From: Thermoplasmata archaeon | GTDB taxonomy: Archaea; Thermoplasmatota; Thermoplasmata; Lutacidiplasmatales; UBA184 | NCBI GenBank assembly: GCA_022750115.1 | Contig: JAKIWI010000005.1 | Location: forward strand, 1 to 64,000 | Reading direction: 5' to 3' | Length of the DNA stretch: 64,000 nt | In this document: positions 1 to 64,000 of the stretch, in pieces | Position numbering within the stretch: position 1 is the first letter of the stretch | Layout: each line of letters starts with the position of its first letter | The notes under the pieces: model-generated | The model's input: the letters and a program-made list of their open reading frames with translations, nothing else | Told to the model about the DNA's origin: nothing | Databases searched by the model: none | Translations under genes and position numbers: made by a program

Positions 1-826
1 CGGCGTACGCCCAGTAGCACTCCATCATCGTGAACTCGGGCGTGTGGGTCGAATCCAGGTCCTCGTTGCGGAACACCGGCCCGACCTCGAACACGCGCTC
101 GAGGCCGCCGACGAGGAGGCGCTTGAGATGGAGTTCGAGCGCGATCCTCAGTCGCAGCTCGTCGTTCAGGTAGTTGGAGCGCGTCACGAACGGTCGGGCC
201 GCGGCGCCGCTCGCGACGGGCGACAACACGCCGGTCTCGACCTCGAGGAAGCCGCGTTCGGTGAGGAACGTCCGGAGCCCGGAGAGGAGCTGCGACCGGG
301 CCCGGAAGCGGGCGCGCGACTCCGACGATGCGAACAGGTCGACGTGGCGATGGCGGATTCGCGCCTCCTCGTCTTGGAGTCCGTGCCATTTCTCGGGCGG
401 GGGGCGGAGCGCCTTCGCGAGGAGTTCGACGCGCGTGACGCGGAGCGACGGTTCCCCGCGCTTCGTCACCATCGGATGACCGACGGCGCCGACGATGTCG
501 CCGGGGTCGAGGTCGTCGATGAGGGAGCGGTATCCGGCCTCCCCGAGCTCGTCAATGCGGGCGAACAGTTGGATCGACCCGTCGCGGTCGCGCAGGTCGA
601 AGAAGGCGCTCTTCCCGTGCTGGCGGATGCTCCCCAGCCGGCCGGCGACCGCGAAGGTACGGCTCGGGTCGTCCGCACCCGGGGCGAGCGGCTTGGCGGC
701 GGCAACGACCTTCGCCGTCGGGACGACGTCGGCGAAGCGGTATGGGTAGGGCGTGCGTCCGGAGGAGCGGACCCGCTCGACCTTTCGCCGTCGCTCCTCG
801 ATGAGCGGCGACTCCTCGTCGGCCAT
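1..826 (-). CDS. lysS: Lysyl-tRNA synthetase, class II (C-terminal part outside the window)
   Basis: Charges tRNA-Lys with lysine in the cytoplasm. The visible 275 residues hold the N-terminal OB-fold anticodon-binding domain (about residues 55-150, with GRLGSIRQHGKSAFFDLRD) and the start of the class II catalytic domain. Family hallmarks visible are EKWHGLQDEEARIRHRHVDL, the motif 2 region with VFEVGPVFRNEDLDSTHTPE, and FTMMECYWAYA at the edge. The ATG at 826 was chosen because the OB-fold begins soon after it. The frame runs off the window start, so roughly the last 45% of a normal protein of about 500 residues is missing. The next gene upstream (stop at 874) lies 47 bases away on the same strand, so the two may be co-transcribed. 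Archaea carry either a class I or a class II LysRS; this is clearly class II. Confidence 0.95.
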   Translation of the reverse strand, partial: MADEESPLIEERRRKVERVRSSGRTPYPYRFADVVPTAKVVAAAKPLAPGADDPSRTFAVAGRLGSIRQHGKSAFFDLRDRDGSIQLFARIDELGEAGYRSLIDDLDPGDIVGAVGHPMVTKRGEPSLRVTRVELLAKALRPPPEKWHGLQDEEARIRHRHVDLFASSESRARFRARSQLLSGLRTFLTERGFLEVETGVLSPVASGAAARPFVTRSNYLNDELRLRIALELHLKRLLVGGLERVFEVGPVFRNEDLDSTHTPEFTMMECYWAYA

Positions 827-873
827 CTTCGGCCGCGGGAACGCCGTCGGGGAAAAAGGATGCTGGCGACCCG

Positions 874-1260
874 CTAGTTCGGCACACCGTCGAGGGAAAG
901 GCGCTCGGTGCCGCTCGGGCGCTGGAGGACAAGCTGCTCGGGCTCGCTGGCCGTGGCCGCTTCGTGGAGCACGAGGAAGGTGCCGAAGAAGAACTCCGCC
1001 GTCGCGTCGCCGCCGCCGATCCCGTAGCTGACGTAGTCGGCGAAGTAGACGTGGACCTGGCCGGAGTGGGTCTTTCGCAGCGCCGTCAGGAAGTCCTTGA
1101 GGACGTTCGGACCCTGGCGGTGCAACTCCTCGACGAGGTCGCGGAGAAGAGGCCGCTGGGAGAGTCCGCCCAAGCCGTCGTAGGCGAGGTAGACCGCGGG
1201 GCGCGGTTCGAGCGTGACGACGTCGAGCCGCAGAACGCTCTCGACCTGTTTCGTCCGCAT
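874..1260 (-). CDS. Hypothetical protein, 128 aa
   Basis: I do not recognise this family. The 128-residue product starts at an ATG and lies between the thermosome and lysS in the same orientation, 47 bases before lysS. It looks soluble: there is no signal peptide or membrane segment. A mixed alpha/beta pattern is visible, with strands around residues 10-28 (VVTLEPRPAVYLAYDG), a helical segment at 34-65 and strands at 68-100 (HVYFADYVSYGIGGG, FFFGTFLVLHE). Codon use matches the neighbours, with strong G/C in third positions, which supports real coding. It may be translated with lysS. No function is proposed. Confidence 0.65.
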   Translation of the reverse strand: MRTKQVESVLRLDVVTLEPRPAVYLAYDGLGGLSQRPLLRDLVEELHRQGPNVLKDFLTALRKTHSGQVHVYFADYVSYGIGGGDATAEFFFGTFLVLHEAATASEPEQLVLQRPSGTERLSLDGVPN

Positions 1261-1349
1261 CGGGCCGCGCCTACCTCGGGCGTGTTATCAATTCTTCGGG
1301 GGTCGTCGAGAGGGTCGGAAAGGGTTCGCGCGGCGACGACCGGGTACGC

Positions 1350-2987
1350 CTAGTGGTCGTGGCCGCCCGGTCCGCCGCCGGGGGGCGACGGGGAGGACTT
1401 CTTCGACGCGATGATGTCGTCGATTCGGAGCACCATGTTCGCGACCTCGACCGCCGAGCTGAGCGCCTGGCGCTTGACGCGTGAGGGCTCGACGACGTGC
1501 ATCTTCCACATGTCGGCGGCCTTGCCCGTCGCCATGTTGACGCCCGTGTTGCGGTTCGCGTTGGCGCCGTCGTGCGCGCCGCGGAGCTCGATGAGCGTGT
1601 TGATCGCGTCGAAGCCACCGTTCTCGGTGAGCGCCCACGGGACCACCTCGAGCGCCTGAGCGAACGCCTCGACCGCGAGCTGCTCGCGGCCCCCGACGCT
1701 CGGCGCCCACTTGCGGAGCTTCACCGCGAGGTCGATCTCGGTCGCGCCGCCGCCGGGGCAGACGACCCCGTCCTCGATGACGCTCGAGACGACCTTGAGC
1801 GCGTCCTGGAGCGATCGCTCGACCTCCTGGGTGACGTGCTCGGTGCCGCCGCGGATGAGGATCGAGACGGAGCGGGGGTTCACGGCGCCGGTGATGAACG
1901 TCATGTCGTCGTCGCCGACCTTCTTCTCCTCGACGAGCTCGGCCTTGCCGAGGTCCGCCGCGGTCAGGTCCTTGACGCCGGTGACGATCTTCGCGCCGGT
2001 CGCACGGGCGAGCTTCTGCAGATCGGACTCCTTGACCTGCTTGACCGCGAAGATGCCCTCCTTCGCGAGGTAGTGGAGGACGACGTCGTCGATCCCCTTC
2101 TGGCAGATGACGACGTTCGCTCCGGACGCCTTGACCGACTCCACCATCCGGCGGTAGTTGCGGTCCTCCTCGTCGAGGAAGCTCTGAATCTGGGCCGGGT
2201 TCTTGATGTTGATCTTGCTCTCGATCTCGGTCTTCTTGACCTCGAGCGAGGAGTTCAGGAGCGCGATCTTGGCGCCCTTGACCGTTCGCGGCATCCTCGG
2301 GTGGCCGCGCTCCTTGTCGACGACGATGCCGTCGATGAGCTCGGTGTCGGCGATGGTGCCGCCGTGCCGCTTCTCGACCTTGATCTGGTCGACGTCCGCG
2401 ATGGTCCGGTCGCCGCGCTTCTCGACGATCTTGAGGACCGCCTTCACGGCGATCTTGGCAAGGAGGTCGCGCGAACCGAAGACGCCCTTCGAGCCCATCG
2501 CGGTCGTGGCGCAGTCGAGGAGGATCGCCTCGTCCTCGGGCTTGACCGTGGTCCCGATCTCGCTCGCGAGGAGCCGGGTGGCCTCCTCGACGGCGATCTG
2601 GTAGCCGCGGGTGATGATCGTGGGGTGGATGTTCTGCTCGAGCAGCGCTTCCGCGCGCTTGAGCAACTCGCCGGCGATGACGACGGCCGTCGTCGTTCCG
2701 TCGCCGCACTGCTGGTCCTGGGTCTTCGCGACCTCGACCAGCATCTTCGCGGCCGGGTGCTCGACGTCGACTTCCTTGAGGATCGTGACGCCGTCGTTCG
2801 TGATGGTGATGTCGCCCATCGAGTCGACGAGCATCTTGTCCATGCCCCGCGGGCCGAGCGTGGTCCGCACGACGTCGGCGATGGCCCGGGCCGCCGCGAT
2901 GTTGCTCGCCGAGGCGCTCTTGCCACGGTCGCGTTCGGTCCCTTCCTTCAATACCAGAATCGGCGTTCCCTGGAGCACGGTGTCCAC
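1350..2987 (-). CDS. Thermosome subunit (group II chaperonin)
   Basis: Subunit of the archaeal group II chaperonin, the ATP-driven double-ring folding chamber of the cytoplasm. At 545 residues it is full length. Visible marks are the N-terminal signature [19 protein letters not shown] with NDGVTILKE, the ATP-binding loop [10 protein letters not shown], the apical-domain stretch around [18 protein letters not shown], and the C-terminal [13 protein letters not shown] region. The tail ends in a Gly/Pro/Ser-rich GGGPGGHDH, similar to the Gly-rich tails of other thermosomes. The ATG at 2987 lies 24-31 bases from a good TATA box at 3011-3018, so the message is probably leaderless. Three direct repeats lie further upstream and may be a heat- or stress-response element. 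Confidence 0.98.
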
Positions 2988-3010
2988 CGAGTTTCCCGAC
3001 TCTGCGCTTC

Positions 3011-3018
3011 TATATGAA
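3011..3018 (-). promoter_or_regulatory. TATA box of the thermosome gene
   Basis: The minus-strand sequence TTCATATA lies 24-31 bases upstream of the thermosome ATG at 2987 in an otherwise GC-rich region. This spacing puts transcription initiation at or a few bases before the start codon, giving a leaderless message. Confidence 0.7.
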
Positions 3019-3039
3019 CGTGCCTATTGGCCCGCCTCT

Positions 3040-3090
3040 GTGAAACTATTGTCCTCGGGTGAAAGAATCGCTTCTTGAGTGAAAGGATCG
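3040..3090 (-). repeat. Three 12-bp direct repeats upstream of the thermosome promoter
   Basis: Read on the minus strand, CGATCCTTTCAC (3090-3079), CGATTCTTTCAC (3070-3059) and CAATAGTTTCAC (3051-3040) are direct repeats spaced 20 and 19 bases start to start, which is about two helical turns. They lie just upstream of the thermosome TATA box, all in the same orientation. This arrangement is what cooperative binding of an activator or a heat-shock regulator would look like. Binding is inferred; the repeat is seen. Confidence 0.6.
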
Positions 3091-3219
3091 GAGTAACTAC
3101 GGCGCCTCGCGAAGCGGGCGGGGGGTTCCGTCAGTATTCGAGGGACGGGAAGGGTCTGCGAGTGGTCGTCCAAGTCGTGGTATGCGCGCCTAGCCTGGGC
3201 TACCCATGCCGTGTCGCCG

Positions 3220-4290
3220 TCAGTAGCCGTCCAGCGTTCGAGCGGACGTCGGTGCGGGGGCATCGCCCGGCACGAGCCTGCCGAGCGCTTCGTTCCACGC
3301 GCTTCCCTCGTCGAGCCTAACTCGGACCCGCTCCCTGAGCCTCTTTTCTACGGCCCGGATCAACTTTCGCGCAGCCTTTTCGGGTCCGCTGGAGTCCTTG
3401 AAGAGGAACGACTCACTCCCGCCTTGGGAGTACGCCAGGAGCGCCGAGGACTGGAACGCTTCTGCCGCCCCCGGGAAGGCCGACGTATGAATCATCGACT
3501 GGACTTCCGCGTCCACCGCTTCGTGAAACTCGGCCCGAGCAAACGCATCCGCGCCATTCGAGAGTAAGTCGGCCAGCTCCTCCGGCGCTACCTGCCTGAG
3601 GTTCGCCGCGACGAGTGATTGCTTGCCGTACATCCTCGCTCGATAGAGCATTGGCGCCCCGGAGATTGGCGGCTCATCCGCCGCACCGGTCTCGCGGACG
3701 GCTGCCCACCGGATTCGGTGTCTGCCACCCGCGTGGTGACTAACCCGCTCGATTCCGGCGAGCCAGCCTCGGAAGAGGGGTAGCATCGCCTCCGGGTGCG
3801 ACTGGCTGAGCTCCCAAAGTCCATCGACATGTGCGGTGCTCGACTTGTGGACGTCAAGAACGAGGTCACCCGCCCCCTTCCAGTCCCCCGCGCCCGTCGC
3901 CCACGCCCGATAGATGTTCAGCTCAAGCGTGGCCAGGAGCGGAGGCAGTCCCGTCGGGTGCAGGAGGCCGGCGACCTCGATCGAGTTGTTCGAGTGCAGT
4001 CTAGCCGTCTGCGCCGAATCCGAGAGCGACCCCGCCGCCGGGGACATCGAAGCCAGCAAGGCCGGGCTCACTCCAGTTTTCCGCGAAAGCGCTTCGACTC
4101 GGGTCCCTCCGAGGTGCTCCCCGGGAAACGTCTGGAAGACGGTGAAAGTCTTCCCTTTGAACTCCGGCTCGAACGTCTTCCAGAGTTCGGCCGCGACTCG
4201 GAGGAACTCGGCGGTCCCGACGTCGCGCTCGTCTGCCGGACCCTCCGAGTCCAAGCCCGCGATGTCGGAGAAACGCACGATCAGCGGCAT
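3220..4290 (-). CDS. Hypothetical protein, 356 aa, second gene of an atypical two-gene unit
   Basis: Not recognised. The start is the ATG at 4290, one base after the stop codon of the upstream gene (stop at 4292-4294), so translation is probably coupled. A longer frame to 4350 would overlap the upstream gene. The product looks soluble and alpha/beta. It begins with MPLIVRFSDIAGLD, has a strand-rich stretch KGKTFTVFQTFPGEHLGG around residues 43-60, and a charged helical C-terminus (EKAARKLIRAVEKRLRERVRVRL) before a Pro/Ala tail. No signal peptide, membrane span or catalytic motif is visible. Third-position G/C preference looks weaker than in flanking genes, consistent with acquisition by transfer. 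It is presumably the functional partner of the gene at 4292. Confidence 0.65.
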   Translation of the reverse strand: MPLIVRFSDIAGLDSEGPADERDVGTAEFLRVAAELWKTFEPEFKGKTFTVFQTFPGEHLGGTRVEALSRKTGVSPALLASMSPAAGSLSDSAQTARLHSNNSIEVAGLLHPTGLPPLLATLELNIYRAWATGAGDWKGAGDLVLDVHKSSTAHVDGLWELSQSHPEAMLPLFRGWLAGIERVSHHAGGRHRIRWAAVRETGAADEPPISGAPMLYRARMYGKQSLVAANLRQVAPEELADLLSNGADAFARAEFHEAVDAEVQSMIHTSAFPGAAEAFQSSALLAYSQGGSESFLFKDSSGPEKAARKLIRAVEKRLRERVRVRLDEGSAWNEALGRLVPGDAPAPTSARTLDGY

Positions 4291-4291
4291 A

Positions 4292-4837
4292 CTAGTTGCC
4301 TCGCTGCTCCACCCAGACCTTGCGGCCGGATACTTCGAAGGGGGTCGCATGTACCTGAGCTTTTGGCATGAGGTACCCGAGTGGGTGGCGCTTCCACGGC
4401 TCTACCCCATCGAACCGGTCGAGCGAAATCCCCAACCGGTCCACTCTCTTTCCGAGCTTCAGGAGATTCCCGAGGCCGTCCTCGAGCTGACGGAGCGCCT
4501 TCTTGACGTTGTCCCGGCCCTTCTCCTCCCATAGAACCCAAGCGTCTTCGTCTGTCCTGCCGAGCTTATCCGGAAGGCCTATCATCGAGTCAACGGGGTA
4601 CCCGAGGTCGGTCGTCAACGCGGTGTCGTTGTAGATCTCAATGAACACCACTTGGTGTCCATCCTCCTTGACAAACCGCGGACGATGCCAGCCACGCGGC
4701 CATGGCTCGCCGAGCCTCCAGTGAATTCGGGGCTCCTCGGTCAAGCGCGGCGTCCGCCGGATCCCTGATCTCCGTGGTGAATCCACGACCGGGGGAGATC
4801 GCCGAGGGTCAGCATCAGGGTCGAGATTCGCTGCCAC
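4292..4837 (-). CDS. Hypothetical protein, 181 aa, possible divergent PD-(D/E)XK fold
   Basis: Not recognised as a known family. It is coupled to the downstream 356-aa gene (one base between stop and start). After a Pro/Arg-rich N-terminus (residues 1-45) there is a predicted strand HQVVFIEIYND, a strand DAWVLWEEKGR, then a helix NVKKALRQLEDGLGNLL. Strand, Glu-x-Lys, helix with a Gln is the core layout of PD-(D/E)XK nucleases, so a very divergent nuclease-like fold is possible, but this is weak pattern matching only. Codon use resembles that of its partner more than the housekeeping neighbours. The start at 4837 is the first ATG of the frame; the low-complexity N-terminus may mean that translation begins further in. 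Confidence 0.55.
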   Translation of the reverse strand: MAANLDPDADPRRSPPVVDSPRRSGIRRTPRLTEEPRIHWRLGEPWPRGWHRPRFVKEDGHQVVFIEIYNDTALTTDLGYPVDSMIGLPDKLGRTDEDAWVLWEEKGRDNVKKALRQLEDGLGNLLKLGKRVDRLGISLDRFDGVEPWKRHPLGYLMPKAQVHATPFEVSGRKVWVEQRGN

Positions 4838-4981
4838 ACGATAAAGGCCCCGAATAGCCTGTTACGGAGCCCTGAGATTTTCGCTGGCCAGGATCGCTCG
4901 TGCACCGGCTGGGCCGCGGAGTCTTCGTCGGGGTGGCGACCGGCGGACGAGTCGCGAATCGTTCGGAGCGGTTGGGCTGGC
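4838..4981. other. Intergenic spacer of 144 bases
   Basis: It separates the unknown two-gene unit from the 3' end of the kelch surface gene. I see no convincing TATA box, RNA gene or strong hairpin here. Confidence 0.4.
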
Positions 4982-7240
4982 TCACGGAGCCCGCGAGGGG
5001 GGCCGACCTCGGCGGATGACGAGGAAGGTCACGGCCGCAACCACCAGTGCGGTCACGGCCGACCCGACGCCGAACTGAAGCCACGTCGGGCCCGGATTCG
5101 CCGGTGTTGTGGAAGCCGTCACGGAGGGAGGGGTCACGAACAGCGTCGTCGAGGCCGAGGTAATGGTGCCGGCGCCGTCGGTCACCGTCACCGTCGTCCG
5201 GGAGCTCCCGGAAACTCTCGGTGAGCACGACAACTCCGCGACGGTCACGGTCACGCAGCCGGCGGGCAATCCGGTGTAGGCGAAGGTGTCCGGGAGGGTC
5301 CCGCCTTGGACGAACACCTCGAAGACGGTCATCGCGCCGACGGTAACGACCGCCGGGGAGGCGAAGAAGGCGACGATGGTGAGCGGTGGGTAGGGTAGGG
5401 TCGGGGTCGAGGCCGACACGTTCAGACTCGTGGTCGCCGTCGTGGCTTCAAAGTCGTCGAAGACCAGTACGGTGACGTTGAACTCCCCCGTCTCGGTCGG
5501 CGTGCAGGCGAACGCGGCGCTCGTCTCCCCCGCGCAGGCGTTCGGTAGGCCGCCGTAGCTGTATTGGAGGCCGGAACCGCCCCCGGAGGTCGTCACGCGG
5601 AACGCCGCCGGACTCCCAAGGGTGACGTTGGACGGGTCGACGGTGAACTCCGCGATCGTCAACATCGGGTAGATGACGACATTCGCCGAGGCGGTCACCG
5701 CGCTACCGGTCGCGTTCCGTACGGTCACCGTCACGTAGAACGTCCCAGAGACCGACGGTGTGCAGAACAAGCTCGACAGGTTTCCCGAAATGCAGCCGGC
5801 GGGCAATTGGCTGTAGGCGTAGGAGTACGTCTGCGTGGCCCCGAAGACGGCCGTCGTGAACGTGACCGACCCGCCCAGGTCGAAGGAGCTCGGGAGGATC
5901 GAAAGCGACGCCGAGAACCCCGAGGCGGCCGTCAGGTTTCTCCAGCTTCCGTTCTGATAGGCCCAGGTGTCCGCGAGTCGACCCCATCCGACCCCGGTGC
6001 CGCCGTACATGACGTCGTAGCCGTCCCGGTAGTCGTACGCCAACCCTTCGCCGAACCGGTTCCTCGGAAGGGTCGGCGCGTAGCGCCCGTTCGTGGACGG
6101 ATTCGTCCAGTTCCCTCCTTGGAATGTCCACCAGATCTCCGCGCCCTCCGAGAAGTTGTCGTCGGTGACCGTGTAGAACGCCCCCTGCGCGGCCGCATCG
6201 TAGACGAGGCCGTCGTCGGACGGTTCCGGCGGTACGGCACCGACCGGGGCGAGCTGCGTCCAAATCCCAGCCTGGTAGGCCCACGTGTCGCGGTCCATGC
6301 AGTAGAGGGCGTCTTGCTCGGGACCGGTGCAGCCCGCGTAGCTCGAGCCGCCGAACAGGACCACGTAGCCGTCCCACACATCGTAGGCCATCCCGGCCCC
6401 CGACCGGTTCGACGGGGAAGTCACCGGGTGGCGCTGCGTCCAGTTCCCCCCGACGAAGGTCCATGTATCGTTGCACGCCGTACCACACGCCGGGCTGATG
6501 CCCCCGAAGAGGAGCAGGTAGCCGTCGGCCGAGTCGTTGGTGAGCGCCGCCCCCTGCCGGGCCGAGGGGGAGGAGACCGGGCTGAGTTGGGTCCAAAGCC
6601 CGGCCCGGTAGCTCCAGGTCTGCCCGGCCGACGTGCAGTTCGAGCCCGGGGCCAGATTCCCTCCACCGAGGTAGAGAACGTAGTGATCGACGTCGTCGTA
6701 CGCCATCACCGAGCCCACGCAGCTCTCGGGGGACTGGGGGGAAGCGATCTGCGTCCAGAGCCCGTTGGAGAACGTCCAGGTCTCCGTACCGTTCATTCGG
6801 CCGCTGCCCCCGTTCGCGCCCAGTAGGACAACGTACCCGTCGTACGGGTCGTCGGTCATGGCGAGGTTGTAGATTCCGAATCCCTGCGGATATTGGGAGG
6901 AGCCCGACGATCCCGTCGGACCGTGTAGGTTGGAGCAGTACACATTCCAGTTTCGCTCCGCGGGCCGCAGTGGGACCAGGTCCGAGGGGGCGATGCGGGA
7001 GCAATCGGGATGGGTGCCGGCACCCGACGAACCGCGACGGGTGTCGGACGGAGCCGGCGATGGCACGCCGGCGAACGCGGCTCGCTCTCGTGCCCCCAGG
7101 GCCGAGGACCCAGCCGGAGGACCGGCGATGTGCGGGCCCGAGAGCGCCGGCGCGTCGACGAGCAGGACGAGGACGACGACCCCCACGCAGAGACTCAGCC
7201 GAACCGCCCGGGACGATCCGGTCGCACTCGAGTTGCCCAA
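4982..7240 (-). CDS. Kelch-repeat and Ig-like surface protein with C-terminal anchor, 752 aa
   Basis: Predicted cell-surface protein. Residues about 13-33 form a signal peptide. Residues about 95-430 carry kelch-type blades, each of the form YD..DGYVVLFGG followed by DTW.F..G.WTQ, i.e. a beta-propeller. Residues about 440-700 contain three or four Ig/PKD-like modules, each with the Y..LP.GC...N/S...C.P...G.F.V.V.V signature. A single membrane span (about 715-738) is followed by a short Arg-rich cytoplasmic tail. The start is a TTG at 7240 preceded by GGAGG about ten bases upstream; a TATA-like TTCATTAG lies at 7278-7285. Two more proteins of this architecture occur at 48.3 and 55.1 kb. The propeller probably binds a ligand or substrate outside the cell; no catalytic residues can be assigned. 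Confidence 0.85.
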   Translation of the reverse strand: MGNSSATGSSRAVRLSLCVGVVVLVLLVDAPALSGPHIAGPPAGSSALGARERAAFAGVPSPAPSDTRRGSSGAGTHPDCSRIAPSDLVPLRPAERNWNVYCSNLHGPTGSSGSSQYPQGFGIYNLAMTDDPYDGYVVLLGANGGSGRMNGTETWTFSNGLWTQIASPQSPESCVGSVMAYDDVDHYVLYLGGGNLAPGSNCTSAGQTWSYRAGLWTQLSPVSSPSARQGAALTNDSADGYLLLFGGISPACGTACNDTWTFVGGNWTQRHPVTSPSNRSGAGMAYDVWDGYVVLFGGSSYAGCTGPEQDALYCMDRDTWAYQAGIWTQLAPVGAVPPEPSDDGLVYDAAAQGAFYTVTDDNFSEGAEIWWTFQGGNWTNPSTNGRYAPTLPRNRFGEGLAYDYRDGYDVMYGGTGVGWGRLADTWAYQNGSWRNLTAASGFSASLSILPSSFDLGGSVTFTTAVFGATQTYSYAYSQLPAGCISGNLSSLFCTPSVSGTFYVTVTVRNATGSAVTASANVVIYPMLTIAEFTVDPSNVTLGSPAAFRVTTSGGGSGLQYSYGGLPNACAGETSAAFACTPTETGEFNVTVLVFDDFEATTATTSLNVSASTPTLPYPPLTIVAFFASPAVVTVGAMTVFEVFVQGGTLPDTFAYTGLPAGCVTVTVAELSCSPRVSGSSRTTVTVTDGAGTITSASTTLFVTPPSVTASTTPANPGPTWLQFGVGSAVTALVVAAVTFLVIRRGRPPSRAP

Positions 7241-7513
7241 GGGTCGGTGCCTCCAACGGCGCCGACGGGTCGACCGCTAATGAACCCGCGCGCGAAATAC
7301 TCCCGGACTATGCCGACCTCAGGGAATATTCCCACGATTCATTTCCCGGCGGCTGGATTCCGGCGCGACGGGCCGGTCCCTCCGTGTCGAGGCTGATTCG
7401 TTCCAGCGACCCGGACGGGGCGGACTACCGGGGACTTATGGCGCTCTCGGAGGTTCGGTGCGGGCGGACCGTCGAACGGAGTTCGGGAGCGGAATCCGCT
7501 CGGAAGCGCGAGG

Positions 7514-8104
7514 ATGAGCGATCGCGGCACCTACGTCGTCATCGAAGGGATTGACGGAACGGGCAAGACCGAGCTCAGCAGCCGGCTCGTCCCCGTGCTC
7601 CTCGGCCGCGGGCACTCGGTCTCCTCCTTCCGCGAACCGACCGACAAGTTCCTGCGCCGACAGTTCATGCGCCTGCTGCAGATCGATCCCCTCGCCGCGG
7701 CGCTCTGCTTGACGGTGGACCGCTCGCTCCTTCGCCCCCTCGTGGAGCGGGCGCTGGACCACGGCGACCTCGTCATCCAGGACCGCTCGTACTACTCCTC
7801 GCTCGCCTACCACTTTCCGGGCCTCCCGGACGAATCGTGGCGGGACCTCGAACGGATCGAGCGCGAGCTCGCCCTCGAACCGGACCTCATCCTGTACCTG
7901 GACGCGCCCGTGGACCTCGCCCTGAAGCGGGTCGAAGGCAAGGGTGGGCCGGACCTGTTCGAGGACGAGACGTATCTGACCCGGGTCAAGTGGAAGTTCG
8001 ACCAGATGTTCCAGCCCCCCAAGTGGGTTCGGATCGACGCATCGGGACCGGTGGAGAGGTCTCTCGAGCAGGCGGTCAACGCCCTCCTCGCGACGGGTCT
8101 CTGA
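7514..8104 (+). CDS. tmk: Thymidylate kinase
   Basis: Phosphorylates dTMP to dTDP with ATP, the step that follows ThyX (encoded at 21.4 kb). At 196 residues it is of normal length. The P-loop EGIDGTGKT lies at residues 11-19, the dTMP-binding FREPTDKF follows, the DR(S/Y) motif is QDRSYYSSLAY, and PDLILYLDAPVDLALKR is the conserved strand leading to the lid. The frame opens with ATG at 7514 after GCGCGAGG. A TATA-like CTTATGG at about 7434-7440 would give a leader of some 45-50 bases. Confidence 0.96.
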   Translation: MSDRGTYVVIEGIDGTGKTELSSRLVPVLLGRGHSVSSFREPTDKFLRRQFMRLLQIDPLAAALCLTVDRSLLRPLVERALDHGDLVIQDRSYYSSLAYHFPGLPDESWRDLERIERELALEPDLILYLDAPVDLALKRVEGKGGPDLFEDETYLTRVKWKFDQMFQPPKWVRIDASGPVERSLEQAVNALLATGL

Positions 8105-8177
8105 GTCCCCGGATTCGGGTCCCTCCCCTCCGTTCCGGTGCCCCCTCGTCGAGGGTCCGGCTCCCGTTGGACAAGGG

Positions 8178-8185
8178 TACAAATA
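8178..8185 (+). promoter_or_regulatory. TATA box of the 8290 gene, giving an unusually long leader
   Basis: TACAAATA stands out in the GC-rich spacer after tmk. Initiation about 25 bases later would leave a leader of roughly 80 bases before the ATG at 8290. The leader contains a small GGGG-ATTT-CCCC hairpin at 8232-8243. Confidence 0.5.
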
Positions 8186-8271
8186 CCCCTCGCGGGGAAC
8201 CATGATCGAACCGCCCGCGAACGGTCCCTGGGGGGATTTCCCCGAGGGTTCTCGCGCGGAGCCAACAGAAA

Positions 8272-8279
8272 GGAGGTGA
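8272..8279 (+). promoter_or_regulatory. Strong Shine-Dalgarno sequence
   Basis: GGAGGTGA is fully complementary to the usual archaeal 16S rRNA 3' end and lies ten bases before the ATG at 8290. It is one of the few perfect ribosome-binding sites in a window where most genes look leaderless. Confidence 0.75.
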
Positions 8280-8289
8280 ATACCAAAGC

Positions 8290-8685
8290 ATGACCGATCT
8301 GACCGAGCAAAAGTTAGGGTGGCTGTTCGGCGTCGCGGGAGCGGCGCTCTTCGCGATCGCCGGGCTCGTCGCCCTCGTGGTCGGCGCCGCCGACCTCGTG
8401 GTGGGCCGCATGATCTCCGCCCTGTCCGTGGACACCGAGGCGATCCTGCTGTTCGTCGTCGCCGGGCTGGCGTTCCTCTTCGCCTACCTGGGGCACCGCA
8501 GTTGGAGCAACCGACCCCTGACGGTCGGAGTCGCCCTCGTGGTCGTCGCCGCGATTGGATGGACCATACTCGGGTTGGGGGACAACGTGATCGCGCTCGT
8601 CGGCGCGATCCTCGTGTTCCTCGCCGGGGTCCTCCAGATGATCGCCCCGACGGTCCAGGGCGTCAAGACCCTCGCCGCGGCGTAG
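8290..8685 (+). CDS. Small four-span membrane protein, 131 aa
   Basis: Function unknown. Four hydrophobic helices are visible at about residues 10-37, 48-68, 76-97 and 101-121, joined by very short loops; the N-terminus is charged and there is no cleavable signal. The start ATG at 8290 is fixed by a perfect Shine-Dalgarno sequence at 8272-8279. The gene stands alone, between tmk on the same strand and a convergent EamA transporter. The strong ribosome-binding site and long leader suggest efficient and perhaps regulated translation. No conserved polar residue inside the helices suggests transport. Confidence 0.75.
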   Translation: MTDLTEQKLGWLFGVAGAALFAIAGLVALVVGAADLVVGRMISALSVDTEAILLFVVAGLAFLFAYLGHRSWSNRPLTVGVALVVVAAIGWTILGLGDNVIALVGAILVFLAGVLQMIAPTVQGVKTLAAA

Positions 8686-8866
8686 GCGCAGCGCCGGCCG
8701 CGCGCGACGAACCTTTTCCCGCTCGCAACGAGCGGTCGACCCCCCTCCCGCCGACTCCGCAGACCTAGGAACTCGGTCGCTCGCCCGTGGAAATGGAGTT
8801 CGTGCCCGAGATCGGGCGGCGCGAGACCGCCCACGGAGCAGGGGCCGAGGACGATGCCGTCGCGGG

Positions 8867-9763
8867 TCACGGTGCCGGTTTCCCGTACCGGGTGAGGATC
8901 GTGAGCCCGATCACGATGAGGGCGAACCCGGCGAGCTCCCAGAGCTGAAACGGCTCTCCGAGCAGGAGCGTCCCGATGGAGACCGCCGCGAGCGGGTTCA
9001 CGTAGGCGACGACGTTCGCGCGCCCCGGTCCGACCCGGTGATGGAGGTAGAAGTAGAGGGTGTAGCCGACGACCGACGGGAGCGCCACCAGGTAGGCGAG
9101 CGCCAGCAGGGCTGGGGTCGTCGTTGGTAGCGCGGGGTGGCGCTCGAACAGCGGGAGCATGGCGGCGAGGAAGATCGTCGCCGCCGCGAACTGCACCGTG
9201 AGTCCCCAGAGGGTTTCGCCTTCGGGACGCTGACGTCGGAGCAGGACCGTGCCCCCGGCGACGCTGACCGCCGCGGCGAACACGGCGATCGGACCCCAGA
9301 TGGTCGTGGCCAGGACGACCCCACCCGGAGGGAAGACCAGGACGACCACGCCGACGAACCCGATCGCGAGACCGAGCACGCCGGCGCGCCCGAGCGACTC
9401 CCCCGGAAGGAGCGGCAGGGCGAACAAGGCCGTCAGGAACGGCACTCCCCCGATGAGGATCGCCGCCACGCCGCCGGAGGTCCACTGCTCGCCGACATAG
9501 AGGAACAGTCCGTAGAGTCCCACGATCGGGAGGCCGAGAAGGGCGGACATCGCGAGGGCGCGGGGCGCGGGTCGAGCGACGCGCGTCGCCGCCGCCAGAA
9601 TCGCGATCGCGGCGGCGGACAGGGCGTACCGAACGAGGGCGAAGGCGAGCGGGGTCGCGCCGGCGAGCAGCCCGTAGCGGATGACCGGGTACGCGGACCC
9701 CCAGACGAGGCCGAGCACGACGAGCAGGGCCACCGTCCTTCGGGCCGAGCCGTCCTCCGCCAT
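8867..9763 (-). CDS. EamA/DMT-family transporter
   Basis: Integral membrane protein of the drug/metabolite transporter superfamily, which exports amino acids, metabolites or other small solutes; the substrate cannot be read from the sequence. At 298 residues it has the standard ten-helix, two-EamA-repeat size. Repeat 1 begins LVVLGLVWGSAYPVIRYGL with the characteristic W.S and a following RY. Repeat 2 starts near residue 150 (TTIWGPIAVFAAAVSVAGG). The last helices include GEPFQLWELAGFALIVIGL, where the conserved E.....G.L.I..G pattern is visible. The ATG at 9763 begins only 13 residues before the first helix. It is transcribed toward tmk and its downstream neighbour. Confidence 0.9.
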   Translation of the reverse strand: MAEDGSARRTVALLVVLGLVWGSAYPVIRYGLLAGATPLAFALVRYALSAAAIAILAAATRVARPAPRALAMSALLGLPIVGLYGLFLYVGEQWTSGGVAAILIGGVPFLTALFALPLLPGESLGRAGVLGLAIGFVGVVVLVFPPGGVVLATTIWGPIAVFAAAVSVAGGTVLLRRQRPEGETLWGLTVQFAAATIFLAAMLPLFERHPALPTTTPALLALAYLVALPSVVGYTLYFYLHHRVGPGRANVVAYVNPLAAVSIGTLLLGEPFQLWELAGFALIVIGLTILTRYGKPAP

Positions 9764-9791
9764 CCGACCGCCGCGTCGTCTAGAAATCAGG

Positions 9792-10622
9792 TCACGTAAG
9801 GGCGTCGGAGAGGGCGAAGAACGCCTCCGGAGGCAGCTCCTCGGGGCGCATCCGTCGCCAGCCGACAGGCCATCCGGCGCGTCGGGCGACGTCGTCGGGC
9901 GCGGAGGTGACCCGGGGCAAGAGGTTGCCGAGCTGCTTGCGGCGGGAGGAGAACAGCGTTCGCACGGTCTCCTCGAGCCGGGGGACCGAGCGGACCGCGA
10001 GCGGGTCGGGGCGCGCCGTGAGCACGATCAGCCGACTGTTCACGGCGGGGCGCGGGTGGAAGCACGCCGGCCCGAGGGTGCGGAATAGTTCGACCGTGGC
10101 GAACAGGTGGGTCAGGATGCTCAGCCGGCCGTACACGCCCGACCCGGGGCCGGCGGCGATGCGCTCCGCCACCTCGTTTTGGACAATTGCCACGATGCGG
10201 GGAACGCGCGCTTTGAGAAGTCGGATCAGGATCGGTGTGGCGACGGCGAACGGGAGGTTGCCGACGACCGCAGTCGGGCTCCCGAGCGGCGCATCGAGGG
10301 CATCGGCCTCCTCCACCTTCACTCTGGCTCCGAAGAGTTCGTCGAGCCGGCGCGCAAGCCGCGCATCCAGCTCGAGCACCCGAAGGTCGGTGTAGCCGCG
10401 CCGGAGCAAGGCGGCGGTCAGTATCCCGAGCCCGCCGCCGATCTCCACGATCGGCGCGTCGCGGGGCTGGTCGACGAGCGCGGCCTCGCCATCCGCGATG
10501 AACGGGTCGATGAGGAACGACTGGCCGAGCTGGCGGGAGGGGCGCATGCCGAGGGTCTTGAGCGCCTCGGTGACGTCCCGGGCGCTGGCGGGGACGAGGG
10601 GCGCGAGGGCCGGCGCCTCCAT
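9792..10622 (-). CDS. ksgA: 16S rRNA adenine N6-dimethyltransferase (KsgA/Dim1)
   Basis: Dimethylates two adjacent adenines in the 3' helix of 16S rRNA, late in small-subunit assembly. At 276 residues it is of family length. Visible motifs are LGQSFLID (entry motif), EIGGGLGILT (SAM motif I), a VLELDARLA acidic loop, the NLPF catalytic motif (usually NLPY; Phe is seen in some members), and FHPRPAVNS near residue 205. The C-terminal FSSRRKQLGNLL is the usual helix. It is the last gene of the cluster pus10-rpl21e-rpoF-DUF655-ksgA, a linkage known across archaea; only one base lies between its start and the DUF655 stop, so it is translated from the same message. Confidence 0.96.
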   Translation of the reverse strand: MEAPALAPLVPASARDVTEALKTLGMRPSRQLGQSFLIDPFIADGEAALVDQPRDAPIVEIGGGLGILTAALLRRGYTDLRVLELDARLARRLDELFGARVKVEEADALDAPLGSPTAVVGNLPFAVATPILIRLLKARVPRIVAIVQNEVAERIAAGPGSGVYGRLSILTHLFATVELFRTLGPACFHPRPAVNSRLIVLTARPDPLAVRSVPRLEETVRTLFSSRRKQLGNLLPRVTSAPDDVARRAGWPVGWRRMRPEELPPEAFFALSDALT

Positions 10623-10623
10623 C

Positions 10624-11169
10624 CTACGGCGCGACGAACAACCGGTACTTGTCCCCGACGCCCTGGAGCTCGGCTTCGATGCGGCCGACGACGAGCATCT
10701 GCGGGCCCTTCAGGTGAAGGCGCGACTCGAGGTCCGCGAACGAGGCGAATGGCCCTCGCTTCCGCTCCTCCAGGATCGATTGCATCGTCTTCTTGCCGAC
10801 GCCCGGGAGCAGCTCGAGCAGGTGGAAGCGCCGCGACACCGACTCCGATTCGTTGAAGAACCGGAGGAACCGAGCCTGGTCCGAAAGGACGAGCTTCTCG
10901 AGCGCGATCGTCAGCTCCGAGCGGGCGGAGGTCGTCAGCTCGTCGTAACCGAGCCGCCGGCGCACGTGGTCGATCGGCGGCGCGACGCCCTGGAGGGGCA
11001 CCACCGCGATACGGTTCCCCGGGGTGAGCGCGACGCCCGGCTTCGCGAGGATCTCGAGGAGCTTCAGCTCGGACTCGCCGACGGCGAGGGCGACGGGCTC
11101 CCTATGGTAGCCGTGCTCGGTCGACCGACCGGACGGCAAGTAATCCAGGACGTAGACGTAGTTCTCCAT
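10624..11169 (-). CDS. DUF655 protein, predicted RNA-binding with helix-hairpin-helix
   Basis: Conserved archaeal protein of 181 residues found next to rpoF and ksgA. The N-terminus ENYVYVLDYLPSG is the DUF655 hallmark (an OB-like region). Residues about 120-160, LLPGVGKKTMQSILEERKRGPFASFADLESR, form a helix-hairpin-helix nucleic-acid binding motif. The setting among ribosomal protein, rRNA methylase and pseudouridine synthase genes supports a role in RNA or ribosome biogenesis, but no reaction is established. It starts at ATG 11169, 15 bases after the rpoF stop, and ends one base before ksgA begins. Confidence 0.93.
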   Translation of the reverse strand: MENYVYVLDYLPSGRSTEHGYHREPVALAVGESELKLLEILAKPGVALTPGNRIAVVPLQGVAPPIDHVRRRLGYDELTTSARSELTIALEKLVLSDQARFLRFFNESESVSRRFHLLELLPGVGKKTMQSILEERKRGPFASFADLESRLHLKGPQMLVVGRIEAELQGVGDKYRLFVAP

Positions 11170-11184
11170 GGGCCGGCCGACCGA

Positions 11185-11499
11185 TCATCTGTACTGCGCG
11201 ACCAGCTCGATCAGTTTGGCGAGCTGTTCTTCCTCCAGCACGACCCGCTCCTTCGCGAACAGGAGGCGGATTTCTTCGGGGTACTGCGGGAGGACATCGG
11301 CGATCTTGATGGCGAGGTTCGCGTCGACGAACGGAAGGGTCCGGAGCTCGGCGATGAGCTTGTGGATCTCCGCGGGCTCGAGCGTCGCGAACAGTTCGGC
11401 GTGCTGCTGGGCGAGGAGCGCCTCCCGAGGCAGCGGGCGGCGCCCGGCCTCCTCGGTGAGCATCTTCCGCACGTCGGCAAGTGGCACCGGGTCGGGCAT
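11185..11499 (-). CDS. rpoF: DNA-directed RNA polymerase subunit F (Rpb4)
   Basis: Forms the stalk of the archaeal RNA polymerase together with subunit E (Rpb7). The 104-residue all-helical product matches the family in size, with the HRDC-like pattern HKLIAELRTLPFVDANLAIKI followed by ADVLPQYPEEIRLLFAKERVVLEEEQLAKLIELVAQY. Its ATG at 11499 directly abuts the last base of the rpl21e stop codon (11500-11502), so the two are translationally linked as in other archaea. Confidence 0.95.
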   Translation of the reverse strand: MPDPVPLADVRKMLTEEAGRRPLPREALLAQQHAELFATLEPAEIHKLIAELRTLPFVDANLAIKIADVLPQYPEEIRLLFAKERVVLEEEQLAKLIELVAQYR

Positions 11500-11832
11500 C
11501 TAGGCCCCCGCAGCCGGCACGGCCGCCGGCTTGGGCTCGACGTGGGAGCGCCGGAGGTGGACGGGGTTCGCGATGAGCTGCTTTCGCTTCCCGCCGTCGT
11601 AGAACTCGATCCGGTACGCCCGGCCGACCTTCGCCACGACGGTGCAGACCCGGCCCTGGTAGCGCGGATGCGGCTGGCCGTGCGGGTCGGAGGGCTCGAG
11701 GTTGACCATCACCTTCTCCCCCAGTGCGAACGCCTGGAGGAACCGGTTGACGGGAGGCATCCCCGCCTCGCGGACCTTCTTGGTCGACCACCCGCGGCTG
11801 CGCGCGCGGAATCCCTTGGAACTCTTGACCAT
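11500..11832 (-). CDS. rpl21e: Ribosomal protein L21e
   Basis: Large-subunit protein found in archaea and eukaryotes. The N-terminal KSSKGFRARSRGWSTKK and the core GEKVMVNLEPSDPHGQPHPRYQGRVCTV are the L21e signature; the SH3-like barrel continues through YRIEFYDGGKRKQLIANPVHLR. At 110 residues it is slightly longer than typical because of an Ala/Pro-rich tail (KPAAVPAAGA). It lies three bases after the pus10 stop. Confidence 0.96.
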   Translation of the reverse strand: MVKSSKGFRARSRGWSTKKVREAGMPPVNRFLQAFALGEKVMVNLEPSDPHGQPHPRYQGRVCTVVAKVGRAYRIEFYDGGKRKQLIANPVHLRRSHVEPKPAAVPAAGA

Positions 11833-11835
11833 CGG

Positions 11836-13065
11836 TTACGCTCCTTGTGTGTCGTGGATCTCGAGGACGTCCAAGAACTCGACCGTCAAGGGAGTCCCGA
11901 GGAGAGCGGAGAGGTTCGGGTCGGTCCGTCCATCGTCCCCTTCCACCCATTCCTTGATGTACGTGCCGGCTTCGGCGCACACGTCGAGCGTGAACCGTCC
12001 CTCGGCCGCCTCGACGAGCGACGCAGAGACGATCCGACGCGTGCGCACACGGTCGGCCCGCCGGTGCGCGACGCGCCGCGGAGTCCGCTGGGCGATTGCC
12101 CGGCCGACTGCGAACGACAGGGCTTCATTAATCTTTGCCACGGCGACGACCCCCGACACGCCGACGCGGTAGCTCTTCGACGGGCTCGCCTCCTTGACGC
12201 GCACGACCTCGGCGGCGTCGGCCGACGCCATCCCGACGACCTCGACCCGGCCCTCGGCGGCCCGGTTCGCCTCGGCGACCGCCCCGGCAACGTCGATCGC
12301 GCGCAGCTTCGGCCGCCGGATCTCGAGCACGAACGGCCGGCCACGGCCGAGCATCCGGGCGTCGATGTCCTCGCGTCCCATTCCATGAAACCGAGTTCCC
12401 TCGCCGCCGGTCGCGGTGAGGAATGGCGCGGCGACGAGCTCCTCGACGCTCGTCGGGTAGGTCTTGCCGGTGCCCGAGCAGCGGTCGCATCCGCGCCCCT
12501 GGCACGCGCGGCACGGCCAGCGGGTCTGTGGAAGCGTCCGGTCGAACTTCCGGTAGCGGCCCAGGAAGTAGAGCGGCATCACGGTGAGGCCGACGGTTCC
12601 GACGGGCACGTCCGCGAGGAACACGACATCGGGCCGGTCGGTGGTCGCTTCGCGGCCGCTCGCGGCCTCGAGGCGTTTGCCGAGTTCGCGGTTGAACGAG
12701 CTGCGGATGCTCTCGCCGACCGCGGTGCCGAACTCCAGCCAGAGCGACTCCTCGCGGGCGAGCGTCTCGGGGTCCCAGCGGGACCCGCAGGAGAACCGCG
12801 GCCACTCGTAGCCCTCGGCGGCGGTCGTGCACCGCTCGATCCAGACCGGGATCCGGTCGAAGGCCCCCTCGCAGACGGGACACGGCGAGGCGGGCACGAG
12901 GGCGCCGAGCGCCTCCGAGATCCGGGCCGCTCGCTCCGGGTTGGTCATCCCGTGGCCGGCGCGGCCGAACAGGCGACCGAAGCATTCGGCGCAGAGGCCG
13001 CGGCCGAGCGCGCGGCGTGCCGGGTCCAGGATTTCGGGACCGAGAACGAAGCCGGGGTCGGTCAC
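11836..13065 (-). CDS. pus10: tRNA pseudouridine synthase Pus10
   Basis: Makes pseudouridine 54 and 55 in the T-loop of archaeal tRNAs. The 409-residue product has the N-terminal THUMP-containing accessory region with zinc-binding cysteines (CAECFGRLFGR near residue 25, CPVCEGAF near 62, and a third CRACQGRGCDRCSGTG near 195) and a C-terminal catalytic domain. The catalytic loop is GGEGTRFHGMGREDIDARML, in which REDID contains the catalytic Asp. GTYIKEWVEGD near residue 375 is the conserved C-terminal motif. The start is GTG at 13065. It is the first gene of the ribosomal cluster, followed three bases later by rpl21e. Confidence 0.95.
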   Translation of the reverse strand: MTDPGFVLGPEILDPARRALGRGLCAECFGRLFGRAGHGMTNPERAARISEALGALVPASPCPVCEGAFDRIPVWIERCTTAAEGYEWPRFSCGSRWDPETLAREESLWLEFGTAVGESIRSSFNRELGKRLEAASGREATTDRPDVVFLADVPVGTVGLTVMPLYFLGRYRKFDRTLPQTRWPCRACQGRGCDRCSGTGKTYPTSVEELVAAPFLTATGGEGTRFHGMGREDIDARMLGRGRPFVLEIRRPKLRAIDVAGAVAEANRAAEGRVEVVGMASADAAEVVRVKEASPSKSYRVGVSGVVAVAKINEALSFAVGRAIAQRTPRRVAHRRADRVRTRRIVSASLVEAAEGRFTLDVCAEAGTYIKEWVEGDDGRTDPNLSALLGTPLTVEFLDVLEIHDTQGA

Positions 13066-13160
13066 GAGGGCCCGCGAATGCGGGCGCGGCCACTTGACGT
13101 TGTGGGGAGCGAAGTCGTCACCGAACCTATTTCTCCCGTCGACGACTGGGTCCTCCGTCC

Positions 13161-13568
13161 ATGACCGAGGTCCTCCGGGAATCGGAGCTCATCCGCGCCA
13201 TCCAACGGACGCTCGTCGCGCGCGGCAAGATGCCCGCGGAAGAGGCCGAGCCGACGGCCCGGATGATCCTGGGCTACTTCGGCCTCGACGACACGGTACT
13301 CGACAACAAGCTCTCGAGCGACGACCGCGACCGGTTCTACCGGCTCGAGGAGGAAGGGCTCCTCACGAGCGAGGAGGAGGACGCGACGGTCTCGCGCGGG
13401 AAGACCTGGCGGATCCACTACTGGCTCCTCCGCAAGGACCGGATCCGCGATGTCGGCCGCGACAGCCCGGCCGAGGCGACCGACGAGACCGAGGCGGTCT
13501 ACCGCGACATCGGCGACTCCGTCTGGAACCGCCGGAGCGGTCCCAAGCAGAGCCCACCCGCCCCCTGA
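13161..13568 (+). CDS. DUF6015 family protein
   Basis: Archaeal family of unknown role. The 135-residue soluble protein has an N-terminal helical part (SELIRAIQRTLVARGKMPAEEAEPTARMIL), then GYFGLDDTVLDNKLSSDDRD and the conserved RFYRLEEEGLLT, ending with WRIHYWLLRKDRI. This looks like a winged-helix fold followed by a beta hairpin. It is divergent from pus10 across a 95-base gap, with a TATA-like CTATTTCT at about 13128-13135, about 25-33 bases before the ATG, so it is leaderless. It is convergent with the PrsW-like gene, which ends two bases after it. Confidence 0.8.
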   Translation: MTEVLRESELIRAIQRTLVARGKMPAEEAEPTARMILGYFGLDDTVLDNKLSSDDRDRFYRLEEEGLLTSEEEDATVSRGKTWRIHYWLLRKDRIRDVGRDSPAEATDETEAVYRDIGDSVWNRRSGPKQSPPAP

Positions 13569-13569
13569 C

Positions 13570-14433
13570 TCACTTGGTGTACTGACGCGGCGGCGGGCCG
13601 CTCCGCGGCTTCACACTGGGTGGCCGATAGCGCGGGTGGACCGCGGAGGCGCCGGGGAAGTCCGACTGGGCGATGACCGTGCGTACGTGTTCGATCGCGC
13701 CGAAGGCGAACGCGATGGCGGCGAGCAGTCCCAGGACGTCCGCGTACGGCCCGATCCAGTTGGGGAGCCCGGCGGCGAGGAGGATGGCGCCGAGCGAGGC
13801 GAGCGCGTTGAACGAGGCGTGCATCCCGACGGCAAGCAGGTAGTACGCCCCCGAGGCGCCGGCCCGGCCCTGGTAGATGTTGGACGCGTAGCCGCGGCCG
13901 AACATCGCGGTGGAGCTCCCATGGAGGAGCACCGACGAGATCGACCGCACGAAGATCAGCGTGAGGCCCGCGGCCAGGCCGCCCGCGAGGAAGGCGCCGA
14001 GCCCGTAGAGAAGCGTCTCGAAGAATCCGAAGCCGAGGCCGACGGCCGCCCCGAACACCGGGCCATCGGCGAGCCGGCGCATCGAGGAGCGGTACTGGAC
14101 GACCCCGGCGGCCTTCAGTCCCTCCTCGACGAACGGGGCGATGACCAGGACGAGGAAAAATACGCCGAGCGTCGAATTGCCGTTCAGGAACGCGAACTCG
14201 GGAGCGGGGTAGGAGAGGGAGATCTTGGTGCCGATGTCGAGGATCACCACCTCGAGGACCCCGGCGATGATCGTGGCACCGAGCGCGCCGAACAGGAACA
14301 ATCGGAGCAGGAGCCCCCACGGTTCCTGTCCCAGCCGCTCGCTCTGACGGACCCAGACCAGGTAGGCGAGCGCCGGAAGGAGGGCGGCGAGCGTGAGGAC
14401 GAGGAAGTCCACGAAGCCCGAGGAATCCACCAT
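13570..14433 (-). CDS. PrsW-family intramembrane metalloprotease
   Basis: Polytopic membrane protein (about eight spans, 287 residues) with the PrsW/RCE1-like motifs in order: APFVEEGLKAAG (EExxK type, residues about 104-115), LGFGFFETLLYG (FFE, about 143-154), SSVLLHGSSTAMFG (His motif) and VGMHASFNALASLG (HxxxN type). These Glu and His residues bind the metal in the membrane. Family members cleave membrane substrates such as anti-sigma factors in bacteria; in archaea substrates are unknown. It is followed after six bases by the 3-hydroxyacyl-CoA dehydrogenase gene's stop on the same strand, so the two may share a message. The 3' end lies one base from the convergent DUF6015 stop. Confidence 0.9.
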   Translation of the reverse strand: MVDSSGFVDFLVLTLAALLPALAYLVWVRQSERLGQEPWGLLLRLFLFGALGATIIAGVLEVVILDIGTKISLSYPAPEFAFLNGNSTLGVFFLVLVIAPFVEEGLKAAGVVQYRSSMRRLADGPVFGAAVGLGFGFFETLLYGLGAFLAGGLAAGLTLIFVRSISSVLLHGSSTAMFGRGYASNIYQGRAGASGAYYLLAVGMHASFNALASLGAILLAAGLPNWIGPYADVLGLLAAIAFAFGAIEHVRTVIAQSDFPGASAVHPRYRPPSVKPRSGPPPRQYTK

Positions 14434-14439
14434 CGCCGG

Positions 14440-15303
14440 CTACCCGGTGCTCGCCTTCGGCGGGTAGTCGTAAAAGCCGGCGCCCGATTTGCGCCCGAGC
14501 TTGCCCGCGGCGACCATCGAGCGGAGCAACGGACACGTCCGGTACTTCGAGTCGCGAAAGCCGTCCCAGAGGACGTCGAGGATCGCCACCGTCGTGTCGA
14601 GGCCGACGAGGTCGAGGAGCGCGAACGGGCCCATCGGGTGGTGAAAGCCGAGCTGGTACGCGGCGTCGATGTCGTCGCGGGTGGCGATCCCCTCGTACAG
14701 CATCCACGCCGCCTCGTTGCCCATCACGGCCATCGCCCGCGTGGTCACGAAGCCGGGAGTGTCCTTCGACGTCACGACCGTCTTTCCGAGCGAGCGCGCG
14801 AACTCGGCGGCGCGCTCGACGACGTCGGGCCGCGTGTGGACGCCCGGGATCAGCTCGACGAGCTCCATCTGGAGGACCGGATTGAAGAAATGAAGCCCCA
14901 CGACGCGGCTCGGGTCGGTGGCGGCGGATGCGATCGAGGTGACCGGGAGCGACGAGGTGTTGGTTGCGAGGATCGTCGTGGGGCCGACGACCGCAGACAG
15001 CTCCCGGAACAGCTGGCGCTTGAGCTCGAGGTTCTCCGGAGCGGCCTCGATGACGATGTCCGCCCCCTCAGCCCGTCGGAGCCCGATCGCGATGTCGATC
15101 CGCCCGATGGTCTCCTCCACGGCGGCGCTCCCGATCGTCCCGCGTTTCGCGGCGTGCTCGAGGGCCCGCCGCGCGTTGTCGAGACCACGTCGGGCGAACT
15201 CCTCGCTGACGTCCTCGAGGGTGACGGCGTACCCCTTCGACGCCGCCTGAGCGGCGATGCCGCTCCCCATGATCCCGGCGCCGGCGACGAAGACGCGATG
15301 CAC
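14440..15303 (-). CDS. 3-hydroxyacyl-CoA dehydrogenase (3-hydroxybutyryl-CoA dehydrogenase type)
   Basis: NAD(H)-dependent oxidation or reduction of 3-hydroxyacyl-CoA in fatty-acid or butyrate metabolism. The start is taken as GTG at 15303 (MHRVFVAGAGIMGSGIAAQ), giving 287 residues, the normal length. A longer frame to 15447 would add low-complexity sequence and overlap the next gene. The Rossmann motif GAGIMGSGIA is at the N-terminus; NTSSLPVTSIA, then GLHFFNPVLQMELVELIPG with the catalytic His, and the C-terminal HHPMGPFALLDLVGLDT are all intact. GRKSGAGFYDYPP ends the protein. It lies 53 bases from the thiolase gene upstream. Confidence 0.95.
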   Translation of the reverse strand: MHRVFVAGAGIMGSGIAAQAASKGYAVTLEDVSEEFARRGLDNARRALEHAAKRGTIGSAAVEETIGRIDIAIGLRRAEGADIVIEAAPENLELKRQLFRELSAVVGPTTILATNTSSLPVTSIASAATDPSRVVGLHFFNPVLQMELVELIPGVHTRPDVVERAAEFARSLGKTVVTSKDTPGFVTTRAMAVMGNEAAWMLYEGIATRDDIDAAYQLGFHHPMGPFALLDLVGLDTTVAILDVLWDGFRDSKYRTCPLLRSMVAAGKLGRKSGAGFYDYPPKASTG

Positions 15304-15356
15304 GAGCGAGCGCCGCGGGTCGCTCCCCGAGGAGAGGGAACCGTCGGCCACGTCCC

Positions 15357-16292
15357 TCAGGAGACAGCCGTCCCCATAACGGGTCCGGCGAGTTCCCGAC
15401 GGTACTCGCACGCCCGGCAGAGAACGCCCGTCGACGGCTCCCCGCACTCCTCACATCGACGCGGTGCTCCCGATGCCTCCGAATTCTCGAGCAGGGCGAG
15501 GATCGTCTCGCGGCTTCGCAGGAGCGCTTGGCGCGTCCCGGGGACCGCTTCCTCGAGATTCCAGACGGCTTCGCGAAACACGTTGCGGCTCGCGCGGCCG
15601 GCGTAGGGGCACTCCGCGTGGTCGAAGGGCAGACCCGAGGCGCGCGCGAACTGGAACACCTCTCGCTCCGGAACCTCCGAGAGCGGGGCGATCCGCGGCA
15701 CCAGCCCGTCTTGTCGACGGCCATGCGGGGCCATCCGACCGAGGCGCGCGACGTCGGCCCGCGCGACGTTCATCAGCACCGTCTGGGCGAGGTCGTCGAG
15801 GTTGAACCCGAGGACGAGCACGTCCGCCCCGAGGTCGCGCGCGGTCCGGTTCAGCATCTGGCGCCGCCAGACGCCGCAGAACGAGCAGGGCGCGGTCCCC
15901 GGAAGTCGCGCAGCGGCGCGGTCGGTCGTCGTCCCGAGGAGCTCGAGCGATTTCACGACCACATGGCGCACGCCGAGTTGCTTCGTCAGAGCCCGCGCGG
16001 CTCGGATCGTCTTCGGTCGGTAGCCTCGGATGCCTTCGTCGACCGTCACCGCCACGACGTCGACGCTCGGTCGGCGGCGGAAGTGTTCGTGCGCGAGGAG
16101 GAGCGCCGTCGCCGAGTCCTTCCCTCCCGAGAGCGCCACCGCGATGGTACCCGTACGGAAGCGAGGGAGCTGGCGGTGGAGCTGGCGACGGAATCGGTCC
16201 CGGATGGTCGCGGCGAGGTGCTCGTCGCACAGATGGTCGCCGGCGTAGGGCCGGTCGATCACCGCGGCCTTCTCGCACCGGTCGCACGTCAC
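15357..16292 (-). CDS. tRNA 2-thiolation protein, NcsA/TtuA family
   Basis: Adenylates a wobble or T-loop uridine of tRNA for sulfur transfer. The PP-loop ALSGGKDSATALLLAHE lies near residue 50, and CSFCGVWRR plus NLDDLAQTVLMN are the catalytic-centre motifs of the TtuA/NcsA group. Zinc knuckles occur at both ends: CDRCEKAAVIDRPYAGDHLC at the N-terminus and CEECGEPSTGVLCRAC at the C-terminus. I place the start at GTG 16292, directly before the first knuckle, because that gives the usual length (311) and because a TAATTA promoter at 16359-16364 would otherwise overlap the alternative ATG at 16358. Choosing between uridine 34 and uridine 54 as target is not possible here. Confidence 0.9.
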   Translation of the reverse strand: MTCDRCEKAAVIDRPYAGDHLCDEHLAATIRDRFRRQLHRQLPRFRTGTIAVALSGGKDSATALLLAHEHFRRRPSVDVVAVTVDEGIRGYRPKTIRAARALTKQLGVRHVVVKSLELLGTTTDRAAARLPGTAPCSFCGVWRRQMLNRTARDLGADVLVLGFNLDDLAQTVLMNVARADVARLGRMAPHGRRQDGLVPRIAPLSEVPEREVFQFARASGLPFDHAECPYAGRASRNVFREAVWNLEEAVPGTRQALLRSRETILALLENSEASGAPRRCEECGEPSTGVLCRACEYRRELAGPVMGTAVS

Positions 16293-16358
16293 GGAGCGTT
16301 CGAGAGCGCCGTCGGTACTTGAGGAACGGTCGCGGAGCTTCCGATGGGTGTCAACCAT

Positions 16359-16364
16359 TAATTA
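16359..16364. promoter_or_regulatory. Palindromic TATA box shared by divergent ncsA/ttuA and xerA genes
   Basis: TAATTA reads the same on both strands. For xerA it lies 27-32 bases before the ATG at 16391 (leaderless). For the thiolase gene it would give initiation near 16335 and a start at GTG 16292. Confidence 0.5.
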
Positions 16365-16390
16365 GGGTCAACCCGGCCAACGAGCAACCG

Positions 16391-17302
16391 ATGGCCTCTT
16401 CGGCGCCGCGGGAGCGCACGCCCGCGCCGCGGCATCGGGCGAGCGCGGCCGACGCCACCGTCGAGGAGCCGGCGTTCTCCGTCGACGAGATGGTCGGGCG
16501 GTTCCAGCGGATCCTCCAAGCGCACGAGCGGAGTCCGTGCACCGTGAAGCAGTACGGGCACATCGCGCGCACGTTCCTCGGCTACGTGCACAAGCCGCTC
16601 GACGAGGTCACGAAGCGCGACCTCGAGGCGTTCCGGGAGTACCTCGTCCTCGAGCGCCACTACGCAAAGAACTCGGTCTACACCACGGTCCGCGGGCTCA
16701 CCTGCCTCTTCCGGACCTTCGGCCTCGCGCAGGCGGAAGGCCTCGAGGCGCCGAAGCGGCCCGAGCGACTCCCCCACTACCTCTCCGAGGAAGAGACCCA
16801 CCGGCTGTTCGACGCGGTGAAGCAGTCGCCGCGGGACTCGGCGATCATCCACGTCCTCGCCTACTGCGGGCTCCGGGTCAGCGAGCTCTGCAACCTCCTG
16901 CTCGAGGACATCGAGTTCCCCCGCAACCTTCTCCACGTGCGATCCGGCAAGGGCGACAAGGATCGCGAGGTCGTTCTCGAGGACCGCACCCGCACCGCGC
17001 TCGACCGCTACCTCACCGAGCGGACGCTCGCCGGCGAGGCCGCGGTGCGGATGTTTCCCGTGGGGCCGGTCACGGTCGAGAGGATCGTCCGGCGGGCGGC
17101 GCGGGACGCCGGGATCCCGCGCCGCGTCACTCCCCACATGCTCCGCCACACCCTCGCGACCGCGCTCCTGTCGCGCGGCTGCGACATCCGGTACATCCAG
17201 AAGCTCCTCGGCCACGCCTCGGTCGCGACGACGCAGATCTACACCCACGTCGACACGGCGTCGCTCCGCGACGCCTACAGCCGCGCCAAACCCCAATATT
17301 AA
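16391..17302 (+). CDS. xerA: Tyrosine recombinase XerA
   Basis: Site-specific recombinase of the type that resolves archaeal chromosome dimers at dif. At 303 residues it has the usual size, with an N-terminal SAM-like core-binding domain (about 30-115) and a C-terminal catalytic domain. All catalytic residues are visible: Arg162 (GLRVSEL), Lys187 (SGKGDKDR), His249 and Arg252 (HMLRHT), His275 (LLGHAS) and Tyr284 (TQIYTHV). ATG 16391 was chosen over an in-frame extension because a TATA box sits 27 bases before it. No att or integron-like context is present and the gene sits among housekeeping genes, so a chromosomal role is more likely than a mobile one. Confidence 0.95.
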   Translation: MASSAPRERTPAPRHRASAADATVEEPAFSVDEMVGRFQRILQAHERSPCTVKQYGHIARTFLGYVHKPLDEVTKRDLEAFREYLVLERHYAKNSVYTTVRGLTCLFRTFGLAQAEGLEAPKRPERLPHYLSEEETHRLFDAVKQSPRDSAIIHVLAYCGLRVSELCNLLLEDIEFPRNLLHVRSGKGDKDREVVLEDRTRTALDRYLTERTLAGEAAVRMFPVGPVTVERIVRRAARDAGIPRRVTPHMLRHTLATALLSRGCDIRYIQKLLGHASVATTQIYTHVDTASLRDAYSRAKPQY

Positions 17303-17324
17303 GCCGGGAACCGTCCCCATCCGC

Positions 17325-18521
17325 GTGGTGGAAGCGACTCGGGACGTTGTCGTCCTCGGAGCCGGGATCGCCGGCGCGGCGCTCGCCGAGCACCTCTCCC
17401 GTCGGTCGCTGTCGGTCACCGTCGTCGACCCACGGACCCCGGCGGCCGGTGCGAGCGGCCGCGCCGCCGGCATCGTCACCGAGCAGCTCTGGAACGAGTG
17501 GGACGTCCGGGTCGCCCGCGAGACGCGGGAGGAGTACCGCGCCCTCGCCGCGGCCAGCGACCCGGACGCCTTCTCGGATGCGCCGTTCGTCCGCCTCACC
17601 GCGAACCCCGACGTCGCCGCGGGCCTCCTCGATGCGCTCACCCGGCTCCGTGGCTGGGGCGTGGCGGTCGAGGAGGTCCACGCCGACCAGCTGCGGACCT
17701 GGTTCCCGAACGGCCGGTTCGACCGGTTGAAGCGCGCGATCGCGTCGAAATCGGACGCGTGCGTGACCCCGAGCTCGATCACCGCCCTGTACCTCGCCTC
17801 CGCGCGGGCGCGCGGCGCCGCGGTCGCCTACGGGGCCGCCGTCGAAACCCCCCATTTCGAGGGGGACCGATGGGTCGTCGAATCGGGCGCGACGACGATC
17901 CGATGCCGTGCGCTGGTGGTCGCCGCGGGAGCCTGGTCGAAGCGACTCCTGGCCGAACTCGGGTCGCCGCTCCCGTTGACCCCGTACCGGACTCAGGCCG
18001 CGGTCCTCCGTCCCCCGAAACTCGCCCCGACGGGAATCGGAGTCTCCGTCCACGACCTCGACACCGACGTCTACGCCCGACCGGAGGCCAACGGCCGGAT
18101 CTTGGCCGGCGACGGCACCGAGCGGGTCGAATCCGACCCCGAACGGTTCGTCCAAGGCGCGGACGGCTCCTTCCTCGCCCACATCGCCGAGTCCCTCGGT
18201 TCGTGGTTTCCGGACTGGGAGTCGAGCGACGTCGTCGGGGCCTGGGCGGGCGTATGCACCGCCACGCCCGACCGTCGGCCCTGCATCGGGCCGCTCCGTT
18301 CGGACCGCGAGTTATACGTCATCACCGGGTTCAACGGATTTGGAGTCATGCGGAGCGGCGGCGCCGCCCGCCGGCTCGCCGAACTGATCGCCGAACCGAC
18401 CTCCCCGACGGCCCGCGCCGCCCTCGAGCCGGTGCTTCCCGAGCGGTTCCACGGGCGCGCCGACCCGTTCCCCCCGCGTCCCGGGTTCACGCTGGAGGGA
18501 GGCGATGTCCCACGCTTCTGA
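17325..18521 (+). CDS. FAD-dependent oxidoreductase, DAO/glycine oxidase type
   Basis: Flavoprotein of the D-amino-acid/glycine/sarcosine oxidase fold. The dinucleotide-binding motif VVVLGAGIAGAALAEHL is at residues 8-24, followed by VVDPRTPAAGASGRAAGI, which carries the conserved S/G-rich FAD-contacting loop. ALVVAAGAWSKRLL is the second conserved region, and the C-terminal ITGFNGFGVMRSGGAARRLAELI closes the FAD site. The start is GTG 17325; a TATA-like CAATATTAAG at about 17293-17302 overlaps the end of xerA. The last 17 bases overlap the glycerate kinase start, so the two are co-translated. The substrate is unknown; a 2-hydroxyacid or amino acid feeding into glycerate metabolism would fit. 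Confidence 0.88.
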   Translation: MVEATRDVVVLGAGIAGAALAEHLSRRSLSVTVVDPRTPAAGASGRAAGIVTEQLWNEWDVRVARETREEYRALAAASDPDAFSDAPFVRLTANPDVAAGLLDALTRLRGWGVAVEEVHADQLRTWFPNGRFDRLKRAIASKSDACVTPSSITALYLASARARGAAVAYGAAVETPHFEGDRWVVESGATTIRCRALVVAAGAWSKRLLAELGSPLPLTPYRTQAAVLRPPKLAPTGIGVSVHDLDTDVYARPEANGRILAGDGTERVESDPERFVQGADGSFLAHIAESLGSWFPDWESSDVVGAWAGVCTATPDRRPCIGPLRSDRELYVITGFNGFGVMRSGGAARRLAELIAEPTSPTARAALEPVLPERFHGRADPFPPRPGFTLEGGDVPRF

Positions 18522-19860
18522 GGCGTTGGCGATCGCCCGCGCTGGGATCCGCGCCGTTGATCCGGCGCTTGCGGTCCGCGCTGGGTTCCGCTCGGGAGCG
18601 GTCGACCGGTGGCTCGGCCGGCGCGAGAACGCGGTCCACGTCGTCGCGATCGGGAAGGCGGCTGGTCCCATGGCGATTGCCGCCGCGGCGGAGCTGGGAC
18701 CTCGGCTCGCCGGGGGGATCGCGGTCGTTCGCGAAGCCGGGACGGCGGTGCCCCCCTCGATGGAGCGCCTCGTCGGCAGTCATCCGCTCCCGACCGGCGC
18801 GAGTTTCCGCGCCGGGGCGGCCCTCCTCGCCTACGTCGGCCGGCGGACTCCCCTCGACCGGGTGCTGTTCCTGATCTCCGGGGGCGGCTCGTCGCTCGCC
18901 GAGTCGCCGGCCGACGGGGTCGGCCTGAGCGCCGTTCGACGAACCACGGAAGCTCTCCTCGCCTCGGGGGCTCCGATCCAGGCGATGAACTCGATCCGGC
19001 GCCATCTGTCGGCGCTCAAGGGCGGGCGACTGGCCGCCGCCACGCGGGCCGCCCGGTGGACCACGCTGGCGATCTCGGACGTCGTCGGCGACGCTCCCGA
19101 GGAGGTCGCGAGCGGTCCCACGGTGGAGGACCCCACGACCTTCGCCGACGCGCAGACCGCGGTCGAGAGGTACGGGCTCAACGACCGGCTGCCGCCCGCG
19201 ATCCTTCGTCACCTCGAGGAAGGGGCCGCCGGGCGCCATCCCGAGACGATCAAGCCCGGGGACCCGCGGCTCGCCGGGGGCCGGTTCCAGTTCGTTGCCA
19301 CGAACCGCGTGGCCCTCCGGGGGGCGGCCGCCGAGGCCGCGCGCCGCGGGTTCCGGGTGGTCGTCACCTCCGGGCACCTGACCGGCGAGACCATTCCAGT
19401 GGGCACCTCGTTCGCGCGCAGGGTCTCGCGAATCCGACCGGGCCAACGGGTCGCTCTCCTCGCGGGGGGCGAGACCACGGTCACGCTCACCGAACACTCC
19501 GGGACCGGCGGTCGGAACCAGGAGTTCGCCCTGACGGCGGCACCCGTTCTCGACGGACAGATGGGACGGCTCGTCCTGTCGATCGGGACCGACGGCGTCG
19601 ACGGCCCAACGGACGCGGCCGGGGGCTGGGCCGATGGGGAGACGATGAAAAAGGCACGGGCGCTCGGCATCGACGTGATCGCCCGTCTGGCGCGGCACGA
19701 TGCCTACCCGACCCTGGATGCGCTCGGCCGACTGGTCCGAACCGGCCCGACCGGGACGAACGTGATGGACCTGCACGTGGGGCTGGCGGTCCCGACCGAG
19801 AGGAGGCGCTCGGTGCCGCGCCGAGCCTCCCGGAACCCCCGGGCCGAGAGGGCCCGCTGA
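18505..19860 (+). CDS. Glycerate 2-kinase, GckA/MOFRL family
   Basis: Phosphorylates D-glycerate to 2-phosphoglycerate, the entry to lower glycolysis in the non-phosphorylative Entner-Doudoroff route used by Thermoplasma-type archaea. The 451-residue product has the GckA N-domain (AVHVVAIGKAAGPMA, GSHPLPTGASF, FLISGGGSSLAESP, IRRHLSALKGGRLA) and the C-terminal MOFRL domain (LAGGETTVTLTEHSGTGGRNQEFAL, then GTDGVDGPTDAAGGW). It overlaps the preceding flavoprotein gene by 17 bases and meets the aldehyde dehydrogenase tail to tail at a TGATCA that serves both stop codons. Pairing with an aldehyde dehydrogenase fits glyceraldehyde to glycerate to 2-phosphoglycerate. Confidence 0.94.
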   Translation: MSHASEALAIARAGIRAVDPALAVRAGFRSGAVDRWLGRRENAVHVVAIGKAAGPMAIAAAAELGPRLAGGIAVVREAGTAVPPSMERLVGSHPLPTGASFRAGAALLAYVGRRTPLDRVLFLISGGGSSLAESPADGVGLSAVRRTTEALLASGAPIQAMNSIRRHLSALKGGRLAAATRAARWTTLAISDVVGDAPEEVASGPTVEDPTTFADAQTAVERYGLNDRLPPAILRHLEEGAAGRHPETIKPGDPRLAGGRFQFVATNRVALRGAAAEAARRGFRVVVTSGHLTGETIPVGTSFARRVSRIRPGQRVALLAGGETTVTLTEHSGTGGRNQEFALTAAPVLDGQMGRLVLSIGTDGVDGPTDAAGGWADGETMKKARALGIDVIARLARHDAYPTLDALGRLVRTGPTGTNVMDLHVGLAVPTERRRSVPRRASRNPRAERAR

Positions 19861-21372
19861 TCACGACGAGTTGGGCGCTCGCCGGTCGTGATAGGGCAGG
19901 AAGTAGTCCGAGGAGTGCGGTTCGCGCCAGTCGACGTAGACGCTCTTCAGTTGCATGTAGTCGTAAAGCCCCCAACGGCTCCCTTCCCCGCCGAGCCCGC
20001 TCTGGCGGAATCCCGCGTGGTAGCCTTGGGGGGTCTCGGGGCCGACGCGGTTGATGTAGGTCTCGCCGAACTGGAGCTCGCGCGCCGCCTTCTCGGCGAG
20101 GGCGCCGCTCCGTGTGAACAGGTAGCTCGAGAGGCCATACACGCTCGCGTTCGCGCGCCGGATCACGTCGTCGAAGTCCTCGTACTCGAGGATTGGCAGC
20201 ACGGGGCCGAACAGCTCCTCGCGGGCGGTCGGGTTGTCGTCCGCGACGTCCACGAGGATCGTGGGGGACCAGTAGGCGCCCGAGGCGAGCTCTTTCGCCT
20301 TCGGACGCTCTCCACCGAGGAGCAGCTTCGCCCCTCCGGCGAGCCCTGTCGCCACATCCTTCTCGATCTTGTCGCGAGCTCCGGCGGAGTACAGAGGACC
20401 GATGTCGGTCGTACCGCGGAGGGGAGGTCCGACGACGAGCTGCTCGGTCAGCGCGCGGACCCGCTCGACGAACCGGCTGCGGACCTCGCGGTGGACGTAG
20501 CACCGCTCGGCCGCGATGCAGGATTGACCGTTGTTCCAAAACCGGGCCCAGACGGTTGCGCGGGCCGCCCAGTCGAGGTCGGCATCCTGGGCGACGATGA
20601 CCGGCGCCTTCCCGCCCAGTTCGAGGAGGCACTTCGTGACCCCCGACGCGGCGAGCTTCAGGATCTCGACGCCGCTCTCGGTCGAACCCGTCAGGGTGAC
20701 CGTCGAGCAGGCGGGGTGCTGGATGAGCGCCGGGCCGATCGAACCACCGGGACCGGGAACGACGTTGAGAACGCCGGGAGGAAGTCCCGCGCTTCGGAAC
20801 GCCTCGCCGATCATCACCGACGACAGCGGCGTCGCGCTCGACGGCTTCAGGACCATCGTGTTGCCGATGACGATCGCCGGGCCGATCTTCCGCGTGACCG
20901 TCGCGGCGGGGAAGTTCCAGGGCGTGATGCCGACCACGACCCCCCGCGGTCGCCAGATCAAGCGGAGCGAGTCACCGGTGGGGAGCCCCGCGACGTCGTC
21001 TCCGTGGAGCGTCCGACCGTGGGAGGCGTAGTACTCCAGGTTGTCGATCGCGCCGTCGACCTCCGATCGCGCCTCGAACGCGACCTTGCCCATCTCTTGG
21101 GTCAAGAGCAGCGCGAGCTCGTCGCGCCGGGCGCGGAGCCGCTCCGCGGCCGCGATCAGGTACTTCCCCCGGGCGTGGGCTCCGAGCGCCTCCCACGCCG
21201 GTTGGGCGTCGCGGGCCGAGTCCATCGCGGCGCGGGCATCGTCGGCGGAGGCAGCCGCCACGCGGCCCACGAGTTTCCCGTTCGACGGGTCGATCACGTC
21301 GAACGTCGACCGCCCCTTCGCCGGGAGCGACTCGTTGTCGATCAGAGGGCCGACGGTGCGCACGGTCGCCAT
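19861..21372 (-). CDS. Aldehyde dehydrogenase, candidate glyceraldehyde dehydrogenase
   Basis: NAD(P)-dependent oxidation of an aldehyde to its acid. At 503 residues it is full length. Catalytic residues are intact: Asn153 (PWNFP), Glu251 (ELGGKAP) and the nucleophile Cys285 (NNGQSCIAAERC). The conserved EEIFGP region appears as EELFGPVLP. Immediate convergence with a glycerate 2-kinase suggests that the substrate is D-glyceraldehyde, as in the Thermoplasma pathway, but succinate-semialdehyde or lactaldehyde cannot be excluded. A TATA box (GGTATAGA, 21401-21394) lies 22-29 bases before the ATG, so the message is leaderless. Confidence 0.94.
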   Translation of the reverse strand: MATVRTVGPLIDNESLPAKGRSTFDVIDPSNGKLVGRVAAASADDARAAMDSARDAQPAWEALGAHARGKYLIAAAERLRARRDELALLLTQEMGKVAFEARSEVDGAIDNLEYYASHGRTLHGDDVAGLPTGDSLRLIWRPRGVVVGITPWNFPAATVTRKIGPAIVIGNTMVLKPSSATPLSSVMIGEAFRSAGLPPGVLNVVPGPGGSIGPALIQHPACSTVTLTGSTESGVEILKLAASGVTKCLLELGGKAPVIVAQDADLDWAARATVWARFWNNGQSCIAAERCYVHREVRSRFVERVRALTEQLVVGPPLRGTTDIGPLYSAGARDKIEKDVATGLAGGAKLLLGGERPKAKELASGAYWSPTILVDVADDNPTAREELFGPVLPILEYEDFDDVIRRANASVYGLSSYLFTRSGALAEKAARELQFGETYINRVGPETPQGYHAGFRQSGLGGEGSRWGLYDYMQLKSVYVDWREPHSSDYFLPYHDRRAPNSS

Positions 21373-21393
21373 GCGGGGGCGATGCGGCGCGGG

Positions 21394-21401
21394 TCTATAC
21401 C
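21394..21401 (-). promoter_or_regulatory. TATA box of the aldehyde dehydrogenase gene
   Basis: The minus strand reads GGTATAGA at 22-29 bases before the ATG at 21372. The flanks are nearly pure G/C. Confidence 0.6.
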
Positions 21402-21415
21402 GTGCGCCGCCCGGG

Positions 21416-22324
21416 CTAGTCGGCCGCGCGTAACCGTTCGAGCTTCTCGAGGAACTCGACGCCCTCGCCGGTGCTCATCCGTCGGCCGTCCTCGCGTTTG
21501 AGCGGAAGTCCGGCGAGGTCGCATGCCGCTTCGGCCGTCGCGCCTCCGAGGAGCGCGCGCACCGCCTTCAGTTCGCGTCGGCTGAGCGAGAGGCCCCCGA
21601 GCTGGAACTCCTCAAACGCCTCGGTGGCGACCGGAGCGATCGCCTTTGCGATCTCGGCCATGACGACGGCGTAACGTCGGATCTCCTCCTGGGCGTGCGG
21701 GTCGAGTCGGAGCGACAGAAAGTGGAAGAGATTGTGAAGGTCCGTTTTCCAATACCACTCGGTGTAGTAGGCGAGGGGCAGCACCAGGCGCGCCGTCTCG
21801 CGCGCGACCCCCGCTTCGAGCGCCGTGGAGTACGCCCGGTAGGCATCGGCCGAGATCCGGCTCACATCCGAGCGGAAGCGCTCGGTGACGTCGTCCGGCA
21901 GGGGCTCGCCCCTCCCCTGTCGATTGCGGGTGGATTGCCGACGGACGTCCGCAGGCGGTGGTAGGTCGAACTCGTCCGGAACAACAGAATATCTCGCCGA
22001 ATATTCATTCAGATTGGCCGTTCTGTGCCGCACGAATTGGCGCGCGACATAGATCGGAAGTCGGACGAGCAGCTTCAGCTCGACCATCTCGAACGGCGTC
22101 GTGTGGCGGTGTCGCATCAGGTAGCGAATGAGTCCGCGGTCGTCGCGGACGGTCTTCGTCCCGGCTCCGTAGGAGACGCGCGCCGCCTGGACGATCGCAG
22201 CGTCTCCGCCCATGTAATCGACGAGGACGACGTAGCCGTGGGTGAGGACCGGGTGCTTCACCCCGATGAGGCGGTCCGCCGCCTCGATGCTCGGGCGCGT
22301 CATGGGCGCCTCCGCGTCCTCCAT
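21416..22324 (-). CDS. thyX: Flavin-dependent thymidylate synthase ThyX
   Basis: Makes dTMP from dUMP using FAD, NADPH and methylene-tetrahydrofolate. The ThyX signature RHRTANLNEYSARYS (RHR-x7-S) is visible at about residues 99-113, with substrate-binding RHRHTTPFE earlier and a C-terminal LPLAYYTEWYWKTDLHNLFHFL that includes the conserved Tyr/Asn residues. I take ATG 22324 as start (302 residues) because a TATA-like CTTTATCG at about 22348-22355 lies 24-31 bases ahead of it; a TTG at 22363 upstream of that box and an ATG at 22303 are the alternatives. The C-terminal 60 residues (LGGLSLSRRELKAVRALLGG onward) extend beyond the shortest homologues. It is divergent from metG. Confidence 0.95.
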   Translation of the reverse strand: MEDAEAPMTRPSIEAADRLIGVKHPVLTHGYVVLVDYMGGDAAIVQAARVSYGAGTKTVRDDRGLIRYLMRHRHTTPFEMVELKLLVRLPIYVARQFVRHRTANLNEYSARYSVVPDEFDLPPPADVRRQSTRNRQGRGEPLPDDVTERFRSDVSRISADAYRAYSTALEAGVARETARLVLPLAYYTEWYWKTDLHNLFHFLSLRLDPHAQEEIRRYAVVMAEIAKAIAPVATEAFEEFQLGGLSLSRRELKAVRALLGGATAEAACDLAGLPLKREDGRRMSTGEGVEFLEKLERLRAAD

Positions 22325-22417
22325 CGGGCCCGGGAGCGGCCGGCCCCGATAAAGCTCGTCCAACTGGTTTGAGAAACACTATACGGAACGCCCGGCTCGA
22401 TACGCTCGGGAGGAGCA

Positions 22418-24676
22418 TTGGCGCGAATCTTCGTCGGCGTCGCCTGGCCGTATGCGAACGGCCCGTTCCACCTCGGTCACCTCGCCGGGGCCTACCTGCC
22501 CGGCGACATCTTCGCGCGCTTCCACCGGCTCCGCGGCGACGAGGTCCTGATGGTCTCCGGGTCGGACATGCACGGCACTCCGACGCTCGTGACCGCCGAG
22601 AAGGAGGGGACCACCCCGGAGGTTGTCGCGAACCGAAACGATGCGATCAATCGGGCCGCCTTCCAACAGCTCGGGTTCTCGTTCGACCTGTACACGAACA
22701 CCCGCACCCTGATCCATCAGAAGACCGTCCAGGAGCTGTTCCTGGCGCTCCTCGAGAATGGGTTCATCGCCCGGCGGACCGAGGAGAATCCGTTCTGCCC
22801 GAAGCACCAGCGGTTCCTCCCGGACCGTTACGTCTACGGGACGTGCCCGCACTGCGGGTTTGCGGAGGCGCGCGGCGACGAGTGCGACAACTGCGGCCGC
22901 GTGCTCGAGCCGAAACAACTGATCGAGCCGAAGTGCCGGCTCTGCTCGACGCCGGCCGAGTTCCGACTGAGCGAACACTTCTATCTCCTCCTCGACAAGC
23001 TCGCTCCGCACCTCACCGAGTGGCTCTCCGGCAAAGCCCACTTCCGCGCGAACGTCGCGAAGGTCACGCAGAACTTCGTCGACGGCGGACTCCATCCGAC
23101 CCCGATCACCCGGGACCTCGAGTGGGGTGTTCCGATCCCGCTCGAGGGCTACGATGCGAAACGATTCTACGTCTGGTTCGACGCCGTCACCGGCTACCTC
23201 TCCGCGTCCAAGGAATGGGCGATCCGGGCGGGCCGGCCCGAGGCGTGGCGCTCCTACTGGGACCCGGTCCACCGGGCCCGCCATTTCTACTTCATCGGGA
23301 AGGACAACATCTTCTTCCACACCCTCGTCTGGCCGTCGATCCTCCTCGGCGCCGGCGGACTCCAGCTGCCGTTCGACGTACCCGCGAACGAGTGGCTCGT
23401 CATCGACGGGAAGAAGATGGCGAAGGGTCGGGGCACGGTCGGCGACGCCTCCGTGCAGAGCCTGCTCGCGCACCACACCCCGGACAAGATCCGATTCTAC
23501 GCAGCGCTGCTCGCCCCCCAGAACCACGACACGGAGCTCGACTGGGAGGAGTTCGACCGCGTCCACGACGAGATCCTCGCCAACCAGTACGGCAACCTCG
23601 CCCAGCGCCTGCTCGTCCTGGTCCGGGACCGGTATGGAGGGAGGGTTCCCCCGCCGCCGGACGGCTGGACGCCGGAGGACTCCGAGGTTGGCGCGCGCCT
23701 TCGTGGCGCCCACCGACGGATCACCGACGAGCTCGAGGCGGTTCACCTGAAGGAGGCTCTCGAGGTCGCTCTCACCGAGGTCCGGGAGGGGAACCGCCGG
23801 TTCCACGAGGCGAAGCCCTGGGCGTCCGAGGAACCCGAGCGCCGACGCGCGATCGTCGAGGGTTTGTGGCTGTTGAAGTCGGCGGCGATCTGGCTCGCGC
23901 CGTACCTGCCGTTCTCCTCCGACGCGCTGTTCCGGATGCTCGGCTACCCGGAGGGTCCGAAGGCCGGAGATTGGGACGGAGTTCTCACCCCCGTGCCCAC
24001 GGGTCAGCCGCTGGGGGATGTCCGCCCGCTGTTCCCCAAGCCCGAGCGCAAGCCGGCCCCGTCCCTCGCGCCGCCGACCGCGTTGACCTCCGCCCCCGGG
24101 GAATTGCCCCCGCTCGAGATCCGAGCGGCGCGGGTCACCGAGGTCGAGAACCACCCGTCGGCGGACCGGCTCTACGTGCTGACCGTGGACGCGGGGGAGG
24201 CCCGACCCCGAACGGTCGTTGCGGGCCTTCGGGAGTCGTACACGCCGGAACAATTGCGCGGTCGGCTGGTGGCGCTCTTGGCGAACCTGGAGCCCCGCAC
24301 CATCCGGAGGATCACGAGTCAGGGGATGATCCTGGCCGCGGACATTGAAGGGAAGGCGGCGTTGCTGGAGGTTCCGTCGGACGTGGAACCCGGTCGCCCG
24401 ATCTTCGGTGTACCGGTCCCGGCCCCCTCAATCGCCTACAGCCAGTTCGAGCAGACGCCGCTCTTGGTCGGTCGCGTCGACCCCACCGCGGGTTCCCCGA
24501 GTGAGATCTCCCTGGGGGATCGCAACGTCCGAGCCCCGGGTAGCTGGCCGCCCGGCGCAGCGGTCGTCGTACGGCTCGGCGGCGATGGTGCCACCGAAGG
24601 GACTGTCCTCGCGTTCGACGACCAGCATCCCGTGGCGGCGCCGGCCGGAGTCCGACCCGGTACGAGGGTGAAGTGA
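22418..24676 (+). CDS. metG: Methionyl-tRNA synthetase with C-terminal tRNA-binding domain
   Basis: Charges tRNA-Met, initiator included. At 752 residues it has, in order: the HIGH-type motif HLGH at 18-21 in the Rossmann core; a zinc-binding connective domain (CPKH at 127-130, CPHC at 143-146, CDNC at 156-159, CRLC at 173-176); the KMSKS loop, here written KKMAKGRG at 332-339, an unusual variant; the helical anticodon-binding domain; and from about 565 a fused Trbp111/EMAP-like OB-fold (RAARVTEVENHPSADRLYVL) ending with an extra tail of about 100 residues. The TTG start at 22418 is preceded by GGGAGGAG and by a TATA-like CTATACG at 22379-22385. Its stop overlaps the start of the PHP gene (GTGA). 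Confidence 0.96.
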   Translation: MARIFVGVAWPYANGPFHLGHLAGAYLPGDIFARFHRLRGDEVLMVSGSDMHGTPTLVTAEKEGTTPEVVANRNDAINRAAFQQLGFSFDLYTNTRTLIHQKTVQELFLALLENGFIARRTEENPFCPKHQRFLPDRYVYGTCPHCGFAEARGDECDNCGRVLEPKQLIEPKCRLCSTPAEFRLSEHFYLLLDKLAPHLTEWLSGKAHFRANVAKVTQNFVDGGLHPTPITRDLEWGVPIPLEGYDAKRFYVWFDAVTGYLSASKEWAIRAGRPEAWRSYWDPVHRARHFYFIGKDNIFFHTLVWPSILLGAGGLQLPFDVPANEWLVIDGKKMAKGRGTVGDASVQSLLAHHTPDKIRFYAALLAPQNHDTELDWEEFDRVHDEILANQYGNLAQRLLVLVRDRYGGRVPPPPDGWTPEDSEVGARLRGAHRRITDELEAVHLKEALEVALTEVREGNRRFHEAKPWASEEPERRRAIVEGLWLLKSAAIWLAPYLPFSSDALFRMLGYPEGPKAGDWDGVLTPVPTGQPLGDVRPLFPKPERKPAPSLAPPTALTSAPGELPPLEIRAARVTEVENHPSADRLYVLTVDAGEARPRTVVAGLRESYTPEQLRGRLVALLANLEPRTIRRITSQGMILAADIEGKAALLEVPSDVEPGRPIFGVPVPAPSIAYSQFEQTPLLVGRVDPTAGSPSEISLGDRNVRAPGSWPPGAAVVVRLGGDGATEGTVLAFDDQHPVAAPAGVRPGTRVK

Positions 24677-25353
24677 CCGGCGGTCTTCGCCTCGACCTCC
24701 ACCTGCACAGTACCTACTCGCCCGATTCGCGCCTCCGCCTCGAGCAGGCGATCGCGCAGCTCGGCGTTCAAGGCCTCTCCGGGTTCGCTCTCACGGATCA
24801 CAACACCGTCGCCGGCCACGCCGTTCTGCGCGAGATGGCGGCGCGGTACCCGCAGTACCGGTTCGTTCCCGGCATCGAGATCTCCACGCGCGAAGGTCAT
24901 CTGCTCGCATTCGGCGTCGGGGAGGTCCCCCCGCTCCACCAGCCGGTCGCCGAGACCATCGAATGGGTCGAGGCCCACGGAGGCGTGGCGGTCCCCGCTC
25001 ATCCCGCGCGCCACGCGCACGGCATCGGGCGACGGATCGCGGAACGACTGCGGGTCCCCGCGTTGGAGACCCTCAACGGGCACAACACCGAGGTGGCGAA
25101 CGCGCGCGCGGCGCTCATCGCCGCCCGGCGGGGCCTCGGCGAGACCGGGGGGAGCGACGCCCACGACCCGGAGAGCGTCGGACGCGGCTACACGGTCTTC
25201 CCGGAGGGGGTCGAGTCCCTGGACGCGATCTTGGAAGAGTTGCGGCGCCGCCACACCCAGTCGCGGGGTGTCTCGTTGCGCTATTCGGAGATGGTCCGCC
25301 TCGCAGTCCGGACCGTCGCACTTCGCGTCGCCCGAGGCTTCCAGCCGATCTGA
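24673..25353 (+). CDS. PHP-domain phosphoesterase
   Basis: Predicted metal-dependent phosphoesterase of the polymerase and histidinol phosphatase superfamily. Metal-binding motifs are in place: LDLHLHST (HxH) near residue 8, TDHNT near 40, PGIEIS with the conserved Glu near 65, VPAHPARH near 112, and SDAHD near 156. The product (226 residues) is like the short stand-alone TrpH/YciV type, whose members act on 5'-phosphorylated oligonucleotides or 3',5'-bisphosphates. The GTG start overlaps the MetRS stop codon (GTGA), so it is translated from the metG message. Function is known only to the family level. Confidence 0.88.
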   Translation: MTGGLRLDLHLHSTYSPDSRLRLEQAIAQLGVQGLSGFALTDHNTVAGHAVLREMAARYPQYRFVPGIEISTREGHLLAFGVGEVPPLHQPVAETIEWVEAHGGVAVPAHPARHAHGIGRRIAERLRVPALETLNGHNTEVANARAALIAARRGLGETGGSDAHDPESVGRGYTVFPEGVESLDAILEELRRRHTQSRGVSLRYSEMVRLAVRTVALRVARGFQPI

Positions 25354-25365
25354 GCGCCCAGCCGA

Positions 25366-25373
25366 CGCTTTTA
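25366..25373 (+). promoter_or_regulatory. TATA box of tRNA-Cys
   Basis: CTTTTAAT lies 28-35 bases before the first base of tRNA-Cys, at the start of the short spacer after the PHP gene. Confidence 0.6.
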
Positions 25374-25400
25374 ATCCGGTGCCTCTCTCCGAGCCGCCGC

Positions 25401-25473
25401 GCTGAGGTGGCAGAATGGTTAATGCGTCGGACTGCAGATCCGATTCCTGGGGGTTCGATTCCCTCCCTCAGCT
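25401..25473 (+). tRNA. tRNA-Cys (GCA)
   Basis: A complete cloverleaf: acceptor GCTGAGG with CCTCAGC, D stem GCA/TGC, anticodon stem TCGGA/TCCGA enclosing CTGCAGA (anticodon GCA), and a T arm GGGGG-TTCGATT-CCCTC with one G-T pair. The discriminator base is T73, as expected for cysteine. No intron is present and CCA is not encoded. Confidence 0.95.
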
Positions 25474-25661
25474 CTCTCGCCGAGACCCACGAACCGGACC
25501 GGCGCCCTCGTAGAACGTCATCGCGTCCCGAGCCCGACCGCCGGCGGCCCGCCGTAGGGACCGAAACCCCGTCGCGAAAGCGGAGAGCCGCCGGGGTCTC
25601 CGGGAGGAGGACCACCGGTCGGAAGGGGTTGTCTTGAGCTTCGGGGGCCGAGCGGAGTCCC

Positions 25662-28600
25662 TCACTCCGGACGGATCGCGAGCGGACCCGTCGACCCGGA
25701 CACGTGCGTTCCCGTCCCGTGGAACGGCGCGTGGTTGCCGCCCGTATCGTTGCCGGCGTCCGAGTCCCACAGGATCGCATAGATCGTCCCGGCCGAGTGC
25801 ACGGTCAGCGTGACGGGGTTCGTGTTCAAGCCGGACAGCCTCGTTCCCGGGGTCGACCTCCAGTCGCGGAGGGCGTCCTCACTGAACAGGCGGACGGTGT
25901 GGGACCCCCACGTCAGCGTCGTCGTGTCCCCCGAATGCAGGGCCTGGCCGTCGACGAAGGCCACGGCCCCCGGCAGGGGGTTCCCCTCGGGGTTGTACGC
26001 CACGAACGTGACGGCGAACGTCGTCGGCGCGAACTGCGCCTGCAGCGAGCCGTTGCCGAAGACCATCATCACGGTGGTGGCGCCCGCGCCCGCCGGAACA
26101 GTGACGTGCCCTCCGGAGCCTCTCCAGCCCTGGAACGTCCAGCCGAGCGCTGCGGTCGCGGTGACCGCGTGTTGACCGACGGTGACCGCCGAGTTCGTGC
26201 TACCGCTCGTGTAGGTGGTCTGCAGGTCGAACGCGATCGTCCCGCCCGACCCCGAGGTCGTCAGGAAAGTGACCCGGGCGACGCTGCTCGTCGCCAGGAA
26301 GTGCGCTGTGACCGCGCCCGAGCCCGACAGACCGAGGCCGCTCACGATCGACGAGGGCGAGGCGATCGTCACGGACCCCGGCGTCCCGGTCGACCACCCG
26401 ACGAAGGTGTAGCCGGTGGACGGGACGGCCTCGACGACGTAATTCCCGTCCACCAGGGTCGCCGTCGCCCCGTTTCCGAGGACGGCGCCCGGGGGCCCGC
26501 CCGGACCCTCCACTGAGATCCCGCCGCCCGCGCTGGGGCTGTCGTGGAACGATAGCGTCGCCGCGGCGACGAAGATCGCTTCGATGATCGCCGTCCCGTT
26601 CTGCAAGGTCGCGTGGCTCCGGTGCGCGAAGTCCGACAGGACCACCGACGTGCCGTACAGGACCTGGACCTGGCTCGTGGTCGCGGTGGGAGTGAGGGCG
26701 AGCGGGTAGGTACCAACGGGGACCGTGGCGAACCCCTCGGTGAATCCGGGCCTGGAGTTCGAGACCGTCAGGTTCCCGAGCCGCACGGTCCCGGAACCGA
26801 TCGCGACCAGGATCGCCGTGGAGGTGACCGGGCTCGCGGTGGTGTGGGCCGTGACCGTCGCCGTCGTCGATTGACCCGTGACGGTGAGCCATGTCGAAAT
26901 GAACGCCGGCGCGGCGAGCTGGATCCCCAGGCCCGTGCCGCTCCACGACGTGAAGTTGTACCCCTGCGCCGGGTACGATTGGATCGCGTAGATGCCGGGG
27001 GGCAGCGCGAGGGAGCCGCCGTTGACGACCATCCTCTGCGTCCCGCCGTTTCCCTGGAGGAACATCGACGCGTCCACGCCGACGAAGCCGAGCGGCGCGT
27101 CGCGGAACGTCACCATCGTCGTCGTCGGAACGGTCGTGAACACGGCGGTCACCGAACCGTTGCCCGACACGGTCAGCGTCGTGTAGGGATCCGTCGAGAT
27201 CGCGACCGCGACGCTGCCCGTGGTGGTCCAGTGGCGGAAGCCGGCGCCCGAGAGCCCGATGGCGTGCAACGAGTAGGCCCCGCCCGAGACTCCGCCGACG
27301 GTCGTGAGCGCGCCGTACTGGTGGGAGAGGAAGTCGACGACGCCGAACGCCGGGGCGCTGCTCGCGACGCCGACCTGGAACCCCGCGCGGGCGCACGACG
27401 GCACGGAGAAGTTAGACGGCGGGAAGAACGGGATACCGAGGGCGTTGGTCTGCGAGGTGCGGGCGAACTGCGTGTACTTGCCGAAGTCGGCGGACGTCCC
27501 GTTGTAGTCGGTCGCTCCGAACTCGAAGGTGTGGTCCGGGCACGAGTAGCTGTACCAAGGGTAGCTGCACCATGACGAGCCTTCGAGGGCGTTGCACACT
27601 CCGTTGCTGGTTTGATCGACGAGGTCCATGCCGCCCTCGGGTTGGGTGAAGGCGACCTGGGAGGGTGTCTGGGTCCCGTGGCTGTTGAAGAACGTCGGGG
27701 TGTCGATGTGCCACGGCTGGAGCGTGTCGGCCGCCCACGAGGCGGGGTCGTAGCTCGGGCACGGGGCGCCGGGGTCGGTCGGGGTCGACGTGGGTCCGCC
27801 GCTGCATCCACCGAAGCTGTTGTTCGACGGCCAGTTCGGGTTGCCGGCGTGTCCAGTCTCATAGGCGAACGCGACCGGGTACTCGCCGCCCGGCGTCCAT
27901 TGGAAGGCGGCCGGGTAGGAGTTGGTCGAGTAGGCAGGGTTCAACGGGAAGTTCCCGACGGGGTCGAACAACGTCAAGTTGGAGCGCTGCCCGTTGGTCC
28001 CGTCGACGACCGACACCTGTTCGCCGGTGGTGCTGGTCTGCGAGCCGGTCATCACGATCGAGACGTGGTCTCCCTGCGTCATGTTGAGGAACGCCGGGCC
28101 CGGCATTCCGTTGAGGTAGAGCGGGGAGTAGAAGCAGGGGTTCTCGGCCCCCGAGCTCGCCTCGATCTGCCACGCGACCGCGGCCCCAATCCAGGCCCCG
28201 TTCACGGTCGCGTTGGGGAACATCGGGCCGGGGTTGTAGAACGTCTGGTCCGGGTAGAACTGGAGCTCGAGGAAACACTGGCCGAGCCAACCGAGCGGGT
28301 CGGTCAACGCCATCCCGAACCAGATCGCCGAGTAGAGGTTGGATTGGTTGAGGGTCGGGCTCCGGTCGATGGGCAGCGTCACGTTCCACGAGACGTTGCC
28401 GCCGCTGCCCGGAAGGTTCGAGTAGAACTGGATCCCCGGCTCGTCGTGCCCGTAGCAGTCGGCCGCATACCGCTGCTGAGCGCCGACCCCGTTGATCGTC
28501 GGGGTTCCCGGCCAGAGGCCCGCGCAGAATCGGTTGTCCCAACTCGAGCCGGTCGGCGATCCATCCCAACTGCCGGCGGTGGAGTGGGTCCGCTGGTTCG

Positions 28601-28949
28601 GCGCCATCGCCTCCCATCCGGGTGGGACCCCCGAACTTCCCCAGGACGACGGGTGTGGGCCATGGAGGGCGAAGTTTCCGAGATGGAAGTTGGGCAGAAG
28701 GGCCGGAGAGCCGCCGAACGAGGCCGGCGTGAACGGCGCCCCCCCACCGGGGAGAGCGCCGGCGACGGAAGTACTCGCAGCCGACGGAGCAGCCGCCGTC
28801 GCCGGGGCCGGTGCGCCCAGCGCGACCGACGGCACGATCGCAAGGAGGAACACGAGCGAAACCAACGGCACCCAGAGGCCGCGAGCCGACAGGCGGGCGT
28901 TCGGACGGAGGAGAGACGTCGCCGACCGATGCGCGATCTGTTCCGTCAT
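25662..28949 (-). CDS. Large secreted protein with C-terminal beta-repeat modules, 1095 aa
   Basis: No known enzyme family recognised. A signal peptide (residues about 24-45, LWVPLVSLVFLLAIVPSVALGA) leads into an Ala/Ser-rich linker, then a domain of about 450 residues rich in Trp, Tyr, Cys and Asn-x-Ser/Thr (for example SWDNRFCAGLWPG, PGIQFYSNLPGS). This central region may be a carbohydrate-related beta-sandwich, but no catalytic signature is clear. From about residue 540 to 1050 come six or seven modules with a GY.F..WSGTG / GSGAVTAHF pattern, resembling divergent InlB B-repeat modules. No C-terminal membrane span is visible, so the protein may be released or bound non-covalently. A TATA-like TTATTTG (about 28990-28996) lies 41-47 bases before the ATG. 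Confidence 0.8.
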   Translation of the reverse strand: MTEQIAHRSATSLLRPNARLSARGLWVPLVSLVFLLAIVPSVALGAPAPATAAAPSAASTSVAGALPGGGAPFTPASFGGSPALLPNFHLGNFALHGPHPSSWGSSGVPPGWEAMAPNQRTHSTAGSWDGSPTGSSWDNRFCAGLWPGTPTINGVGAQQRYAADCYGHDEPGIQFYSNLPGSGGNVSWNVTLPIDRSPTLNQSNLYSAIWFGMALTDPLGWLGQCFLELQFYPDQTFYNPGPMFPNATVNGAWIGAAVAWQIEASSGAENPCFYSPLYLNGMPGPAFLNMTQGDHVSIVMTGSQTSTTGEQVSVVDGTNGQRSNLTLFDPVGNFPLNPAYSTNSYPAAFQWTPGGEYPVAFAYETGHAGNPNWPSNNSFGGCSGGPTSTPTDPGAPCPSYDPASWAADTLQPWHIDTPTFFNSHGTQTPSQVAFTQPEGGMDLVDQTSNGVCNALEGSSWCSYPWYSYSCPDHTFEFGATDYNGTSADFGKYTQFARTSQTNALGIPFFPPSNFSVPSCARAGFQVGVASSAPAFGVVDFLSHQYGALTTVGGVSGGAYSLHAIGLSGAGFRHWTTTGSVAVAISTDPYTTLTVSGNGSVTAVFTTVPTTTMVTFRDAPLGFVGVDASMFLQGNGGTQRMVVNGGSLALPPGIYAIQSYPAQGYNFTSWSGTGLGIQLAAPAFISTWLTVTGQSTTATVTAHTTASPVTSTAILVAIGSGTVRLGNLTVSNSRPGFTEGFATVPVGTYPLALTPTATTSQVQVLYGTSVVLSDFAHRSHATLQNGTAIIEAIFVAAATLSFHDSPSAGGGISVEGPGGPPGAVLGNGATATLVDGNYVVEAVPSTGYTFVGWSTGTPGSVTIASPSSIVSGLGLSGSGAVTAHFLATSSVARVTFLTTSGSGGTIAFDLQTTYTSGSTNSAVTVGQHAVTATAALGWTFQGWRGSGGHVTVPAGAGATTVMMVFGNGSLQAQFAPTTFAVTFVAYNPEGNPLPGAVAFVDGQALHSGDTTTLTWGSHTVRLFSEDALRDWRSTPGTRLSGLNTNPVTLTVHSAGTIYAILWDSDAGNDTGGNHAPFHGTGTHVSGSTGPLAIRPE

Positions 28950-29155
28950 GCGAGACTACCCCGACGACGTTCGGGATGTCGTCCCGACAAATAAGCACCG
29001 GTGATGCGAGGTTTGGCCGGAGGGCGACCGGTCCTCGGGATCGGGCTCGCGGTCGGGCTCGGACCTCCCTGAGGGTCTCGCCGACCGCGACCCTCGGGGG
29101 CCGCCGATTCGTTCTGCCGGGTTCTAATAGGGCGTCCGAAGGAGATTCTACACCC

Positions 29156-30220
29156 ATGAGCGACTCCATCCGCGCCACCTGGGTCCGTCCCGCCGGGGTG
29201 CTCACCTTCCCCCGCCTCCCGCCCGTTCTCGCTCGAAACCTTCCCTGGTTGGTCCTCATCCTCCTCTCGATCACGTTCGCCGAGTTCCTCACCGGGTCGA
29301 CGTTCGTGCTCCTGCCCCTCCTGAACCCCCTGAGCGCCGTGTTCCTCGTGGGGCTCTACGGGGCCGGCGTCCTCCTGATCCGGGAAGCGAAGGTCCGCTG
29401 GCAGACGGGGTGGCCGACCGTGTTGCTCCTGGGAGCCGCCTATGGGATCGCCGAGGAAGGTCTCGGCACGAAGACGTTCTTCGGACCGGCCGGCGTCGGG
29501 CATCTGGCGGTGTACGGCCATTGGATCGGCGTCAACTGGGTCTGGGCCGCCGAGCTGGCCACGTTCCATGCGATCTTCAGCATCGCGCTCCCGATCGCGG
29601 TCATCGCGCTCCTGTTCCCGGACACCGAGGGCCGGTCGTTCCTCCCGAGACGCCGCGCGCTCGGATTCGTGCTGGCGACGTTCGTGGTGACGGTGGCGGC
29701 GATGTTCGTGTTGTTCAACCGAACCGAGATCCCCTCCGTGGGACTCGTGGTCGCCTCCGTCGCCGCCATCGCGGTGCTGATCGTCGTCGCGCGCCGCGCT
29801 CCGCGGGGCCTCGGGAATCTCGGCGTCGGCCGGGCCGCCGCGCCGTCGGTGCTGGGTCCGTTCTCCCTCGGAGCCGCTTTCGTCTGGGGATTCTTTGCGC
29901 TCTCCTGGATCGGTCCCGCGCTCCTCCCCGTGCCGGCGGTCGCCGCCGTCGCCATCCTCGCCTGGTGCGTCGGGTTCGGGGTCCACCTCGCGCGCCACCG
30001 GGAGGAGTACGGACGTCCCGCGGCCCGCCTGGACTTCGTGCTCGGGAGCCTCACGTTCTCCCTCGTCCTGGCCTCCATCTACACGGTGTTCGGCGATTTC
30101 GGCGCCCCCCTCGCGGTCGCTGGCGTCCTCCTCCTGGGACTGCGGCTCCGCGCGCACCTCCGTGATCCCATGGGAGCCGCGCGGCCTCGCGACACCATCG
30201 AGTCCGCCGCGGCGACCTAG
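29156..30220 (+). CDS. Polytopic membrane protein, about ten spans, 354 aa
   Basis: Function unknown. The start is ATG 29156, 26-33 bases after a TATA-like TTCTAATA at 29123-29130; the frame could be extended upstream but would cross this promoter. About ten hydrophobic helices are visible from residue 23 onward. The third contains LLGAAYGIAEEGLGTKTFF and the fourth ELATFHAIFSIALP; paired Glu residues in one helix and a His in a later one recall CPBP/PrsW-type membrane proteases, but the exact motifs of those families are absent. The gene diverges from the large secreted protein and ends in a CTAG shared with the stop codon of the convergent HAD gene. Confidence 0.75.
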   Translation: MSDSIRATWVRPAGVLTFPRLPPVLARNLPWLVLILLSITFAEFLTGSTFVLLPLLNPLSAVFLVGLYGAGVLLIREAKVRWQTGWPTVLLLGAAYGIAEEGLGTKTFFGPAGVGHLAVYGHWIGVNWVWAAELATFHAIFSIALPIAVIALLFPDTEGRSFLPRRRALGFVLATFVVTVAAMFVLFNRTEIPSVGLVVASVAAIAVLIVVARRAPRGLGNLGVGRAAAPSVLGPFSLGAAFVWGFFALSWIGPALLPVPAVAAVAILAWCVGFGVHLARHREEYGRPAARLDFVLGSLTFSLVLASIYTVFGDFGAPLAVAGVLLLGLRLRAHLRDPMGAARPRDTIESAAAT

Positions 30221-31026
30221 GTCCTCGCCGACCCAGGGGCACGGCGGAGCTCTCGGTCCACGAGCTCGGGGATCTCCTCGAGCCGCTTCGTCCGGTAGGT
30301 CGGGGTGAGCTCGACCAACGAGGCGGGCGTGAACAGCGCCCGGTATTCCGGAGCGTAGTCGACGCTCCCCTCGAACAGGATCGTCGCCCGATAGCCGACC
30401 GACTGGGCGCCGAGAATGTCGGCCGGTCCGTCGCCGATGTGCACCGCGTCGGACGGTTTCGCGCGGAGCGCGCGCAGAGCGAACTGGAACAGCTGCGGGC
30501 TCGGCTTCGCCCACGGGTGCTCGTCCGACCAGGCGAACGCGTCGAACGCGCGCGAGAGCCCGTGGCGCTCGAGAACCTTCGCGAGGAAGCGGCCGGGCTC
30601 GCCGACGGTGTTCGAGATCAACGCGAGCCGGTAGCCGGCCACCCGGAGCGCCTCCAGCATCGCTCGCGCCTTCGGAACGGGACGGAACGGAGTGGCGGCC
30701 ACGAGGCGCTCGAGGCGTTCCTCGTACGCCGCGGGGCGGGCCACCCGGCCCGCGAGCGCGGCGGCCCGTCGGATCTGGTCCGCGGGAGAGATCGTCGAGC
30801 CATCGCGGGCGGCGGACACCGCCTCCTCGTAGGCTCGCCGGAACGCCGCCCACGGGTCCATCGCCTCGCTCTCTCCGGCCGCGAGCGGTCCGGGACCGGC
30901 CTCGGCGACTGTCTCTCCGCCGAGGGCCCACTGCCGTCGCATGTAGTCGCTCTCCGCGTACGGCGGGAGGTCGATCAGCGTGTGCCACAGGTCGAACGTC
31001 GCGACCCCGACTCCGCGGGCGTGCAA
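30217..31026 (-). CDS. HAD-superfamily hydrolase
   Basis: Predicted phosphatase or dehalogenase-like hydrolase (haloacid dehalogenase fold). Motif I is ATFDLWHTLIDLP, with Trp in place of the second Asp, a form common in the haloacid dehalogenase branch. Motif II is RLALISNTVGEPG, motif III the Lys in WAKPSPQLFQFAL, motif IV DAVHIGDGPADILGAQSVGY. The start is probably TTG 31026, which gives 269 residues; a longer frame to 31203 would run through the divergent gene's promoter region. The substrate is unknown. Confidence 0.85.
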   Translation of the reverse strand: MHARGVGVATFDLWHTLIDLPPYAESDYMRRQWALGGETVAEAGPGPLAAGESEAMDPWAAFRRAYEEAVSAARDGSTISPADQIRRAAALAGRVARPAAYEERLERLVAATPFRPVPKARAMLEALRVAGYRLALISNTVGEPGRFLAKVLERHGLSRAFDAFAWSDEHPWAKPSPQLFQFALRALRAKPSDAVHIGDGPADILGAQSVGYRATILFEGSVDYAPEYRALFTPASLVELTPTYRTKRLEEIPELVDRELRRAPGSART

Positions 31027-31105
31027 CCCACGTGAGGGGAGGCGCGGCACGTCAGGGCCGAGGCCCCGGCAAAGATGAAGCCGTAGCCCGGAGTCGCTCG
31101 CCTCG

Positions 31106-32302
31106 ATGACCGACGCTCCGTCCCCGGACGCCCCCGCCGTGGTCCTGGGGGCGGGGTATGCCGGACTTCGGGTCGCGCACGAGATCCGTCGGCGAAGCCA
31201 CAAGGAGATCCCGGTGGTCCTCGTCGACCGAAGCCCCGTGCATGTCCTGCGGACCCAACTCTACGAGATCGGGACGATCGCCGACAGCGAACGAACGCAG
31301 CGCAAGTTCGCGGTCCCGCTCGAGGAGCTCGTCCGTCGTGACGGAATCACCCTTCGCCAGGGAACGGTGCAGTCGATCGACCTCGACGCCCGCCAGGTCG
31401 ACCTCGGGACGGAGCGCCTCGCGTACCGGAGCCTCGCCGTCTGCCTCGGGAACGTCGTGGCATTCTACGGGGTTCCGGGCGCGGACCAGCACACGTTCCA
31501 GGTCTACCGATACAGTGGCGCGATGCAGCTCGCCGAGGCGATGCGCGAGCTCGAGGCGCGCTCGCCCGAGATGCCCCCGGGCCGCCGACCCCGAGTCCTG
31601 GTCATCGGCGGCGGCTCGACCGGGACCGAGGTCGCGGCAGAGATCGCCACCGCGGACTGGCGGAGGATCACGCGCCGGGACGCCCGGCCCCCTGAGGTGA
31701 TCCTCGTGTGCGGAGCGCTTCCGTTCCTCGCCGGTTTTTCGGCGGGGCTCGTCCGCCACGCGCGCGCGATGCTCTACGAGGCGGGGGTCGTGCTCCACGA
31801 GGGGGCGAACGTGCGCGAGGTCCAGCCGGAGAAGGTGGTGCTCGACACCGGCACGGAGTTCGGGTTCGACGTCGCGGTGTGGGCCGCCGGCATCCAGGCA
31901 CCCGAGTTCGTGCGCGCCCTCCCGGTGCCGCACGGCAAGGGCGGTCGGATCAAGGTCAACGCGTTCCTTCAGGTCGATGGACGGCCCGGAGTGTTCGGAG
32001 TCGGCGACGTCGTCGAGTTCGAGGACCCCGAGACGCACATGATCGTGCCGAGCACGGCGCAGGCGGCCCTCGCCGAAGCCCCCGTCGCGGCCGCGAACCT
32101 CGTGGCCGACTGGTTCGGGCGGCCCCTGAAGCCGTTCCAGTACCGGGAGCGCGGCGTCGTGGTCGCGCTCGGCGTCGGCCGCGGGGTCGCGAAGTTCAGC
32201 CGGGTGACGATCTGGGGAAGCCCGGCCCGACTTCTGAAAACGCTGGTCGAGAAGGAGTACGCGACCGCGACCGAGCACGGCCGCAAACCGCCGGGACTCT
32301 GA
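31106..32302 (+). CDS. NADH dehydrogenase-like FAD oxidoreductase (NDH-2 family)
   Basis: Pyridine-nucleotide-disulfide fold flavoprotein of 398 residues, near type II NADH:quinone oxidoreductase or sulfide:quinone oxidoreductase. FAD motif AVVLGAGYAGLRVAHEI is at the N-terminus; the NADH motif VLVIGGGSTGTEVAAEIA near 165; AVWAAGIQAPEFVRALPV near 270 and PGVFGVGDVVEF near 300 complete the FAD site, followed by PSTAQAALAEAPVAAANLV. No redox CxxC or sulfide-oxidising cysteine pair is evident, which favours NDH-2 over SQR. The C-terminus lacks an obvious membrane span but has an amphipathic KFSRVTIWGSPARLLKTLVEK that could sit on the membrane. Confidence 0.88.
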   Translation: MTDAPSPDAPAVVLGAGYAGLRVAHEIRRRSHKEIPVVLVDRSPVHVLRTQLYEIGTIADSERTQRKFAVPLEELVRRDGITLRQGTVQSIDLDARQVDLGTERLAYRSLAVCLGNVVAFYGVPGADQHTFQVYRYSGAMQLAEAMRELEARSPEMPPGRRPRVLVIGGGSTGTEVAAEIATADWRRITRRDARPPEVILVCGALPFLAGFSAGLVRHARAMLYEAGVVLHEGANVREVQPEKVVLDTGTEFGFDVAVWAAGIQAPEFVRALPVPHGKGGRIKVNAFLQVDGRPGVFGVGDVVEFEDPETHMIVPSTAQAALAEAPVAAANLVADWFGRPLKPFQYRERGVVVALGVGRGVAKFSRVTIWGSPARLLKTLVEKEYATATEHGRKPPGL

Positions 32303-32414
32303 GAACCCGACTCCGCCGCCCCTCGCACTCGCCCGCCGGCGCACCACCCGTTCGGCCACCATCGCCGCGCCGGAACCGTTAACCTGCCGCCCGCCTCCGG
32401 CGCCCCAAGTCGCG

Positions 32415-33392
32415 ATGCAGGCGCTCGTTCTCATCGGGGGGTTCGGGACCCGCCTTCGCCCCGTGACCTACGATCTGCCGAAGCAATTGATCCCGATCGC
32501 CGGGAAGCCGATGCTCTACCACGCGCTCGACCTCCTCCCGCGCGAGGTCGACCGGGCCGTCTTCGCGACGGGGTACAAGGCCGATGTCATCGCGGAGTAC
32601 GTCCGAGCCCACCCGCACCCTCGGCTCGCGATCCGGACGGTTCCCGAGGCGGAGCCGCTCGGAACCGGCGGGGGGATGCGGAATGCGGGCGACGGCATCG
32701 GCGACCCGTTCGTGCTCCTGAACTCCGACGTGATCTCCGACGTGAACGTGACGGCGCTGCTCGCCTTTCACCGGGAGCGCCAGGCGTACGGCACGATGTA
32801 CCTGCACGAGGTCGAGGACGTGCGCCCGTACGGCGTCGCGGCGCTCGATGCCCGGGACCGGATCGAACGGTTCGTCGAGAAACCCGAGCCGGCCGACGCG
32901 CCCTCGCGGTGGATCAACGCGGGCGTCCACGTCTGGGCGGAGTCGGTGCTCGAGCAGATCCCGAGGGGCCGACCGGTCAGCTTCGAGCGGGAGATCGTCC
33001 CGGGGATCCTCGACCGCGGCGTCTACGGATTCCGCTCGCACGGATACTGGGAGGACGCCGGCACGCCCGAACGGCTTCTGCATGCGCAGCGATTGTTGTT
33101 CGATGGAGGACGCGGAGGCGCGAGCCCGCTCCCGAGTGGAGCCAGCGGGACGGGACCCGTCGCCGTCGGACGTGGCGTGTCCGCCGACGGGGGGTCGTTC
33201 GGACCGTACGTCACGCTCAGCGACGGTGTCTCGGTGCGCGCCGGGGCCCACGTCGAGAACTCGGTCCTCCTCGAGGGAGCGGTCGTCGGCGCCGGGGCCA
33301 CAGTACGGAACTCGATCATCGGCCCGAACTTCGAGATCCCGCCGGGCCGGCACGTGCTCGATGCGGTGCTGGCGAACGCCCGCCCGCCCTAG
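32415..33392 (+). CDS. Sugar-1-phosphate nucleotidyltransferase
   Basis: Makes NDP-sugar (GDP-mannose or UDP/dTDP-glucose type) from NTP and sugar-1-phosphate. The signature LIGGFGTRLRPVTYDLPKQLIPI lies at residues 6-28; the sugar-binding GTGGGMRNA, the metal-binding LLNSDV and VEKPEP near 157 follow. Residues about 245-310 contain left-handed beta-helix hexapeptides (GPYVTLSDGVSVRAGAHVENSVLLEGAVVGAGATV), as in archaeal mannose-1-phosphate guanylyltransferases. It is preceded by a weak TATA-like CGTTAACC. The product feeds surface glycosylation, which is apt next to Asn-x-Ser/Thr-rich secreted proteins. Its stop codon overlaps that of the convergent PNGase A-like gene in a shared CTAG. Confidence 0.92.
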   Translation: MQALVLIGGFGTRLRPVTYDLPKQLIPIAGKPMLYHALDLLPREVDRAVFATGYKADVIAEYVRAHPHPRLAIRTVPEAEPLGTGGGMRNAGDGIGDPFVLLNSDVISDVNVTALLAFHRERQAYGTMYLHEVEDVRPYGVAALDARDRIERFVEKPEPADAPSRWINAGVHVWAESVLEQIPRGRPVSFEREIVPGILDRGVYGFRSHGYWEDAGTPERLLHAQRLLFDGGRGGASPLPSGASGTGPVAVGRGVSADGGSFGPYVTLSDGVSVRAGAHVENSVLLEGAVVGAGATVRNSIIGPNFEIPPGRHVLDAVLANARPP

Positions 33393-36088
33393 TGGGCCGC
33401 GGGTGGCCGAGGCGGGATCCGGCGGGCGATCAGGAAAATCGCCTCCACGCCGGCGAGCGCACCCAGGCCGACCGCCAGCCAGAATGTCGTGTCGCTTCCC
33501 GTCGACCCGCCGTGGGGGCTCGGCCCGGTTCCGTTCGACCGAGCGGCGTGGACCACCACCGAGAGCGGCGGGCTCGAGGCCGACGCGCCCGCCGCGTCGG
33601 TGGCGCGGACCGAGATCGTGAGGTTCCCGGCCGTCGTGGGGACGAGCGTCTCGGACGTGCCGTTGAGGCCGCTCAGCGCAGAGCTGCCCTCGAACCAGGT
33701 CAGGACGAACGGGGCAGTCCCTCCGTCGACCGCGAGGGAGTAGTTCGCAGCGACCCCGACGGTCGCGGTCCCGTTCGCAGGATCCCAGGCGAGGAGGAGC
33801 GGGGTGTGGACGACGACCGAGCCGCTGGAGGCGTTCGCGACCGCGCCCGCCGCATCGGTGACGGAGACGGAGGCGATGATCGAACCGGGGACGGAGGTGT
33901 CCGCCGGCACGGAAGCGTTGCACGGGTCCGTGGCGGCGACGCCGGCGATCGTCCAACTGCACGCGAAGGGCGGGGTGCCGCCGGTGATCGCCGTCGAGAA
34001 GGAGAGAGGGCGACCGACGTCGGAGCCGGGCGTGGAGGTCCCGACGGTCGCGTTCAGGGCCGGCGCGACGACGAGCACGCTCGGGGCGGTCACGATCGAG
34101 TTGCCGCTCGAGTCCACGACCGCGACCGAGGGGAGGAACGTGCCCGCCGCGGTCGGGGCGCAGGCGATGATGGCCGAGCTGCTCGCCGCGCAGCCGCTCG
34201 GAAGGTTCGTCCAGGCGTAGGAGTAGACTCCCGCGCCGCCGGTGACGGACGCCAAGATCGTGACCGACTGGCCGACGTCGAGCGGGTTGGGGGTCGCCCG
34301 AACGGTGGCGGTGAGAGGGAGTGGAACCGAGTCGTACCGATTTTCGAGGACCGTTTCCGAGAGGTTGGGATCCGTCGGTTGGTAGTCGGATCCCGACATG
34401 ATGTGCGAGTAGGCCGACGATCCCGCTGGACCGGTGGTCCGTTCGGCCGTGTATTTCGGCGTCGCGGCCTGCACGAACCCAAATTGGAGGAACGTCGGAG
34501 ACGCAGTCGCGGAAGTGAGCTTGTCCTCCGAGTTGAAGATCCCGTTGGCGCCGGTCACTTCGTTGTCAAGGGCGTCAGAGGTCGAGGAGCGGCCGCCGGC
34601 GATCGCGAATGAGGTGATAGTGGCGATCTCGGTCCAAGCTTGCTGGAACTGGAGCATGTACGACGAGACGTTCCCGAAGATCGGATACCCGCCCCCCGTG
34701 CTGGACGACTCGACGAACGGACCGGTCCCGAGGTCCGTTCCAAAGGTGAAGGCGCGCGTGGCGTTCGCGAACGCGGTGCCGTTCGGCCCGACGACCGTCG
34801 TTTGGGTCGCCAGCGCGGAAGTCTGGGTGAAGTTCGACCAGCTCGACCCGTTGGTTCCCCCGTTGAACTGGGTCTGCGTCTCGCGGAAGGATCCGCTCCC
34901 CGTCGTCGACACGTTCACCGGGCCGGCCGCGGTCGTGAGGGTCGACTGGTAGTGGAACGACGTGGTCGACGTGACCGTGCCTCCGACCGTGTTGGGAGAC
35001 GGCCAGGTTGCGGCCGAGCCGGTGAGGGTCGCACGCGTCACCGAAGGGTCGGTCCAAACGAGCAAGGAGGCGGCGGTCCACCACGGGTCGGGCGCATGCC
35101 GGCCCCCGATCGTGACGTTGTAGGTATGGGTCCCGTCCAGCTCCCCAAGGGCTCCGGTGAGGTTCACCGAGTAGGGTCGGTCGGAGAGGGTGTACGCCGC
35201 GGGGATCGGGCGCCACAGGAACAGGTCGATGCCCCCCGTGTTGAGGTAGGGGAACGGGTAGACCGCGGCGAGAGGGTTCCCATCCAGGCTCAGCTCGACC
35301 GCGCGCTCGGGCGTGGTGGACGCCCACCAGAACTCGTCGCCGTTGTTGGGCCCCATCCCGTACGCCCAAAGCTCCAGCGACACGGCGGAGGCGTCCGACG
35401 GCACGGTCCCGGTGGCGGAGACAACCGGCAACGATGCCTGGACATACTTGGTCCAGAGCGAAATCACCTGGGACGGTTCGCGCGGAGTCGGGGCGCCACC
35501 CGGTGGTGGGTAGAACGAGAGCGTGAGGGACGTTTCGAAATAGCCGCTGACCACGGCGGCGCTGAGCAGGAAGGTGAAGTTCGCGCCGGGCTCGAGAAGG
35601 CTCTCGTACTCCGTCACGTTCTGGAGGACGGTCCACGTCCCGTACTCCGGTGTGGTCCCGTAGAGCACCTCCGCCGCGCCGATGTAGGCCCGGTAGGAGG
35701 AGTCGTAAACTCCGCCCACGACGGTGCCCGTGTAGTTCAGCACGACCGAGTCCCACGGTCCGCCCGCCGGTGTCTGGTTGACGTAGTAGCAGCAGCCTTG
35801 GCCGTTCGTCACCACCCGGACGACGGTCGGCATGGTGTTGGGAACCGGCGGGGGAGGGGTCTCCTGGTAGGCGGAGACTGGCGTGGGACCGGCGGACGGG
35901 ATCGACAGATTGTGCTGCAGCAGGCCCCGGAGGAGCTGCGACCCCGTGGGGGGCGGTGCGAGGAGCGGAGCGTGCGCCGCGGCCGGCCGCGACGCCTCGG
36001 TGGTCGGGTGGGTCCCCGTGGCCATGGCGGATGGGAGGGCCATCAGCACGACCGCAAGGACCGCCGCCGCGACTCCGACCCAGCGCAT
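33389..36088 (-). CDS. PNGase A-like surface protein with Ig/PKD modules and membrane anchor, 899 aa
   Basis: Residues about 1-23 are a signal peptide. Residues about 110-330 resemble peptide-N4-(N-acetyl-beta-glucosaminyl)asparagine amidase A, which cuts N-glycans from glycopeptides: SVVLNYTGTVVGGVYDSSYR, then EVLYGTTPEYGTWTVLQNVT and EYESLL, then LWAYGMGPNNGDEFWW, AAVYPFPYLNTGGIDLFLW followed by RPI, and SVNLTGALGELDGTHTYNVTI. Residues 330-600 form a further beta domain, 605-860 three Ig/PKD-like modules, and about 868-890 a membrane span with a short basic tail. The active site would face outside. A TATA-like AATAAAGG at about 36117-36124 overlaps the end of the SDR gene. Fold assignment comes from motif recall, not from a search, and activity is not shown. 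Confidence 0.75.
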   Translation of the reverse strand: MRWVGVAAAVLAVVLMALPSAMATGTHPTTEASRPAAAHAPLLAPPPTGSQLLRGLLQHNLSIPSAGPTPVSAYQETPPPPVPNTMPTVVRVVTNGQGCCYYVNQTPAGGPWDSVVLNYTGTVVGGVYDSSYRAYIGAAEVLYGTTPEYGTWTVLQNVTEYESLLEPGANFTFLLSAAVVSGYFETSLTLSFYPPPGGAPTPREPSQVISLWTKYVQASLPVVSATGTVPSDASAVSLELWAYGMGPNNGDEFWWASTTPERAVELSLDGNPLAAVYPFPYLNTGGIDLFLWRPIPAAYTLSDRPYSVNLTGALGELDGTHTYNVTIGGRHAPDPWWTAASLLVWTDPSVTRATLTGSAATWPSPNTVGGTVTSTTSFHYQSTLTTAAGPVNVSTTGSGSFRETQTQFNGGTNGSSWSNFTQTSALATQTTVVGPNGTAFANATRAFTFGTDLGTGPFVESSSTGGGYPIFGNVSSYMLQFQQAWTEIATITSFAIAGGRSSTSDALDNEVTGANGIFNSEDKLTSATASPTFLQFGFVQAATPKYTAERTTGPAGSSAYSHIMSGSDYQPTDPNLSETVLENRYDSVPLPLTATVRATPNPLDVGQSVTILASVTGGAGVYSYAWTNLPSGCAASSSAIIACAPTAAGTFLPSVAVVDSSGNSIVTAPSVLVVAPALNATVGTSTPGSDVGRPLSFSTAITGGTPPFACSWTIAGVAATDPCNASVPADTSVPGSIIASVSVTDAAGAVANASSGSVVVHTPLLLAWDPANGTATVGVAANYSLAVDGGTAPFVLTWFEGSSALSGLNGTSETLVPTTAGNLTISVRATDAAGASASSPPLSVVVHAARSNGTGPSPHGGSTGSDTTFWLAVGLGALAGVEAIFLIARRIPPRPPAAH

Positions 36089-36121
36089 TCAATTTGGGAG
36101 GCCGCGCGGCCGTATGTACCT

Positions 36122-37018
36122 TTATTCGGCATCCGGGAGGCCGACCCGCTCGGCGCAGACGCGCCATAATCGGGCCGCGGCCGCCCCGTCGTACGAAACC
36201 GCGGACGAGCGAACCGCGCGCCCCCGGACGAAGTAGGCACCCGACGTCCCCTCGACTTGGGGGGAGGCCGCGACGTGGACGGAGGTCACCGCGCCCCGCC
36301 GCGGAGAGATCCCGAACGCACCGGCGAGGGCGCGGATCGCTAGGGCGGTTACGCCCCGGTTGTCGTGGGCGAACCGGGTGCGCACGAACCCCGGGTGCAG
36401 AGCATTCACGGCGATCCGGTCCTCCGACCATCGCCGCGCGAACTCGTGGGTCAGCAGGATGAGGGCGAGCTTCGACCGTCCGTAGGTCCGGAACCCCGAA
36501 TAGCGACCGGCCGCCTCGAGGTCCTCGAAGTCGAGCTTCGCCCCCACGTGCGCGGCGGATGCCACATTCACCACGCGCGACGGGGCCGCGGCCCGGAGCG
36601 GACCGTGGAGGAGTCGCGTCAGGAGGTACGGCGCGAGCACGTTGAGCGCCCAGGTTCGTTCGATGCCTTCCGCGGTACGTTCTCGCTGGGCGAAGTACGC
36701 GCCCGCGTTGTTGACCAGCACATCGATCGTCGGGTAGGCGGCGGCGAGCTCCGCGGCGAGCCGTCGGACGTCGGCGATCCGCGCAAGGTCGGCCACGTGG
36801 GTCCGGATCGCCGCGCCGGACTCCCCCGAGGAGAGCGATCGCGACACCGCGGCGAGCTGCGCCGGGTCCCGGCCCACCAGGACGAGGGTCTCGACCCGGG
36901 GACGGAGCGCGACGGCCGTCGCGAGGCCGATCCCCGAGGTCGCGCCGGTGATCACGACGGTGCGAGGCGCGAACCCCCTCACCGCGTCCGACCGGACCGA
37001 GCCATCTGGTTCGCCCAT
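36122..37018 (-). CDS. Short-chain dehydrogenase/reductase
   Basis: NAD(P)-dependent oxidoreductase of the classical/extended SDR fold, nearest in look to retinol-dehydrogenase-like enzymes. The cofactor motif TGATSGIGLATAVAL is at residues 25-39, LVNNAGAYFA near 107, and the catalytic Tyr-Lys in YGRSKLALILLTHE near 180; Ser in NVASAAHVGA precedes it. PGFVRT closes the nucleotide site. The 298-residue length fits. The upstream zinc alcohol dehydrogenase on the same strand ends 58 bases before its ATG; a shared message is possible. Its substrate is unknown. Confidence 0.9.
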   Translation of the reverse strand: MGEPDGSVRSDAVRGFAPRTVVITGATSGIGLATAVALRPRVETLVLVGRDPAQLAAVSRSLSSGESGAAIRTHVADLARIADVRRLAAELAAAYPTIDVLVNNAGAYFAQRERTAEGIERTWALNVLAPYLLTRLLHGPLRAAAPSRVVNVASAAHVGAKLDFEDLEAAGRYSGFRTYGRSKLALILLTHEFARRWSEDRIAVNALHPGFVRTRFAHDNRGVTALAIRALAGAFGISPRRGAVTSVHVAASPQVEGTSGAYFVRGRAVRSSAVSYDGAAAARLWRVCAERVGLPDAE

Positions 37019-37076
37019 GCGACGTCCGATTGCCGAGCAGGGGAGCGCGGAAGGGGCTTGCGCACCCGGGGCGGCC

Positions 37077-38117
37077 CTAGCCGGAGTACGCCGGTCCGGT
37101 GACCACGACCTTGACGGCCTCGTCCGGCCGGCCCGCCAGCGCGAACGCCTCGGCGAGACGGGGCAGCGGGATGCGGTGGCTGACCAGCGCTCCGAGATCG
37201 AGCCGCCGCTCGACGAGGAGCGCGTGCACGTCCGCGATGTCGCGCTCGGTGGTCGCGTAGGTAGGGATCACTCGCACACCGCGCAGGTAGAGTTCCTGCA
37301 GGTCGGCCTCCAAGGGACGACCGGCCTCGGGAAGTCCGAAGACGTTCAGCGTACCGGCCCGGCGCGCCAACCGCGCGGCCAGGGCGAGCGCCGGTGGCAC
37401 CCCGGTCGCGGCGACCGCGAGGTCCACGCCCGCATCCCCCGTGGCTCCGAGCACCTCGCGCTCGACGCTGGCGGCGTCGCGTGGGTCGACCGCCGCGGAG
37501 AAGCCGGCCCTCACTGCGGTGGCGCGTCGCAGCGGAGCGATCTCCGCGCCCCCGACCCAGGAGGCACCCAGCGCCCGCGCCACGAGACCGTAGAGGATTC
37601 CGACCGGGCCGAGCCCGACGACGAACACCGAATCCCCGGACCGGAAGCCCACCCGTCGCAAGGCTGTGAGCGCGCAACCGGCCGGTTCGAGGAGGGTGCC
37701 GGCGTCCCAACCGACCGAGGCATGGAGCGGGAGGATGGCGCCGCGCGCGACGTTCTCGGCGGGAACGAGGATGCGGTCGGAGAACCCACCGGGTTCGATG
37801 TTGGTCGAGGAGTAGCGGGGACAGAAGGTGAGGTCCCCCCGTCGGCAGACCGCGCACTCGTAGCACGGGACGTGGTGATGGACGAACACCCGTTCGCCGG
37901 GCGAGAGGCCCGAGACTCCCGGGCCGACTCGGTCGACAACGCCGACCGGCTCGTGACCGATCTTCCCGGCGGTGCGGTAGTTGCCCCGCAGCTTCTCGAG
38001 GTCCGTGCCGCAGATCCCGCAGGCGGCGAGCCGAAGGACGACCTCCCCGGGGCCGGGGGTCGGGTCCGGCTCGGCTGTGACGACGATCGCGCCGTCCTTC
38101 AGGCGGCCGACGTTCAT
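37077..38117 (-). CDS. Zinc-dependent alcohol dehydrogenase (threonine/sorbitol dehydrogenase-like)
   Basis: Medium-chain dehydrogenase of 346 residues. Catalytic zinc ligands are Cys36 (CGICGTDL), His55 and Glu56 (GHEPVG); structural zinc cysteines are 85, 88, 91 and 99 (CYECAVCRRGDLTFC). The Rossmann motif VFVVGLGPVGILYG is near residue 160, followed by GAEIAPLRR, where Glu rather than Asp at the end of the second strand suggests NAD use. Its ATG overlaps the stop codon of the aminotransferase gene upstream (ATGA), so the two are translationally coupled; a route in which an amino or amino-alcohol substrate is first transaminated and then reduced or oxidised is plausible. Confidence 0.92.
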   Translation of the reverse strand: MNVGRLKDGAIVVTAEPDPTPGPGEVVLRLAACGICGTDLEKLRGNYRTAGKIGHEPVGVVDRVGPGVSGLSPGERVFVHHHVPCYECAVCRRGDLTFCPRYSSTNIEPGGFSDRILVPAENVARGAILPLHASVGWDAGTLLEPAGCALTALRRVGFRSGDSVFVVGLGPVGILYGLVARALGASWVGGAEIAPLRRATAVRAGFSAAVDPRDAASVEREVLGATGDAGVDLAVAATGVPPALALAARLARRAGTLNVFGLPEAGRPLEADLQELYLRGVRVIPTYATTERDIADVHALLVERRLDLGALVSHRIPLPRLAEAFALAGRPDEAVKVVVTGPAYSG

Positions 38118-39508
38118 CCGCGGCGCCGCGCCGCCGTGATCGACTCGTCGAGGACCTCGACGCCCTCGTCGATCTCCTCGCGCCGCACGATCAACGGCGG
38201 GATGTAGCGGATCGACGACTTCCCGCAGGGGAGCAGGAGGAGCCCGCGCTTGTACGTCTCCTCGACCACGCGGTCCTTGAGGCGGACGTTGGGGGTCTTG
38301 TCGGAGGCGCTCACGACGAACTCGGTCGCGACCATGAGCCCGAGGCCCCGCACGTCGCCGATCTCCTCGTGCTTCGCCTGGAGCTCCTTCAGTCGCTTCT
38401 TCAGGTGGTCGCCCTGGATCCGAGCGTTGTCGAGCAGCTTCTCGCGCTCGATGACGTCGAGGGTCGCGAGCGCACCGGCGACCGCGACCAGGTTCCCGCC
38501 GAACGTGTTCGAGTGGGCGCCCTGGTGCGGGTAGTCGAGGTCCTTGCGGGCGATCATCGCCCCGATCGGAAGGCCGCTCCCCAACGCCTTCGCGGTCGCG
38601 ACGATGTCCGGCACCACGCCGTGGTGCTCGATGGCGAACCACTTGCCGGTCCGGCCGATGCCGGCCTGGACCTCGTCGTCGATCAGCAGGATGTCGTGCT
38701 CCTTGCAGATCGACTGGATCGTCTTGTGCCAGCCGGGCGGCGGCACGATGTAGCCGCCCTCGCCCATCACCGGCTCGGCGATGAAGGCGGCGACGTCCTC
38801 GGGCGGGATCGACGTCTCGAAGTACAGCTCCTTGAGGATCTTGGCGCAGTAGAGGTCGCAGCTGGGATACTCGAGTTGGTAGGGGCACCGGTAACAGTTC
38901 GGCGCCGGGATGTGGTGCCCACCACCCGCGAACGGCTGGAACCGGGCGCGCTGCGTCGTCTTCGAGGCGGTCATGGTGAGCGACCCCATCGTGCGGCCGT
39001 GGAACGCGCCAAGGAGCCCGATCGTGAGCGGACGCTGGCGGTGCCAGCGGGCGAGCTTCAGCGCCGCCTCGACGCTCTCGGTCCCGCTGTTGGTGTAGAA
39101 CACCTTCTTCGGGAAGTCGCCGGGCACGAGCGCCGTCAATCGCTCGGCGAGCCGGACTTGGCTCTCGTAGTAGAAGTCGGTCCCGGCGAAGTGCATCAAC
39201 TCGCCGGCCTGCTTCTGGATCGCCCGGACGACGTCCGGGTGGCAGTGACCGGTGTTGACGACGCCGACGCCGCTCGTGAAGTCGAGGATCCGGTTCCCGT
39301 CGACGTCCGTGACCCAGACCCCCGAGGCGCTCGCCGCGGCAACGGGGGAGGTTTTCGTGCTGGTGAATATGTAGCGGTCGTCGCCCGCGATGATCTTCTT
39401 CGCCTTCGGGCCCGGGATCGGCGTGACGATGCGGACGCCCCGCGCGGGGTCCGGCGCGTCTCGGGGGACGGCTGGGGGAACGGACCCTTTGGCGCTCGTG
39501 GCGGGCAT
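38114..39508 (-). CDS. Class III aminotransferase (4-aminobutyrate/ornithine type)
   Basis: PLP enzyme of 464 residues with omega-amino acid, ornithine or amino-acid racemase relatives in archaea. Visible are TSGVGVVNTGHCHPDVV, the phosphate-binding TNSGTESVEAALKLAR, FHGRTMGSL, the cofactor Asp in LLIDDEVQAGIGRTGK (Asp278), and the Schiff-base Lys307 in TAKALGSGLPIG. An insertion near 200-225 carries four cysteines (CYRCPYQLEYPSCDLYC), so a metal or disulfide may be bound there. It ends in an ATGA overlap with the alcohol dehydrogenase gene. The ATG at 39508 begins a Pro-rich lead-in; a TATA-like CTTAAACC lies at about 39587-39594 and is partly shared with the divergent small gene. Confidence 0.93.
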   Translation of the reverse strand: MPATSAKGSVPPAVPRDAPDPARGVRIVTPIPGPKAKKIIAGDDRYIFTSTKTSPVAAASASGVWVTDVDGNRILDFTSGVGVVNTGHCHPDVVRAIQKQAGELMHFAGTDFYYESQVRLAERLTALVPGDFPKKVFYTNSGTESVEAALKLARWHRQRPLTIGLLGAFHGRTMGSLTMTASKTTQRARFQPFAGGGHHIPAPNCYRCPYQLEYPSCDLYCAKILKELYFETSIPPEDVAAFIAEPVMGEGGYIVPPPGWHKTIQSICKEHDILLIDDEVQAGIGRTGKWFAIEHHGVVPDIVATAKALGSGLPIGAMIARKDLDYPHQGAHSNTFGGNLVAVAGALATLDVIEREKLLDNARIQGDHLKKRLKELQAKHEEIGDVRGLGLMVATEFVVSASDKTPNVRLKDRVVEETYKRGLLLLPCGKSSIRYIPPLIVRREEIDEGVEVLDESITAARRRG

Positions 39509-39585
39509 GGCGGCCCTCGGAGCGCTCGTGAGACCAAAAGGATTGGCGGCCGGGACCGTCGGCCGCCGACCCGATGGAGCATTCG

Positions 39586-39595
39586 GGTTTAAGGT
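39586..39595. promoter_or_regulatory. Shared TATA-like element between the aminotransferase and the small 39621 gene
   Basis: GGGTTTAAGG on the plus strand lies 26-35 bases before ATG 39621; its complement CCTTAAACCC could serve the divergent aminotransferase gene with a leader of about 50 bases. Confidence 0.4.
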
Positions 39596-39620
39596 GGGAA
39601 CTCCCGCTCGACGCCGATAG

Positions 39621-39908
39621 ATGTCGTCGGGCGAACGGCCGCCGGGCCGGCGGGAGCTTTGGACGACGCTCCCCCTCGACGACGTTGTACCCCCCCGCGC
39701 CGTCCTGACCGAGCTCGCCCGCGGGTTCCTGATGTCCCAGCAGACGGATCCGGAGGGGGCGCGTCGGTTCGCGCAGACGTTCCTGCGCGAGCGCTCCGGC
39801 GTCGCGCCCGAGCCGCCCCGCGTCGTTCCGGCGGAGCGCCTCGCCTCCGTCCGGCGGGGGATTTCGAACGTCCTCCGCGACACGGGCCCCCCCAGCTTCG
39901 AGAAGTAG
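39621..39908 (+). CDS. Hypothetical protein, 95 aa
   Basis: Not recognised. The protein is soluble and mostly helical with a Pro/Arg-rich character; DVVPPRAVLTELARGFLMSQQ and DPEGARRFAQTFLRER look like two amphipathic helices. Support for real coding comes from a TATA-like GGGTTTAAGG 26-35 bases before the ATG and from codon use like the neighbours. It sits between divergent and convergent aminotransferase genes; its stop is 23 bases from the end of the class I/II aminotransferase. Confidence 0.6.
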   Translation: MSSGERPPGRRELWTTLPLDDVVPPRAVLTELARGFLMSQQTDPEGARRFAQTFLRERSGVAPEPPRVVPAERLASVRRGISNVLRDTGPPSFEK

Positions 39909-39931
39909 CCGGGCCGGTGGCCCGCCGTGGG

Positions 39932-40894
39932 CTAGGTGGCCGACCGACGCACCGTGAGGTAGGCGGCGAGCGCGGCCGGAAAGCTCCGGCGCGTGAGGCC
40001 GAGGCGCACTCCGCGGCGAACTCCAAAGTACGAGCCGGGACAGACGAGCACGCTCGCCCGCAGGGCGCGCCGCGCAAGCCGGTCCCCGTCGGCGACCCGG
40101 TCGAACCAGACGGGCGCGGCGAGCTCCGGAAGGTCCGGGAACTGTTCGCGGAGCGCCCGTTCGTTCGCGCGCAGGATCTGGCGGCTCTCCGAGAGCACCT
40201 CGTCCCGGTCCCTCAGGAGGGCGAGCGCGCAGGCGACGGAGTGCGGCGGTACGCGGTCGGTCACCATCGGATGGTAGGTCGCGAACCGGGCGACCTCTTC
40301 CGGCGGCGCGGCCACGAAGCCGACCCGAACGGCATCGGCGCCGTAGACCTTCGTGAACGTTCCGGTGCACCAGCGACCGGGCGCCCGGGTCCGCGCGGCC
40401 GACGGCCGGTCGGTGAACTCGCGGAACGTTTCATCGACCAGAACCGAGCGGGTTCCGCGCGAGAACGCTTCCCGCTCCGTTTCTCCCACGGCCGTTCCGC
40501 GGGGGTTCCTCGGCGCGGCGAGCACGCTGAGGTCCGCGGGCTGGCGTTCGCCGACCACGTCCATCCCCGCGGCTCGCCCGGCCGCGGCGAGGGGAGGGTA
40601 CTCCGGGGACCCGACCCGGAATCGCGGCGTCCGGCCGAGCCGGCGGCGGTGGCCGACGGCCAGATAGTGCAGCACGAGACCGTTCGCTTCGGTGGCGCCG
40701 TGCGTCATAAACAGCGCGTCCGTCGGCACGCCGACCAGCCGCGCGAGCGAAGCCTGAAGTCGCTCCGCGTTCGGTTCGGGCAGTCGTCGGATCGCCCGGT
40801 CGTACGCCCGCAGCGAGCCGATCATGCCGCTTTGGCCGAGGTTGAAGCGCACGTCGGAGTGCGCGTCGATCCAGTCCCCGAGCGGAAATCCCAT
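39932..40894 (-). CDS. Class I/II aminotransferase (histidinol-phosphate-aminotransferase-like)
   Basis: PLP-dependent enzyme of 320 residues, shorter than most members because the C-terminal domain is compact. Visible: HGATEANGLVLHYL (phosphate-binding helix), LAAPRNPRGTAVGE (PLP-ring NPxG), LVDETFREFTD with the Asp that contacts the pyridine nitrogen, and TFTKVYGADAVRVGF with the Schiff-base Lys and following Arg. Similar short proteins act on histidinol phosphate or aromatic amino acids, but no his genes are near. The start is ATG 40894. Confidence 0.85.
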   Translation of the reverse strand: MGFPLGDWIDAHSDVRFNLGQSGMIGSLRAYDRAIRRLPEPNAERLQASLARLVGVPTDALFMTHGATEANGLVLHYLAVGHRRRLGRTPRFRVGSPEYPPLAAAGRAAGMDVVGERQPADLSVLAAPRNPRGTAVGETEREAFSRGTRSVLVDETFREFTDRPSAARTRAPGRWCTGTFTKVYGADAVRVGFVAAPPEEVARFATYHPMVTDRVPPHSVACALALLRDRDEVLSESRQILRANERALREQFPDLPELAAPVWFDRVADGDRLARRALRASVLVCPGSYFGVRRGVRLGLTRRSFPAALAAYLTVRRSAT

Positions 40895-41119
40895 GCTTCG
40901 TACCGACCGGAGCTCCGGCGAAGAAAGCGGTTGCCCGCGCGGTGGGGGTCGTCGGACACGGGTCCCGGTCGCCGATCGGTCGATTGCGGTCGGGGTTCGG
41001 TCGGTCCGTCGGGACCGTCCCGTCGGAACAGAACCGGAGGTCGGAGAACGTCCGCAGTCGTCCCGCGGACCTTGGATTCCGGCCAGGGGCCTAGGACTAC
41101 GTCAGATCGGGCCGAGCCT

Positions 41120-41692
41120 TCATCGCCCGCCCAGAAGCTCGCTCCCGGTGGGTTCGAGCCCGGCGGCCCCGCCCCGCCGAGACCGACGGGACCTCCGAAC
41201 GCCCGGGTCCCCCTCGGGCGAGGGCTCGACCGAGACCACGAAGAGGCGTCGCGACGAAGGGTCGGATGGCTCCTCCCCCTGCAGGGGGATGAAGGCGAGC
41301 CCGGAGAGGGAGTTCGGGAGCTCTCGCCGAACGGTCTCCTTCTGCTCCTCGGTAAGGACCGTGGGGCGCAGCCCGAGGACGGTGCGCCACGACATCATCG
41401 CGATGGCGGCCAGGAACAGGAGCACGAAGGCCAGCAACCCGAGGTCGAGCGGCCAGCCGGTGAGCAGGAACACCCCGAGGACGATGCCGCTGAGCACGAA
41501 CAGGCTGCCCTCGACGGACATGATCCAGAGGTACGCGCGCCGCTTCTCCGGCAGGAAGACGAGCTGGACCATCCCGTCCATCACGGACTCGCCCGACCGG
41601 CCGCGCTGGAGGAGCAGCACGCTCGCGGCCGAGAAGCCGATCGTCGCGAGCAGGAGGGCAATCCCGACCGCCTCGTCGAGACCGGAGGTCAT
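41120..41692 (-). CDS. Membrane protein, 190 aa, with cytoplasmic tail
   Basis: Function unknown. The N-terminal 100 residues have three hydrophobic spans (about 9-28, 54-78, 84-103) separated by a charged loop LPEKRRAYLWIMSVEGSL. The rest is soluble and basic at the end, with SRRSRRGGAAGLEPTGSELL. Bases 40895-41119 on the other side contain no gene that I can support. A longer overlapping frame in the same region is a shadow. Confidence 0.7.
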   Translation of the reverse strand: MTSGLDEAVGIALLLATIGFSAASVLLLQRGRSGESVMDGMVQLVFLPEKRRAYLWIMSVEGSLFVLSGIVLGVFLLTGWPLDLGLLAFVLLFLAAIAMMSWRTVLGLRPTVLTEEQKETVRRELPNSLSGLAFIPLQGEEPSDPSSRRLFVVSVEPSPEGDPGVRRSRRSRRGGAAGLEPTGSELLGGR

Positions 41693-41847
41693 GCGCGCCT
41701 CGCCGCGAGATGTCCCGAGGCGGGCGAATTCGATCGCCCCCGACGCTGTAACCTACGGTCATGGGGCGCCTCGGAGCTTCGCGAATCCATTCGACCGTCC
41801 TCTCGGCGTCGATTCCGGGGGGGACCTCGTCCCGGTAAGGGGGCGGG

Positions 41848-42411
41848 GTGCTAATGAACCGAGGCCCCGACGCGTCGTCCCCGATTCCTCTGGAAGCGTT
41901 GGGTTCATCGGGGCGTGGGATGCCCCGACGGACGGTGACGGCCGCACCCCCGCCCCTTCCCGCCCGCCTGCTGAGGGATTCGGCGCGGTGGTTCACCGAA
42001 GGGGCCCGACGGAAGCGGGAGGCGCGGCACGCCCAGCGATGCGTGAGCTGCGGCTCGCAGCTTCGCTCCCGTCGAACCCCCTACTGCTCCCGCTTGTGCC
42101 AGTGGAGGTTCCAGGGCGGCTATTTCTGGGATGCGGCGAGAACCTACGCGATCCACCGCGACCGGTTCACCTGTCGGAGTTGCGGCCACCGATTCCGGGT
42201 GCGGGCCCTCGAGGTCGACCACATTGTCGAGATCGCGCGGGGCGGCCCGCCCCTCGACCCCGCGAACCTCCAGACCCTGTGCCGCGACTGCCATCGGGAG
42301 AAGACGCGGGCCTTCCTGCGAGGTCGCTCCCGCACGAGATCCTCCCCCGAGCTCACGCCAACTCCGCCCCCCGCGACGGCGGACGACGGGGACGAGTGGT
42401 TTCCCGCCTAG
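41848..42411 (+). CDS. HNH endonuclease-domain protein with extra zinc motif
   Basis: Residues about 110-155 form a zinc-bound HNH nuclease domain: FTCRSCGHRFRVRALEVDHI followed by VEIARGGPPLDPANLQTLCRDC and H, in which DH, N and the final CxxCH are in the usual order. Upstream, residues about 60-90 contain a second cysteine cluster, CVSCGSQLRSRRTPYCSRLC. HNH proteins nick or cut DNA, but many small chromosomal HNH proteins have unknown roles. The start is uncertain: GTG 41848, ATG 41854 and ATG 41920 are all possible; a TATA-like CTAATGAA at 41851-41858 would favour the last. The gene is unlinked to methylases or integrases, so it is not obviously part of a restriction system. Confidence 0.82.
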   Translation: MLMNRGPDASSPIPLEALGSSGRGMPRRTVTAAPPPLPARLLRDSARWFTEGARRKREARHAQRCVSCGSQLRSRRTPYCSRLCQWRFQGGYFWDAARTYAIHRDRFTCRSCGHRFRVRALEVDHIVEIARGGPPLDPANLQTLCRDCHREKTRAFLRGRSRTRSSPELTPTPPPATADDGDEWFPA

Positions 42412-42436
42412 CCGCGAGCCAGCGCCGGACGAACGC

Positions 42437-43201
42437 TCAGATGGCGTTCACGAGGAATCCTACCACGAAGCCGGTGAGGACCCCGAAGTAGACGAGCCGC
42501 TCGCGAAGGTGGGAGGGGTCCGGCGAGGACGCCGGGCGCAGCGCCGCCTTGGTCATCGGGAGCAGCACGTAGGCGATCGCTCCGATCGCCAGTCCGTCGA
42601 ACAGCAGGTCGACCGTGGTCGAGCTCGCGAAGTAGCCGAGCCCTCCCCCGAGGATGGTCGGGAGTCCGGCCAGGAGGAACAGGACCACGACGAGCCGGAC
42701 GGGGGGCTTCCCCGAGCCGAAGAACGGAGCGGCGATCGGGAGACCCTCGGTCACGTTCTGGAGCACGAAACCAACGAAGATCACGGCGAGGAGGCCGGTC
42801 GCCTGCGCGGGCCAGACGGCGCCGAACACCAGTCCCTCGGTGAAGTTCTGAAGGCCGATGCCGATGGCGACGACGAGCGCCATCCGAACCGGCGTGGTGA
42901 GCCCCGGCGCGCGGTGCGGGCTGGTGAGGACCATCAAGGCGAGAAAGGCGCCGACGACGCCCACCAGGAACACGGCGTCGGGCACCGACTGAGTTTGGAA
43001 CGCGGAGTTCGGGCTCGCGATCAGGGGCAGCACGTTGCCGAAGATGTCGGCGAGGAGGAACAGGAGGATGCCGATCGCGCCCGCGTTGAGGAACACGGCC
43101 CCGCGACCCTGGGCGCGGGGGTGGAGCACCAGCGGCAGCGCGAGGAAAATCGACAGCCCCATCACCGCGAGCAGGGCGATGAACAGCGGGAGGGGCAGCA
43201 T
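42437..43201 (-). CDS. ZIP-family metal transporter with variant metal-site residues
   Basis: Integral membrane importer of divalent metals. The 254 residues carry eight spans in ZIP order. The two core helices read GIGLQNFTEG (residues 114-123) and FVLQNVTEGLPIA (146-157). Canonical ZIP helices have His-Asn-x-x-Glu at these places; here both His positions are Gln (118 and 148), while Asn119, Glu122, Asn149 and Glu152 are kept. The histidine-rich cytoplasmic loop typical of zinc transporters is replaced by a short loop. It diverges from a regulator gene at 43.3 kb; its TATA-like AGTTTATG lies at 43231-43238. Confidence 0.88.
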   Translation of the reverse strand: MLPLPLFIALLAVMGLSIFLALPLVLHPRAQGRGAVFLNAGAIGILLFLLADIFGNVLPLIASPNSAFQTQSVPDAVFLVGVVGAFLALMVLTSPHRAPGLTTPVRMALVVAIGIGLQNFTEGLVFGAVWPAQATGLLAVIFVGFVLQNVTEGLPIAAPFFGSGKPPVRLVVVLFLLAGLPTILGGGLGYFASSTTVDLLFDGLAIGAIAYVLLPMTKAALRPASSPDPSHLRERLVYFGVLTGFVVGFLVNAI

Positions 43202-43230
43202 CCGACGGGCGCCGCCTACCTCGGTCGGGG

Positions 43231-43238
43231 CATAAACT
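43231..43238 (-). promoter_or_regulatory. TATA box of the ZIP transporter gene
   Basis: The minus strand reads AGTTTATG 30-37 bases before ATG 43201. A TGTGA half-site (43248-43252) lies ten bases further upstream. Confidence 0.5.
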
Positions 43239-43262
43239 CTGCTCTCCTGTGACGCTGAGGCA

Positions 43263-43271
43263 CGTATTTAT
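43263..43271 (+). promoter_or_regulatory. TATA box of the HTH/ferritin-like regulator gene
   Basis: CGTATTTAT lies about 50 bases before ATG 43320, so transcription should begin near 43295 and the in-frame GTG at 43278 cannot be the start. Confidence 0.55.
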
Positions 43272-43281
43272 CACACTGTGA
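43271..43281. promoter_or_regulatory. Candidate operator TCACA-C-TGTGA in the divergent promoter region
   Basis: A perfect five-base dyad around a central C, overlapping the end of the regulator TATA box. A further TGTGA lies at 43248-43252, next to the ZIP TATA box, 23 bases away. Both promoters could therefore be covered by the HTH protein encoded alongside. The symmetry is seen; binding is inferred. Confidence 0.5.
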
Positions 43282-43319
43282 ACGTCCGTCCGCCTCGAGG
43301 CGGGGAGGCCCGGACCAGC

Positions 43320-44138
43320 ATGCCGCGAACCAACGCCGCCGGCGAGCCGGCCCCGTCGGCCGGCGTCTGGGTCCAGGTCGCGCAGGGTCTCGTGGCTCGC
43401 GAGCTCGTCGAGGGGTTCGGGCTCTCCGAGCGGCAGGCCGGCGTCACCCTCGGGCTCGTCCCGTCGGCGATCTCCCAGTACCTCACGGGAAAGCGCCTGC
43501 GAGCGCCGCTCGAGCGGTGGGAGACGGACGAGACGACCCGCGCGGTCGTCCGCCGGACCGCGCAACGTCTGCTCACGGCCCGGGGGCAGGAACGAGCGAC
43601 CGAGGTTCTGCTCGCGGCGGCGGCCGAGCTGGCGCGTGGTCCCGGCGGAACCGCCGGCTCGGGGTCCGGCGCGACACGCCGCCCCGATCACCCGTCGCGG
43701 GCCGACAGCCGCTGGATCCGCCGCCGCATCGCGGGCGAGCAGGCGGCGGTATCCGAGTGCATGCGGCTGGCCCAGCGTTCGCGCGACGAGCTCACGCGCG
43801 CCGTGTTCCGCCAGATCGCGTCCGATAGTCTCCGCCACGCCGAGATCGTCGCCGCCCTCGCCCCGTACCTCGACCGGGGCATCTCCTCCACGGTCGCCTC
43901 AGGCATCACGCGGGCCGACGTCGAACGGCTCATCGACCGGGAGCACGCCGCCGAAGGGAGCCCTTCGGAGAGCCCCGGCCCGCGGCTCGGGGGCGTCATG
44001 CGGATCCTCTGGGAGAGCATGGAATCGGACGAGCGCAAGCACGACCACCTGCTCGCCCTCCTGCTCCGGACCGAGTTCCCCTCCGACCCGCGAGGGGCGG
44101 GTCGTCGCGCCGCGCCGGCCCACCCGCGGCGGGCGTGA
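43320..44138 (+). CDS. HTH regulator fused to a ferritin-like domain, candidate metal sensor
   Basis: Residues about 22-60 form a helix-turn-helix of the archaeal COG2522 type (LVEGFGLSERQAGVTLGLVPSAISQYLTGKR). After a Gly/Ser-rich linker, residues about 132-250 look like a four-helix ferritin-like bundle: RRRIAGEQAAVSECMRLAQR, AVFRQIASDSLRHAEIVAAL, RADVERLIDREHAAE and RILWESMESDERKHDHLLAL. Glu140, His173, His209, Glu238 and His241 could ligate one or two metals. The order HTH then metal-binding bundle, and divergence from a ZIP transporter over a shared promoter region with a dyad, suggest a metal-responsive repressor. I chose ATG 43320 (272 residues) because the TATA box makes GTG 43278 unlikely. 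Confidence 0.75.
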   Translation: MPRTNAAGEPAPSAGVWVQVAQGLVARELVEGFGLSERQAGVTLGLVPSAISQYLTGKRLRAPLERWETDETTRAVVRRTAQRLLTARGQERATEVLLAAAAELARGPGGTAGSGSGATRRPDHPSRADSRWIRRRIAGEQAAVSECMRLAQRSRDELTRAVFRQIASDSLRHAEIVAALAPYLDRGISSTVASGITRADVERLIDREHAAEGSPSESPGPRLGGVMRILWESMESDERKHDHLLALLLRTEFPSDPRGAGRRAAPAHPRRA

Positions 44139-44247
44139 ACGACCGGCACCCCGGCTCGCCGTGGGCCCTCGGACGCCGTCGGCGATTCGGGCCAGGTTCC
44201 GGGACGGGGAACTCGGCGACTCGCCCGTTCCGGCACCGGCAACCGTC

Positions 44248-45036
44248 ATGAGGGGTGGCGAAGATGTCGCCACGGTCCCACGAGGGGCCGGCTCGATGGG
44301 GCTACCGAAACCGTCGCTGGAGGAGTTGGTCCAATCGACCGACTCCGGCCGCTCGAAGGGGTCCGCGAAGGCGGTCCGCGTCGTCGCGGTCGCCGACCTA
44401 CCGACCCGCTTCGGCGAGTTCGACGTCGCGGCGTTCCACAGCCCCGCCGACGGAAAGGACCACGCCGCGCTCGTTCTCGGCGAGGTCGCCGACAAGGAGC
44501 GAGTGCCGGTGCGCCTCCATTCGGAGTGTCTCACGGGCGATGCGTTCGGGTCGCTGCGGTGCGACTGCCGCGAGCAGCTCGAGCTCGCGATGTCCGAGAT
44601 CCAGCGCCGCGGGACCGGCGTCCTCCTCTACCTCCGACAGGAGGGACGTGGCATCGGCCTCGAGGCGAAGATCAAGGCCTACCGGCTCCAGGAGCTCGGC
44701 CTCGACACGATCGAGGCGAACGAGGCGCTTGGGTTCCGTGCCGACGAGCGGGACTACGCCGTCGCGGCCGCGATGCTGCGCGTGCTGAAGGTCCGCTCCA
44801 TCCTCTTGATGTCGAACAACCCGGCGAAGATCGCCGACCTCAAGGTCCACGGGACCCGGATCGCCGGGCGGATCCCGCTCGAGGTCTCTCCGAACCCGTT
44901 CAACGCTCGCTACCTCGAGACCAAGCGGGTGAGGGCCGGCCACCTCCTGACGAAGCCCCCCTGGCCCCCGATCATGGAGCAGCTCGACTGCCTGCACGCG
45001 GCCCCCTCGTCCGGCGGGGAGCCGTCGGAAGAATGA
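44248..45036 (+). CDS. ribA: GTP cyclohydrolase II
   Basis: Opens GTP to 2,5-diamino-6-ribosylamino-pyrimidinone 5'-phosphate, the first step of riboflavin synthesis. The zinc-binding site is HSECLTGDAFGSLRCDCREQ (three cysteines), followed by YLRQEGRGIGLEAKIKAY and DTIEANEALGFRADERDY, all intact. The product is 262 residues from ATG 44248; ATG 44296 (MGLPKPSLEEL) is an alternative that removes an unconserved lead-in. Archaea more often use the unrelated ArfA (GTP cyclohydrolase III), so this bacterial-type enzyme is notable. It follows the HTH/ferritin-like gene by 109 bases on the same strand; riboflavin demand by the several flavoproteins in this window (ThyX, NDH-2-like, DAO-type) makes sense of it. 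Confidence 0.94.
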   Translation: MRGGEDVATVPRGAGSMGLPKPSLEELVQSTDSGRSKGSAKAVRVVAVADLPTRFGEFDVAAFHSPADGKDHAALVLGEVADKERVPVRLHSECLTGDAFGSLRCDCREQLELAMSEIQRRGTGVLLYLRQEGRGIGLEAKIKAYRLQELGLDTIEANEALGFRADERDYAVAAAMLRVLKVRSILLMSNNPAKIADLKVHGTRIAGRIPLEVSPNPFNARYLETKRVRAGHLLTKPPWPPIMEQLDCLHAAPSSGGEPSEE

Positions 45037-45153
45037 CCGTGCTGGGGACCCCGACCCGGGTCTCCCTGCCGTTCACGTTACCCCCGAGAGCGCTTGCTGG
45101 GCCCCGCCGCACCGGGTAGCGTGCCCGATTCGGCCGCCTCGTACTGGGATTCC

Positions 45154-45972
45154 ATGCCGCCGTCCCCGCACCGCGGTGTCGTCTGGGGCGTCCTCGCGCC
45201 CAACGCACCCAACCTGATCGACCCGGCGGTGCTGGGAGTGGGCGGCGAGGAGACGGTGGCCTCGCTGCGCGGGCTCGACCTGGAACATCGCATTCGACCC
45301 GACGTTCTCGTCGTAGCCTCTCCCCATTGGCGGACCCGCGGCTCGTTCCTGGTCGACACGAGCCCCCGCCCGCGTTTCATCGAGGATTTCACGGGGTTTC
45401 CGCCCGCGATGTACGGTCACCGGTACGAGCCGCCGGGCGAGCCCGAGTTCGGACGTGCGTTGGTCGCGGCCGGCCGCGCGGCGGGGGTCGCCGTGCAGGA
45501 GAGCCAGGAGTGGGGCCTCGACCACGGCGCTTGGTCCGCCCTCCACCCGCTGGCGCCTTCCGCTCGCATCCCGGTGGTCGCCCTTTCGACCACGGACGCC
45601 AGCGCCGCCGACCACGTGCGGTGGGGCGAGCAGGTCGCTCGGGCGAGCGAGGCCTCGGGGAAATCGGTCGGAATCGTCGCGACCGGCCAGATCCTCCACA
45701 ACTTCTCGAAGTTCTCGTTCGGCCCCGAGGGAGCGCGTTGGCCCGAGGGGGAAGCGATCGAGGCCGAGGTCATCGAGCGGATGCTCCGCTCCGACTGGGA
45801 GTCGGTCGCCGGACTGGACCGGAAGAAGTGGCGGGAGGCGCAGCCCGAGGGGGAGCTCGGAACCTATTTCGTGCTCGCGGGAGCGGTCGGACGGCGACTT
45901 CGCCCGCACCTCGTCAGCAACGAGCGCTGCTTCGGAAGCGCTGGCATGACCGTCATCGAGTTCTCCGGCTGA
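45154..45972 (+). CDS. Class III extradiol dioxygenase (LigB/DODA type)
   Basis: Non-heme Fe(II) extradiol ring-cleavage family. Ligand-bearing motifs are visible: VLAPNAPNLIDP near the N-terminus (where canonical members carry a metal-binding His-x-His), VVASPHWRTRG, MYGHRYEPPGEPE and WGLDHGAWSALHPL with the conserved His-Gly-x-W. ATGQILHN and ERCFGSAGM fill the later positions. The first His is thus missing or shifted in the N-terminal loop. With start ATG 45154 the product has 272 residues; GTG 45121 and TTG 45094 are in-frame alternatives. The substrate could be a catechol or protocatechuate-like ring; MEMO1-type proteins share the fold but lack activity. Confidence 0.8.
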   Translation: MPPSPHRGVVWGVLAPNAPNLIDPAVLGVGGEETVASLRGLDLEHRIRPDVLVVASPHWRTRGSFLVDTSPRPRFIEDFTGFPPAMYGHRYEPPGEPEFGRALVAAGRAAGVAVQESQEWGLDHGAWSALHPLAPSARIPVVALSTTDASAADHVRWGEQVARASEASGKSVGIVATGQILHNFSKFSFGPEGARWPEGEAIEAEVIERMLRSDWESVAGLDRKKWREAQPEGELGTYFVLAGAVGRRLRPHLVSNERCFGSAGMTVIEFSG

Positions 45973-46099
45973 GGGAGCCCCGGCCGGGGCCGTCAGGGTG
46001 AACCCGGTGGGTCGCGACATGCGCCGTCGCCCGGACCCGCCGGGAGGATCGAGGCGGGTCCGCAGGGCCGGCGCGCGGGACCGGCCCGTGGGCTGAGGT

Positions 46100-46150
46100 G
46101 TATGTAGCCGGGTGCCTTCGCGGGACCGCCGCCCCTGGCGGTATGGGAGA
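46100..46150 (+). promoter_or_regulatory. Conserved upstream element of the first secreted paralogue
   Basis: TATA-like GTATGTAG (46100-46107), inverted repeat ACCGCC-gcccct-GGCGGT (46125-46142) and GGGAGA (46145-46150) precede ATG 46157. The same order and spacing recur before the second paralogue. The inverted repeat falls at the predicted transcription start, so it may be an operator or a leader hairpin. Confidence 0.5.
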
Positions 46151-46156
46151 ACCGAG

Positions 46157-47038
46157 ATGCGCGAATTGGTCCGAGATTCGATTCCGAACACGATGCGTCG
46201 ACACCAAGGCCACTGGCTGGGCGCAATGGCCCTGGGAACCTTCGGGCTTGTGGCGCTGATGGCGCTCATCCTGCCCGTGAGCGCGGCCGTTGCCCCGATG
46301 ACGGTCATGCAGACGATCAAGATCACCGCTCCCTACACCGGCGCGGTCGTGAGCACGAGCTCGTCGGTCTCGGCGAGCGGCTGCGGCACCTCGTCGCTCG
46401 TCACCCCTGCGTTCTTCCACTGGCGCACCGGTGACGGCGGCTTCTCGGGCTCCGCGTCGTCGCACACCTGCGCGACGAGCGCTTCGGGCTACTCCTCCAC
46501 CTACCAGTCGATCTACGCCGAGGTCCCCCTGGTCGTCCTCTCGGGCATGAACCACATCACCGCGAGCTGGTCGATCAAGGCCGACGGCGGGAGCTCGCTT
46601 CATGTCGGCGCCTGCGCGATGCCTTCGGGGAACAACTCGTCGTTCTCGGAGTGCTACGCGAGCGCCTCCAGCAGCCTGTATGCCTACAGCTACGTCATCG
46701 ACGCCACCAACGGGTCGTACTTCCTCCCGACGGGGAACGGCTCGTGGGGCGTGTCGAGCGGCGCGAGTTACACGCAGTACTGCTACTCGGGCAACTGTTC
46801 GACGTACTCCTCCGGCGCGCCGGGAACGTTCTCGGTCCACGCGCCAGCGGTCTGGCACTTCAAGGCGCCCGGGCTCGTGCCCAGCCACTCGTACTTCCTC
46901 GAGTTCTCGTTCTACGGACAGGAGTACGCTGACGAGGGAGCCTACGGTGCGACGCTCGGCCACTCGTACGGCAGCGCGTGGCTCAACTTCGGGACCTTCG
47001 GGAACGGAGCGAAGCTCAACTCGATCGTGATCACCTAG
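46157..47038 (+). CDS. Secreted or anchored beta-rich protein, tandem paralogue A
   Basis: Family not recognised. From ATG 46157 (293 residues) the N-terminus RRHQGHWLGAMALGTFGLVALMALILPVSAAV is a signal or anchor helix. The exported part is almost all beta-strand, Ser/Thr/Gly-rich, with Asn-x-Ser/Thr sites (GNNSSFS, TNGSYF, GNGSW, GNCST) and eight or so cysteines, and ends YGSAWLNFGTFGNGAKLNSIVIT. It shares about half its residues with paralogue B 241 bases downstream; shared blocks are ITAPYTG, TPAFFHWRTG / TPPFFHWRTG, SSHTCAT, VPSGNNS-like, SGAPGTFS, HAPAVWHFKAPGL and AWLNFGTFG. No catalytic signature is visible. It may be a surface-coat or adhesion module. Confidence 0.75.
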   Translation: MRELVRDSIPNTMRRHQGHWLGAMALGTFGLVALMALILPVSAAVAPMTVMQTIKITAPYTGAVVSTSSSVSASGCGTSSLVTPAFFHWRTGDGGFSGSASSHTCATSASGYSSTYQSIYAEVPLVVLSGMNHITASWSIKADGGSSLHVGACAMPSGNNSSFSECYASASSSLYAYSYVIDATNGSYFLPTGNGSWGVSSGASYTQYCYSGNCSTYSSGAPGTFSVHAPAVWHFKAPGLVPSHSYFLEFSFYGQEYADEGAYGATLGHSYGSAWLNFGTFGNGAKLNSIVIT

Positions 47039-47088
47039 GTCCGGCGCGTCGGACCACTCGCCCCCGAGGACCGTTCGGGTCTCCGGGG
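47038..47088. terminator. GC-rich hairpins after paralogue A
   Basis: GGTCCG-gcgcgt-CGGACC (47038-47055) begins at the last base of the stop codon, and a second imperfect stem led by CGCCCCCGAGGACC and closed by GGGTCTCCGGGGG follows (47059-47088). The CGCCCCCGA segment begins 21 bases after the stop, as its counterpart does 20 bases after paralogue B. A terminator or RNA-stability role is inferred. Confidence 0.4.
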
Positions 47089-47222
47089 GTCGACAACCCT
47101 TTCCCAGCGTGGGCCGGGGTGCAGCGGTTTCGAGGCAACCGACGAGCGGGGGCGGTGTCCGAGGGGCGACACGAACGTCGCACGGAGAACCCTCGCGTCC
47201 ACCGCCGACCGCGGTTGGAAGC

Positions 47223-47273
47223 GTATCTAGGCGGTTGCCTTCGCGAGACTGCCGCCTCGGGCGGTGAGGGAGA
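47223..47273 (+). promoter_or_regulatory. Conserved upstream element of the second secreted paralogue
   Basis: TATA-like GTATCTAG (47223-47230), inverted repeat ACTGCC-gcctcg-GGCGGT (47248-47265) and GGGAGA (47268-47273) precede ATG 47280. Compared with paralogue A, one arm changed C to T but still pairs (T-G), which hints that pairing is maintained. Confidence 0.5.
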
Positions 47274-47279
47274 ACTGAG

Positions 47280-48161
47280 ATGCCCGCATCGCGCAGCGAA
47301 CCGATTCCGAGAACGATGCGGCGGCGCCGGGCGCACTGGCTCAGCGCGATGGCCACGGGGAGCGTCGGGCTCGTGACGTTGATTGCGCTCCTTCTGCCCG
47401 TGACAGCGGCGGTCTCCCCGTTGACCGTGGTGCAGACGATCCGAATCACGGCGCCCTACACGGGTGCCACGACGTACGTCATGTCGTCCGTTTACAAGAA
47501 CGGCTGCAGTACCTCCACCATCGTGACCCCTCCGTTCTTCCACTGGCGGACCGGTGTCGCGGGATACTCCGGTACTGCCTCTTCCCACACCTGCGCGACG
47601 AACTCATCGGGGTCGGCCTCGACGTTCGAGTCGATCTACACGGTGATCCCGCTGGTCGTCCTCCCGGGCACGGACCACATCACGCTGAGCTGGTCGATCC
47701 AGGTCGATGGCGGGAACTCCCTCCACGTCGGCCGCTGCTCGGTCCCGTCGGGGAACAACTCGTTCTTCTACTGCTCCGCGACCGCGTCCGTCAGCGTTGG
47801 CGTCCTCGCAGACGTCTTCGACGGCACGAACGGCTCGGTCTTTTTCCCGAGCGGGAACGGCTCGTGGATGGGAGTAACGAGCGCCACGTCCGACTTCGAG
47901 GTCTGCAACTCGGGGAACTGCTCGATGTCGACCTCGGGCGCGCCGGGAACGTTCTCGTTCCACGGGCCCGCGGTCTGGCACATCAAGGCACCCGGGCTCG
48001 TGACGAGCCACACGTACTACCTGTCCTTCGGATTCTACTCGTACGAGTTCGTCAGCGAGGGAGGCTACCAGGCGACGATCAGCCACTCGGGCGGGAACGC
48101 TTGGCTCAACTTCGGCACGTTTGGCGACGGAGCGATGCTCCACTCGATCCTGATCACCTAA
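47280..48161 (+). CDS. Secreted or anchored beta-rich protein, tandem paralogue B
   Basis: Also 293 residues and colinear with paralogue A throughout, so the pair arose by tandem duplication that included the promoter and 3' hairpin. The signal/anchor helix is RRRRAHWLSAMATGSVGLVTLIALLLPVTAAV with a basic start. Differences cluster in the strands between residues 70-90 and 165-195, where B has SVSVGVLADVFDGTNGSVFFPSG against A's SSLYAYSYVIDATNGSYFLPTG. Cysteines are mostly kept in place. The function is unknown; surface or secreted roles are likely from the N-terminus. Confidence 0.75.
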   Translation: MPASRSEPIPRTMRRRRAHWLSAMATGSVGLVTLIALLLPVTAAVSPLTVVQTIRITAPYTGATTYVMSSVYKNGCSTSTIVTPPFFHWRTGVAGYSGTASSHTCATNSSGSASTFESIYTVIPLVVLPGTDHITLSWSIQVDGGNSLHVGRCSVPSGNNSFFYCSATASVSVGVLADVFDGTNGSVFFPSGNGSWMGVTSATSDFEVCNSGNCSMSTSGAPGTFSFHGPAVWHIKAPGLVTSHTYYLSFGFYSYEFVSEGGYQATISHSGGNAWLNFGTFGDGAMLHSILIT

Positions 48162-48180
48162 GTCGCACGAGGTTGCCCAG

Positions 48181-48213
48181 CGCCCCCGAAGCCCCGTCGG
48201 CGCTTCGGGGGCG
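48181..48213. terminator. Strong GC hairpin between convergent genes
   Basis: CGCCCCCGAAGC and GCTTCGGGGGCG form a perfect 12-base stem with a nine-base loop, 20 bases after the stop of paralogue B and 131 bases from the stop of the convergent kelch gene. It could end or protect transcripts; no T-run follows. Confidence 0.5.
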
Positions 48214-48343
48214 GATTGCCCTTACCCGTTGAGGGCGAGAGGGGCGGGTTCGCGTCGGCCGAATTCGAGATTTCAATCCCGCCCGAGCGAGGTCTCTCGC
48301 GGTGCCCATCGGCCAGGCAGGGTCGCCTGCCACGTCCGGCGGT

Positions 48344-51271
48344 TCAGGGATTGGAGGTCGATTCCTCTTCGGTCCAGGCTTCTGGCGCCGCCTTCGCGGG
48401 CTTCGCCGCCGGGGGCTTCCGACGCATCAGGAGGAAGGCGATCGCGGCGACGACCACGATCGCGAGCACCGCGAGCGCTCCGTACAGCTCGAGCGGGGCG
48501 AGCCCCAGGACCGAGGTCGACGCCTTCGAGGTCACGTTGACGTAGGTGTCGCCCGAGACGGAGACCCCGAGGACGTCCTTCACGACGACGTGGACGACGA
48601 AGTGACCGGTGCCGGTCGCCGTGCAACTGAGCGAGGACTGGTTGGCCGACACGCATCCCGTCGGCAGTCCGGAGTAGGTGAACGTGTACGGCTTCGTGCC
48701 GTTGGTCGCGTTCGCCTGGATCTGGAACGTGTCCCCGATCGTCGCTGGGTTCGCCGTCGCCTGGAAGCTGGAGAGCGTCGGGTCGGGGTGGACCACCATC
48801 GTGCCGGCGCTCGTGACTAGCACCCCCGACGCGTCCTTGACGCTGACCGAGACCTGGTAGCTGGCAGGAGTCCGGGGCGAGCAGGCGAGCGTCCCATCGA
48901 TCGTCGAGGCAGCGCACCCGGCGGGCAGGCCGCGGTACGTGTAGGTGAACGGCGCCGTGCCACCGGACGGCGTGGCGTTGATCATGACCGTCCCGCCGAC
49001 GTCGATCGTCCCGGGCGTCATCGTGACCGCGTTGAGCGTCTCGGCCGGGTTGACGGTGAACGAGAGCGTCGCGTTGACGATGAAACCCACGTTGTCGGTC
49101 ACTTGGGCGGTCACGGAGAACGACCCCGCCACCTGCGGGGTGCACGACGTCGCCGAGGTGTTCGAGGGCGTGCAGCCGGCCGGGAGGTTCAGGTACTGGT
49201 AGGTCAGCGTGCCGGTACCCCCCGTGGCGTTCGCCCAGAGGTGGACGAGGGTGCCCACGTCGAAGGCGCCCGGGGAGGCGGCCGTCGAGGCGAACGTCGG
49301 GTCGGCGTTGACGACCAACGGCACCGAGGCCGCCGAGTACCATCCGAACCGGTCGGTGGCGTTCACGACCACGAGGCTGTTGTAGATAGCACTGGGAGCG
49401 CACGTGAGCGTCGAGCTGTTCGTCGTGGCGCAGCCGGCCGGGAGTCCCGAGTAGAAGTAGGTGATCGGGTCCGTCCCCCCGGTGAGGGTCGCGCGGATCG
49501 TCACCGACTGGCCGACATCGAGCGCGGTCGGGAGCGCCACGATCGAGGTGACGTTCGGCTTCGGGTTGACGGTGACCGAGAGGTTGTCGTAGACGTGGAA
49601 CGCGGCCGTGTCCGTGACGGTCACTTGGACGGTGAACACGCCCGCGGTCGTCGGCACGCAGGTGAGGTTCGCGGTGTTGACCGTGCCACAGCCCGTCGGG
49701 AGACCCGCGTAGTGGTACGAGTAGGTGCCGGTCCCACCCGTGGCGACGGTGCGCAGCGTCGCCGCCGAGCCGACGGTGACGTTCGGGTAGTTGACGGAGT
49801 ACTGCGTGATTCCCGGGTCCGCGCTCACGACCACCGTCGTGTTCTCGAACACCGGCGACCCGGAGGAATCGTTCAATTTCACGACGACCGGGAACGTTCC
49901 GGTCGTGGTCGGCGTGCACGCGACGGTCGAGACGTTGCCGGCCGAACAGCCGGTCGGCAGCGAGGTGTAGTTGTACGACACGTAGCTCGCGTAGGCGATC
50001 GGGGTCGCGTTGATGTTCGTGCTCTGGCCGAGGTCGATCGCGCTGGGCGATGCCGAGACCTTACCGAGGATGGAAGGCCCGAGAACGTAGGTCCGGTTGC
50101 TGTAGGAGAGGTTCGCCCACTGCCCGCCGAACATCAGGACGTAGCCGTCGCCCGCGTCGAAGGTCATTTCGAGGTAGGCGACGGCCGTCGGCGAGTGGGC
50201 CAGCGACGTGGTGAGGGAGGTCCACGACGCGTTGGTGAAGTTCCACGTGTCGGCGAGCGGGACGTTCGAGGCCGACGACGACGAGCCGCCGAACAGCAGG
50301 AGCGTCTTCGCGATTGGTGAGTAGGTGATCCCGTAGTAGACGCGGGCCGCCGGATGCGAGGTGGGGGCCAACGCGGCCCAGGTCAGGTTTTGGTACTTCC
50401 AGGTCGTTGAGTCCGGGCAGGTGGACGTGCAGCCGCCGAACAGGACGGTGTAGTTGTCAACCGGGTCGTACGCCATCGAGGCGCGGAAGCGCCCCGGCGG
50501 GCTGCCGGTGACGTTCAACTTGGTCCAGAACCCGCCCTTGAACTCCCACGTATCGGAGTAGGTGACCGAGAGTGCGTTGGTCCCGCCGAACATGACAACG
50601 TAGCCGTCGCCGGCGTCGTAGGCCATCGAGGCCCGCCACCGGGCCCCGGGGGTCTGGTTCGTCGAGCCCGAGATGTTCGCCCAGTTGCCGTGGGTGTAGG
50701 TCCACGTGTCGTTGTAGTAGATCCCGGTTCCGGAGTAGCCGCCGAACAGGACCCCTTCATGGTCCGCCGGGTCCCAGACGAAGGTGGCGGCGTAGCGACC
50801 CGCCGGCCCGGAGCTCGAGGAGAGCGCCCACTGGCCGTTGGCGAACGTCCAGGTGTCGGAGTCGACGCCGCTGCTGCCGTACCCGCCGAACAGGACGACG
50901 TAGTTGTCCTCCGGGTCGTAGGTCATCGCGGAGAGCCAGCGTCCCGACGGGCCGGCTCCCGCCACGCTCGTGATGTCCGTCCACGATTTCGGGTTGACTC
51001 CGCCGACAGCAGGGCGGGCGAGCGGTGCCTTTGCTGCGCCACCGTAGTGCCCGCCCGACAAGCTCGCGGCGGCTACGGTCAGAGGCGAGGCGGCGTGCGG
51101 GCTCGGGGCCACGCCGCCGGATCGAGCGGTGGGAACGGCGGCGGAACCCCGTCCGAACGCGAGGTTGGAAGGTACGAGGAAGATCACCACGATCGCGAGG
51201 ACGGCGAGGAGTCGAACGATCGATCGGGTGGGAATTCGTCGGGCAGTCCAGCAGTTCTCGACGGGGCCCAT
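48344..51271 (-). CDS. Kelch-repeat and Ig-like surface protein with C-terminal anchor, 975 aa
   Basis: Second member of the family. A signal peptide covers about residues 16-40. Residues about 95-400 hold six kelch blades of the form YDPEDNYVVLFGG ... DTWTFANGQW. Residues about 405-925 hold six Ig-like modules, each with DVGQSVTI / GG-T-PITY-YSGLPAGC / C-PS pattern (for example LTGGTDPITYFYSGLPAGC). A single span near 935-957 is followed by a charged tail KAAPEAWTEEESTSNP. Many Asn-x-Ser/Thr sites suggest glycosylation. A TATA-like CAAGATAG at about 51291-51298 precedes ATG 51271 by 20-27 bases. The modules resemble one another, so intragenic recombination is possible. Confidence 0.85.
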   Translation of the reverse strand: MGPVENCWTARRIPTRSIVRLLAVLAIVVIFLVPSNLAFGRGSAAVPTARSGGVAPSPHAASPLTVAAASLSGGHYGGAAKAPLARPAVGGVNPKSWTDITSVAGAGPSGRWLSAMTYDPEDNYVVLFGGYGSSGVDSDTWTFANGQWALSSSSGPAGRYAATFVWDPADHEGVLFGGYSGTGIYYNDTWTYTHGNWANISGSTNQTPGARWRASMAYDAGDGYVVMFGGTNALSVTYSDTWEFKGGFWTKLNVTGSPPGRFRASMAYDPVDNYTVLFGGCTSTCPDSTTWKYQNLTWAALAPTSHPAARVYYGITYSPIAKTLLLFGGSSSSASNVPLADTWNFTNASWTSLTTSLAHSPTAVAYLEMTFDAGDGYVLMFGGQWANLSYSNRTYVLGPSILGKVSASPSAIDLGQSTNINATPIAYASYVSYNYTSLPTGCSAGNVSTVACTPTTTGTFPVVVKLNDSSGSPVFENTTVVVSADPGITQYSVNYPNVTVGSAATLRTVATGGTGTYSYHYAGLPTGCGTVNTANLTCVPTTAGVFTVQVTVTDTAAFHVYDNLSVTVNPKPNVTSIVALPTALDVGQSVTIRATLTGGTDPITYFYSGLPAGCATTNSSTLTCAPSAIYNSLVVVNATDRFGWYSAASVPLVVNADPTFASTAASPGAFDVGTLVHLWANATGGTGTLTYQYLNLPAGCTPSNTSATSCTPQVAGSFSVTAQVTDNVGFIVNATLSFTVNPAETLNAVTMTPGTIDVGGTVMINATPSGGTAPFTYTYRGLPAGCAASTIDGTLACSPRTPASYQVSVSVKDASGVLVTSAGTMVVHPDPTLSSFQATANPATIGDTFQIQANATNGTKPYTFTYSGLPTGCVSANQSSLSCTATGTGHFVVHVVVKDVLGVSVSGDTYVNVTSKASTSVLGLAPLELYGALAVLAIVVVAAIAFLLMRRKPPAAKPAKAAPEAWTEEESTSNP

Positions 51272-51361
51272 CCGGTCGAGTAACGAGCGCCCTATCTTGT
51301 ACCTTTGCTCCGCCGGTCCGTCCGAGAATCGCTCCCGAGCGACAATCGAGAAGCCGCGAGG

Positions 51362-51808
51362 TTAGGTGGCCGGGGGCATCGGTTTCCCGCAGCGATTGCA
51401 AAACGCGGCGGCCGCGATGTTCGACTGCCCGCACGCCGGGCAGTACCGCACAGGAGCTGTCGAGGCCGGCGTCGAGGTCGAAGCGACCGGCGCCTGGGCC
51501 CGCTGGGCCGCCATCATCTGGGCGAGGATCTCCGGCGGAAACCCACCCCCCATCATGCCCCGCTGCATCATCGCCGCGGGGTCGGGCGCCGTGAGGCCGC
51601 GCAGGACCATCGGCAGGCCGGCGAGGAGGACGACGCCGCCGACGCTGAAGCTCGCGAATCCCGGGCAGAACGTCTGGTTCCCCCCGCCGCTACAGGGTAG
51701 CCCGACCGCCTGCGGGATGTTGATGCCGAGCACGACGCCATGGGTCGCGATCAGCACCACCCCGGCGAAGACGACGAGCAACCCGACGAGGAGCGTCGCG
51801 CGATGCAT
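51362..51808 (-). CDS. Two-span membrane protein with C-terminal zinc ribbon
   Basis: 148 residues. Two hydrophobic spans at about 6-27 and 52-72 are followed by a Met/Ala/Gln-rich linker and a C-terminal zinc ribbon YCPACGQSNIAAAAFCNRCGKP, which would be cytoplasmic. Such TM-plus-zinc-ribbon proteins are common in archaea and have no established role. The gene lies 90 bases upstream of the kelch protein on the same strand and could share its message. Confidence 0.75.
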   Translation of the reverse strand: MHRATLLVGLLVVFAGVVLIATHGVVLGINIPQAVGLPCSGGGNQTFCPGFASFSVGGVVLLAGLPMVLRGLTAPDPAAMMQRGMMGGGFPPEILAQMMAAQRAQAPVASTSTPASTAPVRYCPACGQSNIAAAAFCNRCGKPMPPAT

Positions 51809-52022
51809 CGTGATCCCTCCCTACCCCTGCGAGCGTCGCGTCGGCTCGGATGGCCTACGCGACGGACACGAGCCTCGTGTCAAGAAGCCTCGCCCGTGCT
51901 TCGCAGCCCGACTCCCTGGGCGAGAACCGGGCGGATGCGTCACGCGACCTACCGCCGGTCGGCGCGTCGAAGGGAGCGATGCGTCCGAACTCCGTCGCGA
52001 GCGCCGGGGGCGCGATCCGCGA

Positions 52023-52307
52023 CTAGATGGTCGCGATCTTGCCGGACCGGCCCATCGAGACTTGGAGCTTGCCGCGGAAGTCCTTGACCCAACCGTCGGT
52101 GATCCGGACCTTCTGGCCAACGGAGTACTTCGCGATGTCGTCGCCCCAGAGCGTGAGCGTGATCGTTCCGGTCTCGTCTTGCAGCGTGGCGTCGGCGACG
52201 CGGGACGGTCCGCGGGAGGTCGAGACCTCGCGGGGAGCGGAGATCTCCGTGATCGTCGCGTCGATGTTCGCGTTCGAGTTCGCCTTCAGTGTCGCTATGC
52301 CGGGCAT
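52023..52307 (-). CDS. OB-fold nucleic-acid binding protein (SSB/RPA-like), 94 aa
   Basis: A short single OB fold: NIDATITEISAPREV, then RVADATLQDETGTITLTLWG (the canonical strand 2-3 pattern of RPA-type OB folds), DIAKYSVGQKVRITDGWVKDF and RGKLQVSMGRSGKI. It is shorter than typical archaeal SSBs and lacks the acidic C-terminal tail. ATG 52307 was chosen because a TATA-like CCATAACC at 52333-52340 lies 26-33 bases ahead (leaderless); an in-frame extension to 52394 crosses that box. It may bind single-stranded DNA or RNA. Confidence 0.85.
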   Translation of the reverse strand: MPGIATLKANSNANIDATITEISAPREVSTSRGPSRVADATLQDETGTITLTLWGDDIAKYSVGQKVRITDGWVKDFRGKLQVSMGRSGKIATI

Positions 52308-52497
52308 GGGTCCGACCCCACCCACGTGGGGGTTATGGCCTCTTGCCATCGGGATTCCGGGCATCTGGGAGACGCTCGCGACCGGCGAGGGCACGTCGGC
52401 CGGCCCATGCCCCGCGCGCCAGGAACTCCCTGCCTTGGCCGGTGGGGATTCGGACGTCGGGGCGACGCCATGGCCTCCCCTCGCGTTGGAGGACGAA

Positions 52498-53477
52498 ATG
52501 CACGCGATTGTCTGTCCCCGCTACGGGTCGGCCGACGTCCTGCGGGTCGTGGACCTCGAGAAGCCCGCGGCCGCGGAGAACGAGGTCCTCGTGAAAGTCC
52601 ACGCGGCATCGGTCAATGCGCTCGATTGGCGGCGCGTGCGGGGAGCTCCGTTCCTGGTGCGCCTCGTCAACGGACTCACCAAGCCGAAGCGACCGAGGCT
52701 CGGTGTGGACATGGCGGGAACGGTCGAGGCCCTCGGCCAGGTGCGACGGAGTTCTACGTCGGGGACGAGGTGTTCGGAGTCGCCGAGGGCGCCTTCGCCG
52801 AGTACGTCTCGGCGGCCGAGAAGGAGATCGCGTTGAAGCCGGCGAACGTCTCGTTCGAGGCCGCGGCGACCTGCGGGATCGCGGCGTTCACCGCGCTCCA
52901 GGGACTCCGCGACACGGGTCAGGTGGGAGCGGGTCGGACCGTCCTCATCAACGGGGCGGGGGGCGGCGTCGGAACGTTCGCCGTCCAGATCGCCAAGTCG
53001 ATGGGCGCGGAGGTCACGGCATCGACCAGCCAGGAGAACCTCTCGATGGTGCGCGGGATCGGCGCCGACCACGCCCTCGACTACGCGAAGGAGGACTTCG
53101 GCGCGGGGGGGCGAACGTTCGACGTGATCCTCGACACCCACCCTCGGCGCTCCATCTCCCAGTACCAGAAGGCGCTCAACCCCGGAGGGGTCGCCATCCT
53201 GGTCGGTTTCAGCGGCATGTTCCGGCTGCTCGGGATCATGGTGCGATCGAAGCTGACGTCCAAGACCACGGGTCGAAGGGTGGCGTTCCTGGTCGCGAAA
53301 CCGAACAAGAAGGACATCGAGGCCATCGGGGGGCTCCTGCGGGACGGCAAACTCCTCCCCGTGATCGACCGACGGTACAGCCTCGACCAGGTCGCCGACG
53401 CCGTTCGATACCTGGAGAGCGAGCGCGCCCGCGGAAAGATCGTCATCACCGTTGTCGGCGAGAGCCCCTCGGCCTAG
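52498..53477 (+). pseudogene. MDR/quinone-oxidoreductase-type dehydrogenase, broken by a frameshift
   Basis: Two reading frames together encode one NAD(P)-dependent medium-chain oxidoreductase. The first (from ATG 52498, preceded by GGAGGA) reads MHAIVCPRYGSADVLRVVDL ... LGVDMAGTVEALGQV and is lost near 52742. The second resumes at once with ATEFYVGDEVFGVAEGAFAE and runs through GAGGGVGTFAVQIAKSMGA to TAG 53477. Restoring a single missing base near 52740-52743 gives an intact protein of about 326 residues of the zinc-free quinone-oxidoreductase branch. Both halves have good codon use, so the break is recent or a sequencing error. If real, the product is inactive because the N-terminal GroES-like domain is cut off. 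Confidence 0.75.
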
Positions 53478-53546
53478 CCAGCGCCGAAAGGTGCCGGAGC
53501 CGCGAGGCTCGCGGCCGAAGCTTCCGGTCCGGGCCGTCGGAGCGCC

Positions 53547-54257
53547 TCACGGAGGTCGAAGAGGGTCCCGGAAGCTCCGGGATTCCGCGAGGATCGATCG
53601 AACGGAGTCGAGCCGATCGACCGGGATTCCCCCCCGCCGCGACTCCGGCGCACCTTCCTTCTCTTCGAGAATGGTCCAGGCGTCCGGGGTCCCACTTCCG
53701 CCCGGGACGAGGCGGAACACGTGGCCGAAGGCGAATCGGTCGTTGCGCCCGGGGCCGCAGAACGAGGCGACGAGCTTCACCGACTGGTCCTTCGTCGCGC
53801 GGTGGAACCGCCGGGTCATCTCCGTGTCCTCCGGGTAGAGGTGGACGATCCGGTCGACGTTGGTGGACAGCAGGACCATCGGCGCCGCGGGGGACGCAGG
53901 CCCCTCCAGGATCGACTCGAACATCCGCGGCAACCGAAGGAAGTCGAGCAGCGGCGCGACCGTGGCCGACGGCTCGTCGTGCCGGATGACGGTCCACAGG
54001 GCCGGGTTCGACTCCGGATCGACCGGCGCGAGGTCGGTGGCCGTGCGCGTCGAGAACCGGGGGGCGTTCGCGACCAATCGCTCGAGGATTGGTTGACAGT
54101 CGTCCGTGCCACCGGCGGGGTCTCGGATGTCGAGCCACGTGAGCGGCCCGACGGAATGGCGCGTGACGGCGAGGGCGCAGAGGGCCGCCATCGTCCGGTC
54201 CGGGCCCCAGAATAGGACGGAGTCCAGGCTGGAGCGGACCTCCTCCGCGAAGTCCAT
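53547..54257 (-). CDS. Hypothetical protein, paralogue 1 of an adjacent pair, 236 aa
   Basis: Not recognised. The soluble protein begins with SVLFWGPDRTMAALCALA, passes a strand LTWLDIRDP, and later has PMVLLSTNVDRIVHLYPEDT and FAFGHVFRLVPGG...WTILEEKEG. The order of strands resembles the RecA/RAD55-type core without a Walker A lysine, so a degenerate ATPase-like fold is possible (weak inference). It shares length, order and many positions with the gene two bases upstream (54260), including FWGPDRT / FCGPDRT, LDFLRLPR / IDFLRLPQ, LYPED and QSVKLVAS. The two are translated together. Confidence 0.65.
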   Translation of the reverse strand: MDFAEEVRSSLDSVLFWGPDRTMAALCALAVTRHSVGPLTWLDIRDPAGGTDDCQPILERLVANAPRFSTRTATDLAPVDPESNPALWTVIRHDEPSATVAPLLDFLRLPRMFESILEGPASPAAPMVLLSTNVDRIVHLYPEDTEMTRRFHRATKDQSVKLVASFCGPGRNDRFAFGHVFRLVPGGSGTPDAWTILEEKEGAPESRRGGIPVDRLDSVRSILAESRSFRDPLRPP

Positions 54258-54259
54258 CC

Positions 54260-54985
54260 TCAGCCTCCTCCGGATTCGTCGACCGTGCGGGACTCGGTCG
54301 GGCCGGCGAGGAACGGTCCCACTTCATCGACGGACCGAAGGGGGGTCGGAAGGCGGCCGGCGGATCCCGCAGCGAGCTCGCCCTTCTCGACCTTCAGGAT
54401 CGAGTTCGCCCACCCATCCGCCGCACCGGGGGACACCTGGAACACCACGTCGTACGCGAACCGGTCCTTCCGATCGAGACCCGCGAGCGAGGCGACGAGT
54501 TTGACCGACTGGCGGGTGATCGCCTGGACGAAGGCTCGCGTCGACGCGACGTCCTCAGGGTAGAGGGGCGACAGGCGGTCGGAGTTCGTGACGAGGAGCG
54601 TCGACCCGTCCTCCGGAGTCGAGCCCTCACTGACCAGCGTCTGGACCGATTGGGGCAGCCGAAGGAAATCGATGAGGGAGACGACGGCCTCGTTCGGCTC
54701 GCTCTCCCGGATCAGGCTCCAGACAGCGACGTTCGAGACGGCGATCTCGGGCGCGAGGTCATCCGGACTGCTCGTCACAATGCGTTGCTCGAGCGGGACG
54801 AACGGCGCCAACAGCGAGACGTACGGGTCGGGGGGCCGGTAGGGGCTCCGAACGTCCAACCACGTCACGGTCCGCCCGCCGTGCGCCGCCAGCGCGTACG
54901 CCGCCACGGCGACCGCGGTCCGGTCGGGTCCGCAGAACATCACCGAGTCCGAAGCGCTGCAGAGGCGCCGGTCGAATGTCGACAC
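54260..54985 (-). CDS. Hypothetical protein, paralogue 2 of an adjacent pair, 241 aa
   Basis: Not recognised. Colinear with its neighbour: SVMFCGPDRTAVAVAAYALA, TVTWLDVRSP, IRESEPNEAVVSLIDFLRLP, LLVTNSDRLSPLYPED, TRQSVKLVASLAG, FAYDVVFQVSPGA. The start is GTG 54985, with a TATA-like AGAATATG at about 55018-55025. Only two bases separate its stop from the next ATG. The Asn-Asp after the hydrophobic strand sits where Walker B residues occur in RecA-like proteins, but no P-loop is present. A regulatory or scaffold role for the pair would fit; their place beside a kelch/PKD surface gene is the only context. Confidence 0.65.
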   Translation of the reverse strand: MSTFDRRLCSASDSVMFCGPDRTAVAVAAYALAAHGGRTVTWLDVRSPYRPPDPYVSLLAPFVPLEQRIVTSSPDDLAPEIAVSNVAVWSLIRESEPNEAVVSLIDFLRLPQSVQTLVSEGSTPEDGSTLLVTNSDRLSPLYPEDVASTRAFVQAITRQSVKLVASLAGLDRKDRFAYDVVFQVSPGAADGWANSILKVEKGELAAGSAGRLPTPLRSVDEVGPFLAGPTESRTVDESGGG

Positions 54986-55108
54986 GTCTCGAGGGTATCC
55001 CAGTGCTCCGTCCGCTCATATTCTCTGCGCGAGCCCGGAACCGGGGTACTGGAGGGGAGAGCCGCCGGCGGCTCCCAACCTCAGGTCGGGACCGCGCCCG
55101 GCGAGCGG

Positions 55109-58027
55109 CTATCGTTCGACCCCGGTTTCGGCGGGGTCCGTCACCGGCGGAATCGTCGAACCATCGTCGGCCGGCCTGCGGGGTCGAGCGTGCGAGGCAA
55201 GGAAGACGGCGAGACCGCCGGCGATCGCTCCGACTAGGGCGGCCGCGAGGAGCGAGGCAGGACCCAGCCAACCGACGGACGCTCCATTCGGCGGTGGGGG
55301 GCTTGTCGAGGAGGGAGAACTGACGTTCAGCACGACGGAGGTCGCGGCCGAATCGTGGTGGGAGTCGAGCACGGATACGGTCACGTTGAACAGACCGGGC
55401 GTCGTGGGTGTGCACCGAACCGTCAGCCCCGCCGACGTCGCGCACCCCGGAGGCAGGTCCCCCCAGGTGATCGTGGGAGATCCCGAACCCCCCAGGACGC
55501 TGGCCGTCAAGGTGGTGGTCGCGTCCACCAGGACTTCGGAGGGACTTGCGGACGCCGACACATGGAGGGGGGCGAAGACGTCGACGCTGAGGTTTCGATG
55601 TACGACCTCGCCGAGCCTATCGGAGACCGTGAAGTTCACCACGTACGACTGTACGGCGGTGTACCGATGCGTCGCGTTGGCCGACGTGCCGCTCCCTCCG
55701 TCCCCGAACGACCACGAGTACTGCGCGGGCAGGAGCCCTCCGGTCAGCGAGGAGACGAACGCGACGGAGATCGGCCCGACCCCGAAGGTAACGTTCGCCA
55801 AAATGGAGGCCGCGAGGGGCTCCACGACGTCGATCCGAACGGTGGATACGGTGCGCCCTCCGCCGGCATCGGTGGTCGTCAGGGTCGCGACGTACTGCCC
55901 CGCTGCGGTGTAGATGTGGGTGGGGGAGGCCCCGGTGGCGTTGGCCGATCCGTCCCCGAACGACCAGGCGAACTGGTAGGGCGCCGTTCCGTTGGCGGCG
56001 GCCGCCGAGAACGAAGCGTTGAGCGGAGCGAGTCCCGCCGTCCGAACCGCGCCGGCACGGACATCGAGGGGAGCGGCGACCCCCACGATGGCCGAGCCGT
56101 TCGCGGTGTGGCCGTCGCCGTCGGTCACGGTGACCACGGCCTCGAACGTTCCCGAGTTCGGATACACGTGGGAGACCACGAGTCCAGACGCCGTCGGTGA
56201 GCCGTCCCCGAACGACCAACGGGCGGAGAACGGGCTGGCATTCCCGGACGGGAGGGCGGTGAAATTGACCTGGAACGGCGCATCCCCCGCTCCGATGAGC
56301 GGGACCGTGAGGACGGCGACGCTCAGCGGGGCGAAGACGTCCACGATCACCGTGGCGCGGCTCGACTGTCGGGAGGCATCGCGCAGCGTCACCGTCGCCG
56401 AGAAGTTCCCCATCGTGCGGTAGACGTGGGTCGCGTTCGCCCCCGTCGCGGTTCCCCCATCCCCGAAGGTCCACGAGTACACGAACGGTCCGGCACCACC
56501 GGACCCGTTCGCCGAGAAATTCACTCGGAGCGGGGCTTCTCCCGAGAGCGGGGTCCCGCCGGCTCCCGCGGAGAGGGCACGGGCGACGGGGAACGGGACG
56601 GAACCGTTGATGGCCCGTCCCACCGAATCTCGGGCGGTGAAGTTGACGCGATACGTCCCGGGCGCGACGAACGCGTGGCTCGTCAGGGCGGTCGTGGCGT
56701 TGGGGGACCCATCGCCAAAGCTCCAGTTGAACGAGAGCGGCCCGCTCCCGCCGGTGACGTTCGCCGAAAAGTTCACGGGGGTCGAGGGCGCCCCGACTCC
56801 CGCCGAGCGATTCAGCGTCAGCCGAAGGGGTGCGGCGGGGAACGTCCAGGTGTCGCCGGTGTACGCCTGGGAGGTCTCCGCGCCCCCGACCAGCAGCACG
56901 ACCTTTTGGGTGGCGTCGTAGGCGATCGATTCGCAACACCGGGCGAACGGTTCGGCCCTGAGGTTCGAAGTCTCGTTCGTCCAGGTCCCGTTCGCGTACG
57001 TCCAGGTGTTCGATTTGAACGCACAGATCGAGCCGGTCGGGTAGCCGCCGCCGTACAGGAGCATCGCGGAATCGAGGGCGTCGTAGACGAAGCCTCCTCC
57101 CTGAGGCACCGGTCCGGGGGGGCTCGTTGCGTTCAGGACGCTCCAAGCGCTCCCGTTGAAGGCCAGGGTGGAGCTCGAACCCGAGCAATTCGTCGCGGTC
57201 GAGCTGTATCCCACGATTCCGCCGCTCTGGGGGTCCCACGCCCCGTAGTCGAGGATGGCCGGGCTCCCGGTGACGCCGACGGTGATGTTGCGCCAGGTTC
57301 CGTTCACGAACGTCCAGCTGTCGTTGTCGATGGTGCCGCCGGCTCCGCACTGGTAGCACGACCCGCCGCCGAGGTAGACCGCCCGCAGCGTCGGGTCGGC
57401 GGCGAACACCGAGAACTGGGATTGGCGGGGGGACGGCGCCGTGCCCGCCGCCAGTTGCGTCCATCCCGAGGCGTTGAACTCCCAGGTATCGTTGAAGGTC
57501 GAGCTCGAGTCACGTCCCCCGAACAGTACCATCTCGCTGTTCCAGGGGTCCCACGTCAACATCGCCGCCCACCGTGCGGACGGGACGGTCGACAGGTTCG
57601 GGGTCAGGGCCGTCCAAGTTCCGTTCGCGAAGAGCCAGGTGTCGCCGAGGGGTCCGTACACCGAATGGTCGAATCCTCCGAACAGGAGGGTCCCGTTCAG
57701 CGCCGGGTCATAGGCGAGGGCCGCGAAGGTCCGGTTGCCAGGGACCCCCGAGGGAAACCCCAGGGAGAGATTGAACCAGTTGGCCGACCGGCCCGCCAGC
57801 GGCGCGGTCGACGCCAACGGGATCGGGCGGGCGCTGAAGGAAGAGTGAGCCGACGCATGGGCGGGCGGGGCCCCGACCGAACTGCCGTCGACGGGCCCCG
57901 TGACCAGGCCCGAGGCGAGCACCAGGCCGACCGTGAACCACGATAGGGCCCCGGCCCAGCGGAGTAGGGGGCCGTGCGAGCGCAGCGCGCGCCTCCGCAC
58001 ACCGAAACCGAGGGGTCGCGACTCCAA
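55109..58027 (-). CDS. Kelch-repeat and PKD surface protein with C-terminal anchor, 972 aa
   Basis: Third kelch protein. Signal or anchor helix at about 23-45 (LRWAGALSWFTVGLVLASGL). Kelch blades cover about 80-400 (AYDPALNGTLLFGG, LTWDPWNSEMVLFGG, FVYDALDSAMLLYGG, IAYDATQKVVLLVGG). Then come five PKD domains with the WSFGDG / WTFGDG signature (about 405-830), an Ig-like module ending with the CTPTTPGLFNVTV pattern, a Ser/Pro linker, a membrane span (about 915-940) and a 25-residue charged tail. The frame starts with TTG 58027; GTG 58000 is an alternative favoured if AAAAGTAC (58028-58035) is the TATA box. PKD domains usually space surface domains or bind polysaccharide. Confidence 0.82.
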   Translation of the reverse strand: MESRPLGFGVRRRALRSHGPLLRWAGALSWFTVGLVLASGLVTGPVDGSSVGAPPAHASAHSSFSARPIPLASTAPLAGRSANWFNLSLGFPSGVPGNRTFAALAYDPALNGTLLFGGFDHSVYGPLGDTWLFANGTWTALTPNLSTVPSARWAAMLTWDPWNSEMVLFGGRDSSSTFNDTWEFNASGWTQLAAGTAPSPRQSQFSVFAADPTLRAVYLGGGSCYQCGAGGTIDNDSWTFVNGTWRNITVGVTGSPAILDYGAWDPQSGGIVGYSSTATNCSGSSSTLAFNGSAWSVLNATSPPGPVPQGGGFVYDALDSAMLLYGGGYPTGSICAFKSNTWTYANGTWTNETSNLRAEPFARCCESIAYDATQKVVLLVGGAETSQAYTGDTWTFPAAPLRLTLNRSAGVGAPSTPVNFSANVTGGSGPLSFNWSFGDGSPNATTALTSHAFVAPGTYRVNFTARDSVGRAINGSVPFPVARALSAGAGGTPLSGEAPLRVNFSANGSGGAGPFVYSWTFGDGGTATGANATHVYRTMGNFSATVTLRDASRQSSRATVIVDVFAPLSVAVLTVPLIGAGDAPFQVNFTALPSGNASPFSARWSFGDGSPTASGLVVSHVYPNSGTFEAVVTVTDGDGHTANGSAIVGVAAPLDVRAGAVRTAGLAPLNASFSAAAANGTAPYQFAWSFGDGSANATGASPTHIYTAAGQYVATLTTTDAGGGRTVSTVRIDVVEPLAASILANVTFGVGPISVAFVSSLTGGLLPAQYSWSFGDGGSGTSANATHRYTAVQSYVVNFTVSDRLGEVVHRNLSVDVFAPLHVSASASPSEVLVDATTTLTASVLGGSGSPTITWGDLPPGCATSAGLTVRCTPTTPGLFNVTVSVLDSHHDSAATSVVLNVSSPSSTSPPPPNGASVGWLGPASLLAAALVGAIAGGLAVFLASHARPRRPADDGSTIPPVTDPAETGVER

Positions 58028-58085
58028 GTACTTTTCCGAACGCCGCTCCCCGTCGACCGCGCGAAGGGCCGGAGGTCGGCGCGGA

Positions 58086-58883
58086 CTACGGTCCGGCCGA
58101 GTCCCAACGAACAGAGAATCCCTTGTTGTTCGGGGTGATCACGCTGACATCCGCCTTGAAGGCCGTGGTCCCCTTGTTGTACATCTCGACCGCGGTGGTG
58201 CTGTAGTGTCCGAGGGTGTGGAGCGTCGTTCCGTTGACCGCGGCGAGGCAGTCGGAGAACACCACCTTCCCGAAGTCCACGAGCGGCAACATCTTTCCGG
58301 TGCTGGCGGCGTACCCCACCTCGTCGACCCAAGCCGCATCGGTGTGCTTCCCGACGAACACGTATCCATAATTGGTGGTGGAGGTCCCTTTCGTGAGGTC
58401 CTGGAGGAAGGTGTGCAAATACCCGCTCAAGGGGCTGTACACCAGGGCCGCGTGCATCCGGTTGCCCGGCGCGATGGCCAGCGTTCCGGCCGCTCCGCTC
58501 CGGCCGATCGAGATGAAACTGTAGTAGTGCGCGTGGCCCAGGTAGCAGTAGGTCTCGGTCCCGATCAAGCCAGCGCTCGGGGTCTTGTAGCCCCCGAGGC
58601 TGATCCCCACGAACGTCATCTCGAGCTTGGAGGGACAGCTTCCATTGACGCGCGGGACGTTCCAATTGCCCTCGATCGTGTAGACGCTCTTCGCATCGGC
58701 GATGGCGTAGCCGGCGAAGGTGTGCGTGATGGCGAGGGCCACTGTCGTCATCGGCTGAGGACCGGCAGGAGCGGTGGACGACGCCAGGGGAGCCGCCCGG
58801 CTCGTGGTCGCTCCGAGGGTGAACGCCGAGACGGCAAGCAGTCCGACCGCGAGCAGCGCAAAAACGACGGGGCGGGCGCGCAT
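58086..58883 (-). CDS. Secreted G1-peptidase (eqolisin)-like protein
   Basis: From ATG 58883 (265 residues) a signal peptide (about 4-30, PVVFALLAVGLLAVSAFTLGA) precedes a beta-sandwich resembling glutamic peptidases of family G1. Matching places are THTFAGYAI, IEGNWNVP, LEMTFVGISLGGYKTPSAGL, AHYYSFISIG, DAAWVDEVGY (Glu188 corresponds to the catalytic Glu) and MLPLVDFGKVVFSD. The catalytic Gln segment (LIQTG in known enzymes) appears as LIGTETYC, so the Gln may be missing; activity is doubtful. No stop codon separates it from the ATPase frame upstream (58884-59813), so it may be expressed from its own start or as a fusion. Acid-active G1 peptidases would suit an acidophile. Confidence 0.65.
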   Translation of the reverse strand: MRARPVVFALLAVGLLAVSAFTLGATTSRAAPLASSTAPAGPQPMTTVALAITHTFAGYAIADAKSVYTIEGNWNVPRVNGSCPSKLEMTFVGISLGGYKTPSAGLIGTETYCYLGHAHYYSFISIGRSGAAGTLAIAPGNRMHAALVYSPLSGYLHTFLQDLTKGTSTTNYGYVFVGKHTDAAWVDEVGYAASTGKMLPLVDFGKVVFSDCLAAVNGTTLHTLGHYSTTAVEMYNKGTTAFKADVSVITPNNKGFSVRWDSAGP

Positions 58884-59813
58884 CGAGGCGTTGGATGAAC
58901 TCCCGGGTGAGGAATCCCGCCGAGTCCATCTCGGTCGACGAGGGTCCGACGGAGCCCGCGTTGGAGGCAATCGACCGACTCCCCGGTCCTCCCCGTCGCC
59001 CGGCGAGTTCGGTTTCGGATAGTCGACGATTGAGACGAAGGAGTTCACCGGTTCGGCGTGGGTGGATCGCGTGGAGAGCCAGAACTCCTTGTTCTCGGCG
59101 TCGCCCGGGTCGAACAGGTGGTCGCACCGCACTCGATCCACCCCCGCCGTGAGCCGTTCCACGCTCCGCACGGCGAGCTCGCGAAGCTGGCGCGGGGTGG
59201 CGATCTGGGGATTGCTGACGACATAGAAGAGCGCCAGCCGCTCGATCTCGCGGACGACTCGATGGTGCTCCTCGGCCGCGCGCCCCAGTTCGGAGACGAC
59301 CACCGCGATCTTGTCCTCGGTGGCGAGGGGAGGGATCGAGAACTCATGGGCCGACGGGACCCGGCTCAGCCGGTCGGCCCCCTTCGGGCGCGCGAGCATC
59401 CGTTGCTTCATTTCGGCGAGGCCGGACGCCGAGCTGCCCGCCAGAACGAAGGACTTACGAGCCGGTGGGGCGGGCGGCGGGTCGAGGCTCGGGACCAGGA
59501 CCTCGTACGGCCAGGATTCCGCCGCCCGGGCATCGACCTCGTCCACGAGGCACCGGCACGGCCTCGTCTCCGAGGTCACGCGCGCGATCCCCGACCGGAA
59601 GGCGTCCTCGCCGAGCTTCGCGACGTCCGGTGTGACGAACTCGACCTCGGGTCCCAACGACGTCGCGATCTGTTCGACGAGGTTCGTCTTGCCGCTCCCG
59701 GGACGGCCCCACAGAAGGTAGCTCTCCCGCCCCTGCGACGGGACCCGGACTCCGGTGACGACTTTCCGGCGGAGCTCCTTGAGGCGATTGCGGACTTCCG
59801 GGTCGAACCGCAC
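58884..59813 (-). CDS. AAA-type ATPase, reading frame continues into the G1-like gene
   Basis: An ATPase domain of about 250 residues. Walker A is SYLLWGRPGSGKTNLVEQIA near residue 30; CRCLVDEVDARAAESWPYEV is the Walker B region; sensor-like FVLAGSSASGL and a helical lid (DKIAVVVSELGRAAEEHHRV, RQLRELAVRSVERL) follow. The frame starts with GTG 59813, after an in-frame TGA about 50 bases upstream and a TATA-like CCTTAACC at about 59872-59879. Downstream the sequence becomes Pro/Arg-rich without a stop (about 58890-59030) and runs into the signal peptide of the next protein. Either the stop codon was lost, or the true end lies in another frame, or the two are expressed as one chain. Its client is unknown. 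Confidence 0.7.
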
Positions 59814-59969
59814 GTAGCTCCCGACGATCTGGAACTCCGAGAGCGAGGCATCGACCCGAATTCAGGCCCGGGGGTTAAGGACGGTAGGTTCTCGCAGCCC
59901 CGGGCGGCCGTCGAACGCGGGACGACCGGGGTTGGCCGCGTCCGCCCGGGTCGTGGCGGCATCGAGGAA

Positions 59970-60042
59970 TGGGCTCGGCCGGATTCGAACCGGCGGTCTT
60001 CGCTGTGTGAGAGCGACGTCTTAACCGCTGGACTACGAGCCC
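59970..60042 (-). tRNA. tRNA-Val (CAC)
   Basis: The minus strand folds as a full cloverleaf: acceptor GGGCTCG with CGAGCCC, D stem GTC/GAC, anticodon stem TCGCT/AGCGA around CTCACAC (anticodon CAC), T arm GCCGG-TTCGAAT-CCGGC, discriminator A73. No intron; CCA is not encoded. Confidence 0.95.
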
Positions 60043-60066
60043 ACCGATCCGGCGAGGGCAGCGGGC

Positions 60067-60076
60067 CGATAAGCCT
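60067..60076 (-). promoter_or_regulatory. TATA box of tRNA-Val
   Basis: The minus strand reads GGCTTATCGG 25-34 bases before the first base of tRNA-Val. Confidence 0.55.
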
Positions 60077-60163
60077 CGCGCCCGTCCGTCCAATCCGGCG
60101 CGGCGAGAGGGCGATTTTCGCCGCGTAGGTCCCCGGCGCAGGGCGGCCGACTCGAGGGGGCGC

Positions 60164-61543
60164 TTAGACGTCGACCTTGGCCGGTACCCGGCCGCGGCGG
60201 ATCGCGCGGAGCAGCGCGCGATGGTCCACCTGGGTCTGGTCGGCGTAGGCGACCGCGAACCGGGCCACGGCCTCCTCAAAGGACGACTTCTCCCCGAGAT
60301 AGCCGTCGATCGCGGCGGGGTCGCCGGTTCGCGCATGGGCCCGCGCGAGCGACGCGCCGCACAGCTCGGCCTCGCCGAGAAGGGCCTTCGCGCCCATCGT
60401 CGCCACGTCCGAGGAGAATTTCATGTCCCGGAGTTGCCGGACGTAGTAGTCTCGCCCGCCGGCGGAGCTCCATCCGAGAGCGATGTCGCTCGCCTCCTGG
60501 ATCAGGCGTTGGCCGACCACGACGCGCTCGCCGTGGCTCGCGAACCGGCTCGCGCCGGCGTACGGCTCGTAGACCGAGGCGACCGCCTCCTTCAACTGTA
60601 AGAAGACCGGGTCGGCGTGGTCCGAGTCTCCGAACATCAGGACGATCGAGCAGTCCGTCCCCACGCTCCCGACCCCCACGACCTTCTGGGCGACGTCGAC
60701 CACTTGGTAGCGGTCGAGGAGCGCGCGCCGTTCCACCGGCAGGGTGCGGAGGTAGGTCCGCACGGTTCGCTCGGCTCTGGACTTCGCGGAGGTTCCCCGG
60801 TAGTGAACGATCAGCGGAGGGTCGTCGCGGATCCGGAACTCGCCGTGGACCCGCTCGGTGAGTCGGGGGAACGCGTAGAGCCCCGTCTCTCGCCGGGCCC
60901 GGCGGGACGCCTCGCCCAGGAGCCGACGCCCGCTCCGGTCGACGGCGTCCGGTACGTTCGCCCGGTCGATGTGGGAGTACCAGATGTCGAAGTAGCTCTC
61001 GCCCGCGAGGGTTCGCAGGCTGACGCGGTAGGCGCGCGCCGCGGCGAGGGCCGCGTTGGGCCCCGCGGCGGGGGACAGCCGGTTCTGCCGGGCCGCGACG
61101 ACGAGGCTCGTCGCGAGGCGCTTGACGTCCCACTCGAACGGCCCCGGCAGGGTCTCGTCGAAGTCGTTCGAGTCGAACACTCGGTCCCGCTCGGGAGTGG
61201 CGAAGACCCCGAAGTTGCCGAGGTGGGCGTCGCCGCTGAGTTGGACCCCGAGCCCCGTCGTGGGGGTCGAAGCGAGGTCATGCGCCATCACGCTCGCCGA
61301 GCCGCGCAGGAAGGCGAACGGAGAGAGGGACATGCGGCCGTAGCGGATCGGCACGAGTCCCGGGATCCGGTGCCGGCTCGAGCTCTCCAGCAGGTCGACG
61401 GGGTCGGGCCGGTCTGGGGGAGCGGTCCAGATTCCGTGCGCGGACCGGGGGATGCGGCGACGGAGCGCTCGGCCCGCTTCTGCGCGCACCGCCCGGCTCT
61501 GGCCGAATCCCGTGCGGTGTGGGGGGGAGCGTCGCGCGGTCAT
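60164..61543 (-). CDS. DUF2252 family protein
   Basis: 459 residues from ATG 61543; a longer frame to 61612 would overlap the upstream gene. Members of this family look like kinase-fold proteins of unknown activity. Visible landmarks are LVPIRYGRMSLSPFAFLRGSA, the HxDxHxxN-like segment SGDAHLGNFGVFATPE, FDSNDFDETLPGPFEWDVKRL (aminoglycoside-phosphotransferase-like acidic loop), DVAQKVVGVGSVGT, and SHGERVVVGQRLIQEASDI. The C-terminal SLARAHARTGDPAAIDGYLG is also typical. It lies 17 bases after the membrane protein gene upstream, so the two may be co-transcribed. Confidence 0.88.
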   Translation of the reverse strand: MTARRSPPHRTGFGQSRAVRAEAGRALRRRIPRSAHGIWTAPPDRPDPVDLLESSSRHRIPGLVPIRYGRMSLSPFAFLRGSASVMAHDLASTPTTGLGVQLSGDAHLGNFGVFATPERDRVFDSNDFDETLPGPFEWDVKRLATSLVVAARQNRLSPAAGPNAALAAARAYRVSLRTLAGESYFDIWYSHIDRANVPDAVDRSGRRLLGEASRRARRETGLYAFPRLTERVHGEFRIRDDPPLIVHYRGTSAKSRAERTVRTYLRTLPVERRALLDRYQVVDVAQKVVGVGSVGTDCSIVLMFGDSDHADPVFLQLKEAVASVYEPYAGASRFASHGERVVVGQRLIQEASDIALGWSSAGGRDYYVRQLRDMKFSSDVATMGAKALLGEAELCGASLARAHARTGDPAAIDGYLGEKSSFEEAVARFAVAYADQTQVDHRALLRAIRRGRVPAKVDV

Positions 61544-61560
61544 GGAGAAGAGATCCGAGG

Positions 61561-62142
61561 TCAGCGGTAGGCCAGGAACCAGACCCAGACGATCACGAGA
61601 ACCGAACTCCACACGCCCAAGAACGTCAGGGGCAGGCTCTCGGTCAATCGCTCGGGATTCACCCGGTCGAGCCAGGAGATCGGGTTCGAGGGAGAGAATC
61701 GCTCCTGGTGCATCGCAAACGGTCGGAGCAGATTCAGCTCAAGCGTCGCGCCGGAGCGGAGCGTGGTGGCGGCGCGCAGCTCCCCGGCGATCGGCGCGCG
61801 CAACATCTCCAACCGGAGCGCGGACTCCCGCCACATCTGCTGCGCGTCGTTGGTCCGATGGAGAAGGACGACCCAGACGAACGAGACGAGCACGCCGAGG
61901 CCGGCGAGGAACGACACGGCGGCGACCAGCAGCAACGGCTGACTCAACAGGTCGGCGACGGTGACGATGGCCCCGGTGATCAGGATGGTGCCGATCGCCG
62001 CGAAGTACGAGGTCCGAGCGCCGGACAACTGAACCTCTTCGGACGCGAGCCGCTCGAACTTGTCGTGCAGCCATCGCGCCTCCTCCGAGGTCAACGTGGC
62101 GGACGAGGCCCCCCCTGCGCCGGTCGCCGGCGGAACCGCCAC
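61561..62142 (-). CDS. Membrane protein, 193 aa
   Basis: Function unknown. Starts at GTG 62142. After a soluble helical N-terminus (EEARWLHDKFERLASEEVQLSGARTSYF) come hydrophobic spans at about 47-67 and 71-94, a cytoplasmic helical segment HRTNDAQQMWRESALRLEML, and a third span near the C-terminus (about 170-191). The layout of coiled N-terminus plus two close spans is seen in several effector-type membrane proteins, but no family was recognised. It sits between LysO-like and DUF2252 genes. Confidence 0.7.
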   Translation of the reverse strand: MAVPPATGAGGASSATLTSEEARWLHDKFERLASEEVQLSGARTSYFAAIGTILITGAIVTVADLLSQPLLLVAAVSFLAGLGVLVSFVWVVLLHRTNDAQQMWRESALRLEMLRAPIAGELRAATTLRSGATLELNLLRPFAMHQERFSPSNPISWLDRVNPERLTESLPLTFLGVWSSVLVIVWVWFLAYR

Positions 62143-62217
62143 GCCGGGGGATTCGGGTGCGGGCCTAAAGGTGTCGGCTCCCGGTCCGATCCTCGGCGGC
62201 GCCTGCGGACCCGCGAA

Positions 62218-63078
62218 CTAGGGAAGAAGGAGGAGGACCGGCACGACGAGGCCGGCAACGAGGGTGAGCACGATCCCCGTCGCGAGCGCGATCGTGCCGG
62301 CCCCCTCTCCGCCGTATCGAGTGGCGAAATAGAGCGTCGTGTCCATCGATGTCGCTCCGCCCATCGCCGCCAATCCCGCTCCGCTGACCCGTGGCCCGGC
62401 CCAGGGGGCCGCGAGCATCGTGAGGTTCTCCCGGAGGAAATTCGCCAGGAACGCGAACAGCCCCAGCGAGGCGCCGAGCCGTCCGGCGACGAGCGGCCCG
62501 GCGAGGGAGTACCATCCGAAGGCGCCGGCCGTCGCGAGAGACGCGCCCGCGGGGACGAGCCCGAGTCCCACGAACATCGCGGCGACCGCGAAGCCGCCGA
62601 CGACAGCGGACGCAATCGGTGCCCAGGCCGCCCGGAGGCGCTTGGGATCGAGCGTGAGGTCGAACCCGACGAGGGCGAGGAGCGCGTAGAGGACGTACTC
62701 GGTCGTCGTTCCCGGGTTCACGTTCGCGGTGTGGCCGACGATTACGCCCGCGACGACGGCGAGCACGTACACGAGCGGTGGGAGGAGATTGGCTCGGCCC
62801 GGCGCGGGAGAAGTTCGGGAACTGGGGGCCGGCGGCGCCAGGATCCGAACGAGCAGGATCGTGACCGCGAGCGTTAGGACCGCGAAGGCGGCCGCAAGCG
62901 GAACCTCGCTCTGGACCGCGGAGAGGTCGAGCCGGCCGAGGCTGACGCCGAGGAGGAACAGGAGCACGCCCACGGTGGCGGCCGCCGCGCGCCCGACCCA
63001 GGGGGACCGCCAGCGGGTCAGGCGACCCGCCGCGAACCCCGCGGCGAATGCTCCGTAGAGAACGAGGTCGAGGGCCAC
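62218..63078 (-). CDS. lysO: LysO-family exporter (DUF340)
   Basis: Ten-span inner membrane protein of the YbjE/LysO group, which exports L-lysine in Escherichia coli; the substrate in this organism is not shown. Starts at GTG 63078 (286 residues). The family motifs are GWYSLAGPLV, LGLFAFLANFLRENLTMLAAP and GGATSMDTTLYFATRYGG, which form the transport core. The adjacent adenylosuccinate synthetase on the same strand ends ten bases before its start. Confidence 0.88.
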   Translation of the reverse strand: MALDLVLYGAFAAGFAAGRLTRWRSPWVGRAAAATVGVLLFLLGVSLGRLDLSAVQSEVPLAAAFAVLTLAVTILLVRILAPPAPSSRTSPAPGRANLLPPLVYVLAVVAGVIVGHTANVNPGTTTEYVLYALLALVGFDLTLDPKRLRAAWAPIASAVVGGFAVAAMFVGLGLVPAGASLATAGAFGWYSLAGPLVAGRLGASLGLFAFLANFLRENLTMLAAPWAGPRVSGAGLAAMGGATSMDTTLYFATRYGGEGAGTIALATGIVLTLVAGLVVPVLLLLP

Positions 63079-63088
63079 GAGCGGACCG

Positions 63089-64000
63089 TCAGGCCGCCCA
63101 CGCCGAGACGCTACCCGCCGGCGCCGACCCGTGCGGCTTGCCCAGCCAGACCGTCTGCTCCCGGCGTGGGCCGTAGCTGACCCACTCCACGGGCACGCGC
63201 GTCTCGCGGCCGACGAACTCGATGAACTGCTTCAGCTCCGTCGGAAGGGCGCGCGCCCCCTCCTCGCGGATCCGTCGTTCGAGGTTGGCGGTGAACTTCG
63301 GCCATGCGGGGAGCTTTTCGTACACCGGGGTCACGTGCGCGAGCTCGTCTGCGTCGGCGGGTGGGTAGTCGGTGAGCGTCTCACCGGTCGGGGTGACGTA
63401 CTGGACGGCGACGGGCACGTCGTCCAGCCCGCCGAGGACGTCGACCTTCGTGAGCGCGAAGGAGGTGAATCCGTTCAGGCGGGCCGCGTAGCGGAGCAGC
63501 ACGAGGTCGAGCCAGCCGACCTGACGGACCCGGCCGGTCGTGGCGCCGCGCTCGCCTCCTTCGCGCTGCAAATAGGCGCCCATATCCCCCTCGACCTGGG
63601 TCGGGAACGGTCCGGCGCCCACGCGGGTCGCGTACGCCTTCGTGACCCCCACGACCTCGGTGACCTCCGCCGGAGGCAGTCCGCTCCCCACGAGCGCCCC
63701 CGCGGACGTCGGATGGTGGCTGGTGACGTAGGGGTACGTCCCGAAGTCGACGTCGAGCAGCGCGCTCTGCGCCCCCTCGAGGATGATCGTGTCACCGCGT
63801 TCCACCGCCGACCAGAGCAGCGGCTCGGTCGGCTGGACGAACGGCGCGAGCCGGGCCGCGACCTCGCCGAGCTCCGTGCGAACCCGCTCGCGATCCTGCA
63901 GGGTTGTGGCGAGGTGCGGCTTGGTCGCGTACAGAAGTTCGAGCCGGTCCGCGAGCCGCGCGGGCCGGATCAGGTCGCCGAACCGTACGCCCCAGCGTCC
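63089..64000 (-). CDS. purA: Adenylosuccinate synthetase (N-terminal part outside the window)
   Basis: Joins IMP and aspartate with GTP to make adenylosuccinate, the first committed step to AMP. The visible 303 residues extend from the frame RWGVRFGDLIRPARL at the edge to the C-terminus. Motifs: TIILEGAQSALLDVDFGTYP followed by YVTSHHPTSAGAL (the FEGAQG..LDxDxGTYPYVTSSN motif), VGAGPFPTQ, TGRVRQVGWLDLVLLRYAARLN (the TGR.RR.GW region; here Val-Arg-Gln), FALTKVDVLGG and ARALPTELKQFIEFVG. The N-terminal GTP-binding loop lies outside. About the first 110-130 residues are missing. Confidence 0.93.
   Translation of the reverse strand, partial: GRWGVRFGDLIRPARLADRLELLYATKPHLATTLQDRERVRTELGEVAARLAPFVQPTEPLLWSAVERGDTIILEGAQSALLDVDFGTYPYVTSHHPTSAGALVGSGLPPAEVTEVVGVTKAYATRVGAGPFPTQVEGDMGAYLQREGGERGATTGRVRQVGWLDLVLLRYAARLNGFTSFALTKVDVLGGLDDVPVAVQYVTPTGETLTDYPPADADELAHVTPVYEKLPAWPKFTANLERRIREEGARALPTELKQFIEFVGRETRVPVEWVSYGPRREQTVWLGKPHGSAPAGSVSAWAA

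Follow-up and report, generated by a model that had tools for sequence, protein, structure and literature searches.

The gene at 43320..44138 (+ strand) of the window, i.e. of the whole 64-kb stretch of DNA analysed here, raises the question of what a helix-turn-helix (HTH) domain joined in one chain to a putative ferritin-like domain does next to the gene of a metal importer. The open reading frame runs from the ATG at 43320 to the stop at 44138 and encodes 272 residues; the initial annotation had identified it correctly, but had placed the start of the feature at 43202, which includes the intergenic region. The HTH domain (residues 14-60, 43359..43499, + strand) is defined by the HTH_3 profile, by conservation and by a high-confidence model. 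It is followed by linker helices (residues 61-106) and by a variable, disordered-looking linker (residues 107-126), which together span 43500..43697 (+) as judged from secondary structure, pLDDT values and the alignment. The provisionally ferritin-like domain (residues 127-252, 43698..44075, +) was delimited from conservation, a domain model and Foldseek comparisons; with approximately 126 residues it agrees with the bundle of about 120 residues first proposed to follow an archaeal-type HTH. A separate sensor-type domain thus lies C-terminal to the HTH, as in one-component HTH regulators. HTH_3 was matched in 26/30 family members (best E 2.1e-5, Pfam profiles), and residues Q53, Y54, G57 and R59 of the HTH are invariant in all 71 near-complete orthologues.

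The neighbouring gene (42437..43201, − strand) is divergently transcribed and encodes a ZIP-type divalent metal transporter of 254 residues, as indicated by the open reading frame, the profile matches and the linkage. The match to Pfam Zip (E 1.9e-4) is below the cut-off (21.2 of 35.1 bits), while the ZupT model gave E 9.5e-10. Among 74 distinct loci, a ZIP gene adjoins the regulator in 54 (31 divergent, 22 forming a ZIP-regulator operon and one with the ZIP gene downstream), and a divergent Nramp gene does so in six, so that the divergent importer noted at the outset is part of a conserved association. Counting against this association, an adjacent importer is missing from seven loci linked to a CADD/PqqC-like gene and from a few others. 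In L002, L008-L010, L041 and L102, this gene for a protein of the haem-oxygenase fold is directly upstream of the regulator and takes the place of the importer, and in L008-L010 a variant dyad, CTCAC..GTGAG, is kept before the regulator. In genome G002 the regulator gene occurs twice, once next to a CADD-like gene and once divergent from an Nramp gene. A NicO gene beside the regulator in L007 was not counted as support, since the dyad was not seen there. In most of the linked ZIP proteins, both metal-site motifs (QNLTEG and QNVTEG types) have Gln where His is normally found; about 10 loci have a more distant ZIP with HN..EG. With the Pfam match below cut-off and the metal-site His replaced, the transported metal is unsure and, judging from these motifs, may be other than zinc.

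As for other genes of the window, immediately after the regulator comes one for a RibA-like GTP cyclohydrolase II (44296-45036), and a relative is adjacent to the locus in L011 and close to the ZIP gene in L145. At 41848-42411 an HNH endonuclease, set behind a zinc-ribbon-like part, is encoded, whose match to the IscB model is weak, and two similar tandem proteins of 308 and 293 residues (46112-47038 and 47280-48161, same orientation) have no assigned function.

The GTDB contig collection gave nine loci with orthologues of the regulator, every one of them labelled Thermoplasmata. Matches were also obtained in 29 of the 61 near genomes and in 250 of the 400 searched from the class, where the weaker ones extend over the HTH only. 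Most full-length fusions come from the family to which the window belongs, and three (G058, G093 and G119) come from two further families of the class. When the C-terminal domain was used as the query, 22 of 390 genomes of the phylum, a sample that omits some outlier genomes, gave a match, all but three from the same family. The three outside matches are weak, and neither of the two examined has an HTH: one resembles the VIT1/CCC1 membrane proteins and carries a rubrerythrin-like part at its N terminus, and the other is a short ferritin-like protein. Across the protein tree the regulator is linked to three importer classes, with no fewer than 13 changes of importer class and no fewer than three of layout.

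The candidate operator was sought in the intergenic region. A dyad, ATCACACTGTGAA, is found at 43270..43282 (no strand assigned), and its inner 11 bp form a perfect palindrome. A half-site TGTGAC (GTCACA on the ZIP strand) is present at 43248..43253 (−); its start and that of the dyad are 29 bp apart. The TATA-like element of the ZIP promoter, GTTTATG, is at 43231..43237 (−), as judged from its sequence and from a conserved offset of approximately 43-44 bp from the dyad start; that of the regulator, GTATTTAT (43264..43271, +), was identified from its sequence only, and touches the dyad. The initial description of one TATA element for each gene, a perfect dyad and a second TGTGA is therefore accurate. 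The dyad TCACACTGTGA, with its 11-bp core TCACANTGTGA, occurs once in the 64-kb window against 0.01 expected from dinucleotide shuffles, and the site at this locus is the only match to TTCACANTGTGAA with up to one mismatch in the 2.1-Mb assembly (G000). The looser dyad TTCACRNYGTGAA at one mismatch is too permissive for the prediction of a genome-wide regulon.

The same arrangement recurs before the importers of other genomes, so that the dyad has not been lost at the orthologous loci. Among the 52 ZIP promoters with enough sequence, 47 contain TTCACRNYGTGAA with at most two mismatches, compared with 1.5% in shuffles; with the stricter TTCACANTGTGAA at two mismatches, 42 real sites were found versus 0/54 with the reversed-pattern control. 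A TCAC half-site is found 28-29 bp away, nearer the TATA box, in 42 of 50 sites (those with up to three mismatches), and the ZIP promoters usually have a TATA-like element next, at a distance of 43-44 bp from where the dyad starts. The six Nramp loci likewise have a dyad between importer and regulator, which shows no more than one mismatch in four of them and two mismatches in the others. In G001 and G002, a copy of the regulator is unlinked to the ZIP gene, which nevertheless carries GTCACAGTGTGAC/T with a half-site 29 bp further on; in seven genomes in which the regulator was not detected, the dyad is absent at the ZIP gene, the best upstream match having 3-5 mismatches. Thus, the dyad is found at the ZIP gene in 9/9 genomes with the regulator (two unlinked and seven linked) versus 0/7 without it (Fisher p 9e-5, kinship ignored). 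The dyad had initially been taken to be shared by the two genes. However, it stays before the ZIP gene also in the ZIP-regulator operons and is, therefore, better called the importer's operator; as deduced from these promoter comparisons, it stays with the importer as importer class and layout change.

Two variants of this arrangement were also observed. In L152 (G033) an Nramp gene is found downstream of the ZIP gene in the same orientation, and a second dyad, TTCACAGTGTGAC, lies between them (G033:C14:33498). In the distant relatives L100 and L101 (G058 and G093, two genomes only), the best palindrome upstream of the ZIP gene resembles TTAACA-n-TGTTA, which would be a symmetric change from TTCACA-n-TGTGAA and may go together with changes in the recognition helix of the regulator.

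With respect to the C-terminal domain, the window protein alone gave weak profile matches with Rubrerythrin (E 0.015) and EncB_fam (E 2.9e-5). Across orthologues, the former was matched in 26/30 (best 1.5e-5, Pfam) and the latter in 27/30 (best 1.4e-5, NCBIfam), all of these values being below the curated cut-offs; a PDB search with the single window sequence found no match. The Glu/His set from which a metal-binding bundle was first proposed is fully conserved: E140, H173, E208, E238 and H241 are invariant in 71/71 near-complete orthologues, as are D156, D169, S170, R172, D237 and K240. All 71 proteins follow E-x29-S-x2-H in their first half, and 70 of them follow E-x29-E-x2-H in their second half, the remaining one being one residue shorter. 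The encapsulated-ferritin motif is thus present twice in each chain, with one Glu replaced by Ser (S170). In terms of the Glu/ExxH pattern, helices A, C and D are complete, and helix B has S170-x-x-H173, rather than ExxH, in all 71 proteins. In EncFtn the ligands are Glu32, Glu62 and His65, and the di-iron centre is built at the dimer interface in a metal-dependent manner (PMC5012862).

Structure predictions were obtained with the window protein and the related loci as input, the deeper orthologue set of the genome search being left out of both. The full-length AlphaFold model (10 sequences) was poor overall (pTM 0.41), although the HTH part was modelled with high confidence, so that the C-terminal domain was also folded alone. 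The resulting model of residues 127-252 (pLDDT 86.5, pTM 0.76) is consistent with the anticipated ferritin-like fold, and four helices are arranged in two pairs in the models (127-153 and 157-185, 198-211 and 225-250). The Foldseek list for this model consists nearly entirely of ferritin-like proteins, yet with E-values above 0.1 and a poor full-length superposition, which leaves the mutual placement of the two hairpin halves unsure. The A-B hairpin fits EncB to 0.8-1.8 Å over 57-59 residues. The family profile aligns, with weak E-values, with bacterioferritin, EncFtn and designed diiron bundles, and S170 falls at the Glu position in the alignments with the latter two. Because the second bridging Glu of the first half is missing, the domain, as classified from sequence and models, is assigned to the ferritin-like class only provisionally, and this loss could make the metal site non-functional.

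Taken together, sequence and models make the protein a probable one-component transcription factor that would respond to metal through a ferritin-like sensor and be dedicated to the promoter of a divalent-metal importer. An HTH dimer would bind the TTCACRNYGTGAA dyad, a site marked by its conservation, along with the half-site 28-29 bp nearer the importer TATA box. The C-terminal domain would act as the sensor by contributing putative Glu and His ligands from its two hairpin halves (E140/H173 and E208/E238/H241), to which Fe2+ or Mn2+, the metals suggested by the fold and the importer classes, would bind when the cytosolic metal is sufficient. Metal binding would then alter the way in which the two HTH domains are held, and with S170 in place of the bridging Glu the site would be expected to bind metal reversibly instead of acting as a ferroxidase. 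The metal-free protein would activate the importer gene, with the metal switching activation off, a sign that is only slightly preferred. In the window, the contact of the dyad with the regulator's own TATA element favours autorepression.

The alternative that survives best has the same sensor with the opposite sign, in that the metal-bound protein would be a co-repressor of the DtxR/MntR type that blocks TFB/TBP at the importer promoter and at its own; the initial annotation had likewise assumed a repressor. We consider it a serious contender, though with somewhat less than an even chance of being correct; its likelihood and that of activation by the metal-free form overlap, because sensor and operator are common to both and the sign alone separates them. 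In favour of a co-repressor, the half-site ends near the importer BRE and the dyad touches the TATA element of the regulator, and simple negative feedback would result in the ZIP-regulator operons. However, both operator elements are upstream of the importer BRE/TATA in both layouts, and never over or downstream of it. Archaeal activators usually bind upstream of BRE/TATA (PMC5937170). The position of the candidate operator would thus fit activation at least as well as repression, and tips the balance a little towards a metal-free activator.

The bundle might instead be a redox sensor, whose diiron or mono-iron centre would react with O2 or H2O2 and adjust metal import in the manner of PerR, which has a different fold. 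Its closest relatives in sequence and fold (rubrerythrin, sulerythrin and EncFtn) do carry out O2 or peroxide chemistry, but the diiron motif has the invariant Ser in place of one bridging Glu and the linked genes are importers, not peroxide-defence genes, so that we regard this reading as unlikely. Similarly improbable is that the domain is a metal-free dimerization scaffold, with the signal being something else: the loss of the bridging Glu would be in keeping with it, and the invariant D156, R172, K240 and D237 could form structural salt bridges, whereas the invariance of five Glu/His at ferritin ligand positions down to 27% identity and the linkage to three importer classes speak against it. 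That the dyad belongs to another regulator, e.g. one of the DtxR family, with the HTH-ferritin gene as a passenger, is very improbable: a DtxR-type domain is present in 15 of 18 relatives checked, but the window's genome has the dyad and no DtxR or Fur match, six of the seven genomes lacking both regulator and dyad do have DtxR, and in two genomes the dyad persists at a ZIP gene to which the regulator is not linked.

The protein can be compared with several known systems. DtxR, IdeR and MntR are likewise one-component HTH regulators of metal uptake genes and sense Fe2+ or Mn2+ (PMC7762939), but differ in the folds of both the HTH and the sensor, which is here ferritin-like. Neither PF02742 (Fe_dep_repr_C) nor PF01475 (FUR) was matched in the contigs of the window's genome (assembly about 90% complete, with no Nramp match either) or in the regulator, and Fur gave no match over the cut-off in the 18 genomes checked. 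The regulator would act in the manner of DtxR/MntR without belonging to that group, because neither the DtxR C-terminal nor the FUR domain was found in it. Rubrerythrin, sulerythrin and bacterioferritin share the ferritin-like fold and give weak profile matches, but are enzymes or storage proteins rather than regulators, and their ligands are spaced by about 33 residues rather than 30. The archaeal ThiR, in which an HTH is fused to ThiN, follows the same design idea of using the fold of a metabolic protein as the sensor; the sensor fold and the ligand are different. The initial annotation knew of no regulator of this build, and a search of the open-access literature likewise found no described HTH-ferritin example, which is not proof of absence. 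By motif spacing, the putative sensor is closest to EncFtn (PMC5012862), whose pattern recurs exactly in the second half of the domain and also, apart from Ser at the second Glu position, in the first half; however, EncFtn/EncB proteins are two-helix cargo ferroxidases of encapsulins without a DNA-binding domain, whereas here two hairpins are found in one chain behind an HTH. It is conceivable, if somewhat short of an even prospect, that a duplicated EncFtn-type hairpin with one catalytic Glu lost has come to sense Fe/Mn reversibly and to switch an archaeal HTH from importer activation to release and back, thus defining a new metalloregulator family. If so, the ferritin-like fold would join the short list of sensor folds of metalloregulator families, a ferritin-type domain would have been recruited for gene control, and a likely regulator of metal uptake could be named for a large uncultured family of Thermoplasmata.

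Follow-up and report, generated by a model that had tools for sequence, protein, structure and literature searches.

In bacteria, 5'-terminal stem-loops act as stabilisers of the ompA, papA and B. subtilis aprE mRNAs (PMC3997798). In archaea, a purine start after a pyrimidine is described as the general rule for transcription, and terminators are described as lacking hairpins (PMC7289017). Among secreted proteins, Bd1399 of Bdellovibrio is a disulfide-locked beta sandwich related to DUF4360 (PMC10792529). The archaeal order Lutacidiplasmatales has been described in PMC9287336, the main text of which contains none of the terms 'secret', 'S-layer' and 'adhesion'.

We analysed a tandem gene pair (copy 1, W1; copy 2, W2) of an acid-soil Lutacidiplasmatales archaeon within a window of 64,000 nucleotides, the whole stretch of DNA under study. 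Like the ompA, papA and aprE mRNAs, the pair has a stem at or near the (here predicted) 5' end, a ribosome site behind it and an exported protein as the product; unlike them, W1 and W2 have an archaeal TATA promoter, and a stabilising role here would be by analogy. Compared with archaeal TATA/BRE promoters, W1 and W2 share the TATA-like box and the predicted purine start after a pyrimidine, whereas many genes here are, by their TATA spacing, probably leaderless and members of this family are mostly long-leadered.

The tandem gene pair and its protein family

The first-pass annotation of the window had described two colinear 293-aa secreted proteins of an unrecognised family, lying head to tail. 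Both coordinates and paralogy were confirmed (Table 1). The two proteins are 64% identical over 288 aa and their coding parts 77% identical, and each N terminus, judged by eye from the sequence, has the basic start, hydrophobic core and A-x-A-like end of a signal peptide. A GTG start at 46112 is mechanically possible for W1; W2 cannot be extended to such a GTG, so the ATG at 46157 is the better W1 start. The nearest relatives are encoded at two named loci, L034 (Thermoplasmata MAG AcS13-54) and L035 (Candidatus Lutacidiplasma silvani). In a comparison that included the orthologues, W1 and W2 shared 63% identity, more than they share with L034 or L035 (49 and 43%), which places the duplication recently within the window's lineage; judged by sequence, the pair is a lineage-specific tandem duplication of one family member.

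Table 1. Features of the tandem locus (positions in the window)
Feature	Position	Strand	Basis or remark
Presumed GTP cyclohydrolase II-like gene (ribA-like)	44296..45036	+	conserved upstream neighbour
LigB-type dioxygenase, between ribA-like gene and W1	45094..45972	+	Pfam
TATA-like box GTATGTAG of W1	46100..46107	+	sequence; centre 53.5 bases before ATG
W1 inverted repeat, predicted 5'-terminal mRNA hairpin GCCGCC-CCT-GGCGGT	46128..46142	+	L034 and L035 carry this stem, also at TATA centre +24.5
Shine-Dalgarno-like GGGAGA, W1	46145..46150	+	sequence
W1 ORF, secreted protein of 293 aa with signal peptide and six conserved cysteines; beta sandwich predicted	46157..47038	+	
Two stem-loops after W1 stop	47038-47055 and 47058-47093	+	z -2.34 for 47036-47110
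CAACCCTTTCC, putative 3'-end/terminator element of W1	47094..47104	+	
TATA-like box GTATCTAG of W2	47223..47230	+	sequence
W2 inverted repeat, predicted 5'-terminal mRNA hairpin GCCGCC-TCG-GGCGGT	47251..47265	+	
Shine-Dalgarno-like GGGAGA, W2	47268..47273	+	sequence
W2 ORF, secreted 293-aa paralogue	47280..48161	+	
12-bp GC-rich stem-loop after W2 stop	48181..48213	+	z -2.82 for 48159-48230
Exported Kelch + Ig-like repeat protein, C-terminal membrane span	48344..51271	-	Pfam; same neighbour in L034, L035

L034 and L035 each hold a single copy in the window's slot, with ZIP-like, HTH-like and ribA-like genes on one side and the Kelch/Ig-like gene on the other, and the window differs from them by the duplicate copy and by the LigB gene, which is absent from L034 and L035. 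These neighbour names are partly our assumption, Pfam backing only the ZIP, LigB and Kelch genes of the window. The exported Kelch/Ig-like protein is thus encoded beside the family gene in each of the three species and is a possible functional partner. Before the adjacent HTH-like gene (window 43265-43303), TATTTA followed by CCGCCTCGAGGCGG shows a similar TATA-to-hairpin geometry, not above that expected from composition.

The claim of an unrecognised secreted family was borne out: W1 and W2 had no match in Pfam, NCBIfam, PHROGs, PDB sequences or phage records, the sole PDB sequence row being at chance level (E 0.34), and Pfam and NCBIfam gave 0 families for all 15 of the 15 members scanned. 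Six cysteines are invariant across the 15 aligned members. A first scan of named genomes with one protein as the query returned no match. With a single sequence as the query, members were recovered from 17 of the 106 genomes of the order, and with the 15-row profile from 27 of the 106 (8 of the 39 good genomes and 3 of the 9 genera), while in a phylum-wide sample of 389 genomes 2 matched, both from one genus. As far as searched, then, the family appears confined to Lutacidiplasmatales archaea (Thermoplasmatota). Among the papers retrieved on archaeal leader hairpins and leaderless Thermoplasmata, none describes it in its title or the opening of its abstract. Copy number is very uneven, with at least 23 matches each in genomes G033 and G056, 18 each in G051 and G079, and in the own genome (G000; 2,118,250 bases in 27 contigs) 9 match rows, two of them fragments of one frame. 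Adjacent pairs recur, e.g. at G033:C34, G056:C43 and G079:C73, which makes a tandem arrangement typical of this family. A cluster at G056:C9:7011-21941 contains at least four members, several with long similar leaders that run TCTAAATACC ... GGAACGAAAC and then ATG, with a closing helix showing paired changes.

For the exported domain we obtained five AlphaFold2 models from a four-row alignment. The models disagreed; the best (mean pLDDT 77, compared with 39-60 for the others; residues 1-48 unreliable) is an all-beta sandwich, so that a fold was obtained in one moderate-confidence model of the five. The best structural match of this model was Bd1399 (8okh_B; Z 10.7, rmsd 4.2, 154 residues, 6% identity). 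The jelly rolls of CBM6, 16, 22, 27, 36 and 61 followed with Z of about 7.3-8.3 over 108-145 residues, a level often reached by models that have no clear match; carbohydrate-binding modules together with other jelly rolls lay at Z 7-9 (up to 8.8, close to that common level). W1 and W2 thus resemble Bd1399 and DUF4360 in being secreted and modelled, at moderate confidence, as a beta sandwich, and differ in having no Pfam match and six conserved cysteines instead of four. The likeness to carbohydrate-binding modules consists of the jelly-roll-type Z of the same moderate-confidence model. The model weakly suggests an exported binding module, possibly glycan- or surface-binding, and the conserved cysteines may form disulfides.

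Promoters and hairpins at the predicted 5' ends

To place the transcription start, TATA spacing was calibrated on gene-called stretches (549 genes of the own genome and 250 genes of G029). TATA-like boxes were most frequent some 25-31 bases ahead of the start codon, a spacing that marks leaderless mRNA, and a second, smaller group stood at 50-54. The centres in the leaderless-type genes lay mostly 24.5-31 bases before the start codon, which suggests that many genes of these genomes are leaderless, and with this group as a ruler transcription is predicted to start at a distance of about 25 bases from the centre of the TATA box. W1 and W2 fall into the 50-54 group (centre at -53.5). The stem in W1, W2, L034 and L035 opens with a G that follows C or T and has the same distance, 24.5 bases, to the TATA centre in all four. 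The calibrated spacing therefore puts the predicted +1 at the hairpin base and gives no indication of a start far downstream of the repeat.

The spacing of TATA-like box, inverted repeat, GGGAGA and ATG is identical in W1 and W2, as had been annotated. The region -58..-1 is 81% identical between the copies compared with 77% in the coding parts, so the likeness of the promoters matches the duplication background and the pair alone is weak evidence. Upstream identity to the L035 orthologue is 64-66%, below the median of 71% for 87 orthologue pairs, and the promoter is thus not unusually conserved.

The repeat itself had been annotated as ACCGCC-N6-GGCGGT at 46125-46142 and ACTGCC-N6-GGCGGT at 47248-47265. 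It is present upstream of both genes, and the better register is the GCCGCC-3-GGCGGT of Table 1, which the orthologues keep. The annotated arm change between the copies does keep pairing as a T.G wobble in RNA, but breaks the palindrome as DNA. Across W1, W2, L034 and L035 the stem has the consensus G[CT]CGC[CT] / [GA]GCG[GA][CT], with loops of 3, 3, 4 and 5. Pair 2 is C-G in three sequences and T-A in L034, pair 6 is C-G, T-G or T-A, and pair 1 is G-T or G-C; two of the six pairs are therefore changed on both sides, with G.T wobbles (pair 1 in W1 and W2, pair 6 in L035) as intermediates. All 24 of 24 pair cells (6 pairs, 4 sequences) are standard in a structure-fitted comparison, an alignment choice that favours the hairpin because it emerges only with the arms aligned by structure; RNAalifold on the unedited MAFFT alignment returned another, weak structure in place of the hairpin. 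Under a simple null, the chance of keeping all pairs is about 0.01 for the 5 substitutions between W2 and L034 and about 0.09 for the 2 substitutions to L035. The sequences thus point to a hairpin kept with paired changes, and the G.T pairs and varying loop argue for an RNA stem rather than a DNA operator. Both syntenic orthologues carry the repeat; in more distant members its place at the predicted 5' end is taken by different leader structures.

Against dinucleotide shuffles the hairpin was not exceptional in W1 (z -0.75), W2 (z -0.57) or, likewise, L035, and the L034 leader reached z -2.87. A stem of such a kind occurred at a given place in 7.7% of the intergenic positions sampled. With at most 1 mismatch, ACYGCC-N6-GGCGGT had 6 matches in the window compared with 2.6 expected, and 13 of 100 shuffles reached 6. 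In the own genome, the TATA-plus-spacer pattern had no match beyond W1 and W2 apart from one hit with 3 mismatches, and the repeat pattern had 5 hits compared with 3 for the reversed control; further genome copies above control, which the first-pass annotation had proposed to look for, were therefore not found. The repeat as the motif or operator of a regulon was rejected in this search, since the same site was not found at other promoters of the own genome. Rfam detected only two tRNAs in the window.

Leader structure and 3' ends across the family

Leaders, taken from TATA centre +22 to the start codon, were scored in two sets of family members. The first comprised 22 members; 8 of 28 relative loci (L014, L015, L018, L021, L024, L028, L029 and L031) were left out because the start was unclear, the locus overlapped a neighbour or it lay close to a contig end. 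Mean z was -1.05 (SE 0.19; 19 of 22 negative), compared with -0.10 for the upstream control. The second set consisted of 60 loci from profile matches, 52 of them scorable and 8 without a leader-type TATA, and gave a mean z of -0.73 (SE 0.19; 33 of 52 negative) compared with -0.21 in 223 control leaders; over a fixed window of -60..-1, z was -0.58 compared with -0.14 in 332 genes. The difference held in the subset with stronger TATA boxes (44 members and 95 controls, P = 0.008), and pairing at TATA+26..31 was 0.74 in 60 members (four orthologues excluded) compared with 0.58 in 84 controls (P = 1e-5) and 0.59 in 16 secreted-type control genes, although these P values overstate the independent evidence because the members are related and the genomes differ (leader excess -1.38 in G056, n = 17; -0.26 in G033, n = 16). 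These results indicate that leaders of the family exceed those of the controls in structure by a modest but significant margin. Shine-Dalgarno segments of the family were on average open (pairing 0.25 at -9..-4 compared with about 0.6 in controls), a figure biased, as is that for the Shine-Dalgarno segments themselves, by the choice of the 60 start codons with a bonus for such segments.

A hairpin peak at TATA+32, seen in 15 genes including W1 and W2, was considered as a rule for leadered genes in general and was dropped when a larger set was scored against shuffles (mean z +0.13 in 18 own genes; -0.80 in 8 genes of G029, which include the orthologue itself); leadered genes as a class thus lack the excess of the family. 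Separately, the leader of a presumed gyrase B-like gene of 637 aa (G000:C1:81771, +, in locus L043; G029:C16:99334) forms almost the same hairpin in the two species, TCGCCGAGAAATCGGCGG behind TTATAAT, with z about -3.1 in each; this hairpin is a candidate gyrB leader element. The leader of a 133-aa gene (G029:C16:11695, +) holds an 8-bp hairpin CCGGCCCGAACCGGGCCGG with z -3.4.

At the 3' ends, CGCCCCCGA stands about 20 bases past each stop (47059, 48181) at the head of a stem-loop. The annotated 3' hairpins held up in that the stem-loops beat shuffles (z -2.3 and -2.8); CGCCCCCGA as a motif by itself was not enriched (8 compared with 5.5 expected) and was dropped. The 60 bases after the stop had a mean z of -0.84 in 22 members compared with -0.23 in 258 own genes. 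In 6 of 22 members, compared with 6 of 796 other genes, CAACCYYTTYC stood no more than 100 bases past the stop. Behind the W1 stem-loops comes CAACCCTTTCC, and W2 has a degenerate form only. Neither TTTTT nor CYTTTYC was clearly enriched after stops. A bacterial-type intrinsic terminator was rejected, no T run longer than 3 standing behind either 3' stem-loop. As archaeal terminators are described as lacking hairpins (PMC7289017), the stem-loops of W1 and W2 may protect ends rather than terminate.

Among the 6 non-family genes with CAACCYYTTYC is, in both species, a gene that is presumably a proteasome beta subunit (G000:C1:154501-155172, -; G029:C16:177455-178126, -), with CAACCCCTTCC about 21-23 bases past the stop. 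This recurrence suggests a general 3'-end signal of well-expressed genes.

Interpretation of the two units

Our preferred reading, to which we give about an even chance, is that W1 and W2 are two separately promoted units for exported proteins whose mRNAs start and end in hairpins, most likely for stability. Each copy would be a complete transcription unit of TATA box, short leader, free Shine-Dalgarno-like sequence, gene and 3' stem-loops. A GC-rich hairpin, starting at the first nucleotide of the leader or beside it, would protect the 5' end of the mRNA and still keep the ribosome site accessible. Behind the gene, the stem-loop, in W1 together with CAACCCTTTCC, would define or protect the 3' end. 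The outcome would be a long-lived monocistronic mRNA per copy and steady production of the exported protein. The start site, the action at the RNA level and any role in stability or dosage, the last of which had been proposed as regulated dosage of a surface component, are what we infer from these features; for the dosage being regulated we found no support.

The strongest competitor, unlikely in our judgement but still to be taken seriously, is that the repeat is incidental: a leader of 70% GC often folds a short hairpin, and the copies would share theirs by duplication. The shuffle scores of W1, W2 and L035 (z about -0.6 to -0.75), the 7.7% background and the promoter identity at the duplication level all agree with this, but chance does not readily account for a stem that two further species keep at a constant TATA offset despite double changes, for the score of L034 or for the family-wide leader excess. 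A dyad at the start site is also a usual place for an archaeal repressor site, and the repeat could be a DNA operator over the transcription start, on which a dimeric repressor would control the gene pair. The dyad overlaps the predicted start and, in the originally annotated register, is a perfect palindrome in W1 and nearly so in W2. We nevertheless regard an operator as improbable, more so than an incidental repeat: the wobbles break the DNA palindrome and spare the RNA stem, the half-site spacing varies (3/4/5), the arm sequence differs between orthologues, and the genome holds no other good copy beyond the level of the reversed control.

Regulation of translation by the leader, in which temperature, a protein or a ligand would act on the structure so as to sequester or free the ribosome site, seems very unlikely for this pair. 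It draws on seven long-leader paralogues, in which the closing helix found by RNAalifold has double changes in 4 of 7 pairs and ends beside a purine-rich Shine-Dalgarno-like segment; GGGAGA of W1 and W2, however, lies outside the main hairpin, the family's segments are on average open (with the start-choice bias given above), and Rfam matched nothing in the window but tRNAs. No regulator or ligand is indicated for W1 and W2.

Protected mRNA ends at W1 and W2 might extend to a family-wide mRNA architecture, with a structured leader from +1, an open Shine-Dalgarno segment and CAACCYYTTYC. We put forward such end protection, as an archaeal family trait convergent with ompA, papA and aprE, only tentatively, as somewhat unlikely. 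Archaeal mRNA decay differs from the bacterial in its 5'-end pathways, and we know of no transcript-end data for Lutacidiplasmatales. If the proposal is true, archaea too would protect mRNAs for exported proteins by a 5'-terminal hairpin, a claim that is testable. The analysis also marks out a secreted family, undescribed before and expanded several times over, in a soil order that is uncultivated, and it provides CAACCYYTTYC as a candidate 3'-end signal for Lutacidiplasmatales.
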